From Burkholderiales bacterium (GTDB lineage Bacteria > Pseudomonadota > Gammaproteobacteria > Burkholderiales > SG8-39), in the NCBI GenBank assembly GCA_014860355.1, contig JACZJV010000067.1:1-64000 (forward strand): 64,000 bases of DNA, written 5' to 3'. Of this stretch, positions 1 through 64,000 are shown piece by piece; position 1 is the first letter of the stretch, and each line of letters starts with the position of its first letter. The notes below the pieces were generated by a model that saw only the letters and a list, made by a program, of their open reading frames with translations, ran no database searches and was not told the origin of the DNA. The translations under genes and the position numbers were made by a program.

Positions 1-246
1 GTCTACACCTGCTTCCAGCAGCAGTATCATGCTGCCTTCGGCCACCTTGTCCCCCAGTTTTACCTTGAGTTCTTTCACCACGCCGGCGGCGGGCGAAGGA
101 ATTTCCATGGTCGCCTTGTCCGATTCGACCGTGATCAGCGATGTTTCCTTGGCTACCGTATCGCCCGGCTTGACCAGGATCTCGATGACATCGACCTCCT
201 TGAAATCGCCGATGTCGGGCACTTTGATTTCCGTAATGCTGGACAT
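1..246 (-). CDS. aceF: Pyruvate dehydrogenase E2 (dihydrolipoamide acetyltransferase), N-terminal lipoyl domain, truncated by window edge
   Basis: Reverse-strand translation [44 protein letters not shown] is a lipoyl domain; adjacent to aceE. Confidence 0.9.
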
Positions 247-257
247 GGTCGTTCCTT

Positions 258-2960
258 TCACACCGTTGCCGGGTTAGGCTTGTTCGGGTCGATGCCGTAT
301 TTCTTGATCGCCGCGGCAACCACCGACGCCTTGATTTCGCCCAGATCGGCGAGCGCCTTGAGCGCGGCCAGAGCGACCCATCGCCGGTCGACTTCGAAGA
401 AATCGCGCAGGCGCTCGCGCGTATCGGAACGGCCGAAGCCGTCGGTGCCCAGTACCCTGTAGGTCCGGCCTGCGGGGATGAACGGCCGGATCTGTTCGGC
501 AAACGCTTTCATGTAGTCGCTCGACGCCACGACCGGGCCGGCGCTGTCCTTGAGCATCTTCTCCACCCAGGACTCGCGCGGCGCTTCCGTGGGATGCAAC
601 AGGTTCCAGCGCTCGCACGCCAGGCCGTCGCGGCGCAGTTCGGTAAAGCTGGGGCAGCTCCAGATATCGGCGCTCACGCCCCAGTCCTGCTCCAGCAGTT
701 CTGCCGCCGCAATGACTTCGCGCAGGATGGTGCCCGAGCCGAGCAGCTGCACCCGCAGCGGCTTGCCCGCGCCCGTCTTGGCCTTGGGTTTGCCGCCGGC
801 CTTGAACAGGTACATGCCCTTGAGTATCCCTTCTTCTGCGCCCGCGGGCAGTCCCGGATGGGTGTAGTTCTCGTTCATCACGGTGACGTAGTAATACACG
901 TCTTCCTGATTGCTCACCATGCGCCTGAGGCCGTCATGGATGATCAAGGCCAGCTCGTAGCCGAAGGTCGGATCGTAGGAAATGCAGTTCGGAATCACCG
1001 AGGAAAGGATGTGTGAATGTCCGTCCTCGTGCTGCAGGCCCTCGCCGTTCAGGGTGGTGCGTCCTGCTGTTCCGCCTAGCAGGAAACCGCGCGCGCGCTG
1101 GTCACCCGCGGCCCAGGCCAGGTCGCCGATGCGCTGCAATCCGAACATCGAATAGAAAATATAAAAGGGCACGGTGACGACGTTGGTGGTGCTGTAGGAA
1201 GTCGCCGCGGCGATCCAGGAGCAGAACGCGCCCGCTTCGTTGATGCCCTCCTCCAGAATCTGGCCGGCCTTGTCCTCGCGGTAGTAGGTCACCTGGTCGC
1301 GGTCTACGGGCACGTATTTCTGGCCCTCCGAGGAATAGATGCCGAGCTGGCGGAACATGCCTTCCATGCCGAAGGTGCGCGCCTCGTCGGGAACGATGGG
1401 AACGATGTGCCTGCCCAGATTCTTGTCGCGCAGCAGCGCGGTCAGAATCCGCACGAACGCCATGGTGGTGGAAATCTCGCGATCGGTCGGTTTCAGCACC
1501 GCGTCCAGCGCCGACAGCGGCGGCACCTCGGGCACGATGTCGGCACGGCGCCTGCGGCTGGGCAGGTAGCCGCCCAGCGCCTGGCGGCGCGCGTGCAGGT
1601 ATTTCATCTCCGGTGTATCGGCCGCGGGCACGTAGAACGGCAGATCTTCCAGCCTGTCGTCGGGAATCGGGATGTTGAAGCGGTCGCGAAACTGGCGGAT
1701 CGACTCGATGTCCATTTTCTTTTGCTGGTGGGTGGCCATCTTGCCTTCGCCGATCTTGCCCATGCCATAACCCTTGACCGTCTTCGCGAGTATTACCGTA
1801 GGCTGGCCCTTGTGCTTCACCGCAGCGGCGTAGGCCGCATAGATTTTGTGCGGGTCGTGCCCGCCGCGATTGAGGCGCCAGATGTCGGCGTCGCTCATCT
1901 TCGAGACCATTTCGAGCAGCTTCGGATGTTTGCCGAAGAAATGCTTGCGCACGAAGGCACCGTCGTTGGCCTTGAAGTTCTGATACTCGCCGTCGACGCA
2001 TTCCTCCATGACGCGCAGCAGGTTGCCTTCCTTGTCACGCGCCAGCAGTTTGTCCCAATAGGAGCCCCAGATGAGCTTGATCACGTTCCAGTCGGAACCG
2101 CGAAAATCGCCCTCCAGCTCCTGGATGATTTTGCCGTTGCCGCGCACCGGCCCGTCCAGACGCTGCAGATTGCAATTGACGACGAACACCAGGTTGTCGA
2201 GCTTTTCGCGCGCCGCCATGGCGAGGGCGCCCAGGGATTCCGGCTCGTCGGTCTCGCCGTCGCCCAAAAACGCCCATACCTTGCGGTTTTCGGTGTTGGC
2301 GAGCCCGCGCGCATGCAGATACTTGAGGTAGCGCGCCTGGTAGATCGCCTGGATCGGGCCCAGGCCCATCGATACCGTGGGAAACTGCCAGAACTCCGGC
2401 ATGAGCCAGGGATGCGGATAGGAGGTGACGCCCTTGCCGTCCACGTCGCGGCGGAAATTCACCAGCTGGTCCTGGTTCAGCCGCCCTTCGAGCAGTGCGC
2501 GCGCATAGATCCCCGGTGCGGAATGACCCTGGAAATAGATCAGATCGCCGCCGTGTTCGGCGCTCGGGGCGTGCCAGAAGTGGTTCTGGCCGATGCCGAA
2601 CAGCGTGCCCACCGAGGCGAAGCTGGCGATATGACCGCCTAGATCACCTTCGACGCTGTTCGCCTTCGCCACCATGATCATCGCGTTCCAGCGGCAGTAG
2701 GCGCGGATGCGATCCTCCAGCGCGGCATCGCCCGGGGAGCGCTCTTCCATGTGCGGCGGTATGGTATTGATATAGGCGGTCTGCGCCTTGTAGGGCAGAT
2801 ATGCGCCGGAACGGCGCGCTTTGTCGATCAGCTTTTCCAGCAGGTAATGGGCGCGCTCCGCGCCTTCGCGCTCCATTACCGCTTCGAGTGCGTCCAGCCA
2901 TTCCTGCGTTTCCAGGGTATCCGGATCGTTGGCAGCGGGAAATTCGGGAACGGCTGACAT
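258..2960 (-). CDS. aceE: Pyruvate dehydrogenase E1 component (homodimeric type)
   Basis: ORF 258..3050; likely start at [12 protein letters not shown]. Full-length AceE-like sequence ([35 protein letters not shown]..). Confidence 0.97.
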
Positions 2961-3340
2961 GGCAACTCCTTCTTGGCTGCGGTGGCGACGGTTGTTTTCC
3001 TGCCAGCGGCTGGAGCATGCGGGAACATTGCACCGGCATGCCGCACGCAAGCCGCTTTCGTCCAGGATTGCAGGCTAGGGATTATACAGGCTGCGCGCAC
3101 CGGTCTGCAGCACGAGCGCCGACATGCATGCGACCCGCAGCGCCGGAAGTCTGCTCGCGCAGCAGCAGGTCGCACTCATGCTAGCATAGCCCCTGGCCCG
3201 CAGCGGATCCGCGATAGTGGCCCGGCACCTGGCAGGGCTGGCGCGGTGTGCAGGGCAGGCGCCGCGGCAGCCCGGCGCTTATTTCAATCGCGGCATGAGG
3301 GGCGCTGCCGCATCCCCTGAACCCGAAAGAGCAGATCAAC

Positions 3341-5380
3341 ATGACCGAGCAGAACCCGCTGTTGGATTTCACCGGCTTGCCGCGTTTTGCAGCTATCAAA
3401 GTCGAACACATCGCTGCGGCAGTCGACGCGCTGCTGGCGGAAAACCGCGCTTGCATCAACGAACTGACCCGAGCGCAAACGCCGGCTAGCTGGGCGGATT
3501 TCGTTGCTCCGCTGGAGGACGCGAGCGAGCGCCTGGCTCGCGCCTGGGGGGTGGTCGGCCATCTGCACGGGGTGCTCGACTCCCCCGAACTGCGCGCGGC
3601 CTACAACGCGAACCAGCCCAAGATCGTGCAGTACTACACCGAGCTGGGCCAAAACCTGGACCTGTTCGAAAAATACAAGGCATTGCGTGCGTCGCCCGAA
3701 TTCGCCGCGCTGGCGCAGGCTCAGCGCCGGATCGTGGACAACGAGATTCGCGATTTCCGTCTCTCGGGCGCAGAACTGTCGCCGGACAAGAAACTGCGTT
3801 TTGCAGCCATTTCCGAGGAACTGGCGCACTTGGGCACCAGGTTCTCCGAAAATCTGCTCGATGCCACCAATGCCTATGCGCTTTATGTCGAAGACCGGAA
3901 CGAACTCGCCGGGATACCCGAGGACGTGGTCGCAACGGCGCGCGCCGCTGCGGACAAGGACGGAAAGTCCGGCTGGAATTTCAGCCTGCAGGCGCCTTCG
4001 TACGTGCCCTTCATGCAGTATGCGGCGAAGCGCGAACTGCGCGAGCAAATGTACCGGGCTTATGTCACCCGGGCGAGCGAATTCGGCAAGCCCGAACTCG
4101 ACAATACGCCGCTGATTGCGCGAATACTCCGGCTGCATCACGAAGCGGCGCGACTGCTGGGCTACGCCAACCACGCCGAGGTTTCGCTGGTTCCGAAAAT
4201 GGCGCAGACCCCGCAGCAGGTGCTCGACTTCCTCGGCGACCTCGCTGCCAAGGCCTTGCCTTTTGCCAGGAAGGACTACGCGGAGCTGGGCGAATACGCG
4301 GCAGCCGAACTCGGCCTGGCGCAGATCGAGGCCTGGGACCTCGCTTTTGCTTCGGAAAAGCTGCGCGCCGCGCGCTACGCCTTTTCCGACCAGGAGGTGA
4401 AGCAGTATTTTCCCGAAGCCAAAGTCATGCAAGGCTTGTTCCGCCTGGTGGAGACGATATTCGGCGTGCGCATCGGGCCCGACCAGGCCGAAACCTGGGA
4501 CCCCGCAGTGCGTTTTTTCCGCATCAGCGATGCACAGGGGAAGCTCATCGGCCAGTTCTACCTCGATCCCTATGCCCGCGATACCAAGCGCGGGGGCGCC
4601 TGGATGGACGAGGCGATCAGCCGCCGCAGGCTGGACGCTCGCGTGCAGACTCCCGTGGCCTATCTCACCTGCAATTTCTCGGCCCCGGTCGGCGGCAAAC
4701 CCGCGCTGTTCACCCACGACGAAGTGCTGACGCTGTTCCACGAATTCGGCCATGGACTGCAGCACATGCTCACCCGCGTCGATTACCTCGGCGTTTCGGG
4801 CATCCACGGCGTGGAGTGGGACGCGGTCGAATTGCCCAGCCAGTTCATGGAGAATTTCTGCTGGGAATGGGAAGTGCTGAGGCATATGAGCGCGCACGTA
4901 GACAGCGGCGAGCCCCTGCCGCGCGCGCTGTTCGACAAGATGCTCGCGGCCAAGAATTTCCAGAGCGGCATGCACACGGTGCGGCAGCTCGAATTCTCGC
5001 TGTTCGACATGCATCTGCATTACGATTTCGACGCCAGCGGCGGCAAGACCCCGCAGCAGTTGCTGGACGAAATCCGCAGCCGGGTGGCGGTGGCGGTTCC
5101 GCCCTCGTACAGCCGATTTCAGAACAGCTTCTCGCACATTTTCGCCGGCGGCTACAGCGCCGGTTACTACAGCTACAAGTGGGCTGAGGTGCTTTCGGCC
5201 GATGCCTACAGCCTGTTCGAGGAAAACGGCGTGCTCGACAGCGACAGCGGCAGGCGCTTTTGCGAAGAGGTCCTCGCAGTCGGCGGCAGCCGGCCTGCGC
5301 TAGAGTCGTTCAAGGCGTTCCGCGGGCGCGAACCTTCCGTTGATGCGCTGCTGCGGCACAGCGGCATGACTGCCGCCTGA
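3341..5380 (+). CDS. prlC: M3 family oligopeptidase A-like metallopeptidase
   Basis: 679 aa; HEFGH zinc-binding motif (TLFHEFGHGLQHMLT), C-terminal FAGGYSAGYYSYKWAEVLSADAYSLFEE typical of M3 peptidases. Confidence 0.93.
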   Translation: MTEQNPLLDFTGLPRFAAIKVEHIAAAVDALLAENRACINELTRAQTPASWADFVAPLEDASERLARAWGVVGHLHGVLDSPELRAAYNANQPKIVQYYTELGQNLDLFEKYKALRASPEFAALAQAQRRIVDNEIRDFRLSGAELSPDKKLRFAAISEELAHLGTRFSENLLDATNAYALYVEDRNELAGIPEDVVATARAAADKDGKSGWNFSLQAPSYVPFMQYAAKRELREQMYRAYVTRASEFGKPELDNTPLIARILRLHHEAARLLGYANHAEVSLVPKMAQTPQQVLDFLGDLAAKALPFARKDYAELGEYAAAELGLAQIEAWDLAFASEKLRAARYAFSDQEVKQYFPEAKVMQGLFRLVETIFGVRIGPDQAETWDPAVRFFRISDAQGKLIGQFYLDPYARDTKRGGAWMDEAISRRRLDARVQTPVAYLTCNFSAPVGGKPALFTHDEVLTLFHEFGHGLQHMLTRVDYLGVSGIHGVEWDAVELPSQFMENFCWEWEVLRHMSAHVDSGEPLPRALFDKMLAAKNFQSGMHTVRQLEFSLFDMHLHYDFDASGGKTPQQLLDEIRSRVAVAVPPSYSRFQNSFSHIFAGGYSAGYYSYKWAEVLSADAYSLFEENGVLDSDSGRRFCEEVLAVGGSRPALESFKAFRGREPSVDALLRHSGMTAA

Positions 5381-5735
5381 GCCGGAGCCGCGCAAGCGCC
5401 GGACGCCGTCAGGAACGCCGTCCGCGCGCGACCCATGAGACGGGTCCTGCAGATAGTCCTCGTATCCTGATCCGCCGCGCCAGGCGCCGCGGCACGCCCC
5501 GGATCGCCTACGCCGCGCGCGCTTTTTTCCTCTGGCCGGGTGCATAAACAAAATACTCGCTGCGATATTTCTTAGCCTGTTGAAATTACAGCGCAAACGT
5601 CACCGGGCCGGAAAAAGCGTACAAATAAAATGTACTTCGGCGCCCGCGCGCCGGCCTCGATAGCCGCAACTACCGAACCCTGCCAACAGGATAAGGTATT
5701 GATAAACCAATCTATATCGCTTCCATTGGCGGCGC

Positions 5736-5751
5736 TGGCATGGACGTTGCG
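5736..5751 (+). promoter_or_regulatory. Candidate sigma54 (-24/-12) promoter
   Basis: TGGCATGGACGTTGCG matches TGGCAC-N5-TTGCW with exact GG-N10-GC spacing, 38 nt before ATG of the response regulator at 5789. Confidence 0.7.
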
Positions 5752-5788
5752 TTAGCTTAGGCAAAAGGAACCCTGCGAGGAAACGAAC

Positions 5789-6250
5789 ATGGACGAGAAG
5801 ACAAGAATCCTGGTAGTCGACGACGAAGAGGTCGTGCGCCTCAGCCATATCAGGACCCTGGCAAGCATCCACTGCAACGTAGAGGTGGTTCGCGATGGTA
5901 GCGAAGCGCTGCGCGTATTGGAGCAGCGGCCGGCCGATGTGGTGCTGCTCGACCTGCGCATGCCCGGAATGGACGGCATGGCAGTGCTGAAGACGATCAA
6001 GCAAAGATGGCCCGAGACCGAGGTGGTCATTATCACCGGGTATCCGACCGTGGAAACGGCGAAAGAAGCGGTCCGCCTGGGTGCGTACGACTATCTCGCC
6101 AAACCGGTGGGCCCCGACGATGTGATCAACGTCGCCAACGGCGCGATGACCCAGAAGAAATGGGCCCTGCACCAGGACCGGACCGAACGAGAAGCGGGGG
6201 TCGGCACGCACACCGATTCCGCACGGAAAACCAGCAATCATTCATATTGA
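5789..6250 (+). CDS. Stand-alone receiver-domain response regulator
   Basis: 153 aa; REC fold ILVVDDEEVVRLS..VVLLDLRMPGMDGM..IITGYPT..YDYLAKPV, no output domain. Confidence 0.92.
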   Translation: MDEKTRILVVDDEEVVRLSHIRTLASIHCNVEVVRDGSEALRVLEQRPADVVLLDLRMPGMDGMAVLKTIKQRWPETEVVIITGYPTVETAKEAVRLGAYDYLAKPVGPDDVINVANGAMTQKKWALHQDRTEREAGVGTHTDSARKTSNHSY

Positions 6251-6265
6251 AACAAGGAGAATGTC

Positions 6266-7057
6266 ATGAGCGCCTTACACAAAGTTCTGGTAGTTGACGA
6301 TGATCCGGTGGTCGGCAAGAGTTTCGACCGGGTGCTTTCAGGAAAAGGCTATGCGGTGATTACGGCCTCCAGCGGACAGGAAGCGCTGAACAAGCTCGAG
6401 ACGGAAAACTATGATGTCGTGTTCACCGACATCAAGATGCCGGGAATGAGCGGCCTCGAAATGGCCGAGCAGGTCAAGCAGCGCCGCCCGTGGCTGCCGG
6501 TGGTCATCGTCACCGGCTATGGCTCGCCCGGCAATGAGGCCAGGGCAGAAGCGGCGGGGGTGTCCGGCTTCCTGCGCAAGCCGCTTTCCCCGGAAATGAT
6601 AGAGGACAGCGCCCTAAAGGCCCTGTCTGAAAAAGGCGCAGCCGCGCCCGGCGCGGAGTCGGCTCCCGCGGTCACGGACGCCGCCGCGATTTCGGCGCAG
6701 AGCACAGTGCAGAATATCGCGCGCGTGGTCAAGAACATCGCCCTGTTCCTGGCAGCGCCGTTCGTCGGGCTCGCCTACATACTGGCCTTCCCGATCGTCG
6801 GCCTGGGCATGCTTGCCTGGATGGGCATCCAGGCGCAAAGGAAGAAGTCCGACGAGGCGGTGAAACTGCAGCCGGCGGCGCCTGCGAAAGCCGGCCTCGT
6901 CAAGAACACCGCGCTGTTCCTCGCGGCACCTTTCATCGGGCTGACCTATATAATCGTCGGACCCATCGTAGGATTGTTCATGCTCGCATGGTTCGCTTTC
7001 CAGGCTTGGAGCAAGCTCGGCACCAAAGCCTTGGCCGGCCGGCCCGAAACAAAGTAA
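6266..7057 (+). CDS. Response regulator receiver domain fused to two repeated hydrophobic hairpins
   Basis: 263 aa; N-terminal REC (VLVVDDDPVVGKS..VFTDIKMPGMSG..LRKPLSP), C-terminal repeats KNIALFLAAPFVGLAYILAFPIVGLGMLAW / KNTALFLAAPFIGLTYIIVGPIVGLFMLAW. Confidence 0.9.
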   Translation: MSALHKVLVVDDDPVVGKSFDRVLSGKGYAVITASSGQEALNKLETENYDVVFTDIKMPGMSGLEMAEQVKQRRPWLPVVIVTGYGSPGNEARAEAAGVSGFLRKPLSPEMIEDSALKALSEKGAAAPGAESAPAVTDAAAISAQSTVQNIARVVKNIALFLAAPFVGLAYILAFPIVGLGMLAWMGIQAQRKKSDEAVKLQPAAPAKAGLVKNTALFLAAPFIGLTYIIVGPIVGLFMLAWFAFQAWSKLGTKALAGRPETK

Positions 7058-7066
7058 CTGAGCACG

Positions 7067-7100
7067 AAAAAAGGGCGGGGGCTCTCCCCGCCCTTTTTTT
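7067..7100. terminator. Bidirectional intrinsic terminator
   Basis: AAAAAAGGGCGGGG-GCTCT-CCCCGCCCTTTTTTT. Confidence 0.9.
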
Positions 7101-7245
7101 ATCTGCAATTCCCGGGCTCCCGGCAATCGGCAATCTCGGATAAGAATCCCGCGCCACCCTTGCCTTAAACAGTAAGCGCGCAGCGCGCAATTCCGCTCGT
7201 CCCATGCGGCGGTATCTACGACGCCGCGTATAGAGCGCGCCTAAG

Positions 7246-7884
7246 TTACTTGGCGCCGCCGTGCTCTTCCTCGATTTCCTCGTAGCCGGTCAACATGGAC
7301 TTGATGTGTGCCGTGCGGGTGTGACCGAGGGTCGCGAGGTAGATGTGCATGAATATGAATCCGGAGAAGAAGATGAAAATCAGCACATGCGCGGTGTCCA
7401 CCACCCGCACGCCGCCGAGCAGGTCGATCATGCCGGAAAAGCGCTTGACGTCCCACAGCAGCACCCCGGTCCAGAATTGCAGGGGAACGAGCAGCAGCAT
7501 GATCACCTGGTAGCTCATACTCTGCATCGAGTTGAACTTCTGGTAGACACTGACGTGGTGCGGATTGGGTTCGCCTTTGAAAATGCCGTAGCCGTAAAAC
7601 ATGGCCTGGCGGAAGCTCGCGCGAAAATGCTTCATCGGGCTCAATTCGGGGTGGTACACCCGGATCTTGTCCGAAAACAGGTAGAAAAGCAGCCAGATGA
7701 AGAAATTGCCGATGAGCACAAAACCGATCCAGTCGTGCACGACCACCGCCGTGCGGAACGACATCAGGTCGATCAGCCCGATGTAACGAATCTGAAAGCC
7801 GGTGATGATCATCGCCACGAATCCGAGCGCGTTGATCCAGTGCCAGATCCTGACGGGGAGCGGGTGAACGTAGATTCTTGGCAT
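7246..7884 (-). CDS. Membrane cytochrome b subunit (Ni/Fe-hydrogenase / thiosulfate reductase b-type family)
   Basis: 212 aa; HPLPVRIWHWINALGFVAMIITGFQIRY, several TM helices with conserved His. Confidence 0.88.
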   Translation of the reverse strand: MPRIYVHPLPVRIWHWINALGFVAMIITGFQIRYIGLIDLMSFRTAVVVHDWIGFVLIGNFFIWLLFYLFSDKIRVYHPELSPMKHFRASFRQAMFYGYGIFKGEPNPHHVSVYQKFNSMQSMSYQVIMLLLVPLQFWTGVLLWDVKRFSGMIDLLGGVRVVDTAHVLIFIFFSGFIFMHIYLATLGHTRTAHIKSMLTGYEEIEEEHGGAK

Positions 7885-7963
7885 TGCGTAGTTCCCTTTT
7901 ACATTCGTGCATCGGCGTCGGCAAAGCGACGAACGACTCGGGACGGCTTCGGATCCAGGCGTT

Positions 7964-9289
7964 TCAGGAGTCTTCCTTACCGCCTATTCTCTTCGCGTAT
8001 CTCTTGAATAGCCAGTTGAGCGTCAAATGGCCCAGCGGCGCGCCGATGCCGCCGAGTACTGCTAGGGCGAGGAGCCAGTCCAGCAGCTTGATCCGGGTGC
8101 CGCCGATGGCGTAAAAGCCGCCCACGGAGTCCACCGAAATGATGGAGTTCAGCACCTCCGGTTTTGCGCCGTAGCGCACGGGTCTGCCGTCGGCGCCGAC
8201 GATGGAAACCGTCACGCTCTGGAACGGATCGGCGCCTTGCTGGTGGCATTTGGCGCAGTCCCGGACCGCCTCGGCGCTGCGCACGAGCTGATGCGCCTCG
8301 ACACCCGTGCTGACCTCGAGGCGGCCCCGCAGCGTCGTCTTGCCGTCAGTGCCCTCCTGATTGAATCCGCGCAGCAGGCTTTGCAGTGCCATCGCATCCA
8401 GGCCGGTGCCCTTTGCGTCGGCCAGGCGCGCGCGGGATTCGAACTGCGGCACGCCCTCCTTTTCGGCAACGCGCTGCTGCGCCGCATTGTCGTACAGCCT
8501 GAGGTCGACCTTGCGCTTTGCCTTGGGCGAATGGCAGGCAGGGCAGGATACCGCGTCGAAATGCCGTCCGGCATTGGGCAGCCAGGTCTTGTGGGCAGCC
8601 AGCGCGTCCTGGTGGCACCCAAGACAGGCGCTCTTCAGCCGGTCCCCCTTGGCCGCGGCGCTCACGTCGTGCGCATTGTGGCAGCTGGAACAGGCCATGG
8701 CGGCCTGGCCGTGCACGCTGCCGGCATAGGCGGTGTAGATGGGATAGTGGCAATTGCTGCACGGCGCTCCGGAGGCGGCATCAAAAGCGGCCTTGGCCAT
8801 CACCGCGTGAGGACTGTGGCAGTCGGTGCAGATCGGCGCACCCGGGTTGCCGTCACGAACGAGGGCGGCGTGTATGCTGCCTTCGTATTGCTTGAAAACG
8901 GGGGCGTGACAGGATTCGCAGACCTTGGTCTGCGCCAGCGAATATTCCCGACTGCCGGCGATCTTCGTCTTTACCGGGGGATGGTTTTCGAACGAAGTGC
9001 TGGCATGGCAGACGGCGCAGCCGATCGCGCTATGCACCGATTTTGCAAATGCCGCCGCGTCAACCTGCAAAGAGAGTTTGTCTCCGTTGGCGAGTTTCAT
9101 CTCCAGACCCGCAGACGAATGGCAGGCAAGACACTGCTCGTCCAGCTGGGAAAGCGCGCTGTCCGCGGCGCCTGCGGTCGCGCTGGCGACAGCAAGCAGC
9201 ACCGCGGCGAATGCGAGCCGCGCGGCATTGACCAGGTCCGCGTGGATAGCCGCTCGTGTCGCCGCGCTTTGTCTCCGGGCACGTACCAT
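7964..9289 (-). CDS. Nonaheme c-type cytochrome with C-terminal membrane anchor
   Basis: 441 aa; nine CxxCH motifs (CLACH, CAVCH, CESCH, CTDCH, CSNCH, CSSCH, CLGCH, CPACH, CAKCH) and C-terminal TM segment. Confidence 0.93.
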   Translation of the reverse strand: MVRARRQSAATRAAIHADLVNAARLAFAAVLLAVASATAGAADSALSQLDEQCLACHSSAGLEMKLANGDKLSLQVDAAAFAKSVHSAIGCAVCHASTSFENHPPVKTKIAGSREYSLAQTKVCESCHAPVFKQYEGSIHAALVRDGNPGAPICTDCHSPHAVMAKAAFDAASGAPCSNCHYPIYTAYAGSVHGQAAMACSSCHNAHDVSAAAKGDRLKSACLGCHQDALAAHKTWLPNAGRHFDAVSCPACHSPKAKRKVDLRLYDNAAQQRVAEKEGVPQFESRARLADAKGTGLDAMALQSLLRGFNQEGTDGKTTLRGRLEVSTGVEAHQLVRSAEAVRDCAKCHQQGADPFQSVTVSIVGADGRPVRYGAKPEVLNSIISVDSVGGFYAIGGTRIKLLDWLLALAVLGGIGAPLGHLTLNWLFKRYAKRIGGKEDS

Positions 9290-9358
9290 TCCTAGCCTCC
9301 CAAATCCTGCCTTTGCGGCAATGAGCGCGTATGGTAAGCCGCGGCGGTTCGCGGTGGC

Positions 9359-9372
9359 TTGATATTGATCAA
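9359..9372. promoter_or_regulatory. FNR/ANR-family binding site
   Basis: TTGAT-ATTG-ATCAA, exact match to TTGAT-N4-ATCAA, about 76 bp upstream of the nonaheme cytochrome start. Confidence 0.75.
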
Positions 9373-9531
9373 ATCAAGGCACCGGAGAATCGGAGCGTGC
9401 GCGCAAGTCCTGCGCACGGATCTTCGCTTTTGTCCCCGCGCCGTCGGTCCTGCAACCTTGGCCGCCGGTTTCAGCTTGTCGTTTTTCCCTGCATGGGGGC
9501 ACGCCCCGATCGGCCCCGGACCGGAACGCTA

Positions 9532-17518: not shown

Positions 17519-19143
17519 TGATTGCTCCTGGTGCTCTGCGCCTCTGCCGCGGGAGGATGAACGGGAAGATAAATGCGGAAGGTGGACCCGCTTCCAACCG
17601 TGCTTTCCACCTCGATAAGCCCGCCGTGCGCCCTGACGATTCCGTGGCTCACCGACAGCCCCAGCCCCGTGCCCTTGCCCACTTCCTTCGAGGTGAAGAA
17701 CGGATCGAAAATCCGCTTGAGGCTCTTCTCCGGGATTCCGCATCCGGTGTCGATGATCGAGATTTCGACCATTGTCACCGGCTCCATTCCCGGTTCGGGA
17801 CTTTTCGGCCGCGGGCACCGGCCGCTGCGAACGGTAATGCTGCCTTCGTGCTCGATCGCATGCTGGGCGTTGACCAGCATATTCATGATGACCTGTTTGA
17901 TCAGATCGGCGTCGGCCCAGACCCGCGGCAGATCCGGGTCTAGATCCATTGCAATCTCGATATCGCGAAACGACGCAGGCCGTTCGATGATGCGCGCCGT
18001 GTCTTCGATCACCTGGTTGAGGTCGGCGAAATTCTTTTCCGGCGTCTTCTCGCGCGCGAAATCGAGCAGCCTGCGTATGATGGTCGCGCAACGCTTGGTC
18101 TCGCGGATCACCAGATCCAGGTCTTCGGCGTCCGGGGTTCCATCCGGCATTTTCTTTCGCAACAGGGTCGTAAAGGTCAGCACACCGGTGAGCGGGTTGT
18201 TCAACTCATGGGCGATGCCGGCAGCGAGCAAGCCGACCGATGCGAGCTTTTCCGAACGCACCGTTTCAGCTTCGGCTACGCGCAATTCCTGGGTCCTCTT
18301 TTCCACCTTCTGTTCCAGCGTGCGGCCCCAATCGCGCAACTCCGCTTGCGAATTTCGCAGCGCTTCGGTCATGGCGTTGAAGGAAGCGGCGAGCTGGCCG
18401 AATTCGTCCGCGCTGCGCACGGGAATGGTCTGTTCCAGATTCCCCGAGGACAGCCGTTTTGCGCCGGCCTCCAGGTCGCGCAGCGGCACGTAGACCAGGC
18501 GGTGGACAAAGAAACCCACGCTGAGCGCGGCGATGAGGATGAACCCCAATGACAAGCTCGCCATGGCAATGGTGTTGGTCCGCATCTTCCGATCGATATC
18601 ATCGAGCGAATAGACGATGTCGAGCACGCCGAGCACCGACTGGGCTTTGCTGTGCACGTGGCAGTTCGCCGTATAGCACGAGGGTTCGTTGCGGATCACG
18701 TCCATGCTGCCGAGCATGCGCCGCCCACCCGGAGTTGCAAAAATCCGCGAGCGCTGGCTTTGCGCGACCTGCTCCAACGGTGCGTCGCCGCGATGGCAGA
18801 GGACGCAGGCCTCGGCCTTGCGATCCACCTTGAGCCCGAGCTCGGGCAGGTAGGTGGAGTGAATGATGGTACCGTCCTTGCTCAGTATCCGGACTTTTTC
18901 AATGCTCCCCTGGTTGCCCACATCGCGGATGATGCTGTCCACGTAGGTGGGCTGATTCGTGAGCATGGCAAAGCGCGTGCTGTTCTTGATCACATCGGAA
19001 ATCTGGGCGACATGACTTACCGCCTCGCGCAACAGTTCGTCGCGCTGATGGCGCACGACGAGTACGATGAACACCAGCATCGCCAGCGTCAGTGCAAGCG
19101 CCAGATACAGGATGACTTTGAACTTGAGGGTTTTCGCGCGCAT
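17515..19143 (-). CDS. Membrane sensor histidine kinase with periplasmic c-heme motifs
   Basis: 542 aa; CVLCH and CYTANCH motifs, HAMP, HisKA (GIAHELNNPLTGVLTF), ATPase domain; 4-bp overlap with the sigma54 regulator. Confidence 0.94.
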   Translation of the reverse strand: MRAKTLKFKVILYLALALTLAMLVFIVLVVRHQRDELLREAVSHVAQISDVIKNSTRFAMLTNQPTYVDSIIRDVGNQGSIEKVRILSKDGTIIHSTYLPELGLKVDRKAEACVLCHRGDAPLEQVAQSQRSRIFATPGGRRMLGSMDVIRNEPSCYTANCHVHSKAQSVLGVLDIVYSLDDIDRKMRTNTIAMASLSLGFILIAALSVGFFVHRLVYVPLRDLEAGAKRLSSGNLEQTIPVRSADEFGQLAASFNAMTEALRNSQAELRDWGRTLEQKVEKRTQELRVAEAETVRSEKLASVGLLAAGIAHELNNPLTGVLTFTTLLRKKMPDGTPDAEDLDLVIRETKRCATIIRRLLDFAREKTPEKNFADLNQVIEDTARIIERPASFRDIEIAMDLDPDLPRVWADADLIKQVIMNMLVNAQHAIEHEGSITVRSGRCPRPKSPEPGMEPVTMVEISIIDTGCGIPEKSLKRIFDPFFTSKEVGKGTGLGLSVSHGIVRAHGGLIEVESTVGSGSTFRIYLPVHPPAAEAQSTRSNQ

Positions 19144-19289
19144 TCAGGCCCTTACCCTTCCTTGAGGTGCAGAAGGGGTCGGCGTTGTTTTGCGCGTCGA
19201 GGAAGCATCATGACTGCTGTGTTTAAGCTGCTCAAATAAGCCGAGTATTACGAGAATCATGAGGTTAGCAGTTCCTCAGGAGCGCAAGT

Positions 19290-19303
19290 TTGACCGGCAT
19301 CAA
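19290..19303. promoter_or_regulatory. FNR-like binding site
   Basis: TTGAC-CGGC-ATCAA, one mismatch to TTGAT-N4-ATCAA, upstream of the heme histidine kinase. Confidence 0.45.
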
Positions 19304-19576
19304 ACTCGGGAGCGGGAAATCCCGCGTGGCTGGTCATTGCGCCTCCCCGCTGCCAGCCGGGTCGCCGGGGCGGCAATTTCGTCGATTACGCGCATTGCGC
19401 GCGCGCGATACGATGGCACATTTCGACCGGGGTGGCATCAAGCTGGCAGCCCGGATACACTGAGTGCCGCTCGCCGTACTGCCTGGTCGAAACGGCGCCG
19501 ATGCGGGCTGGCCGGCAAGCGGCAAGCCGCGAGCAGCATACATAATATTTCAGCAATACAACGAGATAAACTGCAT

Positions 19577-20344
19577 ATGCGGATCGCAAGCTGGAACGTC
19601 AACTCGCTCAAGGTGCGCCTGCCACAGGTTTTGGACTGGCTGGCCCAGCACCGGCCGGATGCGCTCTGCCTGCAGGAGCTCAAGCTGGAGGACGCGAATT
19701 TCCCGGTGGCCGCGGTCGAGGCGGCCGGTTACTACGCGGCGTATTCGGGCCAGAAGACCTATAACGGGGTGGCAATTCTCAGCCGCACTCCGCCTGCGAA
19801 TATAGCGCCCGGAATAGCCGGATACGATGACCCGCAGCGCAGGGTCATCAGCGCCGATGTCGATGGCGTACGCCTGGTGTGTGCCTATGTGCCCAACGGC
19901 CAGAGCCTGGATTCGGACAAGTACCGCTACAAGCTGGCCTGGCTCGCAGCCTTCGCCGGCTGGCTGGAGCAGGAACTGGTGCGGCACCCCCGGCTCGCCG
20001 TGCTGGGCGACTACAACATCGCGCCGGAGGACCGCGACGTCCACGACCCCAAGGCCTGGGAGGGCCAGGTCCTAGTGAGCCCGCCCGAACGCGAGGCGTT
20101 TCGCCGGCTGACAAAGCTGGGCTTCAGCGACAGCTTTCGCCAGTTCGAGCAGCCGGAGAAATCCTATAGCTGGTGGGATTACCGCATGAACGGATTCAAG
20201 CGCAACCTGGGCCTGCGCATCGATCACATCCTGCTCAGCCCCGAGCTCAGTGCGGATTGCGCCAGTTGCTCCATCGACCTCGAGCCGCGCCGCAACGAAC
20301 GCCCCTCCGACCATGCGCCGGTCGTCGCAGAAATCCGCGCCTGA
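19577..20344 (+). CDS. xthA: Exodeoxyribonuclease III
   Basis: [45 protein letters not shown]. Confidence 0.95.
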
Positions 20345-20346
20345 AT

Positions 20347-20374
20347 AAAAACGCCGGAAACGCCCGGCGTTTTT
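20347..20374. terminator. Intrinsic terminator between convergent xthA and aceB
   Basis: AAAAACGCCGG-AAACG-CCCGGCGTTTTT. Confidence 0.85.
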
Positions 20375-20398
20375 CCCTGCACCGGCGGGTACCCGCTC

Positions 20399-21994
20399 TC
20401 AGTCGATCAGGTCGTACGCGGGTAGCGTGAGAAACTCGACGTAATTGTCGTCGGTGGTGATCTTCGCGAACAGTTCCGCTGCCTGTTCGTACTTGCCCGC
20501 CTTCCACGCCTCGTCGCCCAGATAGGCCTTTACCTTGGGCAGCTCCTCGACGAGCAAGCTGCGGAACAGTTCCTTGGTCACCTTGCGGCCGTCGTCGAGG
20601 ACCCCCTTGGGCGAACGGATCCACTGCCAGATTTGCGAGCGCGAAATTTCCGCGGTGGCCGCATCCTCCATCAGATTGAATACCGGCACGCAGCCGTTGC
20701 CGGCGAGCCAGGCGCCCAGGTACTGGATGCCGACCGAAATGTTGTAGCGCAGCCCCACTTCCGTAATCGGCGTTTCCGGCTCGAAGTCGAGCAGCTCTTT
20801 CGCCGTGATGTTCACCTCCGGACGTTGCCGGTCGTACTGGTTGGCTCCGGGCATGTACTGGTCGAACACCGCTTTGGCGATAGGCACCAAACCGGGGTGA
20901 GCCACCCAGGTGCCGTCGCAGCCGTCGGTCACCTCGCGCAGCTTGTCCTCGCGCACCTTCGCCATCGCCGCGTCGTTCGCCGCCGGATCGTTCTTGATCG
21001 GAATTTGCGCCGCCATGCCGCCCATCGCGGGTGCATGCCGGCGATGGCAGGTCTTCACCAGCAGCAGCGCATAGGCGCGCATGAAGCGCGCGGTCATCCT
21101 GACGTGCACCCGATCGGCGAGGCAGAACTCCTTGTGCGAACGGAATTTCTTGATGCAGGAGAACATGTAGTCCCAGCGGCCGATGTTCAGGCCGGCGGAA
21201 TGGTCGCGCAGTTCCCACAGGATCTCGTCCATTTCGAACGCGGCAAGGATCGTTTCGATCAGAACGGTACCCTTGATCGAACCCTGCGGCACGTCGAGCT
21301 CGTATTGCGCCATGACGAACACGTCATTCCACAGCCGCGCCTCGAGGTGGGATTCCAGCTTGGGCAGGTAGTAATACGGGCCGGAGCCGCGCTTGAGCAA
21401 CTCCTTGGCGTTGTGGAAAAAGTACAGGCCGAAGTCGAAGATGCTGCCCGATACCGGCTTGCCGTCGATCAGCATGTGTTTCTCATTCAGGTGCCAGCCG
21501 CGCGGCCGCGCCATGAGCACCGCTGTCTTCTCGTTCAGCTTGTACTTCTTTCCTTCCTGGTCCAGCGTAATGGTGCGGCGCACCGCGTCGCACAGGTTGA
21601 TCTGGCCGTCGATCATGTTGTGCCAGGTCGGGGTATCGGCGTCCTCGAAGTCGGCCATGAACACGGACGCGCCGCAATTGAGCGCATTGATCACCATCTT
21701 GCGCGCGGTGGGGCCGGTGATTTCGACTCTGCGGTCGAGCATGTCGGCCGGTTGCGGCGCTACGGTCCAGTCCGAACTGCGGATGTTAGCGGTTTCCGGC
21801 AGGTAATCCGGCATCTTGCCTGCGTCGAACGCCTTCTGGCGAACGGCGCGCGCTGCGAGCAGTTCCTGGCGGCGCGGCTCGAACTTGCGGCAAAGCTTGG
21901 CCACGAACGCGACAGCCTCGGGAGTGAGAATCTGCGCGAATTCTGCGTTGATCGGGCCGTGGATTTCCACGCCGCCGGGAAATTTCTCGCTCAT
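20399..21994 (-). CDS. aceB: Malate synthase A
   Basis: 531 aa; [44 protein letters not shown]. Confidence 0.96.
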
Positions 21995-22143
21995 TGGTGG
22001 AACTCCAGGTTGCGGTATGCGGGAAAAAAGTGGGGTATTTTATTGCCCTGGGGCACATTCCGCAATACGAATGACATTCCGGATTGCGGCAACTCGGACC
22101 TGATTGACGAATCAGGATCCGGCGACGGCTACGCGCGATTGCC

Positions 22144-23553
22144 TCAGGCGGTTTCGTCCGGAGCACCCTTGGCGTCCAGTCCCAGCTCGGCGATCTTGCG
22201 CGTGATGGTGTTGCGCCCCATGCCCAGCAGGTTGGCCGCCTCGATGCGTCTGCCTCCCGTGCGGGCCAGCGCTTTGCCGATCAGGGCTTTTTCGAAGGCC
22301 TGTGAAAATCTCGCAAGCACGGATGTCTCACCGCTAGCCAAAACGCGCTCGACCTCGCGTTCCAGCGCAGCCACCCAATCCGATTCCGGGACCTTCGCGC
22401 CCCCGAGCTTCAACTCCGCCGGCAGGTCGGCAATTTCTATGACCTGCGTCGGTGCCATCACCGTCAGCCAGTGGCACAGGTTTTCCAGCTGGCGCACGTT
22501 GCCCGGGAAATCCTGCGCGGCCAGATAATCCATCGCGTCCGGCGAAAGGCGCTTTGCCTCTGCGCCCAGTTCGCGCGCGCTTTTCGCGAGGAAGTGCTTT
22601 GCCAGCAGGGCAATGTCCTCGCGCCGCTCGCGCAGGCTCGGCAGTCGCAGCCTGATCACGTTGAGGCGGTGAAACAGGTCTTCGCGGAACAGGCCCTGGC
22701 GCACGCGCTCTTCCAGATCCTGGTGCGTGGCAGCAATCACCCTCACATTGGCTTTGATCGGCTGGTGACCACCGACGCGATAAAACTGGCCGTCGGAGAG
22801 CACGCGCAACAGGCGCGTCTGCAGTTCCGCCGGCATGTCCCCGATTTCGTCGAGGAACAGCGTGCCGCCCTCGGCCTGCTCGAAGCGGCCGCGGCGCATC
22901 GCCTGGGCGCCGGTAAAGGCGCCGCGCTCGTGGCCGAACAATTCGGATTCGAGCAGGTCCTTGGGCATCGCCGCGGTATTGATGGCCACGAAGGGCTTTG
23001 CCGCGCGGCTGGAGTGGCGGTGCAGCGCCAGCGCCACCAGTTCCTTGCCGGTGCCGGACTCGCCGGTAATCAGCACCGTGGCATTGGACTGCGATAGCCT
23101 GCCGATGGCGCGAAATACTTCCTGCATCGAAGGCGCCTGACCGAGGATCTCGGGCGTAACCTCGCGCGCCTCCTCTCCCTCCGCCTCGCGCACACTCTCG
23201 CCCAGGGCCCGACGTATCAGCGCCACCGCCTGATCCACGTCGAAGGGTTTCGCCAGGTATTCGAACGCTCCGCCATGGAAGGCCGCGACCGCAGACTCGA
23301 GGTCCGAGTAAGCAGTCATGATGATAATCGGCAGCTCCGGATGGCTACGCTTGACGCTTTGCAGCAGGTCCAGGCCCGAGCCGCCGGGCATGCGGATGTC
23401 GGAAACCAGCACTTGTGGCGCGCCCCGTTTCAGTGCATCGAGCGCCTCCTGTGCCCCGGCGAAAGTCTTGTAGGGTATGCCCTCGCGCGCCAGCGCTTTT
23501 TCAAATACCCAGCGTATCGAGCGATCGTCGTCTATGACCCAAACTGGTTTCAT
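22144..23553 (-). CDS. ntrC: Nitrogen regulation response regulator NtrC
   Basis: 469 aa; WVIDDDRSIRWVFEKAL, AAA+ and Fis-type HTH; adjacent to ntrB and glnA. Confidence 0.95.
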   Translation of the reverse strand: MKPVWVIDDDRSIRWVFEKALAREGIPYKTFAGAQEALDALKRGAPQVLVSDIRMPGGSGLDLLQSVKRSHPELPIIIMTAYSDLESAVAAFHGGAFEYLAKPFDVDQAVALIRRALGESVREAEGEEAREVTPEILGQAPSMQEVFRAIGRLSQSNATVLITGESGTGKELVALALHRHSSRAAKPFVAINTAAMPKDLLESELFGHERGAFTGAQAMRRGRFEQAEGGTLFLDEIGDMPAELQTRLLRVLSDGQFYRVGGHQPIKANVRVIAATHQDLEERVRQGLFREDLFHRLNVIRLRLPSLRERREDIALLAKHFLAKSARELGAEAKRLSPDAMDYLAAQDFPGNVRQLENLCHWLTVMAPTQVIEIADLPAELKLGGAKVPESDWVAALEREVERVLASGETSVLARFSQAFEKALIGKALARTGGRRIEAANLLGMGRNTITRKIAELGLDAKGAPDETA

Positions 23554-23640
23554 GTTTTGTCGGGAGCCGATGGAAAACGGAGGCCGGGCGGCAGCGGGAA
23601 ACCCCCTTGTCGCCCATATCCCGCTCTCTCCATTCCCCGT

Positions 23641-24681
23641 CTACTCCAGTGGCAGCATGATCGTAAAGCAGGTCCGGCCCGGTTCACTTTCGCACTCGAT
23701 CGTGCCATGGTGATGCTGCACAAAAGTCTGCGACAGTGTCAGCCCCAGTCCGGTACCCCCGTCGCGGCCCGACACCAGGGGATAGAATATCCGCTCGCGC
23801 AACTCCTCCGGGATTCCCGGACCGTTGTCTATCACTTGCAATTCTAATGCCAGCTTGTAGCGTTGCTTGGCCAGCGTCACCTGACGCGCGGCGCGGCTGC
23901 GCAACTCGATGTCACCGCTCCCGTTGAGGGCTTGCGCCGCGTTGCGCACGACATTGAGCACCGACTGGATCAACTGCTCCTTGTCGCCGCGCAAATCGGG
24001 CAGGCTGGCGTCGTAGTTGCGCTCGATGCGGATGCCGTCGGGGAATTCCGCCAACACCAGGCTTCGCACCCGTTCCAGCACTTCGTGTATGTTCAGCGTA
24101 GCCAGCTGCGGCGGACGGTGGGGCGTCAGCAGCCGGTCCAGGAGCGACTGCAGCCGATCCGCTTCCTTGATGATGACCTGGGTGTACTCGCGCAGCTCCG
24201 GGCGCTCGAGCTCGCGCTCGAGCAGTTGCGCCGACCCGCGCAACCCGCCCAGCGGATTTCTGATTTCGTGCGCCAGGTTGCGGATGAGCTCACGGTTCGC
24301 CTGCTGCTGATCCATCTGCCGCCGCTCGCGCGCGAGCTTGAGCTGCTGGTCTATCGGGCGAAACTCGATCAGGAACCGCGCGGCGGAATTCTCTATCTGC
24401 GTGACCAGGCAGTTCAGGTGCAGATTCGCCTGCCCCGGACGCGCGAGCGTCAGGTCGCGGCCGGTATAACTCCAGTGTTGTCCGAGTACGTCCTGGAGGC
24501 TGGCGATGAGCTCAGCCGGATCGATGAACAGCTGCGCCACGAACTGGCCGGCTACGTTGTTCAGGCTGAACGCAAACAAATTTTCAGCCGCAGGATTGGC
24601 GTACGCGACCCGCAAGTCGGCATCCACCAGGATGACCGAGGTAGCGAGCAAATCGAGTCCGGGATAGGATGTAGTGGCCAT
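23641..24681 (-). CDS. glnL: Nitrogen regulation histidine kinase NtrB
   Basis: 346 aa; PAS domain, LAHEIRNPLGGLRGSAQLLE, GGTGLGLTLSQ. Confidence 0.94.
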   Translation of the reverse strand: MATTSYPGLDLLATSVILVDADLRVAYANPAAENLFAFSLNNVAGQFVAQLFIDPAELIASLQDVLGQHWSYTGRDLTLARPGQANLHLNCLVTQIENSAARFLIEFRPIDQQLKLARERRQMDQQQANRELIRNLAHEIRNPLGGLRGSAQLLERELERPELREYTQVIIKEADRLQSLLDRLLTPHRPPQLATLNIHEVLERVRSLVLAEFPDGIRIERNYDASLPDLRGDKEQLIQSVLNVVRNAAQALNGSGDIELRSRAARQVTLAKQRYKLALELQVIDNGPGIPEELRERIFYPLVSGRDGGTGLGLTLSQTFVQHHHGTIECESEPGRTCFTIMLPLE

Positions 24682-24707
24682 TTCGGCGATTCTGAAATGG
24701 CCTGTTG

Positions 24708-25196
24708 CTACTTGATGTTGCTGAGCTCTTTCTTCAGCGCCGCAATATTCTTCTCGTGGCGCTCAACCTTGTCCTTGTACGGCTGCAGTCGGTCAAGGAC
24801 CCGCTGGTAATTCTTCTCGTCGCCGCTGCGGATCGATTCCTGCTCCGCCAGCTCTGCCTTGGCTTGCACCAGCGCTTTCTCCTCGCCGCTGAGTTCTTCC
24901 TCCAGAATTCTGCGCCGGCCATCGTCACGGTTCTTCTGGGTGGCTGGATCGACCTTGGGAAAGCCCTCGGGTGTGGGCGTCGCCTTGTCGGCGCGCGGGG
25001 TCCGGATGGCCGGGACTACCGAAATCTCCCTCACCACCACGGTACAGTTCTTGCCTTTGGCTTCCTCCTTCATATTGGTATAGGTGGCGCGGCCGTTCGC
25101 GTCCAGGCACTTGTACGTATCCCCCCACGCCGGCGCCACGAGAGCACAAGTCAGCGGAGCGGCCAGTCCTAAACACCTGATGATGCTATTAGCCAT
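24708..25196 (-). CDS. DUF4124 domain-containing secreted protein
   Basis: 162 aa; signal peptide, YKCLDANGRATYTN, coiled-coil C-terminus. Confidence 0.75.
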   Translation of the reverse strand: MANSIIRCLGLAAPLTCALVAPAWGDTYKCLDANGRATYTNMKEEAKGKNCTVVVREISVVPAIRTPRADKATPTPEGFPKVDPATQKNRDDGRRRILEEELSGEEKALVQAKAELAEQESIRSGDEKNYQRVLDRLQPYKDKVERHEKNIAALKKELSNIK

Positions 25197-25320
25197 AATG
25201 CCAATACCATTGAGACGGGAGTTTAAGTCTATGCCAATATCAGGCTGATTTCAAATCGGTTTTGACCTTTTCGCACTACGGGCCGGAACGGCTGCGCCAT
25301 GCTGTTCATTCAAGAGATGA

Positions 25321-25350
25321 AAAAGGGGCGGGAAGATTCCCGCCCCTTTT
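25321..25350. terminator. Intrinsic terminator downstream of glnA
   Basis: AAAAGGGGCGGGAAGATTCCCGCCCCTTTT. Confidence 0.88.
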
Positions 25351-25364
25351 GTCCGCCGAAGCTA

Positions 25365-26780
25365 TTAGCTGCTGTAGTACATGTCGAACTCGAGCGGGTG
25401 AGTGGTCATGCGGAACCGCGTGACCTCTTCCTGCTTGAGCGCAATATAGGCATCGATCATGTCTTCGGAGAATACGCCGCCGCGAGTCAGGAACTCGTGG
25501 TCCTTGCCCAGATGCTCCAATGCCATTTCCAGCGAGGAACAGACATTCGGCACTTTTTTCGCCTGTGAGGCCGGCAGATCGTACAGGTTCTTGTCTATCG
25601 GATCGCCTGGGTGGATCTTGTTCTGCACGCCGTCCAAGCCGGCCAATAGCAAGGCCGAGAAGGCGAGGTAGGGATTGGCCGTCGGGTCGGGGAAGCGCAC
25701 TTCGACGCGCCGGCCCTTGGGGCTGGTGACGTGCGGGATGCGGCAGGCCGCAGAGCGATTGCGCGAGGAATACGCAAGGTTGATCGGCGCCTCGAATCCG
25801 GGAACCAGCCGCTTATACGAGTTGGTGCCAGGGTTGGTAATCGCATTCAGCGCCTTGGCGTGCTTGATGATGCCGCCGATGTAGTACAGCGCAAAATCCG
25901 ACAGGCCGGCGTATTTGTTGCCGGCGAACATGTTTTCGCCGCCCTTCCACACCGACTGGTGCACATGCATTCCGGAACCGTTGTCGCCGACCACGGGCTT
26001 GGGCATGAAGGTGGCCGTCTTGCCATAGGAGTGAGCGACGTTCCACACTGTGTACTTGAGTATCTGCAGCCAGTCCGCGCGCTTGACCAGCTTTTCAAAC
26101 TTGGTACCGATTTCACATTGCCCCGGTGCGGCCACCTCGTGATGATGCACCTCGACCTCCACGCCCTGCGCCTCCATCGCCAGACACATGGCGTTGCGCA
26201 TGTCCTGCAGCGAGTCCACCGGGGGCACGGGAAAGTAACCGCCTTTTGCGGGCGCGCGGTGGGCCATGTTGCCACCTTCGTACTCCTTGCCGCTGGACCA
26301 GGGCGCCTCTTCGGAATCGATTTTGACGAAGGACCCGGACATATCCACCTTCCAGGTCACCGAGTCGAATACGAAAAACTCCGGTTCCGGACCGAAGTAG
26401 GCCGTGTCGCCCAGACCCGTGGACTTGAGATAGGCCTCAGCACGCTTGGCGAGCGAGCGCGGATCGCGATCATAGCCCTTGCCGTCCGAGGGCTCGACCA
26501 CGTCGCAGGTGATGTTGAGCACGGTTTCGTCCGTGAACGGGTCCAGGCGCGCAGTGTCGGCTTCGGGCATGAGCAGCATGTCGGAGGCCTCGATTCCCTT
26601 CCAGCCGGCGATCGAAGAGCCATCAAAAGCGTGGCCGTCGTCGAATTTTTCCATGGTGAACTGCTTGGCGGGAACCGAAACGTGCTGTTCCTTGCCACGG
26701 GTGTCAGTGAAGCGCAGGTCTACGAATTTCACCTCCTTGTCCTTTATCTGTTTCAAGACGTCGGCAGGGGACATAGGCAT
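25365..26780 (-). CDS. glnA: Glutamine synthetase type I
   Basis: 471 aa; [17 protein letters not shown], adenylylation-site motif KNLYDLP. Confidence 0.97.
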
Positions 26781-27054
26781 TTAAATCTCCTCAAGAAGCG
26801 GTTAATAACGATGGATTTCGGAAAACGTAGGGTTACACAGCAGAAAACATGCCATCCGGTGAAATACGGGCAGAGCATTGTGCCACAAGCGAAGTAAGCT
26901 TGCGAACAGGAACAATCACGCCTCGATATGGTGCATAAGCGATTTATCCGCACCAGCTTTGTGCATATCCGGTCTATCCAAATCGGATGCCTGCTTTCCT
27001 GCCTTGGGCAGCTTATACTTTGTCTACCCTACGACCAAGTGCCGGCAAATCGTT

Positions 27055-27507
27055 ATGGAGGCTACGCAGAAAATTCTCGCCTGTGCACGCGAGCGCGCGC
27101 AGGAACTCAAACTGCCTTACGCCGGCGCATTGCTGCCGGCCGAGGCATACGCACTCATGCAGGATATGCCCGGGGCGAAACTGGTCGATGTGCGCAGCCG
27201 CGCCGAACTCGAATGGGTGGGACGGATACCGGGCAGTGTGGCAATCGAATGGAATAGCTGGCCGGGTGGCAGCCGCAATCTTGATTTCGTCGCCCAATTC
27301 GAAGCCTTGATCGACAAGAACTCGACCGTCATGCTCCTGTGCCGCAGCGGCGTGCGCTCGCACCACGCTGCAATTGCGTTGGCGAGGATAGGCTATTCCC
27401 AGGCTTTCAACGTGCTGCAGGGCTTCGAGGGCGACAAGGATCCGAACGGCCAGCGCAACAAGCTGGGTGGCTGGCGTGCAGCCGGCCTGCCGTGGAAACA
27501 GGGATGA
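27055..27507 (+). CDS. Rhodanese-like domain protein
   Basis: MEATQKILACARERAQELKLP..LVDVRSRAELEWVG..LLCRSGVRSHHAA. Confidence 0.88.
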   Translation: MEATQKILACARERAQELKLPYAGALLPAEAYALMQDMPGAKLVDVRSRAELEWVGRIPGSVAIEWNSWPGGSRNLDFVAQFEALIDKNSTVMLLCRSGVRSHHAAIALARIGYSQAFNVLQGFEGDKDPNGQRNKLGGWRAAGLPWKQG

Positions 27508-27584
27508 TCGGGCGAACGCTCCGGGTTTAGCCCCTGGCGGCCGGCCATGTAGAATTACTAAGTCTCCTTTCGTTCAGTTCTTCC

Positions 27585-29186
27585 ATGTTCAATTCCGTAC
27601 GCGGCACCCGCGGTATGGCAGTGGCGCCGCACTCGCTGGCCGCTCAGGCCGCGCTCGCGGTGCTGCGCGAGGACGGTAATGCCGTGGAGGCCATGATCGC
27701 CGCCGCGGCGAACATCGCCGTGGTCTATCCGCACATGAATTCCATAGGCGGCGACGCGTTCTGGCTGATCCGCGTGCCCGGGCAGGCGCCGCGCGCCATC
27801 GACGCATGCGGTGCTGCTGCGGCAGCCGCGTCCATTGCCTGGTACGCCGGGCAAGGCATCACGAATAGCATACCGTTTCGCGGCGGCGTCGCCGCCAATA
27901 CGGTCGCCGGCACTGTTTCCGGATGGAGCGCGGCGTACGAATTCAGCAGAAAGGAGCTGGGAGGAAAACTACCGCCGGCCCGCCTGCTTGCCGACGCCAT
28001 CCATTACGCCGAGAACGGCATTGCCGTCACCCGCAGCCAGAATGCGACGACGGCGGCCAAACTGGCGGGCCTCAAAGGCGTGCACGGCTTCGACGAAACC
28101 TATCTGATCGACGGGGCGCCGCCTGAATCGGGCAGCGTGTTTCTGCAACCGCGCTTGGGCGCGACGCTGCGGCAACTCGCCAAGGCCGGGCTGGATGATT
28201 TTTATCGCGGCGAATTGGCCGAATCGCTCGCGCGCGATCTCGCCGCGGCAGGCAGCCCGCTCTCGCTCCCCGACCTGCAGCGGCATCAGGCGCAATGGCC
28301 CACGCCGCTGGCGCTCAGGCACTCGCTCGGCACGCTGTACAACATGACGCCGCCGACACAAGGCGTAGTGTCCTTGCTGATCCTCGGCATACTCGACGTC
28401 CTCGAAATCGGCAGGCTCGATCCCCATAGCGCGGATTACGTGCACCTATGCGTGGAGGCCACGAAACAGGCGTTTACGATTCGCGATCGCAGCATCACCG
28501 ACCCGGCCTACATGAAAGTCGACGCGCAGAGCTTCCTCGAGCCGGCCGCAATTCGCGCGCTCGCCGCCAAGATCGATCGGAACAGGGCCGCCCCCTGGGG
28601 TGCAGGCAAAGGACCGGCCGATACCGTCTGGATGGGAGTGATCGACGGCGAGGGCCGCGCCGTGAGCTTCATCCAGAGCACTTATCACGAGTACGGCAGC
28701 GGCGTGGTGCTGAAAGACAGCGGCATCGTCTGGCAGAACCGCGGCTGCAGTTTTTCGCTCGACGATCTTGCCCTCAACGCACTGCGTCCCAGGCGCAAGC
28801 CCTTTCACACCCTCAACCCGGCGCTGGCGTTGTTCGACGACGGCCGCAGCATGGTCTACGGCAATATGGGCGGCGACGGCCAGCCGCAGAGCCAAAGCGC
28901 AGTGTTCTCCCGCTACGCGCTGTTCGGCATGAATCCGCAGGAGGCGGTCAGCGCGCCCCGCTGGCTGCTGGGCCGGACCTGGGGGCAGACCAGCGATACC
29001 TTGAAGCTGGAGGCGCGCTTCCCGGCCGAAGTCGTCGACCGGCTCAGGCACTACGGCCACGAAGTGGAAATCCTGCAAGCCTGGGACGAAACCATGGGCC
29101 ATGCCGGCGCCATAGTGCGCCATGCCAACGGCGTGCTCGAGGGCGGCGCCGACCCGCGCTCCGATGGCGCGGTCGCCACCTTCTGA
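27585..29186 (+). CDS. Gamma-glutamyltransferase family protein
   Basis: 533 aa; RGMAVAPHSLAAQAALAVLREDGNAVEAMIAAA, DTVWMGVIDGEGRAVSFIQS. Confidence 0.9.
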   Translation: MFNSVRGTRGMAVAPHSLAAQAALAVLREDGNAVEAMIAAAANIAVVYPHMNSIGGDAFWLIRVPGQAPRAIDACGAAAAAASIAWYAGQGITNSIPFRGGVAANTVAGTVSGWSAAYEFSRKELGGKLPPARLLADAIHYAENGIAVTRSQNATTAAKLAGLKGVHGFDETYLIDGAPPESGSVFLQPRLGATLRQLAKAGLDDFYRGELAESLARDLAAAGSPLSLPDLQRHQAQWPTPLALRHSLGTLYNMTPPTQGVVSLLILGILDVLEIGRLDPHSADYVHLCVEATKQAFTIRDRSITDPAYMKVDAQSFLEPAAIRALAAKIDRNRAAPWGAGKGPADTVWMGVIDGEGRAVSFIQSTYHEYGSGVVLKDSGIVWQNRGCSFSLDDLALNALRPRRKPFHTLNPALALFDDGRSMVYGNMGGDGQPQSQSAVFSRYALFGMNPQEAVSAPRWLLGRTWGQTSDTLKLEARFPAEVVDRLRHYGHEVEILQAWDETMGHAGAIVRHANGVLEGGADPRSDGAVATF

Positions 29187-29239
29187 CATGGCCGCGAAAA
29201 GTCCGGCCTCCTTGGCGGTCCCGCGCGGTGGTGAACCCT

Positions 29240-30064
29240 TCAGTGCACGGACCAGTCCACCATGCCCGAGTAGGCCGTGCCCAACACCACCAGCCCGAAA
29301 GCGATGCGGTACCAGGCAAACGGCGTGAAATCGTGGTGCGAGATGTAACGCAGCAACCAGCGCACGCACAGAAACGCTGAAAAGAAGGCAGAAACAAATC
29401 CTACCGTCCACATTCCCCAGTCATCGAGCGAGAGCAGCGTACGCTCCTTGTACAGCTGATAGGCGGAGGCCGCGAACAGCGTCGGAATGGCGAGAAAGAA
29501 AGAAAACTCGGTCGCCGCCTTGCGCGACAGGCCGAACAGCAATCCGCCGATGATGGTGGCCCCGGAGCGCGAGGTTCCGGGGATCAGCGCAAACGCCTGG
29601 GCAAAACCCAATTTCAGGGCGTCCATCCAGCGCAGATCCTCCACTTCGCGTATGCGCACCGTGTGCTCGCGCTTTTCCGCCCACAGGATAATGAAGCCGC
29701 CGATGATGAAGGCCAGCGCCACCGGCACCGGCTGGAACAGCTGCGCCTTGATCGCTTTTCCGAACGCCAGACCCAGCACCGCGGCCGGAATGAACGCGAT
29801 CGCCAGGTTGAGGGCGAAGCGCTGCGCCTCGGGCTTCGAGCGAAGACCCGCGATCACCTTGCCTATCTTTACGCGATATTCCCAGCACACCGCGAGTATG
29901 GCGCCGCACTGGATCACGATCTCGAACAACTTGCCCCTTTCGTCGTTGAAACCGAGCAGGTCGCCGGCCAGGATGAGATGGCCGGTACTCGACACCGGCA
30001 GAAACTCGGTGAGGCCTTCGACCACGCCGAGCACGAGCGCTTTGATGAGAATGATCGTGTCCAT
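29240..30064 (-). CDS. uppP: Undecaprenyl-diphosphatase
   Basis: 274 aa; [33 protein letters not shown]. Confidence 0.96.
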
Positions 30065-30110
30065 GCGAAGGATTGTAAGCGGGCACGGCCATCCGCATCC
30101 GTGTCAGGTC

Positions 30111-30136
30111 AAAAAAAACGGCGCACGAATGCGCCG
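30111..30136 (-). terminator. Intrinsic terminator of thiC
   Basis: On minus strand CGGCGCATTCGTGCGCCG followed by T8. Confidence 0.88.
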
Positions 30137-30158
30137 CTTTCACTTACACCGCCGGGCT

Positions 30159-32238
<2,080 letters not shown>

Positions 32239-32360
32239 GGTACCGCAAACCTTGGCGCTTTGCAATCCGCAAAGCGTGCCGCCTGGCGCGACGCGGCCGA
32301 CTGGCGCGTCCTCGCAGCGGAGGCCGGCGCGCGCGGCGCGGCAGCATCGCTGCGCCGGTA

Positions 32361-32717
32361 TTACATCTGCTTGGAGCGCTCGTACCGGCGGATACGTTCT
32401 TCCAGGTCGGCAAGGCTTTGTGAGGCCGCCAGGTAATCTTCCCTCCCCGCCTCCCCGGCGCGTTCGAACTTGCGAACCAGGGCCTGATAATATGCTTTCA
32501 GCTTACTGCCGATCCAGGCGCTACGTGCGGCGCGGGCCCGGTGCTCGATCGCATTAATGTCGATTCTGGGCTCTGGCTCCGTATTCAGATGCATATTGCT
32601 CTGCACAATAAGTGACCGGGAGGCAATCGCATCCCAAACGCTGACATTACCCTTTCTGAGTAGCGCTCCAGACGGTTGAATCTGTCCAACAGGGTAGATC
32701 TGGGGGTAGAGTCTCAT
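32361..32717 (-). CDS. Small hypothetical protein
   Basis: 118 aa; good Shine-Dalgarno (AGGAAAGGA) before ATG; charged helical C-terminus; no family recognised. Confidence 0.55.
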   Translation of the reverse strand: MRLYPQIYPVGQIQPSGALLRKGNVSVWDAIASRSLIVQSNMHLNTEPEPRIDINAIEHRARAARSAWIGSKLKAYYQALVRKFERAGEAGREDYLAASQSLADLEERIRRYERSKQM

Positions 32718-32820
32718 TTGCTATCCTTTCCTATCTAATTGACCCAGCATAATAAAGCCGCTGCGTAGACTTAACATACGGCTTCTGCCCGCAATTATCC
32801 AATTGCTTGTTACTATCGAC

Positions 32821-32833
32821 CTGATCGGTCAGT
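32821..32833. promoter_or_regulatory. Possible second TetR-type operator
   Basis: CTGATCGGTCAGT, one mismatch to CTGACCGGTCAGT at 34031..34043; upstream of the lysR-type gene. Confidence 0.4.
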
Positions 32834-32923
32834 CCTATACTTAGTCTAAATACATGTTGCAATGCGGCAAATTTAGCCTAGAATAGGATCCTGTACAGAA
32901 GAATTTGAAAGTCGGTAACCATA

Positions 32924-33850
32924 ATGGAGCTTTATCAACTTCGCAGTTTTGTCGCCGTCGCCGAGGCCCGTCACCTGACCCGTGCCGCGGAAAAGCTGCA
33001 TGTCAGCCAGCCGGCGGTAAGCGCGCAAATCCGGGCGCTCGAGGACGAATTCGCTCTGGCGCTGTTCGAGCGCACGCCCAGCGGCATGGAACTCACCGCA
33101 GCCGGACAGCGACTGCTCGCCGCCGCCGAAAAGGTGCTCGCCGCCGCCCAGATGCTGCGAAATAGCGCGAGCGAACTCAAAGGCAAAGCGGCAGGCAAGG
33201 TAAGCGTGGGCACGCTCTCGGATCCGGAGTTCATCCGCGTGGGCGAATTTCTGGGCGCCATGGTCGAGCGCCATCCCCTGCTGCAACTGGAGTTGCAGCA
33301 TGAGATTTCCGGCGCCACGTTTGCCAAGGTGCGTGACGGCGAACTGGATGCGGGTTTCTATTTTGGCGCGCCAGAACACCCCGGCATGAATGCGCTGTGG
33401 CTACGAAGCATTGTCTATCGCGTAGCTGCGCCGGCGGCCTGGAAAAGCCGCGTGCTCGGTGCCGACTGGGACGCGGTCGCGGCCTTGCCTTGGATCGTCA
33501 CCCCGCCGATCAGCTCTCACTACAGGCTGGTGCGCTCGCTGTTCGACGAACACGGCGTCGTGCCGGCCCAGGTGGTGGAGGCCGACCAGGAGTTCGTCAT
33601 CGCCAATCTTGTCGGGGCGGGCGTAGGCCTGTCGCTGATCCGCGAAGAACGGGCGCTGGAGAAGGAAGCCGCAGGCGAAGTGTGCTTGTGGCGCGACGTA
33701 AAGCTCGACACCGATTTGTGGTTTGTCTACCGTGCCGAGCGCAGCAGCGATCCGGTGATCCTGGCCATGCTCGAGGTGCTCGCCGATACCTGGAAGCTCG
33801 GCCCGAAGGCGGATGCCCAATCCGTGCGCAGGTCCGTCGCGCAGGTCTAA
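32924..33850 (+). CDS. LysR-family transcriptional regulator
   Basis: MELYQLRSFVAVAEARHLTRAAEKLHVSQPAVSAQIRALE. Confidence 0.94.
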   Translation: MELYQLRSFVAVAEARHLTRAAEKLHVSQPAVSAQIRALEDEFALALFERTPSGMELTAAGQRLLAAAEKVLAAAQMLRNSASELKGKAAGKVSVGTLSDPEFIRVGEFLGAMVERHPLLQLELQHEISGATFAKVRDGELDAGFYFGAPEHPGMNALWLRSIVYRVAAPAAWKSRVLGADWDAVAALPWIVTPPISSHYRLVRSLFDEHGVVPAQVVEADQEFVIANLVGAGVGLSLIREERALEKEAAGEVCLWRDVKLDTDLWFVYRAERSSDPVILAMLEVLADTWKLGPKADAQSVRRSVAQV

Positions 33851-34029
33851 ACACCGTTCAGCCCGAACGGTCCGGCTAGTTGCGCGAGCGCCTTGCCTCC
33901 TGCTGGCCGCTCTATACGCGGGATGGCTTTGCGTATTGAAACCAGTCCCGGACGACAGCGGGACACCATTTCGAGTGTCGGTGCTGGGTGTCGGTGTCGA
34001 TTGACGCCAAAGCTGGATGTCGATACATT

Positions 34030-34043
34030 ACTGACCGGTCAGT
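34030..34043. promoter_or_regulatory. Palindromic TetR operator candidate
   Basis: ACTGACCGGTCAGT perfect 14-bp palindrome 14 bp before the TetR start codon. Confidence 0.7.
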
Positions 34044-34056
34044 TATCAATATCATC

Positions 34057-34707
34057 ATGAACGCCCCTGAAAAAAAGCCGCTACCCCGCTGGACCCGCCG
34101 CAAGGATGCGCGTCCCGAGGAAATCACCGCCGCCGCGCTAGAGCTTTTCGTCGAGCGCGGCTATGCCGCAACCCGCCTGGACGACGTGGCTGCGCGCGCC
34201 GGAGTGAGCAAGGGCACGCTGTACCTGTATTTCGAGAACAAGGAAGACCTGTTCAAGGCGGTGGTGCGCGGCAATGTGCTGCCGGTGCTGCAGCATGGCG
34301 AAGTGCTGGTGGAGAACTTTTCCGGCAGCTCCGCCGAGCTTGTGCGCAAGCTGGTGCGCGGCTGGTGGGAACTCACCGGTTCGACCAAAGTCGCGGGCAT
34401 CCCCAAACTCGTCATAGCGGAAGCCGGCAACTTCCCCGACCTCGCCAAGTTCTATTACGACGAAGTGATAGTGCGCGCCCTGTCGATGTTCCGCCGGGTG
34501 CTGCAGCGCGGCAAGGAAACCGGCGAGTTCCGCGAGGTCGACATCGACCACCTGGTGCGCGTGGCGCTCGCACCCCTGGTCATGCTCGCGGTGTGGCGCC
34601 ACTCATTCGCCTGCTGCGAGCACGAACAAATGCAGCCGGAGCGCTATCTGGACGCCTATCTGGACATGCTATTGCACAGCCTGCGCACGCCGCAGGCACA
34701 GGAGTAG
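34057..34707 (+). CDS. TetR-family regulator
   Basis: RPEEITAAALELFVERGYAATRLDDVAARAGVSKGTLYLYFENKEDLFKAVV; adjacent to RND efflux genes. Confidence 0.92.
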   Translation: MNAPEKKPLPRWTRRKDARPEEITAAALELFVERGYAATRLDDVAARAGVSKGTLYLYFENKEDLFKAVVRGNVLPVLQHGEVLVENFSGSSAELVRKLVRGWWELTGSTKVAGIPKLVIAEAGNFPDLAKFYYDEVIVRALSMFRRVLQRGKETGEFREVDIDHLVRVALAPLVMLAVWRHSFACCEHEQMQPERYLDAYLDMLLHSLRTPQAQE

Positions 34708-34711
34708 ACAT

Positions 34712-35836
34712 ATGCACGCAAAGAGAACCAGGCGCTGGTGGCTTGCGGCCGGCGGCCTCGCAGCTGCGGTTGTCGCCGCCGTTTTTTTCACTCGCGACCA
34801 CAGCATCGCCTCAACCCAGCCCACCAGCGCGCCGATGGTCGAGTTCGCGCCTGGCGACCTGGTGCAGGCTGAGCGGCGCGAGCTGCGCCTGTCGGTCTCC
34901 ATCACGGGTACGCTGCAGCCGCGCAACTGGACCACGGTCAAGGCCAAGGTTGCGGGCGAGTTGAAAACAATGCTGGCGCGTGAAGGCGAAAGCGTCCAGC
35001 CCGGCCAGGTGCTCGCACGCATCGATCCCCAGGACGCGCAGGCACGGCTGGACGAGAAGAGCGCTGACCTCGAGGCGGGCCGCGCGCAGCTCGCACTTGC
35101 GCAAAAGAACCGCGCCAACAACCTGGCGCTGCTGCAGCAAAAATTCATATCCCAGAACGCGTTCGACAGCGTGCAAAGCAGCTACCAGGTGTCGGAAGCC
35201 AAGCTGAAGGCACTGGAGGCGCAGGTCGCATTGGCAAAAAAGGCGCTGGCGGACACCGTAGTGAGCGCGCCGCAAGCGGGCATCGTGTCGCAGCGCCACG
35301 CCCAGCAGGGCGAAAAGCTGCCCGTGGACGGCAAAATACTCACGCTGGTGGACCTTGCCGAAATGGAAGTCGAAGCGGCCGTGCCCGCGAGCGACATCCC
35401 CAGCATCCGCGTCGGGCAGGAAGCAAACTTTCGCGTCGAAGGCTACGGCGGGCGCGAATTCAGCGGTCGCATCGAGCGCATCAATCCGGCGACGCAAGGC
35501 GGTTCGCGCTCGATTATCGTCTATGCGGTCCTGCCCAACCGCGATGGCGCGCTCAAAGGCGGCATGTTCGCCAAGGGCAGCGTAACGCTGAGCCGGATCG
35601 AATCGGCGCAGGTGCTGCCGCTCTCGGCCGTGCGTCAGGAAAGCGGCAAGTCCTATGTGCTGCGTGTCGCCGGGAACACGCTGGAGCAGCGCGCGGTGAA
35701 ACTCGGCCTCAGGAACGAGGATGAGGGCGTGGTGCAGATCGTCGATGGCCTGGACGCGCAAAGCCGCGTGGTCCGCAACAACTCCGGAACGCTCAAGCCC
35801 GGCGCCACAGTCAGAATTTCGCCGACAAGCAACTAA
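34712..35836 (+). CDS. RND efflux periplasmic adaptor (membrane fusion) protein
   Basis: 374 aa; lipoyl-like hairpin V-KVAGELKTMLAREGESVQPGQVLARID. Confidence 0.92.
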   Translation: MHAKRTRRWWLAAGGLAAAVVAAVFFTRDHSIASTQPTSAPMVEFAPGDLVQAERRELRLSVSITGTLQPRNWTTVKAKVAGELKTMLAREGESVQPGQVLARIDPQDAQARLDEKSADLEAGRAQLALAQKNRANNLALLQQKFISQNAFDSVQSSYQVSEAKLKALEAQVALAKKALADTVVSAPQAGIVSQRHAQQGEKLPVDGKILTLVDLAEMEVEAAVPASDIPSIRVGQEANFRVEGYGGREFSGRIERINPATQGGSRSIIVYAVLPNRDGALKGGMFAKGSVTLSRIESAQVLPLSAVRQESGKSYVLRVAGNTLEQRAVKLGLRNEDEGVVQIVDGLDAQSRVVRNNSGTLKPGATVRISPTSN

Positions 35837-36067
35837 GAGGCCGTTTCAGAATTACCGAAATGGCCCCCGACTTAGGGGGAGCATGAGGGATGTCTCCCCT
35901 CATTTTGAATTGAACTCCGGGAGGCGGTTTCAGAGCCACCGGAACAGCCCCCGGTGCGCAGATACACGAGTAGCCGGGCTAGGGGCGGGACCCTTCCTTT
36001 TCCACCCCGATTTCCTCACCTTGCGGTATCACCCGGGGCATTGCGCCTCGAACAGGAATTTCGCGCC

Positions 36068-39000
36068 ATGTGGTTCACCCGTATTTCGATCAAGAATCCG
36101 GTATTCGCCACCATGATGATGGCGGCTTTCTTGGTGCTGGGCCTGTTCTCCTACCAGAGGCTTGCAGTCGAACAGTTTCCCGACATCAACTTTCCGGTAG
36201 TGGTCGTTCAGACCGAATATCCGGGGGCCTCGCCCGAAAGCGTGGAAACCGACATCAGTCGCAAAATCGAGGAGGCGATCAACACCATCAGCGGCATCAA
36301 GACGCTGTCGTCGCGCTCTTACGAAGGCCTGTCGGTGGTGATCGCCGAATTCGACCTCAGTGTCGACCCCGCCGTGGCTGCGCAGGACGTGCGCGAGAAG
36401 GTGGCCGTGGTCAAGGTCGGCTTCAGGAAGGAAGTGAAGGAGCCGCGTGTCACCCGCTTCAACCCCGATGACCTGCCGATAGTGTCGCTGGCGGTGCGTT
36501 CGCAGAGCCGCTCGCTGCGGGAAATCACCACACTCGCCGACCAGGTCATAAAAAAACGCATCGAGACCGCGCGTGGCGTAGGCCAGATTACGCTGGTGGG
36601 CGGGGTAAAACGCGAAATCCAGATCTTCCTCAGCCCGGAAGAAATGGAATCCATGAGCGTGGGCATAGACCAGATTATCGGCGCCGTGCGCAGCGAAAAC
36701 CAGGAACTGCCCGCCGGCGCGGTGACTACGCGCGAATCGGAAAAGCTGGTTCAGGTGCAGGGGCGCATCGAACGGCCGGAGCAATTCAACCGCATAGTCG
36801 TCGCGCGCCGCGGCGGCCAGCCGGTATACCTGTCGCAGGTCGCAACCGTGGTCGACGGTGAGGAGGAGGAGGAAAGCGCGGCGCTGGTAGACGGCAAGCG
36901 CGTGGTATCGCTGGACATCGTCAAGTCGCAGAGCGCCAACACCATAGACACGGTGGACAACGTGATGCAGGTGGTGGCGGCGCTGAAACAGCAGTTGCCC
37001 CCCGACGTGACGCTGGAAGTGGTGCGCGACACCTCGCGCGGAATCCGCAATTCGGTCAACAATGTAAAGCACACGCTGCTCGAAGGCGCGGCGCTGACCA
37101 TCCTCATCGTGTTTCTGTTTCTCAACTCCTGGCGCAGCACGGTAATCACCGGTCTCACCCTGCCGATCTCCCTGATAGGCACCTTCCTCGTAATGTATGC
37201 GGCGGGCTTTACCGTAAACATGCTCACCTTGATGGCCATGAGCCTGTGCGTCGGCCTGCTGATCGACGATGCCATCGTAGTGCGCGAAAACATCGTGCGC
37301 CACCTCGCCATGGGCAAGAGCCATCGCGACGCCGCGCTCGAGGGTACCCAGGAAATCGGACTGGCGGTGATGGCCACGACATTTTCCATTGTCGCGGTGT
37401 TCCTGCCGGTGGGGTTCATGGGCGGCATCATCGGCAGGTTCTTTCATCAGTTCGGTATCACCGTGGCGGCGGCGGTGCTGCTGTCGATGTTCGTGAGCTT
37501 CACGCTCGATCCGATGCTGTCTTCTGTATGGTACGACCCGGCAGCGCACGGCGTGCACGGCAAGGGCCGGTTCGCGCGCATGTTGAGCTGGAACGAGCAG
37601 ATGATCCAGCGCGTGAGCGTTCGCTACTCGGCGCTGCTTTCCTGGTCGCTCGCAAACAGAAAGAGCGTAATCGCCATCGCCCTGGCCAGTTTTCTCGGCG
37701 CCTTCGCCCTGGTGCCGAAAATCGGCTCGGAATTCGTGCCGGAGGCCGATCTGGCCGAAGTGCTGGTGCAATTGAACACTCCGGTGGGTTCTTCCCTGCA
37801 GTTCACTCAGAGCAAGGTGCAGCAAGCCGGGGCGGCGCTGAGCGAATTCCCCGAGGTTATCTACACCTACGCCACAATCAACACCGGAACCACGCCGGGC
37901 AGGAATTACGCCACCATCTTCGTCAGGCTGCTCGACCGCGGCGAGCGCGCCGCCAATCTGAAGCAACTGCAAAAGCGGATGCGCGCGCGCCTGCAACAGA
38001 TCGCGGGCGTCGAAATCACCAATGTCGGCGTTTATGCCCCGGTAGGCAGCGGCAAGCCGCTGCAGGTTTCGGTGCAGGGCGCGGACATGGGGGAAATCGA
38101 GCGGCTGTCGCTACAGGTCAGGAAGATCATGGGGAACATCGACGGCCTGGTGGATATCGACTCCAGCCTCAAAGCCGCCAAACCGACCGTGGCGGTGCGC
38201 GTCAACCGCGACCTGGCGAGCGACCTGGGGCTGGGCGTAGGGAGAATCGGCGAGGCACTGCGGCCGCTGCTCGCGGGCGAGGCGATCTCCACCTGGAGGG
38301 CGCCCGACGACGAGAACTACGACGTCAAAGTAAGGCTGCCGAAAAGCGGACGCGAAAACCAGGGCGACCTTGGACGCATCTATATCGCCAGCAATCAAAC
38401 GGGCGCCGACGGCAGCCCGAAAATGGTGGCGCTGCGCCAGGTCGCCCGGTTCGTGCCCACGCTCGGCGCCACCCAGATCAATCGCAAGGACCTCACGCGC
38501 GAAGTGCTGATTACCGCGAACGCGCTTGGCCGACCCGCAGGCGACCTGGGCAAGGAGATCATCGCGCAACTGGCCAAAGTTCCGACACCGCCGGGCTATC
38601 GATTCGTCATGGGCGGATCGACCAAGGACATCCAGGAGACCATGGGCTATGCGCTGTCGGCTCTGCTCCTGGCGGTGATTTTCATCTACCTGATCCTGGC
38701 CAGCCAGTTCGGATCCTTCCTGCAACCGGTGGCGATCATGATGTCCCTGCCGCTGTCCCTGATCGGCGTGTTGCTCGCGCTGCTCATCGCGCGCTCGACG
38801 CTGAATATTTTTTCCATCATCGGTTTTGTCATGCTGATGGGTCTGGTGACCAAGAATGCGATCCTGCTGGTGGACTTCACCAACCAGCTGCGCGCCTCCG
38901 GACGGGAGCGCGCGCACGCCATCCTCGAGGCCGGGCGCATCCGGCTGCGGCCGATATTGATGACCACGTTCGCCATGGTGTTCGGCATGATCCCGCTGGC

Positions 39001-39211
39001 GCTGGGCATAGGCGAGGGCTCGGAGCAGCGCGCGCCGATGGCGCACGCAGTAATCGGAGGCATCATCACCTCCACCCTTCTCACGCTGGTGGTGGTGCCG
39101 GTGATCTACACTTATCTGGACGATCTTGCGCGCTGGGCGCAGAATAGGTTCGGCTTCGGTCAGGCCGCAGATGCGCAAAGTTCCAGTCCCGACAACCCGG
39201 ATTCTGCCTAG
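36068..39211 (+). CDS. RND efflux transporter permease
   Basis: Start MWFTRISIKNPVFATMMMAAFLVLG; typical AcrB-family sequence throughout. Confidence 0.95.
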   Translation: MWFTRISIKNPVFATMMMAAFLVLGLFSYQRLAVEQFPDINFPVVVVQTEYPGASPESVETDISRKIEEAINTISGIKTLSSRSYEGLSVVIAEFDLSVDPAVAAQDVREKVAVVKVGFRKEVKEPRVTRFNPDDLPIVSLAVRSQSRSLREITTLADQVIKKRIETARGVGQITLVGGVKREIQIFLSPEEMESMSVGIDQIIGAVRSENQELPAGAVTTRESEKLVQVQGRIERPEQFNRIVVARRGGQPVYLSQVATVVDGEEEEESAALVDGKRVVSLDIVKSQSANTIDTVDNVMQVVAALKQQLPPDVTLEVVRDTSRGIRNSVNNVKHTLLEGAALTILIVFLFLNSWRSTVITGLTLPISLIGTFLVMYAAGFTVNMLTLMAMSLCVGLLIDDAIVVRENIVRHLAMGKSHRDAALEGTQEIGLAVMATTFSIVAVFLPVGFMGGIIGRFFHQFGITVAAAVLLSMFVSFTLDPMLSSVWYDPAAHGVHGKGRFARMLSWNEQMIQRVSVRYSALLSWSLANRKSVIAIALASFLGAFALVPKIGSEFVPEADLAEVLVQLNTPVGSSLQFTQSKVQQAGAALSEFPEVIYTYATINTGTTPGRNYATIFVRLLDRGERAANLKQLQKRMRARLQQIAGVEITNVGVYAPVGSGKPLQVSVQGADMGEIERLSLQVRKIMGNIDGLVDIDSSLKAAKPTVAVRVNRDLASDLGLGVGRIGEALRPLLAGEAISTWRAPDDENYDVKVRLPKSGRENQGDLGRIYIASNQTGADGSPKMVALRQVARFVPTLGATQINRKDLTREVLITANALGRPAGDLGKEIIAQLAKVPTPPGYRFVMGGSTKDIQETMGYALSALLLAVIFIYLILASQFGSFLQPVAIMMSLPLSLIGVLLALLIARSTLNIFSIIGFVMLMGLVTKNAILLVDFTNQLRASGRERAHAILEAGRIRLRPILMTTFAMVFGMIPLALGIGEGSEQRAPMAHAVIGGIITSTLLTLVVVPVIYTYLDDLARWAQNRFGFGQAADAQSSSPDNPDSA

Positions 39212-39311
39212 ACCCGGGGCGGCAAAAGGTATGTGACCAGGGTCACAAGTAGGCTGTGTAAACGATGGTAAAATCCCTATTTGTACAATCACCTGCGCGA
39301 GTCGATCTGCC

Positions 39312-39974
39312 ATGTCTGAGATGAACATCGAACAAGCCCGCTTGAACATGATCGAGCACCAAATCCGCCCCTGGGAGGTGCTGGACCAGAACGTTTTGGA
39401 CCTGCTCTACGCCGTGAAGCGCGAGGATTTCGTGCCTCCCGCCTATCGCATGCTCGCGTTCTCCGATCTGGAGGTCCCGATAGGACAGGGTGAGCGCATG
39501 TGGCAGCCCAAGCTGGAGGCGCGCGTATTGCAGGACCTGGCGGTGCAGGCTACCGACAACGTGCTGGAAATCGGCACCGGTTCCGGTTATTTCACGGCGC
39601 TGCTCGCCCAGCGCGCGCAGCATGTCTACAGCGTGGAAATTCACCCGGAGCTGAAAGCATCGGGCGAGGCCAACCTGCGTCGTGCCGGCGTGGACAATGT
39701 CACCGTGGAACTCGGCGACGGCGCGCGCGGCTGGACCAGGCACGCACCCTACGACATCATCGTGCTCACCGGCTCGACACCCGTGCTGCCGCAGGAATTG
39801 CTGCAGCAGATGAAATCCGGGGCGCGCCTGTTCGCCGTCGTCGGCAATCCGCCGGTAATGGCGGCGCGGCTGCTTAGCTGTGCCGGCGAAGGCGAATTCA
39901 ATTCCATCGACCTGCTGGAAACGCGCATCGCCCCCCTCACGAATGCGCTCGCGGGCGAGCGTTTCAGCTTTTGA
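39312..39974 (+). CDS. pcm: Protein-L-isoaspartate O-methyltransferase family
   Basis: 220 aa; NVLEIGTGSGYFTALLA, PYDIIVLTGSTPVLPQELLQQMKSGARL. Confidence 0.88.
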   Translation: MSEMNIEQARLNMIEHQIRPWEVLDQNVLDLLYAVKREDFVPPAYRMLAFSDLEVPIGQGERMWQPKLEARVLQDLAVQATDNVLEIGTGSGYFTALLAQRAQHVYSVEIHPELKASGEANLRRAGVDNVTVELGDGARGWTRHAPYDIIVLTGSTPVLPQELLQQMKSGARLFAVVGNPPVMAARLLSCAGEGEFNSIDLLETRIAPLTNALAGERFSF

Positions 39975-40300
39975 TCATGACGCAGATAACACCACAGTTG
40001 CTGCAACAATGGCTGGCTGATCGCGGGCGCAAACCGCCGGTACTGCTCGACGTGCGCGAACCCTGGGAATACCGTACCTGCCGCATCGAGGGGTCCATGC
40101 TCGCGCCGATGAACACCATCCCGGCGCGGGCGCAGGAACTCGACCCGGGCACCGATACCGTGGTGATCTGCCATCACGGCGCGCGCAGCTACCAGGTGGG
40201 TCTGTTTCTGGAGCGCAAGGGCTTTTCCAATCTGTACAACCTGCAGGGCGGGGTGAATGCCTGGGCCGATCAGGTCGAGCCCACCATGCCCCGATATTGA
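39971..40300 (+). CDS. Rhodanese-like domain protein
   Basis: PPVLLDVREPWEYRTCRIEGS..VVICHHGARSYQV; 4-bp overlap with pcm. Confidence 0.9.
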   Translation: MIMTQITPQLLQQWLADRGRKPPVLLDVREPWEYRTCRIEGSMLAPMNTIPARAQELDPGTDTVVICHHGARSYQVGLFLERKGFSNLYNLQGGVNAWADQVEPTMPRY

Positions 40301-40311
40301 TCGAGCCCACC

Positions 40312-41643
40312 ATGAAGCGATGCGCGATATTTTCCGTCCTACTTGCGTTCAGCCAGCCTCTCCTGGCCGCCGACCTGCTGCAGACCTATCGTGAAGCGCG
40401 CGCCAACGATCCGGTCTATGCCGCAGCGCAGGCCGCGCGCGACGCGGGACGCGAGAACCTGCCGCAGGGGCTGGCGGCCTTGCTGCCCGTAATAGGCGTC
40501 AGCGGTTACACCCAGATGAACAACCTCGACATCGATTACCGCGGCGTACTGCAGAGCTCGTATCGTTCGGGCAACACCAATGGATACAGCGTTTCGCTCA
40601 CGCAGCCCCTGTTCAACTGGCAGAGCATCATGCTCTACAAGGAGGCGGGCTTCAAGGTGGCGCAGTCCGAGGCCGCCTTCGGTCAAGTGGCGCAGGACCT
40701 GATCCTGCGCGTCGCCCAGGCCTATTTCGACGTGCTCGCATCCCAGGACACGCTGGCCTTCATCCAGGCGCAGAAAATCGCCATTTCCGAGCAGCTGGCG
40801 CAGGCCAAGCGCAACTTCGAGGTGGGCACCGCCACCATCACCGACACGCACGAAGCGCAGGCACGGTTCGACCTGTCCGTCAGCCAGGAAATCGCCGCGC
40901 AAAGCGACCTGGAGATCAAGAAAAGCGCGTTGCAGCAGATCATCGGCAAGTTTCCCGAACGTCTCGCCCCGCTCAAGCCGACGACCGAAATCGAAATGCC
41001 CAGTCCATCTGCGCTGGAGCCTTGGGTCGCCAGCGCCGAAGATCAGAATTTCGGCGTCAGGGTACAGCAGGCCGCGCTTGAAATTGCCACGCGCGAAATC
41101 GAGCGCAGCCGTTCCGGCCACTATCCGACGCTCAATCTGGTGGGCAGCTATGGCACTAGTTCGTCGAGCTTCAGCCCTGCCGGGGCTCTGGTCAACGCGC
41201 CCTCGGACAGCACCAGCAGCGTCGTCGGGCTGCAGTTCGCCATCCCGCTGTATTCCGGCGGCGGCGTCAGCTCGGTGGTGCGCCAGTCCATAGCGAACCA
41301 GGAGAGGTCGCGCCAGGACCTGGAGACCGCGCGCCGCGCCGCGGCGCAAGGCGTGCGCCAGGCCTACCTCGGCTTCCACAATGGCATCGCGCAGGTGCGC
41401 GCGCTGGAGCAGGCGCTGATTTCCAGCCAGAGCGCGCTCGACTCGAACAAGCTCGGCTACGAAGTGGGTGTGCGCATCAATATCGACGTGCTGAACGCGC
41501 AGCAGCAGCTGTATTCGACCAAGCGCGACCTGTCCAAGGCGCGCTACGATACGCTCCTGAGTGGGCTGAAACTCAAAGCCGCAGCGGGTTCGCTGACCGA
41601 GGAAGACGTGCAAACGGTCAATCGGCTGTTGGGCAGCAATTAG
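40312..41643 (+). CDS. TolC-family outer membrane efflux protein
   Basis: DLLQTYREARANDPVYAAAQAARDAGRENLPQGLAALLPVIG..GVRINIDVLNAQQQLYSTKRDLSKARYD. Confidence 0.93.
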   Translation: MKRCAIFSVLLAFSQPLLAADLLQTYREARANDPVYAAAQAARDAGRENLPQGLAALLPVIGVSGYTQMNNLDIDYRGVLQSSYRSGNTNGYSVSLTQPLFNWQSIMLYKEAGFKVAQSEAAFGQVAQDLILRVAQAYFDVLASQDTLAFIQAQKIAISEQLAQAKRNFEVGTATITDTHEAQARFDLSVSQEIAAQSDLEIKKSALQQIIGKFPERLAPLKPTTEIEMPSPSALEPWVASAEDQNFGVRVQQAALEIATREIERSRSGHYPTLNLVGSYGTSSSSFSPAGALVNAPSDSTSSVVGLQFAIPLYSGGGVSSVVRQSIANQERSRQDLETARRAAAQGVRQAYLGFHNGIAQVRALEQALISSQSALDSNKLGYEVGVRINIDVLNAQQQLYSTKRDLSKARYDTLLSGLKLKAAAGSLTEEDVQTVNRLLGSN

Positions 41644-41712
41644 GGCCATAGTTGCCCGGGACTGCGCGCACGGCGGCCCGTGCGCGCGCAGCACGCCACG
41701 ATGCCAGACCAG

Positions 41713-42972
41713 CTATGCCTGCTGCAGCAGTCTCTCGCAGATCGCCAGATTGCGCGCCGTCGCTCCCTGATGCGCGCGGCTGAAAGCGAGCGCCGCCTGC
41801 GACATGCGCTCCAGGGCGGCGTGGTCCGAAAGCAATTCGCCTGCGCGTTCCGCCAGCGCGACTGCGTCAGCCACCTCGAGTGCGGCACCCGCGGCCAGAG
41901 CCAGCCGCGACGCCTCGGCGAAATTGTACATATGCGGCCCGAATAATGGCGGCCGGCCCACGGCGCAGGCCTCGATCAGGTTCTGCCCGCCGTAGGGCAG
42001 CAGGCTGCCGCCGATAAAGGCGAGATCGCAGGCGGCGTAGTAGGCGGTCATTTCGCCCATGCTGTCGCCGAGCAGCACGCGGCAGTCGGGCCGCAGCACG
42101 CAGTTGTCGCTGCGGCGCGCGTATTCAAGCTCGCGCTTTTCGAGCAGAGCCGCAACTTCGTCGAAGCGCTGCGGATGGCGCGGCACCAGCAGCAGCAACA
42201 GGTTCGGTATTTTGATACGCGACAAGGCATCCAGGACCAACTCTTCCTCTCCCTCGCGGGTACTTGCCGCGAGCAGCACCGGGCGCCGGCCTATGCGCTG
42301 CTTCAGTTCTGCGCCCAGGTTCAGCAGGCGCGGCGCCACCGCAACGTCGAACTTGAGGTTGCCGGTAACCTCTACGCCTCGCGCGCCCAGCTGTTCGAGA
42401 CGCGCGGCGTCCTCGCGCGTCTGGGCGCTCACCCCGGCCAGGCGGGCGAGCGCAGCGCGGGTCAGCGGCCCCGCCAGCTCGTAACCCCGCGCTGATTTTT
42501 CCGACATGCGCGCGTTGGCGAGCAGCAGCGGCACGCCCGCCCGCGCGCAGCCCTCGACCAGATTGAACCAGATTTCGGTTTCCATCAGGATGCCCAGGCT
42601 CGGCCTGAACCGCGCCAGAAAACGCGCCACGGCTCCGGGATAGTCGTAAGGCAGGTAGGCGATGGTCGCCGCGCCGCCAAAAAGTTCCTGCGCCGTCTCC
42701 CGGCCGGTCGGCGTCATTTGCGTGAGCAACAACTCATGCCCGGGAAAACGCGCGGCGAGCGCCCGCACCAGCGGTTCAGCAGCGCGCGTTTCGCCGACCG
42801 AAACGGCGTGCAGCCAGATCACCGGCCGCGCGCGCGCGCCGGGATACCAGCCGAAGCGTTCGGCTATGTGCTCGCGGTAGCCCGGCTGGCGCCGAGAGCG
42901 CCACCACAGGTGCGCGAGTGCCCAGGGAAGCAGCAGCCACAACAACAGTCGGTAACCCAGGCGCCAGGTCAT
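41713..42972 (-). CDS. waaA: 3-deoxy-D-manno-octulosonic acid transferase
   Basis: 419 aa; WLHAVSVGETRAAEPLVRAL, FIGGSLLPYGGQNLIEACAVGRPPLFGPHMYNF. Confidence 0.94.
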   Translation of the reverse strand: MTWRLGYRLLLWLLLPWALAHLWWRSRRQPGYREHIAERFGWYPGARARPVIWLHAVSVGETRAAEPLVRALAARFPGHELLLTQMTPTGRETAQELFGGAATIAYLPYDYPGAVARFLARFRPSLGILMETEIWFNLVEGCARAGVPLLLANARMSEKSARGYELAGPLTRAALARLAGVSAQTREDAARLEQLGARGVEVTGNLKFDVAVAPRLLNLGAELKQRIGRRPVLLAASTREGEEELVLDALSRIKIPNLLLLLVPRHPQRFDEVAALLEKRELEYARRSDNCVLRPDCRVLLGDSMGEMTAYYAACDLAFIGGSLLPYGGQNLIEACAVGRPPLFGPHMYNFAEASRLALAAGAALEVADAVALAERAGELLSDHAALERMSQAALAFSRAHQGATARNLAICERLLQQA

Positions 42973-43931
42973 GCCGCGCCGCCTGCGACCTGATCCAGCC
43001 CAGTCAGCACCTCGGCCACCTCGGGCACCAAGTCCATGTCGCCCAGGTTACGCACCCGCGCGCCCTGGCTCGCATACACGCCGGTGAGTCCCGGACGCGT
43101 GTCGCAGTAGAGCGCAACTACCGGCCGGCCCAGGGCTGCCGCCAGATGGGTCAGACCGGTATCCACGCCGACCACCGCGTGCGCCCCGGCGAGCAGGCCA
43201 GCCATGCCGGGAATGTCCAGCGCCGGCGGCACCACGGCGGCAGGCACAGCGCGCGCGATGCGCTCGCTGCGCGCGCGCTCTGCGGCATTGCCCCAAGGGA
43301 GCATCAGGGCATAGCCCCGGCGTGCGAGTTCAGTGCCGAGCCGCTCCCAGGACGGTTCGGGCCACAGCTTGCCGGCGCGGCTGGTCGCATGCAGCAGCAC
43401 GCAGTAAGGACCGGGAGCGACCGGCCCTGCGGGCGCGGCGATCCCGTAGTCGAGCGCGGCGCGCAATTCGTATCCCAGCGCCAGCGCGGCGAGCCGGCGG
43501 TTACGCATCACCGCGTGCAAATCACGCGCTACCACGTGCACGACGTCGTAGAATTTCGCGGCCAGCGGTTCGCGTGCGCTGGCGCCGGCATAGCCGTGGC
43601 GCGTGCCTGAGGCGGCCTGCGCCAGGAGCGCGCTCTTGATCAGCCCTTGGGTGTCGATGACGCAGTCGTAGCGCATTCCCGACAGTGCCTGGCGGAAGCG
43701 GGCGAACTCGCGCCAGTGCGCAGGCTTGAGCACATTCCCGCGCCAGCGCCGCAATGCCACCGGGATCGCCCGGTGCACGCCCGGATGCATGCCGACGATG
43801 CCGCAGTAGGCCTCCTCCACCACCCAATCGATGCGCGCATCGGGAAAGCGCGCGCGGATGTCGCCCACCACCGGCAGGTTGTGCACCACGTCGCCGAGCG
43901 AGGAAGTCTTGATGAGCAGGATATTGCGCAT
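42969..43931 (-). CDS. waaC: Lipopolysaccharide heptosyltransferase I
   Basis: 320 aa; MRNILLIKTSSLGDVVHNLPVVGDI, VGVDTGLTHLAAALGRPVVALY. Confidence 0.92.
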   Translation of the reverse strand: MRNILLIKTSSLGDVVHNLPVVGDIRARFPDARIDWVVEEAYCGIVGMHPGVHRAIPVALRRWRGNVLKPAHWREFARFRQALSGMRYDCVIDTQGLIKSALLAQAASGTRHGYAGASAREPLAAKFYDVVHVVARDLHAVMRNRRLAALALGYELRAALDYGIAAPAGPVAPGPYCVLLHATSRAGKLWPEPSWERLGTELARRGYALMLPWGNAAERARSERIARAVPAAVVPPALDIPGMAGLLAGAHAVVGVDTGLTHLAAALGRPVVALYCDTRPGLTGVYASQGARVRNLGDMDLVPEVAEVLTGLDQVAGGAA

Positions 43932-44067
43932 GCAGGGGGGTGAGCAACCGGCCTTGTTAGAATAGGCGCGAGGAATTATATGCTGAGTTCCGCGGCGGCA
44001 GACTGGCGCCGGCGATGCGGTTCGACTCTTGCGTGTTCTGAATTATTGGATGGGCTGGACACATTAT

Positions 44068-45939
44068 ATGTGCGGCATCGTAGGCATCGCTACGCAATCT
44101 CCGGTTTCCGACCGCGGCTGGCTGGCCCTGGGGCGGGACGCCCTGCGCCACCGTGGTCCGGACGACGCCGGGCTATGGTGGTCGGCGGACGGTCGCGTCG
44201 GCCTAGCTCATCGGCGGCTGGCCGTCATCGATCTCTCCCCGGGCGGGCACCAGCCGATGCAGGACGCACGCGGCGAGCTGTGCATCGTGTTCAACGGCGA
44301 AATCTACAATTTCGCCGATCTGCGCAAGTACCTGGCGGCGAAAGGGCACGATTTCCGGAGCAAGAGCGACACCGAAGTCATACTCGCGGCCTACCGCGAA
44401 TGGGGCACCGACTGCCTCGCGCGCCTGAGCGGCACGTTTGCCTTTGCACTGTATGACGGCCGGCGAAGGCAATTGTTCATGGCACGCGACCGGGCGGGGG
44501 AAAAACCTCTGTTTTATGCGCCGGCCCAGGGCGCGCTGCGCTTCGCTTCCGAACTCAAGGGCCTGATGGCCGACCCTGCGTTCGCGCGCCGCCTCGACCC
44601 GCAAGCGCTGGACTGCTACCTGGCGATGGGCTATGTCCCGGGAGAACGCTGCATGCTGCAGGGGGTGAAAAAGCTGCCGCCTGCGCATGCGCTCGTATTC
44701 GATCTCTCCAGCGGGGAGTCGCGGCTCTGGCGCTACTGGCAGTTGCCCGAATACGGCGGCTTCGCCGCTTCCGCCCCGGCAGACGAAGCCGGGCTGCTGC
44801 AGGAACTCGAAGTCCTGCTCGAAGCTGCCGTAGCCCGGCAGCTGGTCGCCGACGTGCCGGTCGGGGTCTTGCTTAGCGGCGGGGTGGACTCCAGTCTGAT
44901 TACGGCCATGGCCGTGCGTTCGGCGCCCAGGGTCAAGACCTTCACCATCCGCTTTCCCGGTTACGGCCCCTACGACGAAACCGAACATGCGCGGCTGATA
45001 GCGCGGCATTTCGCCACCGAGCACCTGGAGCTGGTCGCCGCGGAATCGAGCGTGGATCTGCTGCAGCTGCTGGCCCGGGGCTACGACGAGCCCATGGTGG
45101 ATTCATCCATGATCCCCACCTATCTGCTCAGCCGGCTGGTGCGCGAGCATTGCACCGTGGCGCTGGGGGGCGACGGCGGGGACGAATTGTTTGGCGGTTA
45201 TGCGCATTACAACCGCCTGCTATGGCTGCAGCAAAATCTGGGCGCCATTCCGCGAGGCCTGCGGCAGGCCGCCGCCCGCGCCGCCGCGGCGCTGCTGCCC
45301 GTAGGCTTCAAGGGCGGGAACTGGCTGCAGGCGCTGGGTACCGATCTGCGCACCAGTGTGCCGTTGATTTTCTCCGTGTTCGACCGGAACGCGAGACGGC
45401 GTCTGATGGCAGGATGCGGCAGCTGGAATCTGGCCGCTGAGCGCATACGCGAGGCGCGCCTCCCGCATTCGGCAGATCTGCTGCAGCGGGCCACGCGCAT
45501 GGATTTCGGCAACTACCTCGCCGAGGACATCCTGGTAAAGGTGGACCGCGCCAGCATGCTCAATTCCCTGGAGCTGCGCGCGCCCCTGCTCGACCATCGC
45601 CTGATCGAGTTCGCCTACGGCAAAGTTCCGTCGCGTCTCAAGACGACGGCGCATTCCCGCAAGATATTGCTCAAGACACTTGCCAAACGCATCCTGCCGC
45701 CGCAATTCGATCACCGGCGCAAGCAGGGTTTCTCGATTCCGCTTGCATCGTGGCTGCGGTCCGGACCATGGAAGGCCTTTTTTCGCGATACGCTGCTGGG
45801 TTCGGACGACAGTCTGTTCGACCAAAAGACGGTAAGCGAACTGCTGGCCGGGCAGGAAAAAGGCCGGGCCAACAGCGAACGCCTGTTCGCCCTGGTGCTG
45901 TTTGAATTGTGGCGGCGGGAATATCAGATCTCAATGTAA
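44068..45939 (+). CDS. asnB: Asparagine synthase (glutamine-hydrolysing)
   Basis: MCGIVGIATQS, LLSGGVDSSLITAMA; in glycan cluster. Confidence 0.93.
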   Translation: MCGIVGIATQSPVSDRGWLALGRDALRHRGPDDAGLWWSADGRVGLAHRRLAVIDLSPGGHQPMQDARGELCIVFNGEIYNFADLRKYLAAKGHDFRSKSDTEVILAAYREWGTDCLARLSGTFAFALYDGRRRQLFMARDRAGEKPLFYAPAQGALRFASELKGLMADPAFARRLDPQALDCYLAMGYVPGERCMLQGVKKLPPAHALVFDLSSGESRLWRYWQLPEYGGFAASAPADEAGLLQELEVLLEAAVARQLVADVPVGVLLSGGVDSSLITAMAVRSAPRVKTFTIRFPGYGPYDETEHARLIARHFATEHLELVAAESSVDLLQLLARGYDEPMVDSSMIPTYLLSRLVREHCTVALGGDGGDELFGGYAHYNRLLWLQQNLGAIPRGLRQAAARAAAALLPVGFKGGNWLQALGTDLRTSVPLIFSVFDRNARRRLMAGCGSWNLAAERIREARLPHSADLLQRATRMDFGNYLAEDILVKVDRASMLNSLELRAPLLDHRLIEFAYGKVPSRLKTTAHSRKILLKTLAKRILPPQFDHRRKQGFSIPLASWLRSGPWKAFFRDTLLGSDDSLFDQKTVSELLAGQEKGRANSERLFALVLFELWRREYQISM

Positions 45940-45949
45940 CATTGACGGC

Positions 45950-46750
45950 ATGCAAACCGACTCGCCTGCATTGCCGCGTAAGCTTGTATCCGGCCCGCCC
46001 TCGCGCGCGCCGCTCTCAGTCGTCGTCATCACCAAGAACGCCGCAACGCAGCTCGGCGCCTGCCTGGAGAGCGCCGCGTTCGCCGACGAGGTCCTGGTAG
46101 TCGACTCGGCCTCGAACGACGGTACGCCGGAACTCGCCGCGCGGCGCGGTGCCCGTGTGCTGCAGAAAGAGTGGCTGGGTTTCGGGCCGCAGAAGCAGTT
46201 CGCGGTCGAGGCCGCGAGCCACGACTGGGTGCTGTGCCTGGACGCCGACGAGCGCGTAAGCGAGCCTTTGCGCGCAAGCATCCTGGCGGCGCTGGCCGCG
46301 CCCTCGGCCGGGGCCTACGCCATGGCGCGCTGCAACCGCTTCATGGGGCGCTGGCTCCGCCATGGCGAGGGTTATCCGGACTGGAGCCTGCGCCTGTTCG
46401 ACCGGCGGCATTCGCGCTGGAGCAACGATCCGGTGCACGAGAAGGTACTCAGCAATGCGCCGCCCGCGCGCATCGCCGGCGATCTGTTGCACGACTCGGC
46501 CGAAACACTAGCTGGCTATCTGGACAAGCAGAATCGCTATACCAGCGTGCAGGCCGAAGCCCTGTTCAAAGCGGGAAAGGCGGCAGGCGCGGCGCAGCTG
46601 CTGCTGTCACCGCTGCTGCGCTTCTTCAAATTCTATGTTCTGCGCCTGGGATTCCTCGACGGAACGCCCGGGCTGGTGCATATCCTGATCGGCTGCTGTA
46701 ACAGCTTTCACAAATACGCCAAGCTGATGGCCTTGCAGCGCGGCAGCTGA
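45950..46750 (+). CDS. Family 2 glycosyltransferase (WaaE/LgtF-like)
   Basis: LSVVVITKNAATQLGACLESAAFADEVLVVDSASNDGT. Confidence 0.9.
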   Translation: MQTDSPALPRKLVSGPPSRAPLSVVVITKNAATQLGACLESAAFADEVLVVDSASNDGTPELAARRGARVLQKEWLGFGPQKQFAVEAASHDWVLCLDADERVSEPLRASILAALAAPSAGAYAMARCNRFMGRWLRHGEGYPDWSLRLFDRRHSRWSNDPVHEKVLSNAPPARIAGDLLHDSAETLAGYLDKQNRYTSVQAEALFKAGKAAGAAQLLLSPLLRFFKFYVLRLGFLDGTPGLVHILIGCCNSFHKYAKLMALQRGS

Positions 46751-46753
46751 GGC

Positions 46754-48055
46754 ATGGCGCTACTTCGCGCTCCGGACCGGGAACGTCTGCGCCGCCTTTC
46801 CAGGGAAGGCTCGTGGATAGTCCTGGGCCAGGCGGCGGCGGTGCTGGGCTCGCTGGCAGGCGTCAGGTTGATTACGGAATTGCTGGCTCCAGCGGTCTAT
46901 GGCGAACTGGCGCTGGGTCTGACCGTGGCGGCCTTGGTCAACCAGACGCTGCTGGGACCGCTGGCCAACGGGGTGACCCGTTTCTATGCGCCTGCGCTGG
47001 AGCGAGATGATCTCGGAGGCTATTTGCGCGCGGTGCGCCGCCTGGTGCTGGCGGCGACCGGGCTCATCCTGCTCATGGTCCTGATTGCCGTCGCCGGGCT
47101 GCTGAGCGCCGGGCGCACGCAGTGGATCGGCATCGCGACCGCAGCCCTCGCCTTTGCCACGCTCAGTGGCTACAACGCGATCCTTAACGGCATCCAGAAT
47201 GCCGCCCGCCAGCGCGCCATCGTGGCCCTGCACCAGGGATTGGAATCCTGGCTGCGGTTTCTGGTCGCCGCCGGCCTGCTGCTATGGCTGGGCGCAAGCA
47301 GTGCGGCAGCCATGGCCGGCTACGCTATCGCGGTCGTATTGATCCTCGGATCCCAATATGTGTTCTTTCGCAAGACGGCGCATGGGCACGGCACCGCCGC
47401 GAAACCAGGACACTGGCAGAGGCAGGTCTGGAACTATTCCTGGCCGATCTCGGCCTTTGGCGCGTTTACCTGGGTGCAGCTTGCCTCCGATCGCTGGGCG
47501 CTGGAACTGTTCACGACAACCGCAGAGGTGGGCACTTATGCAGCCCTGTTCCAGCTGGGTTACTACCCGATGTCCATGGCCTCGACCATGGCGATGCAGT
47601 TCCTGGCGCCCATTTTGTATCAACGGGCCGGCGATGCGAGCGACAGCCGGCGCAACGCCGACGTGAATAAACTGAGTTGGAACCTGACCGGCATTTCACT
47701 GGGCGCGACGGCCGCCGCATTTCTGCTGGCCCTGCTGTTTCACCGGCAGATATTTCGGGTTCTGGTCGCCAGCGAATACGCGAGCGTGTCCCATTTGCTG
47801 CCCTGGATGCTGCTTGCCGGCGGGATATTCGCGGCCGGCCAGGCCATCGCGCTCAACCTGATGAGCCAATTGAGGACGCAGGCCATGATGGCCGCCAAGA
47901 TCGCCACGGCGCTGGCCGGAGTGGCGCTCAACTTCGCCGGTGCGTACTGGCTGGGCACTAGCGGCATCGTGTTTGCTGGTGTGCTGTTTTCCGTACTGTA
48001 TTTCTCCTGGATGGCTGCGCTCTCGCTGCAGCGTGCGCAGCGCTCGCCAGGCTGA
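46754..48055 (+). CDS. Polysaccharide flippase (Wzx/MATE-like)
   Basis: 433 aa; multiple TM helices, N-terminal LGQAAAVLGSLAGVRLITELLAPAVYGELALGLTV. Confidence 0.85.
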   Translation: MALLRAPDRERLRRLSREGSWIVLGQAAAVLGSLAGVRLITELLAPAVYGELALGLTVAALVNQTLLGPLANGVTRFYAPALERDDLGGYLRAVRRLVLAATGLILLMVLIAVAGLLSAGRTQWIGIATAALAFATLSGYNAILNGIQNAARQRAIVALHQGLESWLRFLVAAGLLLWLGASSAAAMAGYAIAVVLILGSQYVFFRKTAHGHGTAAKPGHWQRQVWNYSWPISAFGAFTWVQLASDRWALELFTTTAEVGTYAALFQLGYYPMSMASTMAMQFLAPILYQRAGDASDSRRNADVNKLSWNLTGISLGATAAAFLLALLFHRQIFRVLVASEYASVSHLLPWMLLAGGIFAAGQAIALNLMSQLRTQAMMAAKIATALAGVALNFAGAYWLGTSGIVFAGVLFSVLYFSWMAALSLQRAQRSPG

Positions 48056-48133
48056 CGCGGGACCCGCTGGGATTTCGGACAACGAGGCTAATTGCAAGGG
48101 GATGCAGATGGACCATAAGCATCGCACGGCGTC

Positions 48134-48919
48134 ATGAATCTTCGGGCGATGATTTCGCGGGCCTATTGGCTGCTGAGCGAACAATTCGGAGTGGACCCGC
48201 GAAAAATGCTGCGCTCGCTGGCTGGCCTGCCGCGCTATCTACGCGATTATTCGCGCTTCCGTTCGGGCTACAGCGGGCGCCTCGAATTCCTGCCCTGCCT
48301 GCAGGACTGGCACGAAGAAGGCGGTGCTACCAAGCTCGAGTACTTCTGGCAGGATCTGCTGGTGGCGAGGAAGATATTCGAAGCCCGGCCGCAGCGGCAT
48401 GTGGACATCGGCTCCCGCGTGGACGGGTTTGTCGCCCACGTGGCCAGCTTTCGCGAGATCGAGGTGTTCGACGTGCGCCCGATAAGCGCGCAAATCCCGG
48501 GCGTCAAATTCAGGCAGGCCGATTTCATGCAGCCCGCGACGGGAATGAGCGACTACTGCGATTCTCTGTCCTGCCTGCACGCTCTGGAACACTTCGGCCT
48601 GGGACGCTATGGCGACCCGGTCGACCCCCAGGGGTTCGAGCGCGGACTGGCCAACATGGCGGCGCTGCTGAAGCCGGGCGGCGTGTTTTACCTGTCCGTG
48701 CCAATCGGAGCCGGTCGCGTCGAATTCAATGGCCAGCGTGTGCTGGAACCTCAGGCTATCATTCGGCTGGCCCGGGAAAACGCGCTGCTAGCGCGCGAAC
48801 TCACGGTAATCCGGCACGGCGGCCGCATCGAGACCATGGGGCTAGACGAAGCGCGGCTTTGCGATCTGGCGCGCAAGCGCTATGCGCTGGGCCTGTTTGA
48901 TTTCGTAAGGCACGCCTGA
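48134..48919 (+). CDS. DUF268-like SAM methyltransferase-fold protein
   Basis: DIGSRVDGFVAHVASFREIEVFDVRP..CLHALEHFGLGRYGDPVDPQG. Confidence 0.78.
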   Translation: MNLRAMISRAYWLLSEQFGVDPRKMLRSLAGLPRYLRDYSRFRSGYSGRLEFLPCLQDWHEEGGATKLEYFWQDLLVARKIFEARPQRHVDIGSRVDGFVAHVASFREIEVFDVRPISAQIPGVKFRQADFMQPATGMSDYCDSLSCLHALEHFGLGRYGDPVDPQGFERGLANMAALLKPGGVFYLSVPIGAGRVEFNGQRVLEPQAIIRLARENALLARELTVIRHGGRIETMGLDEARLCDLARKRYALGLFDFVRHA

Positions 48920-48936
48920 GATCGGGGTCGGGTTCA

Positions 48937-49719
48937 TTGAGGTCTAAAGGCGGAGTTCAGGTGGGGAATCTCAAGAAGCTGAAGCAGGCGCTGACGGACC
49001 GTGAGTCCGGCTGGCCCAGAATCGCGGACTATTTGCGGCGGCGCGGGGGCATCTATTACCGCAAGTCCTGGTCCCAATGCGGTGAGGATCTGATACTGCG
49101 TTACCTGTTCGACCTGTTGCAGATCGCACGCCCCGGTTATATCGACATCGGCGCGCATCATCCGTGGCACTACAATAACACCTATCTTTTCTATCGCCAG
49201 GGCGCCCGCGGCGTCAACATCGAACCCGACCCCTTGTTGCATGCCGGCCTGCGCCGCGGCCGGCGGCGCGATGTCAATCTCAATATGGGCATCGGGCCGC
49301 ACGAGGCGGAGTTGGACTTCTATGTCATGTCGGCACGTACCCTCAACACATTTTCCGCGGGCGAAGCGCGCAAATGCGTTGAAGAACACGGCCTGAGCAT
49401 CGTCGAAACCCGGCGCATCAAGGTGCAGACATTCGCGCACACAGTGGACACTCACATGGGGCGTACGCCGGATCTGGTCTCGCTCGACGTCGAGGGCATG
49501 GATCTGGACGTCCTGCGCTCCATCGATTTTTCCCGCTATCGACCGCATGTCTTTTGCGTCGAAACCATCAGCTACGCGCAAGGCGACGGCAGCGGGATCA
49601 AGAGCACGGATATACATGCCCTGATGCTCGAGAACGGATACAGGTTGTACGCCGACACTTATATCAATTCCATTTACGTGGCGGAAAGCAGTTGGCGCAC
49701 GCTTCTGGCCAAGCGATGA
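48937..49719 (+). CDS. FkbM-family methyltransferase
   Basis: QCGEDLILRYLFD..YIDIGAHHPWHYNNTYLFYRQGARGVNIEPDP. Confidence 0.88.
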   Translation: MRSKGGVQVGNLKKLKQALTDRESGWPRIADYLRRRGGIYYRKSWSQCGEDLILRYLFDLLQIARPGYIDIGAHHPWHYNNTYLFYRQGARGVNIEPDPLLHAGLRRGRRRDVNLNMGIGPHEAELDFYVMSARTLNTFSAGEARKCVEEHGLSIVETRRIKVQTFAHTVDTHMGRTPDLVSLDVEGMDLDVLRSIDFSRYRPHVFCVETISYAQGDGSGIKSTDIHALMLENGYRLYADTYINSIYVAESSWRTLLAKR

Positions 49720-49822
49720 GCGTTTCGCCTACTCCGCCGGACACCTATGCCTCGATGCGCCGCCGCCCGAACGGTTTGCGCTGCCTGCCGGATCGCGGCG
49801 GCGATTCGTCACGGGGAGCGCC

Positions 49823-50560
49823 TTGACGGTGCTGAAATCGTTAATCAAGAGCAGCCCGCTCTATGCCTTCAACCTGGTGAACCGCGACCGGTGGGTCGCG
49901 AAGCAGGCGGCCACGCTGCCGCCAGGCGCGCGCGTGCTGGACATGGGCGCGGGCTCCTGCCCCTACCGTTCGCTGTTTGCGCACTGCCGCTACCAGACCC
50001 AGGACTTTGCCGGTCTGGACGGTGAGCAACTGCGCCACGGCGCTTACGGCCAGATCGATTACCGCTGCGATATTGCCAGCGTGCCGGTGGCGGACGATGA
50101 GTTCGACGCCATCCTGTGCACCGAAGCGCTGGAGCATGTGCAGGAACCGATCAAGGTAGTGCGGGAAATGGCGCGCATCCTCAGGCCCGGCGGTCGCCTG
50201 ATACTCACCGCCCCGCTGGGTTCCGGCATACACCAGGAACCCTATCACTACTACGGCGGGTACACGCCCTATTGGTACCGCGACTTCCTCGGCGCAGCCG
50301 GATTCGCGCAGATAAAAGTGGAGGCCAATGCGGGATCGTTCAAGTTTTTCTCCCAGGAAGCGATCCGCTTTGTCCAGACCAGCCGCCCGTTCAAACTGGG
50401 CATGCCCTGGCCGATGGAACTGCTGTGGCTCCCGCTGTGGGTATTGCTCGCGCCCGTGCTCGCGCTCGCCATTCCGCTGGTCTGCAGCTATCTGGACCGA
50501 TATGACCGGGAGCAGCGATTCACCGTCGGCTACCATGTAACCGCCATCAAGAGCGGCTAG
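49823..50560 (+). CDS. Class I SAM-dependent methyltransferase
   Basis: VLDMGAGSCPYRSLFAH..DAILCTEALEHVQEPIKVVREMARILRPGGRLILT. Confidence 0.9.
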   Translation: MTVLKSLIKSSPLYAFNLVNRDRWVAKQAATLPPGARVLDMGAGSCPYRSLFAHCRYQTQDFAGLDGEQLRHGAYGQIDYRCDIASVPVADDEFDAILCTEALEHVQEPIKVVREMARILRPGGRLILTAPLGSGIHQEPYHYYGGYTPYWYRDFLGAAGFAQIKVEANAGSFKFFSQEAIRFVQTSRPFKLGMPWPMELLWLPLWVLLAPVLALAIPLVCSYLDRYDREQRFTVGYHVTAIKSG

Positions 50561-50603
50561 CGTTGGCGATGACCGACTTGCGTACTTCGGGCGAGCACGA
50601 CTG

Positions 50604-51488
50604 ATGGTCATCGTGCGTCTGACGGGCGGCCTGGGGAACCAGATGTTCCAGTATGCAGCCGGCCGCGCCTTGGCCGACCGGCTGGGTACGGAACTGCTGC
50701 TCGACGCGCGCGCGTTCGAGCGTGCGCTGGCACTGCGGGCTTACACCCGCCGCGCCTACGCGCTGTCGCCCTTCAGGCTGCGGGCCAGAGTGGCGGGTGC
50801 GGCGGATCTGAAAACGTGGCCATCTTGGGTGGTGGAAATCGGGATGCGCCTGCGAGCGGTGCGTCCATTGTTACGCCGCTGGCATTTCGAGGCTACGATA
50901 GCCTACGATCCAGGCGTGCGCGCGCTGCAGCAGCCAGTCTGCCTGGTCGGCTACTGGCAGTCGGAACGTTACTTCGACGATATATCCGACAGGATTCGTG
51001 CCGACTTCACGCTCCGCCAGCCCTTGTCCGGCGCCAATGCGGGCTTGCTGGAACTGGCGCGCTCGAATGACAGCGTCGGCCTGCATGTGCGCAGGGGGGA
51101 TTTCGTAAGCCTGGAAAATGCAGCCCAGATGCACGGCCTGTGTTCAGTCGACTACTATCGGCGCGCCATGGACCTCGTCAGAAGCGGCAACCCGCGATGC
51201 CGTTTCGTCGTATTCTCCGACGATCCGCAATGGGCGCGTGCCGAACTGCCGCTGGATCGGTCCACCGTATTCGCTAGCGGAAATGAACTCAGTCCCGAAC
51301 AGGATCTGGCATTGATGAGCGCGTGCAAGCACCACATCCTTGCCAACAGCAGTTTCAGCTGGTGGGCGGGCTGGCTCGGATACAGCCCGGGGCAGATCGT
51401 CATCGCGCCTACCCCGTGGTATGCGAATCCGAAAATGGATGCGCGCGATCTCGTGGTATCGCGCTGGCGTTACATCGACAGAATTTGA
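50604..51488 (+). CDS. Alpha-1,2-fucosyltransferase-like (GT11)
   Basis: MVIVRLTGGLGNQMFQYAAGRALADRLG, VGLHVRRGDFV. Confidence 0.92.
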   Translation: MVIVRLTGGLGNQMFQYAAGRALADRLGTELLLDARAFERALALRAYTRRAYALSPFRLRARVAGAADLKTWPSWVVEIGMRLRAVRPLLRRWHFEATIAYDPGVRALQQPVCLVGYWQSERYFDDISDRIRADFTLRQPLSGANAGLLELARSNDSVGLHVRRGDFVSLENAAQMHGLCSVDYYRRAMDLVRSGNPRCRFVVFSDDPQWARAELPLDRSTVFASGNELSPEQDLALMSACKHHILANSSFSWWAGWLGYSPGQIVIAPTPWYANPKMDARDLVVSRWRYIDRI

Positions 51489-51525
51489 TAGTCGGCTACC
51501 TTGGACCATGCATTGACCAGCCCGC

Positions 51526-52440
51526 ATGCCTGAAGTTTCCGTCCTGCTGCCGGTGCGCGATGGCGCGCGCACCCTGGCTTTGGCCATGGTATCGGTGCTC
51601 GAACAGAGCTTCGGCGATTTTGAATTGCTGGTGCTCGACGACGGATCTGTCGACGCCTCCCCGGACATCGCGCTCGGCTTCGGCGACCCGCGCGTGCGCC
51701 TGCTGCGCGATGGCATGAAAAAGAGTCTGGCTGCACGCCTCAACCAGGGCATAGCTGCGGCGGCGGGGCGCCACATCGCGCGCATGGACGCAGACGACGT
51801 GTGCTTCCCGCACCGGTTTGCGCGTCAGGTGGCGCGCTTGAATGCCGAGCCTACGCTGGATCTGCTGGGCTGCCGCGCCCTGATTTTCGACGACAGCGGG
51901 ACCGCCACCGGCTTGTTCCCGTACCGTTTGACCCACGAGGAAATTTGCGCCCGTCCCTGGAACGGCTTCTATCTGGTACACCCGAGCTGGATGGGGCGTA
52001 CCGACTGGTTCCGCCGCCATCGATATCGAACCCCGGCACTCGTGCGCTCCCAGGACCAGGAGTTGCTGCTGCGCGCCTATCCGGACAGCCGCTACGCCGT
52101 GCTGGACGAGGTTCTTCTGGGATACCGCATGGGGCCGATCACCCTGCGCAACACCTTGTCGCAGCGCCGCTGTTTGCTGGAGGCGCAGATTTCCCTATTC
52201 GCGCATCAGCGCCAATGGCGCAGTCTGTTGCTCGCGATGCTGGCGACTGGGCTCAAACTGCCGCGGGACCTGCTGTTTGCCACCAGCGCCGGGCGCCGCT
52301 GGCGCGACCGACGCGGCGGCGATATTTCGCCCGCAATCGAGCAGGCGTGGAACGCATTGCTCGGATCCCTCTGTCGACGGCTGGATCAACTGCAGCTGCC
52401 GCATGCGCGCGGGCTGCCGCCGCTGCGCCCGCCGAATTGA
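51526..52440 (+). CDS. Family 2 glycosyltransferase
   Basis: VSVLLPVRDGARTLALAMVSVLEQSFGDFELLVLDDGSVDAS. Confidence 0.92.
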   Translation: MPEVSVLLPVRDGARTLALAMVSVLEQSFGDFELLVLDDGSVDASPDIALGFGDPRVRLLRDGMKKSLAARLNQGIAAAAGRHIARMDADDVCFPHRFARQVARLNAEPTLDLLGCRALIFDDSGTATGLFPYRLTHEEICARPWNGFYLVHPSWMGRTDWFRRHRYRTPALVRSQDQELLLRAYPDSRYAVLDEVLLGYRMGPITLRNTLSQRRCLLEAQISLFAHQRQWRSLLLAMLATGLKLPRDLLFATSAGRRWRDRRGGDISPAIEQAWNALLGSLCRRLDQLQLPHARGLPPLRPPN

Positions 52441-52462
52441 TCCGCGGCCCGCCCGCCTGCCC

Positions 52463-53644
52463 ATGCAATCCGGTACCCCGCTAAACCCGCAACCCGACCC
52501 CGAAAAGCCGCGGGTCGCGTTGGTAGTCACCAGCACCCTGGTGGTGCGCTGGTTTCTGCTCGAGCATATACGCACCCTGGCGCGCTCTTTTGCCCTCACG
52601 CTGATCGTCAACAACGACGCGCCGGAACTTGCCACGCTCTTGCCCTGCCGCATCGTTTCGCTCAGGCTGGAACGCGATATCGCACCACTCGCCGACCTGT
52701 GCGCACTTGCCAGCCTGTGGCGCCATTTCCGCGCCGAGCGCTATCAGCTGGTGCACACCCTGACTCCCAAGGCGGGACTGCTGGGCATGCTGGCTGCCAG
52801 GCTGGCGCGCGTGCCGCTGCGCTTGCACACATTCCAGGGCGAAGTCTGGGTAACGCGCCGCGGCGCGATGCGCTGGCTGCTGAAAAACTTCGACCGCTTG
52901 CTGGCGCGCCTGGCCACGGACCTGCTCGTGGTCAGCGCGTCGGAGCGCGAGTTTCTGATCGCTGCCGGTCTGATACCCGCGGCCAAATCCAGGGTGCTGA
53001 AGCACGGCTCGATCGCGGGCGTGGACTGCGGGCGCTTCAAACCCGGTTCCGGCGTACGCGCCGCGCTGCGCGCGCAGCTAGGCATCGCCGCGGACGTCAC
53101 GGTGTTCCTGTTCATCGGCAGGCTAAAACGCGACAAGGGAGTACTGGACCTGGCACGCGCCTTTTCCATTCTTGCGCGAGAGGATGCCGCCTGCCATCTG
53201 CTCATCGTCGGACCGGACGAGGACGGACTGCTGAACGAGATCAGAAAGGCCTGCGGCGCCTGCCTTGACCGTTTGCATGTCGCCGGCCTGAGCGCCGTGC
53301 CCGAGCGCTACATGGGCGCGAGCGACGTGCTGTGCCTGCCCAGTTATCGCGAAGGGTTCCCCGTGACCATCCTCGAGGCCGCCGCCGCGGGCCTGCCCGC
53401 CATAGGCTCGAGAATCTACGGAATTACCGATGCCATTGTCGAGGGCGAAACCGGCCTCCTGTTCGAGGCCGGCAACGTCCGCCAGCTCGCGCAAGGCATG
53501 CGTACGCTGGCCGGCGACCCAGGCTTGCGCCAGCGCATGGGGGAACGCGCCAGGGAGCGGGTGCTGCGCGACTTTGCGCAAGAGCAGCTGACGGCCGCGC
53601 TGCTCGCGCATTATCGCGGGCTGCTCGCGCGACAGGGACCATGA
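52463..53644 (+). CDS. Family 4 glycosyltransferase
   Basis: FLFIGRLKRDKGVLDLARAF..CLPSYREGFPVTILEAAAAGLPAIGSRIYG. Confidence 0.92.
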   Translation: MQSGTPLNPQPDPEKPRVALVVTSTLVVRWFLLEHIRTLARSFALTLIVNNDAPELATLLPCRIVSLRLERDIAPLADLCALASLWRHFRAERYQLVHTLTPKAGLLGMLAARLARVPLRLHTFQGEVWVTRRGAMRWLLKNFDRLLARLATDLLVVSASEREFLIAAGLIPAAKSRVLKHGSIAGVDCGRFKPGSGVRAALRAQLGIAADVTVFLFIGRLKRDKGVLDLARAFSILAREDAACHLLIVGPDEDGLLNEIRKACGACLDRLHVAGLSAVPERYMGASDVLCLPSYREGFPVTILEAAAAGLPAIGSRIYGITDAIVEGETGLLFEAGNVRQLAQGMRTLAGDPGLRQRMGERARERVLRDFAQEQLTAALLAHYRGLLARQGP

Positions 53645-54636
53645 GCGCGCCGCTGCCATCGGTACTGGTGACCGGCGCAGGCGGCTTCGTCGGCCTGCGC
53701 CTGTGCGCGCGCCTTGCTGCTGCGGGCCATACGGTCAGGGCAGCGGTGCGGCGCGAGAGCGCCGGCCTTGCAGCGATCGCGCCCGCCGTCGACGTCGTTC
53801 CCGTCGGCGACATAGGCCCGGATACCGATTGGCGGGCGGCGCTCGACGGTATGGACCTGGTCGTGCACCTCGCCGCACGCGCCCATGTGATGCGCGACAG
53901 CGCGGCCGATCCGCTCGCCGCCTACCGCCGCATCAACGTCGCGGGCAGCGTTCGCCTGGCGCGCGCCGCGGCCGCGGCCGGGGCAAGCCGCCTGATATAC
54001 ATGAGCTCGATCAAGGTGAACGGCGAAGCGACGGCCGGCACGCCCTTTTGCGAAAGCGACGCACCCGCCCCGCTCGACGCCTACGGCCGGTCGAAATGGG
54101 AGGCCGAACAGGCTTTGCGCAGCGTTGCGGCGCAAACCGGGCTGGCTGTGAGCGCATTGCGGCCGCCGATGATCTACGGACCCGGGGTAAAAGGCAATCT
54201 CGCGCGGCTGCTGCAATGGATAGCTCGCGGCCTGCCCCTGCCCTTTGCCTCCATCGCCAACCGCCGCAGCCTGATCTATCTCGAGAACCTGATCGACGCG
54301 ACGCTGGCGCTGATGCGCCATCCCGCCCCCGGGAAGATCTACCTGGTAAGCGATGCGCACGACCTGTCGACGCCGCAATTGGTGCGTGCACTCGCGCGCG
54401 GCCTGGACCGGCCGGCGCGACTGCTGCCGTTTCCCCCATCCCTGCTGCGTCTGGCCGGCAGCTGCGCAGGCCAGCGCGACGCAGTCGCGCGCCTGGTCGG
54501 TTCGCTGCAGATCGACGCCTCCAGGATAGCTGCCGAACTCGGCTGGCGGCCTGCCCACGATCCGGAGCAAGGACTCGTCCTGACGGCCAGGGCGCACGCC
54601 GAACGCGCGGGTCGCGCGGTAGAATTGCGCCAGTGA
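53641..54636 (+). CDS. NAD-dependent nucleotide-sugar epimerase/dehydratase
   Basis: VLVTGAGGFVGLRLCARLAAAGHTV, YGRSKWEAEQ; 4-bp overlap with upstream GT. Confidence 0.92.
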   Translation: MSAPLPSVLVTGAGGFVGLRLCARLAAAGHTVRAAVRRESAGLAAIAPAVDVVPVGDIGPDTDWRAALDGMDLVVHLAARAHVMRDSAADPLAAYRRINVAGSVRLARAAAAAGASRLIYMSSIKVNGEATAGTPFCESDAPAPLDAYGRSKWEAEQALRSVAAQTGLAVSALRPPMIYGPGVKGNLARLLQWIARGLPLPFASIANRRSLIYLENLIDATLALMRHPAPGKIYLVSDAHDLSTPQLVRALARGLDRPARLLPFPPSLLRLAGSCAGQRDAVARLVGSLQIDASRIAAELGWRPAHDPEQGLVLTARAHAERAGRAVELRQ

Positions 54637-55625
54637 ACTTCGGCAATCACATGTTTTTCGCGCCGCCGCTCGCGGCGGCCGTCTGCCTCGGGCTGCTGTT
54701 CCTGCTGCTGCGCAGCCAGTCTTTGCCCAAGGATCTTCCCAACGAGCGTTCACTGCACGACGAGCCCGTGTCGCGCTCCGGCGGACTCGCCGTGATTTGC
54801 GCAATTGCGTTCACCGGCCCGCTGTTCTTCTACGGCGTCGGCACCTGGCTAAGCATCAGCGGCGCGCTGGCGCTGGTTTCGTTTGCCGACGACTGGCGCG
54901 GCTTGCCGTTCCTGCTGCGCCTGGCGACGCACTTGCTCGCCGCTTTGGCGCTGGTCTATTACATGATGCCCGATCTGGCTTTGCCCCTGGCGGCTCTGCT
55001 CGTGCTCGCCATCGTCTGGGGCACCAACCTCTACAACTTCATGGACGGCGCCGACGGTATCGCAGGCGGCATGACGCTGATCGGCTTCGGCGCCTACTGC
55101 GCCGCGGCGTGGAGCGCCGGCGACGCGACTCTCGCCTGGTTTGCCGCCTCGGTCAGCGCAACTGCGGCGGCTTTTCTGCTCTACAACTTTCATCCGGCAC
55201 GCATATTCCTGGGTGATGTCGGTTCGATCCCGCTAGGCTTTCTTGCGGCTGCAATAGGGGTCTACGGCTGGTACTCCGGGTATTGGCCGGCGTGGTTCCC
55301 CCTGCTGACCTTCTCTCCCTTCGTCGTGGACGCGACCGCGACGCTGGCGCAGCGCGCGGCGCGCGGCGAACGTTTCTGGCAGGCACACCGAGAGCACTAC
55401 TATCAGCGCCTGGTCAGAATGGGGCTGGGACACCGGCGCACCGCGCTCGCAGAGTATGCTTTGATGGCGGCCGCCGGCATTTTTGCATTGCTGCTGCTGC
55501 GCGCGCCGGTCCTGGCGCAGCAACTGGCGCTGGCCGCCTGGGCGGCGATGTATCTGGCGCTGGCGGCGATAGTCAACCGCAAATGGGCCGCCTATGCGGC
55601 CAGCGTACATGACGTTGCCGATTAG
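54633..55625 (+). CDS. Polyprenyl-phosphate glycosyl-1-phosphate transferase (WecA/WbpL-like)
   Basis: GTG 54633 or ATG 54651; NLYNFMDGADGIAGG, ARIFLGDVGSIPLGF. Confidence 0.9.
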   Translation: MNFGNHMFFAPPLAAAVCLGLLFLLLRSQSLPKDLPNERSLHDEPVSRSGGLAVICAIAFTGPLFFYGVGTWLSISGALALVSFADDWRGLPFLLRLATHLLAALALVYYMMPDLALPLAALLVLAIVWGTNLYNFMDGADGIAGGMTLIGFGAYCAAAWSAGDATLAWFAASVSATAAAFLLYNFHPARIFLGDVGSIPLGFLAAAIGVYGWYSGYWPAWFPLLTFSPFVVDATATLAQRAARGERFWQAHREHYYQRLVRMGLGHRRTALAEYALMAAAGIFALLLLRAPVLAQQLALAAWAAMYLALAAIVNRKWAAYAASVHDVAD

Positions 55626-56656
55626 CACGTACCTGCCTGCGGCTGCAGCTCCCGAAACGCCTGCAGCGCAGCCGCCAGACTGATATCGGCGGCATCGCGG
55701 CTCTCCGGCTGCAGCAGGCGGTAGGGCACGCCCCAGGGATGCCAGCGCGCCGCATCGGAGTCGCCGAAAAAACACAGGACGGGCTTGCCCAATGCGGCAG
55801 CGATGTGCATCGCGCCGCCGTCGCTGCAGATCACGTAATCCGCAAGCGACAGCGCCGCCGCCAGATCCTTAAGTTCGAGCGTCGGGTAGGCTGTCAATGG
55901 CAGTGCTCCTGCCGCGTCCATTATTTCCCTCGCCTTGGCGTCGTCGCCCGGATGCTGCGGGTGATCGGCTGCGCCGGGCGACCAGAGCAGGAGGAAGTCC
56001 GCCTCCCCGCTCAGGGCATGCAACAGTTCGATGTAACGTCCGGCCGGCCAGCGCTGGCTCGCCTTGCGCGCGCTGACGTGCACGGCAATCAGCTTGCGCC
56101 CCGCATCGCGTGCGCCGATCGCCGCTTGCGCGCGCGCGCGCGCCACGGCGTCCACCCCGATACTGAGCTTGCCCGGTTTGGCCTCGATGCCGAACAGGCG
56201 CGCCAGCCGGAACACGTCTTCGACTTCGTGCACGGCTTTCGGCCCGCCATGCGGCAGCGCAAGGTCCACCAGGCCCGTGGACTCGGCATAGCCGGCGATG
56301 TGCGCGGGCGCCACCCAGCGCGCCAGCCGCAGTGCGCTCGTGCCCGGATATGGCGAGGCGAGCAGGGCAAAGTCGAAATGCCGCGCGCGCAGTTTCAACA
56401 TCAGGCAAAGCTTGTTCCAGTAGACGGCTGCGCGGCTTTGCCCGGGCAGGCGGTGCTTGGCTTTGGCATACGCGTACACCGCGTCCAGGTCCGGATGGCC
56501 GTCGAGCACCTGCCGGTTATAGGTGTTCACCAGCGCTGCGATATGCGCCTGCGGATAACGCCGGCGCAAGGCGCTGATCAAGGGCGTGGTGCAGACGAGG
56601 TCGCCGATGTTGTCGCGTCTTATGATCAGAAAACTGGAGTCTGGTTCGATATGCAT
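55622..56656 (-). CDS. Family 9 glycosyltransferase (heptosyltransferase-like)
   Basis: FLIIRRDNIGDLVCTTPLISALRRRYP, CSDGGAMHIAAALGKPVLCFFG. Confidence 0.9.
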   Translation of the reverse strand: MHIEPDSSFLIIRRDNIGDLVCTTPLISALRRRYPQAHIAALVNTYNRQVLDGHPDLDAVYAYAKAKHRLPGQSRAAVYWNKLCLMLKLRARHFDFALLASPYPGTSALRLARWVAPAHIAGYAESTGLVDLALPHGGPKAVHEVEDVFRLARLFGIEAKPGKLSIGVDAVARARAQAAIGARDAGRKLIAVHVSARKASQRWPAGRYIELLHALSGEADFLLLWSPGAADHPQHPGDDAKAREIMDAAGALPLTAYPTLELKDLAAALSLADYVICSDGGAMHIAAALGKPVLCFFGDSDAARWHPWGVPYRLLQPESRDAADISLAAALQAFRELQPQAGTC

Positions 56657-56830
56657 GGAAGACTGGCAAACCGCGTAGCTACGGCACTCGAAAAGGCAAT
56701 GTTATATGGAATCGGGATGGATTGAGCTAAGATGCAAAACCCGAGTTCGCAGCCGCCTTTCCCCCTGCCTTGTCCGCATTTTTTTTGAAGGAATCCTTGC
56801 TGATCACCGGGCCTACACGCGGAGCGGACT

Positions 56831-58318
56831 GTGCTGTTTAATTCCTACGCTTTCCTGTTCGGTTTCCTGCCCCTGGTGTTGTTTCTGTATTTCATCTTCG
56901 GCAGGCGCTCGGCCCGGGCTGCCGTCGGCTTTCTCGCCCTCGCTTCGCTATTCTTCTACGGCTGGTGGAATCCGCGCTACCTGTTGCTATTGTGCGGCTC
57001 GGTCGGATTCAACTACCTGGTCGGGCGCCGCCTCGCACGCAGCCCCACCCGCGCGCGCGGCGACCAGCTCATGCTGTGGCTGGGTATCGCGGGCAATCTG
57101 GCGCTGCTCGGCACTTTCAAGTACGCGGGTTTCTTCGCCGCCAATATGAACGCGCTGGCGGACTTCGCGCTGCCGGTCCCGCAGATCGTGCTGCCCCTGG
57201 GAATATCGTTCTTCACCTTCACCCAGATCGCCTATCTGGTCGACGCCTATCGCAAGGAGGTGCGCGAGTACCGTTTCGCTCACTACGGCTTGTTTGTCAC
57301 CTTCTTTCCGCATCTACTGGCGGGCCCGGTGCTGCACCACGCCGAAGTCATGCCGCAATTCGCGCGCGCCGAAACCTTCCGCTTCAACCCTGAAAACTTC
57401 GCCGTGGGCCTCACCATTTTCGCCATCGGCTTGTTCAAGAAAGTGGTGCTCGCCGACGGCATCGCCGGGTTCGCGACACCGGTGTTCGACGCGGCAGCGC
57501 ATGGAGCGACGCTCAGCTTTCTCGCCGCCTGGGGCGGCGCCCTGTCCTACACTTTTCAGTTGTACTTCGATTTTTCCGGCTACTCGGATATGGCTGTAGG
57601 CCTGGCGCGGCTGTTCGGCATCGTGTTCCCGGCCAATTTCAATTCCCCTTACAAGGCGGCGTCCATCATCGATTTCTGGCGCCGCTGGCATATGACGCTG
57701 TCGCGCTTTCTGCGCGATTACCTCTACATACCGCTAGGCGGCGGCCGCTGCCACCCGCTGCGCCGGCACGCGAACCTGATGATCACCATGCTGCTGGGCG
57801 GGCTGTGGCACGGCGCCGGCTGGACCTTCGTGATCTGGGGCGGACTGCACGGCCTCTACCTGGTGCTCAATCATGTATGGCGCGCGCTGAGCAGGCGCTG
57901 GCTGACCGGGTTCCCGCTGCCCCCCGCGCTGGGCCGCGTGCTCGCACAACTGCTGACCTTCGTCGCAGTGGTGGTCGCCTGGGTGTATTTCCGCGCCGAA
58001 TCGCTCCCGGCGGCGCAGGCCATCCTCGAGGGCATGGCCGGGCTGAACGGCATCAGCAAAGCCGATCCTTATTACTACGGCGCACCGCAGCTGAAGGGGC
58101 TGATGATCATGTTCATGGTTGCCTGGGGCCTGCCCAACGCGCAACAGCTGCTGCGCCGCTACCGCCCGGTAATCCTGACCTATCCGGACGAAGCCAGCGA
58201 GGGTACGCGGCTAAGCTGGCGGCCTAGCGCAGCTTGGGCCCTGCTCACCGCCGTCCTCTTGCTCGCCGCCGTGGTCAACCTCACCCATGTCAGCGAATTT
58301 CTTTATTACCAGTTCTAG
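56831..58318 (+). CDS. MBOAT-family O-acyltransferase (AlgI-like)
   Basis: LFNSYAFLFGFLPLVLFLYF, FWRRWHMTLSRFLRDYLYIPLGG, LGGLWHGAGWTFVIWGGLHGLYL. Confidence 0.94.
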   Translation: MLFNSYAFLFGFLPLVLFLYFIFGRRSARAAVGFLALASLFFYGWWNPRYLLLLCGSVGFNYLVGRRLARSPTRARGDQLMLWLGIAGNLALLGTFKYAGFFAANMNALADFALPVPQIVLPLGISFFTFTQIAYLVDAYRKEVREYRFAHYGLFVTFFPHLLAGPVLHHAEVMPQFARAETFRFNPENFAVGLTIFAIGLFKKVVLADGIAGFATPVFDAAAHGATLSFLAAWGGALSYTFQLYFDFSGYSDMAVGLARLFGIVFPANFNSPYKAASIIDFWRRWHMTLSRFLRDYLYIPLGGGRCHPLRRHANLMITMLLGGLWHGAGWTFVIWGGLHGLYLVLNHVWRALSRRWLTGFPLPPALGRVLAQLLTFVAVVVAWVYFRAESLPAAQAILEGMAGLNGISKADPYYYGAPQLKGLMIMFMVAWGLPNAQQLLRRYRPVILTYPDEASEGTRLSWRPSAAWALLTAVLLLAAVVNLTHVSEFLYYQF

Positions 58319-58322
58319 GGAA

Positions 58323-59546
58323 ATGAGCCGCTACCTGCGCCTGCTGGCGGTGTTCGTAGTGCTGCTCTGCGCGGTGCTTGCCGGGTTCAATGCGCTCATC
58401 GATCCCTACGGCTATTTCGATCCGCCGAAGATTTCCGGCGTGAACGAACTTCCGCTGGGATTCAACCACCGACCGCTGCTCGCCAAGTCCCTGGCAGTGA
58501 GCGAGCTGCGCCCGGCTACCATCATCCTCGGCAACTCGCGCGCCGAAGCCGCTTACGATCCGCAGCACCCCGGAATCGCCCTGCAACCAGCCTACAACCT
58601 GTCGATAGGCGGCGCCGGCCTGAGCATGCTGCGCCGTTACTTCCTCGAAGCCCTGGCGACCGGCGGGCTGCGCCAGGTCATCCTGGCTCTGGACCTCACC
58701 ATGTTCGATCCCGCGGCAAACGCAGCCAATCCCGGCCTGGATGCCGTGCTGCTGACCGATGCCGAGGGCAAGCCTGCGAGCGAGGCGAGGAAGTGGCAGC
58801 GCCTGGCTTTCGTCCTGTTTTCCGGATCCACGAGTTCGGACAGCTGGTGGTCCTACATGCACCAGCGCAAACCCGTAGCCATCTACACCCGCTCCGGCCT
58901 GCGCGAAGAAGCCTACGATATCGCCCAGGTCGCGCGCGAAGGCGGGCCTAGGCGCGCGTCCTTGCGCGTCGAAGCCAGCTTCCTCGCCGGTACGCTGCGC
59001 GACGTCGAATCCGAGAAGTTTCGCGCGAGCTATGCCACGACCCTGGCGGCGCTGCGGGAAATCCTCGACCTCAGCGCCAAGCGCGGCGTTCATGTGACGC
59101 TGATCATCAATCCGATCCACGCGCGTCAGACCTATACCCTGGCCGCCGCCGGCCTCTGGCCCCTTTACGAGGTCTGGAAGGGTGATCTGCTTGCCACCGC
59201 GCAGCGCGCGCCGAAACTGGTATCGCTCTGGGACTTCAGCGGCGTCAGTTCCTGCACCGCGGAAAACCTGCCGGCGGACGCTGCTGCACAGTCGGCCATG
59301 CGCTGGTACCGTGAGTCCTCCCATTTCCGGCGCGTGCTCGGCAATCGCGTACTCGATCGAGTCTTCGGGCGCCCCGACGACGGTGTATGCCGCGGTTTGG
59401 GACAGCAACTGGAAACTGCTACGCTAGTTACCGCGCTGGCGGCGCAGCGCGGCGCGCTGCGGCACTGGGTCGAAACGCATGCGGTAGACGTTGCGGAAAT
59501 CGAGGGCTTGGCGAAGCAATACGGGCGTATCTCTCGTGCGCATTAG
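58323..59546 (+). CDS. Membrane-anchored SGNH/AlgJ-like protein, likely partner of the MBOAT acyltransferase
   Basis: N-terminal TM; DPYGYFDPPK, ATIILGNSRAEAAYDP; 5 bp after MBOAT gene. Confidence 0.65.
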   Translation: MSRYLRLLAVFVVLLCAVLAGFNALIDPYGYFDPPKISGVNELPLGFNHRPLLAKSLAVSELRPATIILGNSRAEAAYDPQHPGIALQPAYNLSIGGAGLSMLRRYFLEALATGGLRQVILALDLTMFDPAANAANPGLDAVLLTDAEGKPASEARKWQRLAFVLFSGSTSSDSWWSYMHQRKPVAIYTRSGLREEAYDIAQVAREGGPRRASLRVEASFLAGTLRDVESEKFRASYATTLAALREILDLSAKRGVHVTLIINPIHARQTYTLAAAGLWPLYEVWKGDLLATAQRAPKLVSLWDFSGVSSCTAENLPADAAAQSAMRWYRESSHFRRVLGNRVLDRVFGRPDDGVCRGLGQQLETATLVTALAAQRGALRHWVETHAVDVAEIEGLAKQYGRISRAH

Positions 59547-59809
59547 GGCACATACGCTGGCGCTGGCTTGCATCAGGCGCAACTTCACATGCGGTCGGGA
59601 ACGGACAGCAAGCAATTCGTCGAATCAGTCTGCAACTCCACAGAAATCGTAGCTGCATAGGCTGCAAAGTTGGCCTTCGGATGGGTTTGGCTGGCCCGTA
59701 TCTGCCACCGACTCCGGCTAAAGTGTGCCTGTCGCGCGCATAGCCGCACAACTTGCTTCGAGTCGGCGGCCTGCTTGACACCGTTCGGATACTGCGTACA
59801 ATCATCAAC

Positions 59810-59825
59810 TAGACCGATCGGTCTA
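59810..59825. promoter_or_regulatory. 16-bp perfect palindrome, TetR/NemR-type operator candidate
   Basis: TAGACCGATCGGTCTA, 35 bp before ATG of cupin gene. Confidence 0.75.
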
Positions 59826-59860
59826 CTTTGTTCAAATTCGATCAAACCGGAGGAACGACC

Positions 59861-60253
59861 ATGCATGTGGCTAAAGATAACGTGGACGTCAGAATGGAGA
59901 TTCCAGGCGCAGTGATTCGTCAGCAGAGGGACTTTGGCGTGGCGAGCGGGACCAACTCGGTCAGCGGCGAGTATTTCACTCTCTCAGCGGGCGTCGATAC
60001 GGCCCCGCTCTTCCAAGGATTGCACGGCGACATGTGCCAATGCCCTCATTGGGGCTTCGTCATACGTGGCCAGATTACCACCACCGATGCGATCGGCGTG
60101 GAAGAGACGGTGAAGGCAAATGATCTCTTCTACTGGCCCCCTGGGCACAACGTAAAGGTCGATGCCGACGCGGAGATCGTCATGTTCAGTCCGCAGCACG
60201 AACATAGCCAGGTCATCGACCACATGATCGAGAAGGTTAAGGGTCAGGGGTAG
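59861..60253 (+). CDS. Small cupin-like protein
   Basis: MHVAKDNVDVRMEIPGAVIRQQRDFG..CPHWGFVIRGQITTTDAIGVEETVKANDLFYWPPGHNVKVDADAEIVMFSP. Confidence 0.7.
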   Translation: MHVAKDNVDVRMEIPGAVIRQQRDFGVASGTNSVSGEYFTLSAGVDTAPLFQGLHGDMCQCPHWGFVIRGQITTTDAIGVEETVKANDLFYWPPGHNVKVDADAEIVMFSPQHEHSQVIDHMIEKVKGQG

Positions 60254-60368
60254 AGGGGTGCTTCGATGCGGGCGTCCTATGGCTGCGGGCGCCCGCATGC
60301 ACCACCGTCTGAGTCTGAGTTAAACTGCCGCGACGCGATTTGTTTCCCAGAACCCACTTTGCGACCAC

Positions 60369-64000: not shown

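Follow-up and report, generated by a model that had tools for sequence, protein, structure and literature searches.

Introduction

Most response regulators act on DNA or via soluble enzymes and partners. The gene studied here lies in a window of 64,000 nucleotides (the whole stretch of DNA that was analysed) and encodes a receiver (REC) domain followed by two hydrophobic units. It raises the question of what a receiver can do when such units form its C-terminus. A preliminary description of the locus had proposed a receiver that acts at the membrane, for example by modulating a respiratory complex post-translationally, with cytochrome b or NrfD as possible partners. We followed up this proposal by computational analysis of the protein, its relatives, its promoter and its neighbours (Table 1).

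Table 1 Features of the fusion operon and its neighbours in the window.
Feature	Position	Strand	Basis or remark
Upstream activator site (UAS), palindrome GTACA-AATAAAA-TGTAC then TTCG	5619..5639	+	
IHF-like site TAAGGTATTGATA	5692..5704	+	Sequence; consensus YAANNNNTTGATW
Sigma54 −24/−12 promoter TGGCATGGACGTTGCG	5736..5751	+	1% of shuffles reach the score
REC-only response regulator (RR153), operon gene 1	5789..6250	+	PF00072, E 4.5e-30
REC–membrane-unit fusion gene	6266..7057	+	263 aa, ATG start
Receiver domain of the fusion, aa 7–113	6284..6604	+	Pfam PF00072, alignment and fold match
Membrane unit 1, 31-residue uncharged core, aa 158–188	6737..6829	+	
Membrane unit 2, 31-residue uncharged core, aa 215–245	6908..7000	+	
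Intrinsic-terminator-like stem-loop with T run, end of the two-gene operon	7077..7100	+	Consensus match only
Cytochrome b561 (PF01292; related to thiosulfate reductase cytochrome b)	7246..7884	−	
Nonahaem (9 CxxCH) c-type cytochrome, signal peptide and C-terminal hydrophobic segment	7964..9289	−	
Histidine kinase, CYACH and CYQASCH in periplasmic sensor	9532..11508	−	
NtrC-like sigma54 activator (REC-AAA+)	16091..17521	−	
Histidine kinase, CVLCH and CYTANCH sensor (predicted di-haem c)	17515..19143	−	

Results

A complete receiver fused to a predicted membrane repeat

Re-analysis confirmed the open reading frame and coordinates given in the preliminary description, as well as its account of the product as REC plus two similar hydrophobic units with a Lys/Pro/Ala linker. 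A Pfam search placed PF00072 at aa 7–113 of the fusion protein (E 5e-28), and no second Pfam domain was found besides REC. The receiver was modelled by AlphaFold2 at pLDDT about 95, and a Foldseek search gave CheY-like receiver chains as the nearest solved folds (E 4e-12), with receiver domains only among the matches listed. An alignment of 36 relatives showed that D11, D12, D55 and K105 are invariant and T83 nearly so; judged by these conserved active-site residues, the receiver is phosphorylation-competent. It is followed by an Ala/Pro linker, modelled at low confidence by AlphaFold2, that leads to the first hydrophobic unit. The C-terminal 140 residues matched no DNA-binding family in Pfam or NCBIfam, and the C-terminus likewise matched no enzymatic family there, in agreement with the claim that the fusion lacks a DNA-binding or enzymatic output. 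The complete REC active site is shared with CheY-like/single-domain and atypical response regulators, and for the fusion, as for these, an output by protein–protein contact rather than through DNA is expected. Unlike them, the fusion has as its sole output a hydrophobic membrane repeat without a Pfam or NCBIfam match.

Scanning a genome collection with the fusion protein yielded 67 loci, most of which consist of REC plus units at 48–81% identity. About 60 of them are true homologues, nearly all betaproteobacterial and carrying REC with one, two or three units; they come from Rhodoferax, Ramlibacter, Polaromonas, Herbaspirillum, Rubrivivax, Sterolibacterium and other lineages, and the single records under the names Hyphomicrobiales and Chitinophaga are probably binning errors. 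Because the whole fusion gene is conserved across the scanned loci, neither its frame nor its repeat is due to chance, and the same set of about 60 conserved homologues rules out a frame or assembly artefact for the ORF.

Anatomy and predicted topology of the hydrophobic unit

The two units of the fusion are 67% identical over 42 aa (E 6e-18, single comparison) and are separated by a Lys/Pro/Ala-rich linker of 26 residues. Across relatives, the uncharged core measures 31 residues in 94 of 148 units and 32 in a further 22. Counting uncharged cores in a simple way, we find one unit in 14 proteins, two in 37 and three in 11. Each unit is itself an internal repeat, with P-F-(I/V)-G-L occurring twice, 11 residues apart. 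With the first Pro as sole anchor, Pro at +11 is conserved in 99% and Gly at +14 in 96% of 138 units, and conservation of the P, G and L positions of the unit ranges from 96 to 100%. The self-similarity at lag 11 persists without proline (0.6% of column shuffles reach that level). Searched against Pfam, NCBIfam, PHROGs and the sequences of the PDB, the unit matched nothing significantly, which rules out a known domain at the sensitivity of these searches, and in the same collections we found no homology to any membrane-shaping family.

The C-terminus is strongly membrane-seeking, in line with the preliminary description, the membrane location itself being a prediction. Nearly every unit is bordered on either side by net positive charge, and of the 73 linkers between units 70 are net positive. 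By the positive-inside rule, such flanks would leave both ends of each unit on the cytoplasmic side in one-, two- and three-unit proteins, which would suit a re-entrant or hairpin arrangement. AlphaFold2, in contrast, modelled each unit of the fusion as one ~50-residue helix (aa 147–198 and 209–257), with block pLDDT about 75–94 over most of both units; a REC-free relative was modelled at pLDDT 60, a low-confidence result. 'Hairpin' is an interpretation of the unit, favoured by the charge pattern and not by the continuous helices.

Such helices would be natural if each unit were one long transmembrane helix in a tail-anchored receiver without special mechanism, the repeat being drift. We consider an ordinary anchor of this kind quite improbable: two-unit proteins would then expose their strongly positive linkers to the periplasm, the P, G and L positions are conserved beyond the needs of hydrophobicity, and REC-free copies have a dedicated promoter (see below). 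The charge pattern, the conserved Pro/Gly pattern and the co-regulated REC-free copies speak for a role of the units beyond passive anchoring.

Reticulon and caveolin are monotopic hairpin-type proteins. Monotopic hairpin proteins of lipid droplets have about 30 hydrophobic residues and keep both ends on the cytosolic side (PMC12687448). The unit resembles such proteins in its ~30 hydrophobic residues and in the apparently cytosolic position predicted for both ends, and differs from them in being bacterial, tandemly repeated and built on an internal 11-residue P..GL repeat; no sequence relation was detected. By analogy with reticulon and caveolin, the units might be wedge-like hairpins that shape a specialised membrane area for cytochromes, with assembly controlled by phosphorylation. 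The core of near 31 residues with positive charge on both sides, which would leave both ends cytoplasmic whatever the copy number (one to three units), fits this idea, as do the strict Pro/Gly pattern with its 11-residue period and the existence of small co-regulated repeat-only proteins. We nevertheless rate it as unlikely, since AlphaFold2 gives continuous helices instead of hairpins (the REC-free model being of low confidence) and the database searches above found no membrane-shaping family homologous to the unit.

The repeat occurs without the receiver

The repeat is also found in proteins of ~120 aa without REC. Elsewhere in the window's own genome, on a different contig, a second repeat gene encodes 121 residues with two units and no REC. 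REC-free repeat genes are present in many relatives, at the head of the same operon in some (L020, L022, L030, L032 and L049) and elsewhere in others. Some REC-free proteins, that of L127 for example, keep the first and later residues of the receiver with the middle missing, and some REC-free versions (L127, L045) look like internal REC deletions in their sequences. As REC-free genes recur, some as if by deletion inside REC, the repeat appears to be kept without the receiver. Separately, a 64-residue frame (L075; G000:C73:23437-23493, minus strand) holds a partial unit (APFVGLTCVIALPKIGF) and is perhaps a decayed repeat gene.

The unit is narrowly distributed in class-wide and phylum-wide searches. 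Its profile was found in 6 of 399 Burkholderiales genomes; an unrelated frame of 568 residues gave a seventh, marginal match (E 2e-4). In a phylum-wide sample, the profile matched nothing apart from the window's own genome. The preliminary description would have been contradicted by a repeat found only in unrelated contexts. Beyond the fusion, we found it solely in small repeat-only proteins, many of them under the same sigma54/UAS promoter.

A dedicated sigma54/UAS promoter defines a compact regulon

The operon, consisting of the REC-only response regulator and then the REC–membrane regulator, starts 37 bp after a sigma54 element. About 100 bp upstream of this element lies the palindromic UAS, GTACA-N7-TGTACTTC, and between the two is the site that we take to be IHF-like by the consensus YAANNNNTTGATW. 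The arrangement recurs: the sigma54 element precedes the gene by about 50–60 bp in most of 33 homologous loci and stands about 50–65 bp upstream of the dispersed REC-free repeat genes, and GTACTTC is common to 23 of 39 related promoters (the exact palindrome to 7). Many relatives have, at a similar distance, a TTGATA element like the IHF-like site.

We searched 58 system-bearing genomes for the composite pattern GTACTTC-N(88-118)-TGGYAYGN4WTGC and obtained 27 matches (0.47 per genome). All except one are immediately upstream of a repeat gene or of the REC-only gene in the same operon (26/27), stand-alone repeat genes on other contigs included. Five REC-free genes found in this way (L120, L123, L126, L127 and L141) lay outside the set from which the pattern was derived; the other hits are not independent, because the pattern was partly derived from those promoters. 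The window's own genome, at 5.09 Mb, contains exactly two matches, both before repeat genes. We searched 399 Burkholderiales genomes as a negative control: besides those in the window's own genome and in G512, its congener, there were seven matches, about 0.02 per genome. With a slightly looser pattern, we also picked up a further REC-free repeat gene and the gene for a small class-I-like cytochrome c of Herbaspirillum, along with a few matches resembling chance.

The 27th match precedes a gene in G512 for a Tat-type C_GCAxxG_C_C protein (L121; G512:C17, about 9.1–9.4 kb). This Tat-exported protein has two CxxCH motifs, and its gene, under the same UAS–sigma54 promoter and a few kilobases from the G512 fusion gene, is a probable further member of the regulon. 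The Herbaspirillum cytochrome (L154; G583:C39, about 154.8 kb), a 113-aa protein of Herbaspirillum sp. ST 5-3, is encoded some 7 kb from the fusion operon behind a related promoter, and we regard it as a candidate regulon gene. Both additional candidates are thus cytochrome-like. The −24/−12 element and the UAS are common to the members, as in a sigma54-dependent regulon. From its adjacency, the neighbouring NtrC-like protein is assumed to bind the UAS. Because REC-free proteins share the promoter of the fusion, part of the function would need no phosphorylation.

Haem kinases and cytochromes accompany the fusion

Both neighbouring kinases are probably di-haem c sensors, as they carry CxxCH and CxxxxCH motifs in their periplasmic sensors. 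In the kinase at 17515–19143, CVLCH and CYTANCH are both conserved in most of some 40 homologues. This kinase is the presumed partner of the NtrC-like activator, whose true start is probably at MKARILVVDD inside the listed ORF. The c-haem Cache family DUF3365/Tll0287 (sCache_heme) is reported to have NO-sensor-like properties when fused to signalling modules (PMC12889525). Like these sensors, the neighbouring kinases hold CxxCH in a periplasmic Cache-like sensor; unlike them, they have the second motif CxxxxCH, and despite their CxxCH they gave no match to DUF3365 in Pfam even at E 5. One of them matched sCache_3_2 weakly (E 0.21). The kinase at 9532–11508 also has a zinc-ribbon-like insertion of Cys pairs (CPKGH...CPQCN...CPDCG...CTNPEC) between HisKA and the ATPase domain.

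In most relatives, one strand reads REC-only regulator, fusion regulator, nonahaem cytochrome c and b561, and the opposite strand encodes kinase and activator; in the window, the cytochrome genes are convergent to the fusion operon and outside it. A REC-only regulator lies within 0.9 kb upstream of the fusion gene at 51 of 58 loci, and a haem kinase stands beside the fusion at 30 of 37 loci with enough flank. Nine CxxCH motifs are present in 41 of 56 ORFs matching the nonahaem cytochrome. The expected tie to a cytochrome held up: a nonahaem c or b561 gene is near the fusion at 45 of 51 loci with enough flank, and a close cytochrome b (≥60% identity) was found in 5 of 399 Burkholderiales genomes, all five with the repeat. 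The suggestion of NrfD as a general partner did not, with an NrfD/HmcB-like module at only about 8 loci, a count that rules out an NrfD/Hmc complex as an obligate partner in general.

In the window itself, HmcC/NrfD-, HmcB- and TmcA-like genes occupy 11784–14364 on the minus strand. Their presence beside the fusion recalls Hmc-type transmembrane redox complexes; unlike true Hmc/Tmc proteins, their products score well yet fall short of the cut-offs that NCBIfam sets for the proteins of sulfate reducers. The first gene of this cluster (14423–15586, minus strand), conserved at about 9 related loci, encodes REC fused to a glycine-cleavage H-protein domain (lipoyl carrier, GCV_H), an unusual REC output.

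In genome G250, the fusion gene forms a single co-directional operon with the kinase and activator genes, and no b561/nonahaem pair was found in that genome. Because of G250 and the six other loci that lack the pair nearby, the cytochrome pair would not be the only target of the fusion, and its candidacy as sole target is weakened. The minimal G250 operon would also suit a membrane-held phosphate sink or feedback element, in which REC, tethered beside the membrane kinase, draws phosphoryl groups in competition with both the NtrC-like activator and the REC-only regulator, the units just localise it and the cytochromes are just co-regulated. There are indeed several REC proteins per haem kinase, and the fusion gene is itself under a sigma54 promoter, as in a feedback loop. 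Against this, the REC-free repeat proteins are co-regulated, which argues that the repeat does something besides tethering REC, and a tether has no need of a variable copy number. We place the phosphate sink on the improbable side, as a reading that still deserves attention.

Discussion

Collectively, our results describe a response regulator whose output would be a membrane anchor or insertion module. In the model that we tentatively prefer, though we put it somewhat short of an even chance as a whole, one to three 31-residue Pro/Gly-patterned units would hold a phosphorylatable REC at the inner membrane, on its cytoplasmic side. The NtrC-like activator would be controlled by a kinase whose periplasmic sensor bears two c-type haem motifs; together with sigma54, this activator would switch on the REC-only and REC–membrane regulators and, in most relatives, also the nonahaem cytochrome c and b561. 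The same type of promoter would also drive the REC-free membrane-unit genes. Most likely, the units would associate among themselves as well as with electron-transfer proteins of the membrane, in an assembly that may change when the same haem kinases phosphorylate REC, so that the quinone/cytochrome c module is adjusted after translation. Context supports an action of the fusion at the membrane that is tied to respiration, the link to cytochromes resting on gene order, co-occurrence and promoters; from there we infer the modulation of a specific respiratory complex.

A bolder reading is that the fusion represents a new class of response regulator output, a tandemly repeatable Pro/Gly membrane module that also works independently of the receiver, within a haem-kinase/sigma54 regulon dedicated to building or tuning a membrane domain for multihaem cytochromes. 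We hold this to be possible and rather doubtful. If true, the direct target of phosphorylation signalling would be membrane organisation or a respiratory module, and not DNA. What is new here is a response regulator output domain absent from the libraries and literature searched, the REC part being of a known kind: our literature searches found no description of the unit domain or of a membrane-bound response regulator of such kind.

The main new result is the regulatory one, a dedicated sigma54/UAS promoter of the repeat genes. It makes a compact regulon readable from promoters alone, and a family-specific promoter signature of this sort can reveal unannotated small-protein members of a signalling system. 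For multihaem-bearing betaproteobacteria, the locus suggests how, by a route open to testing, a redox signal from periplasmic haem may reach a quinone/cytochrome module without new transcription.
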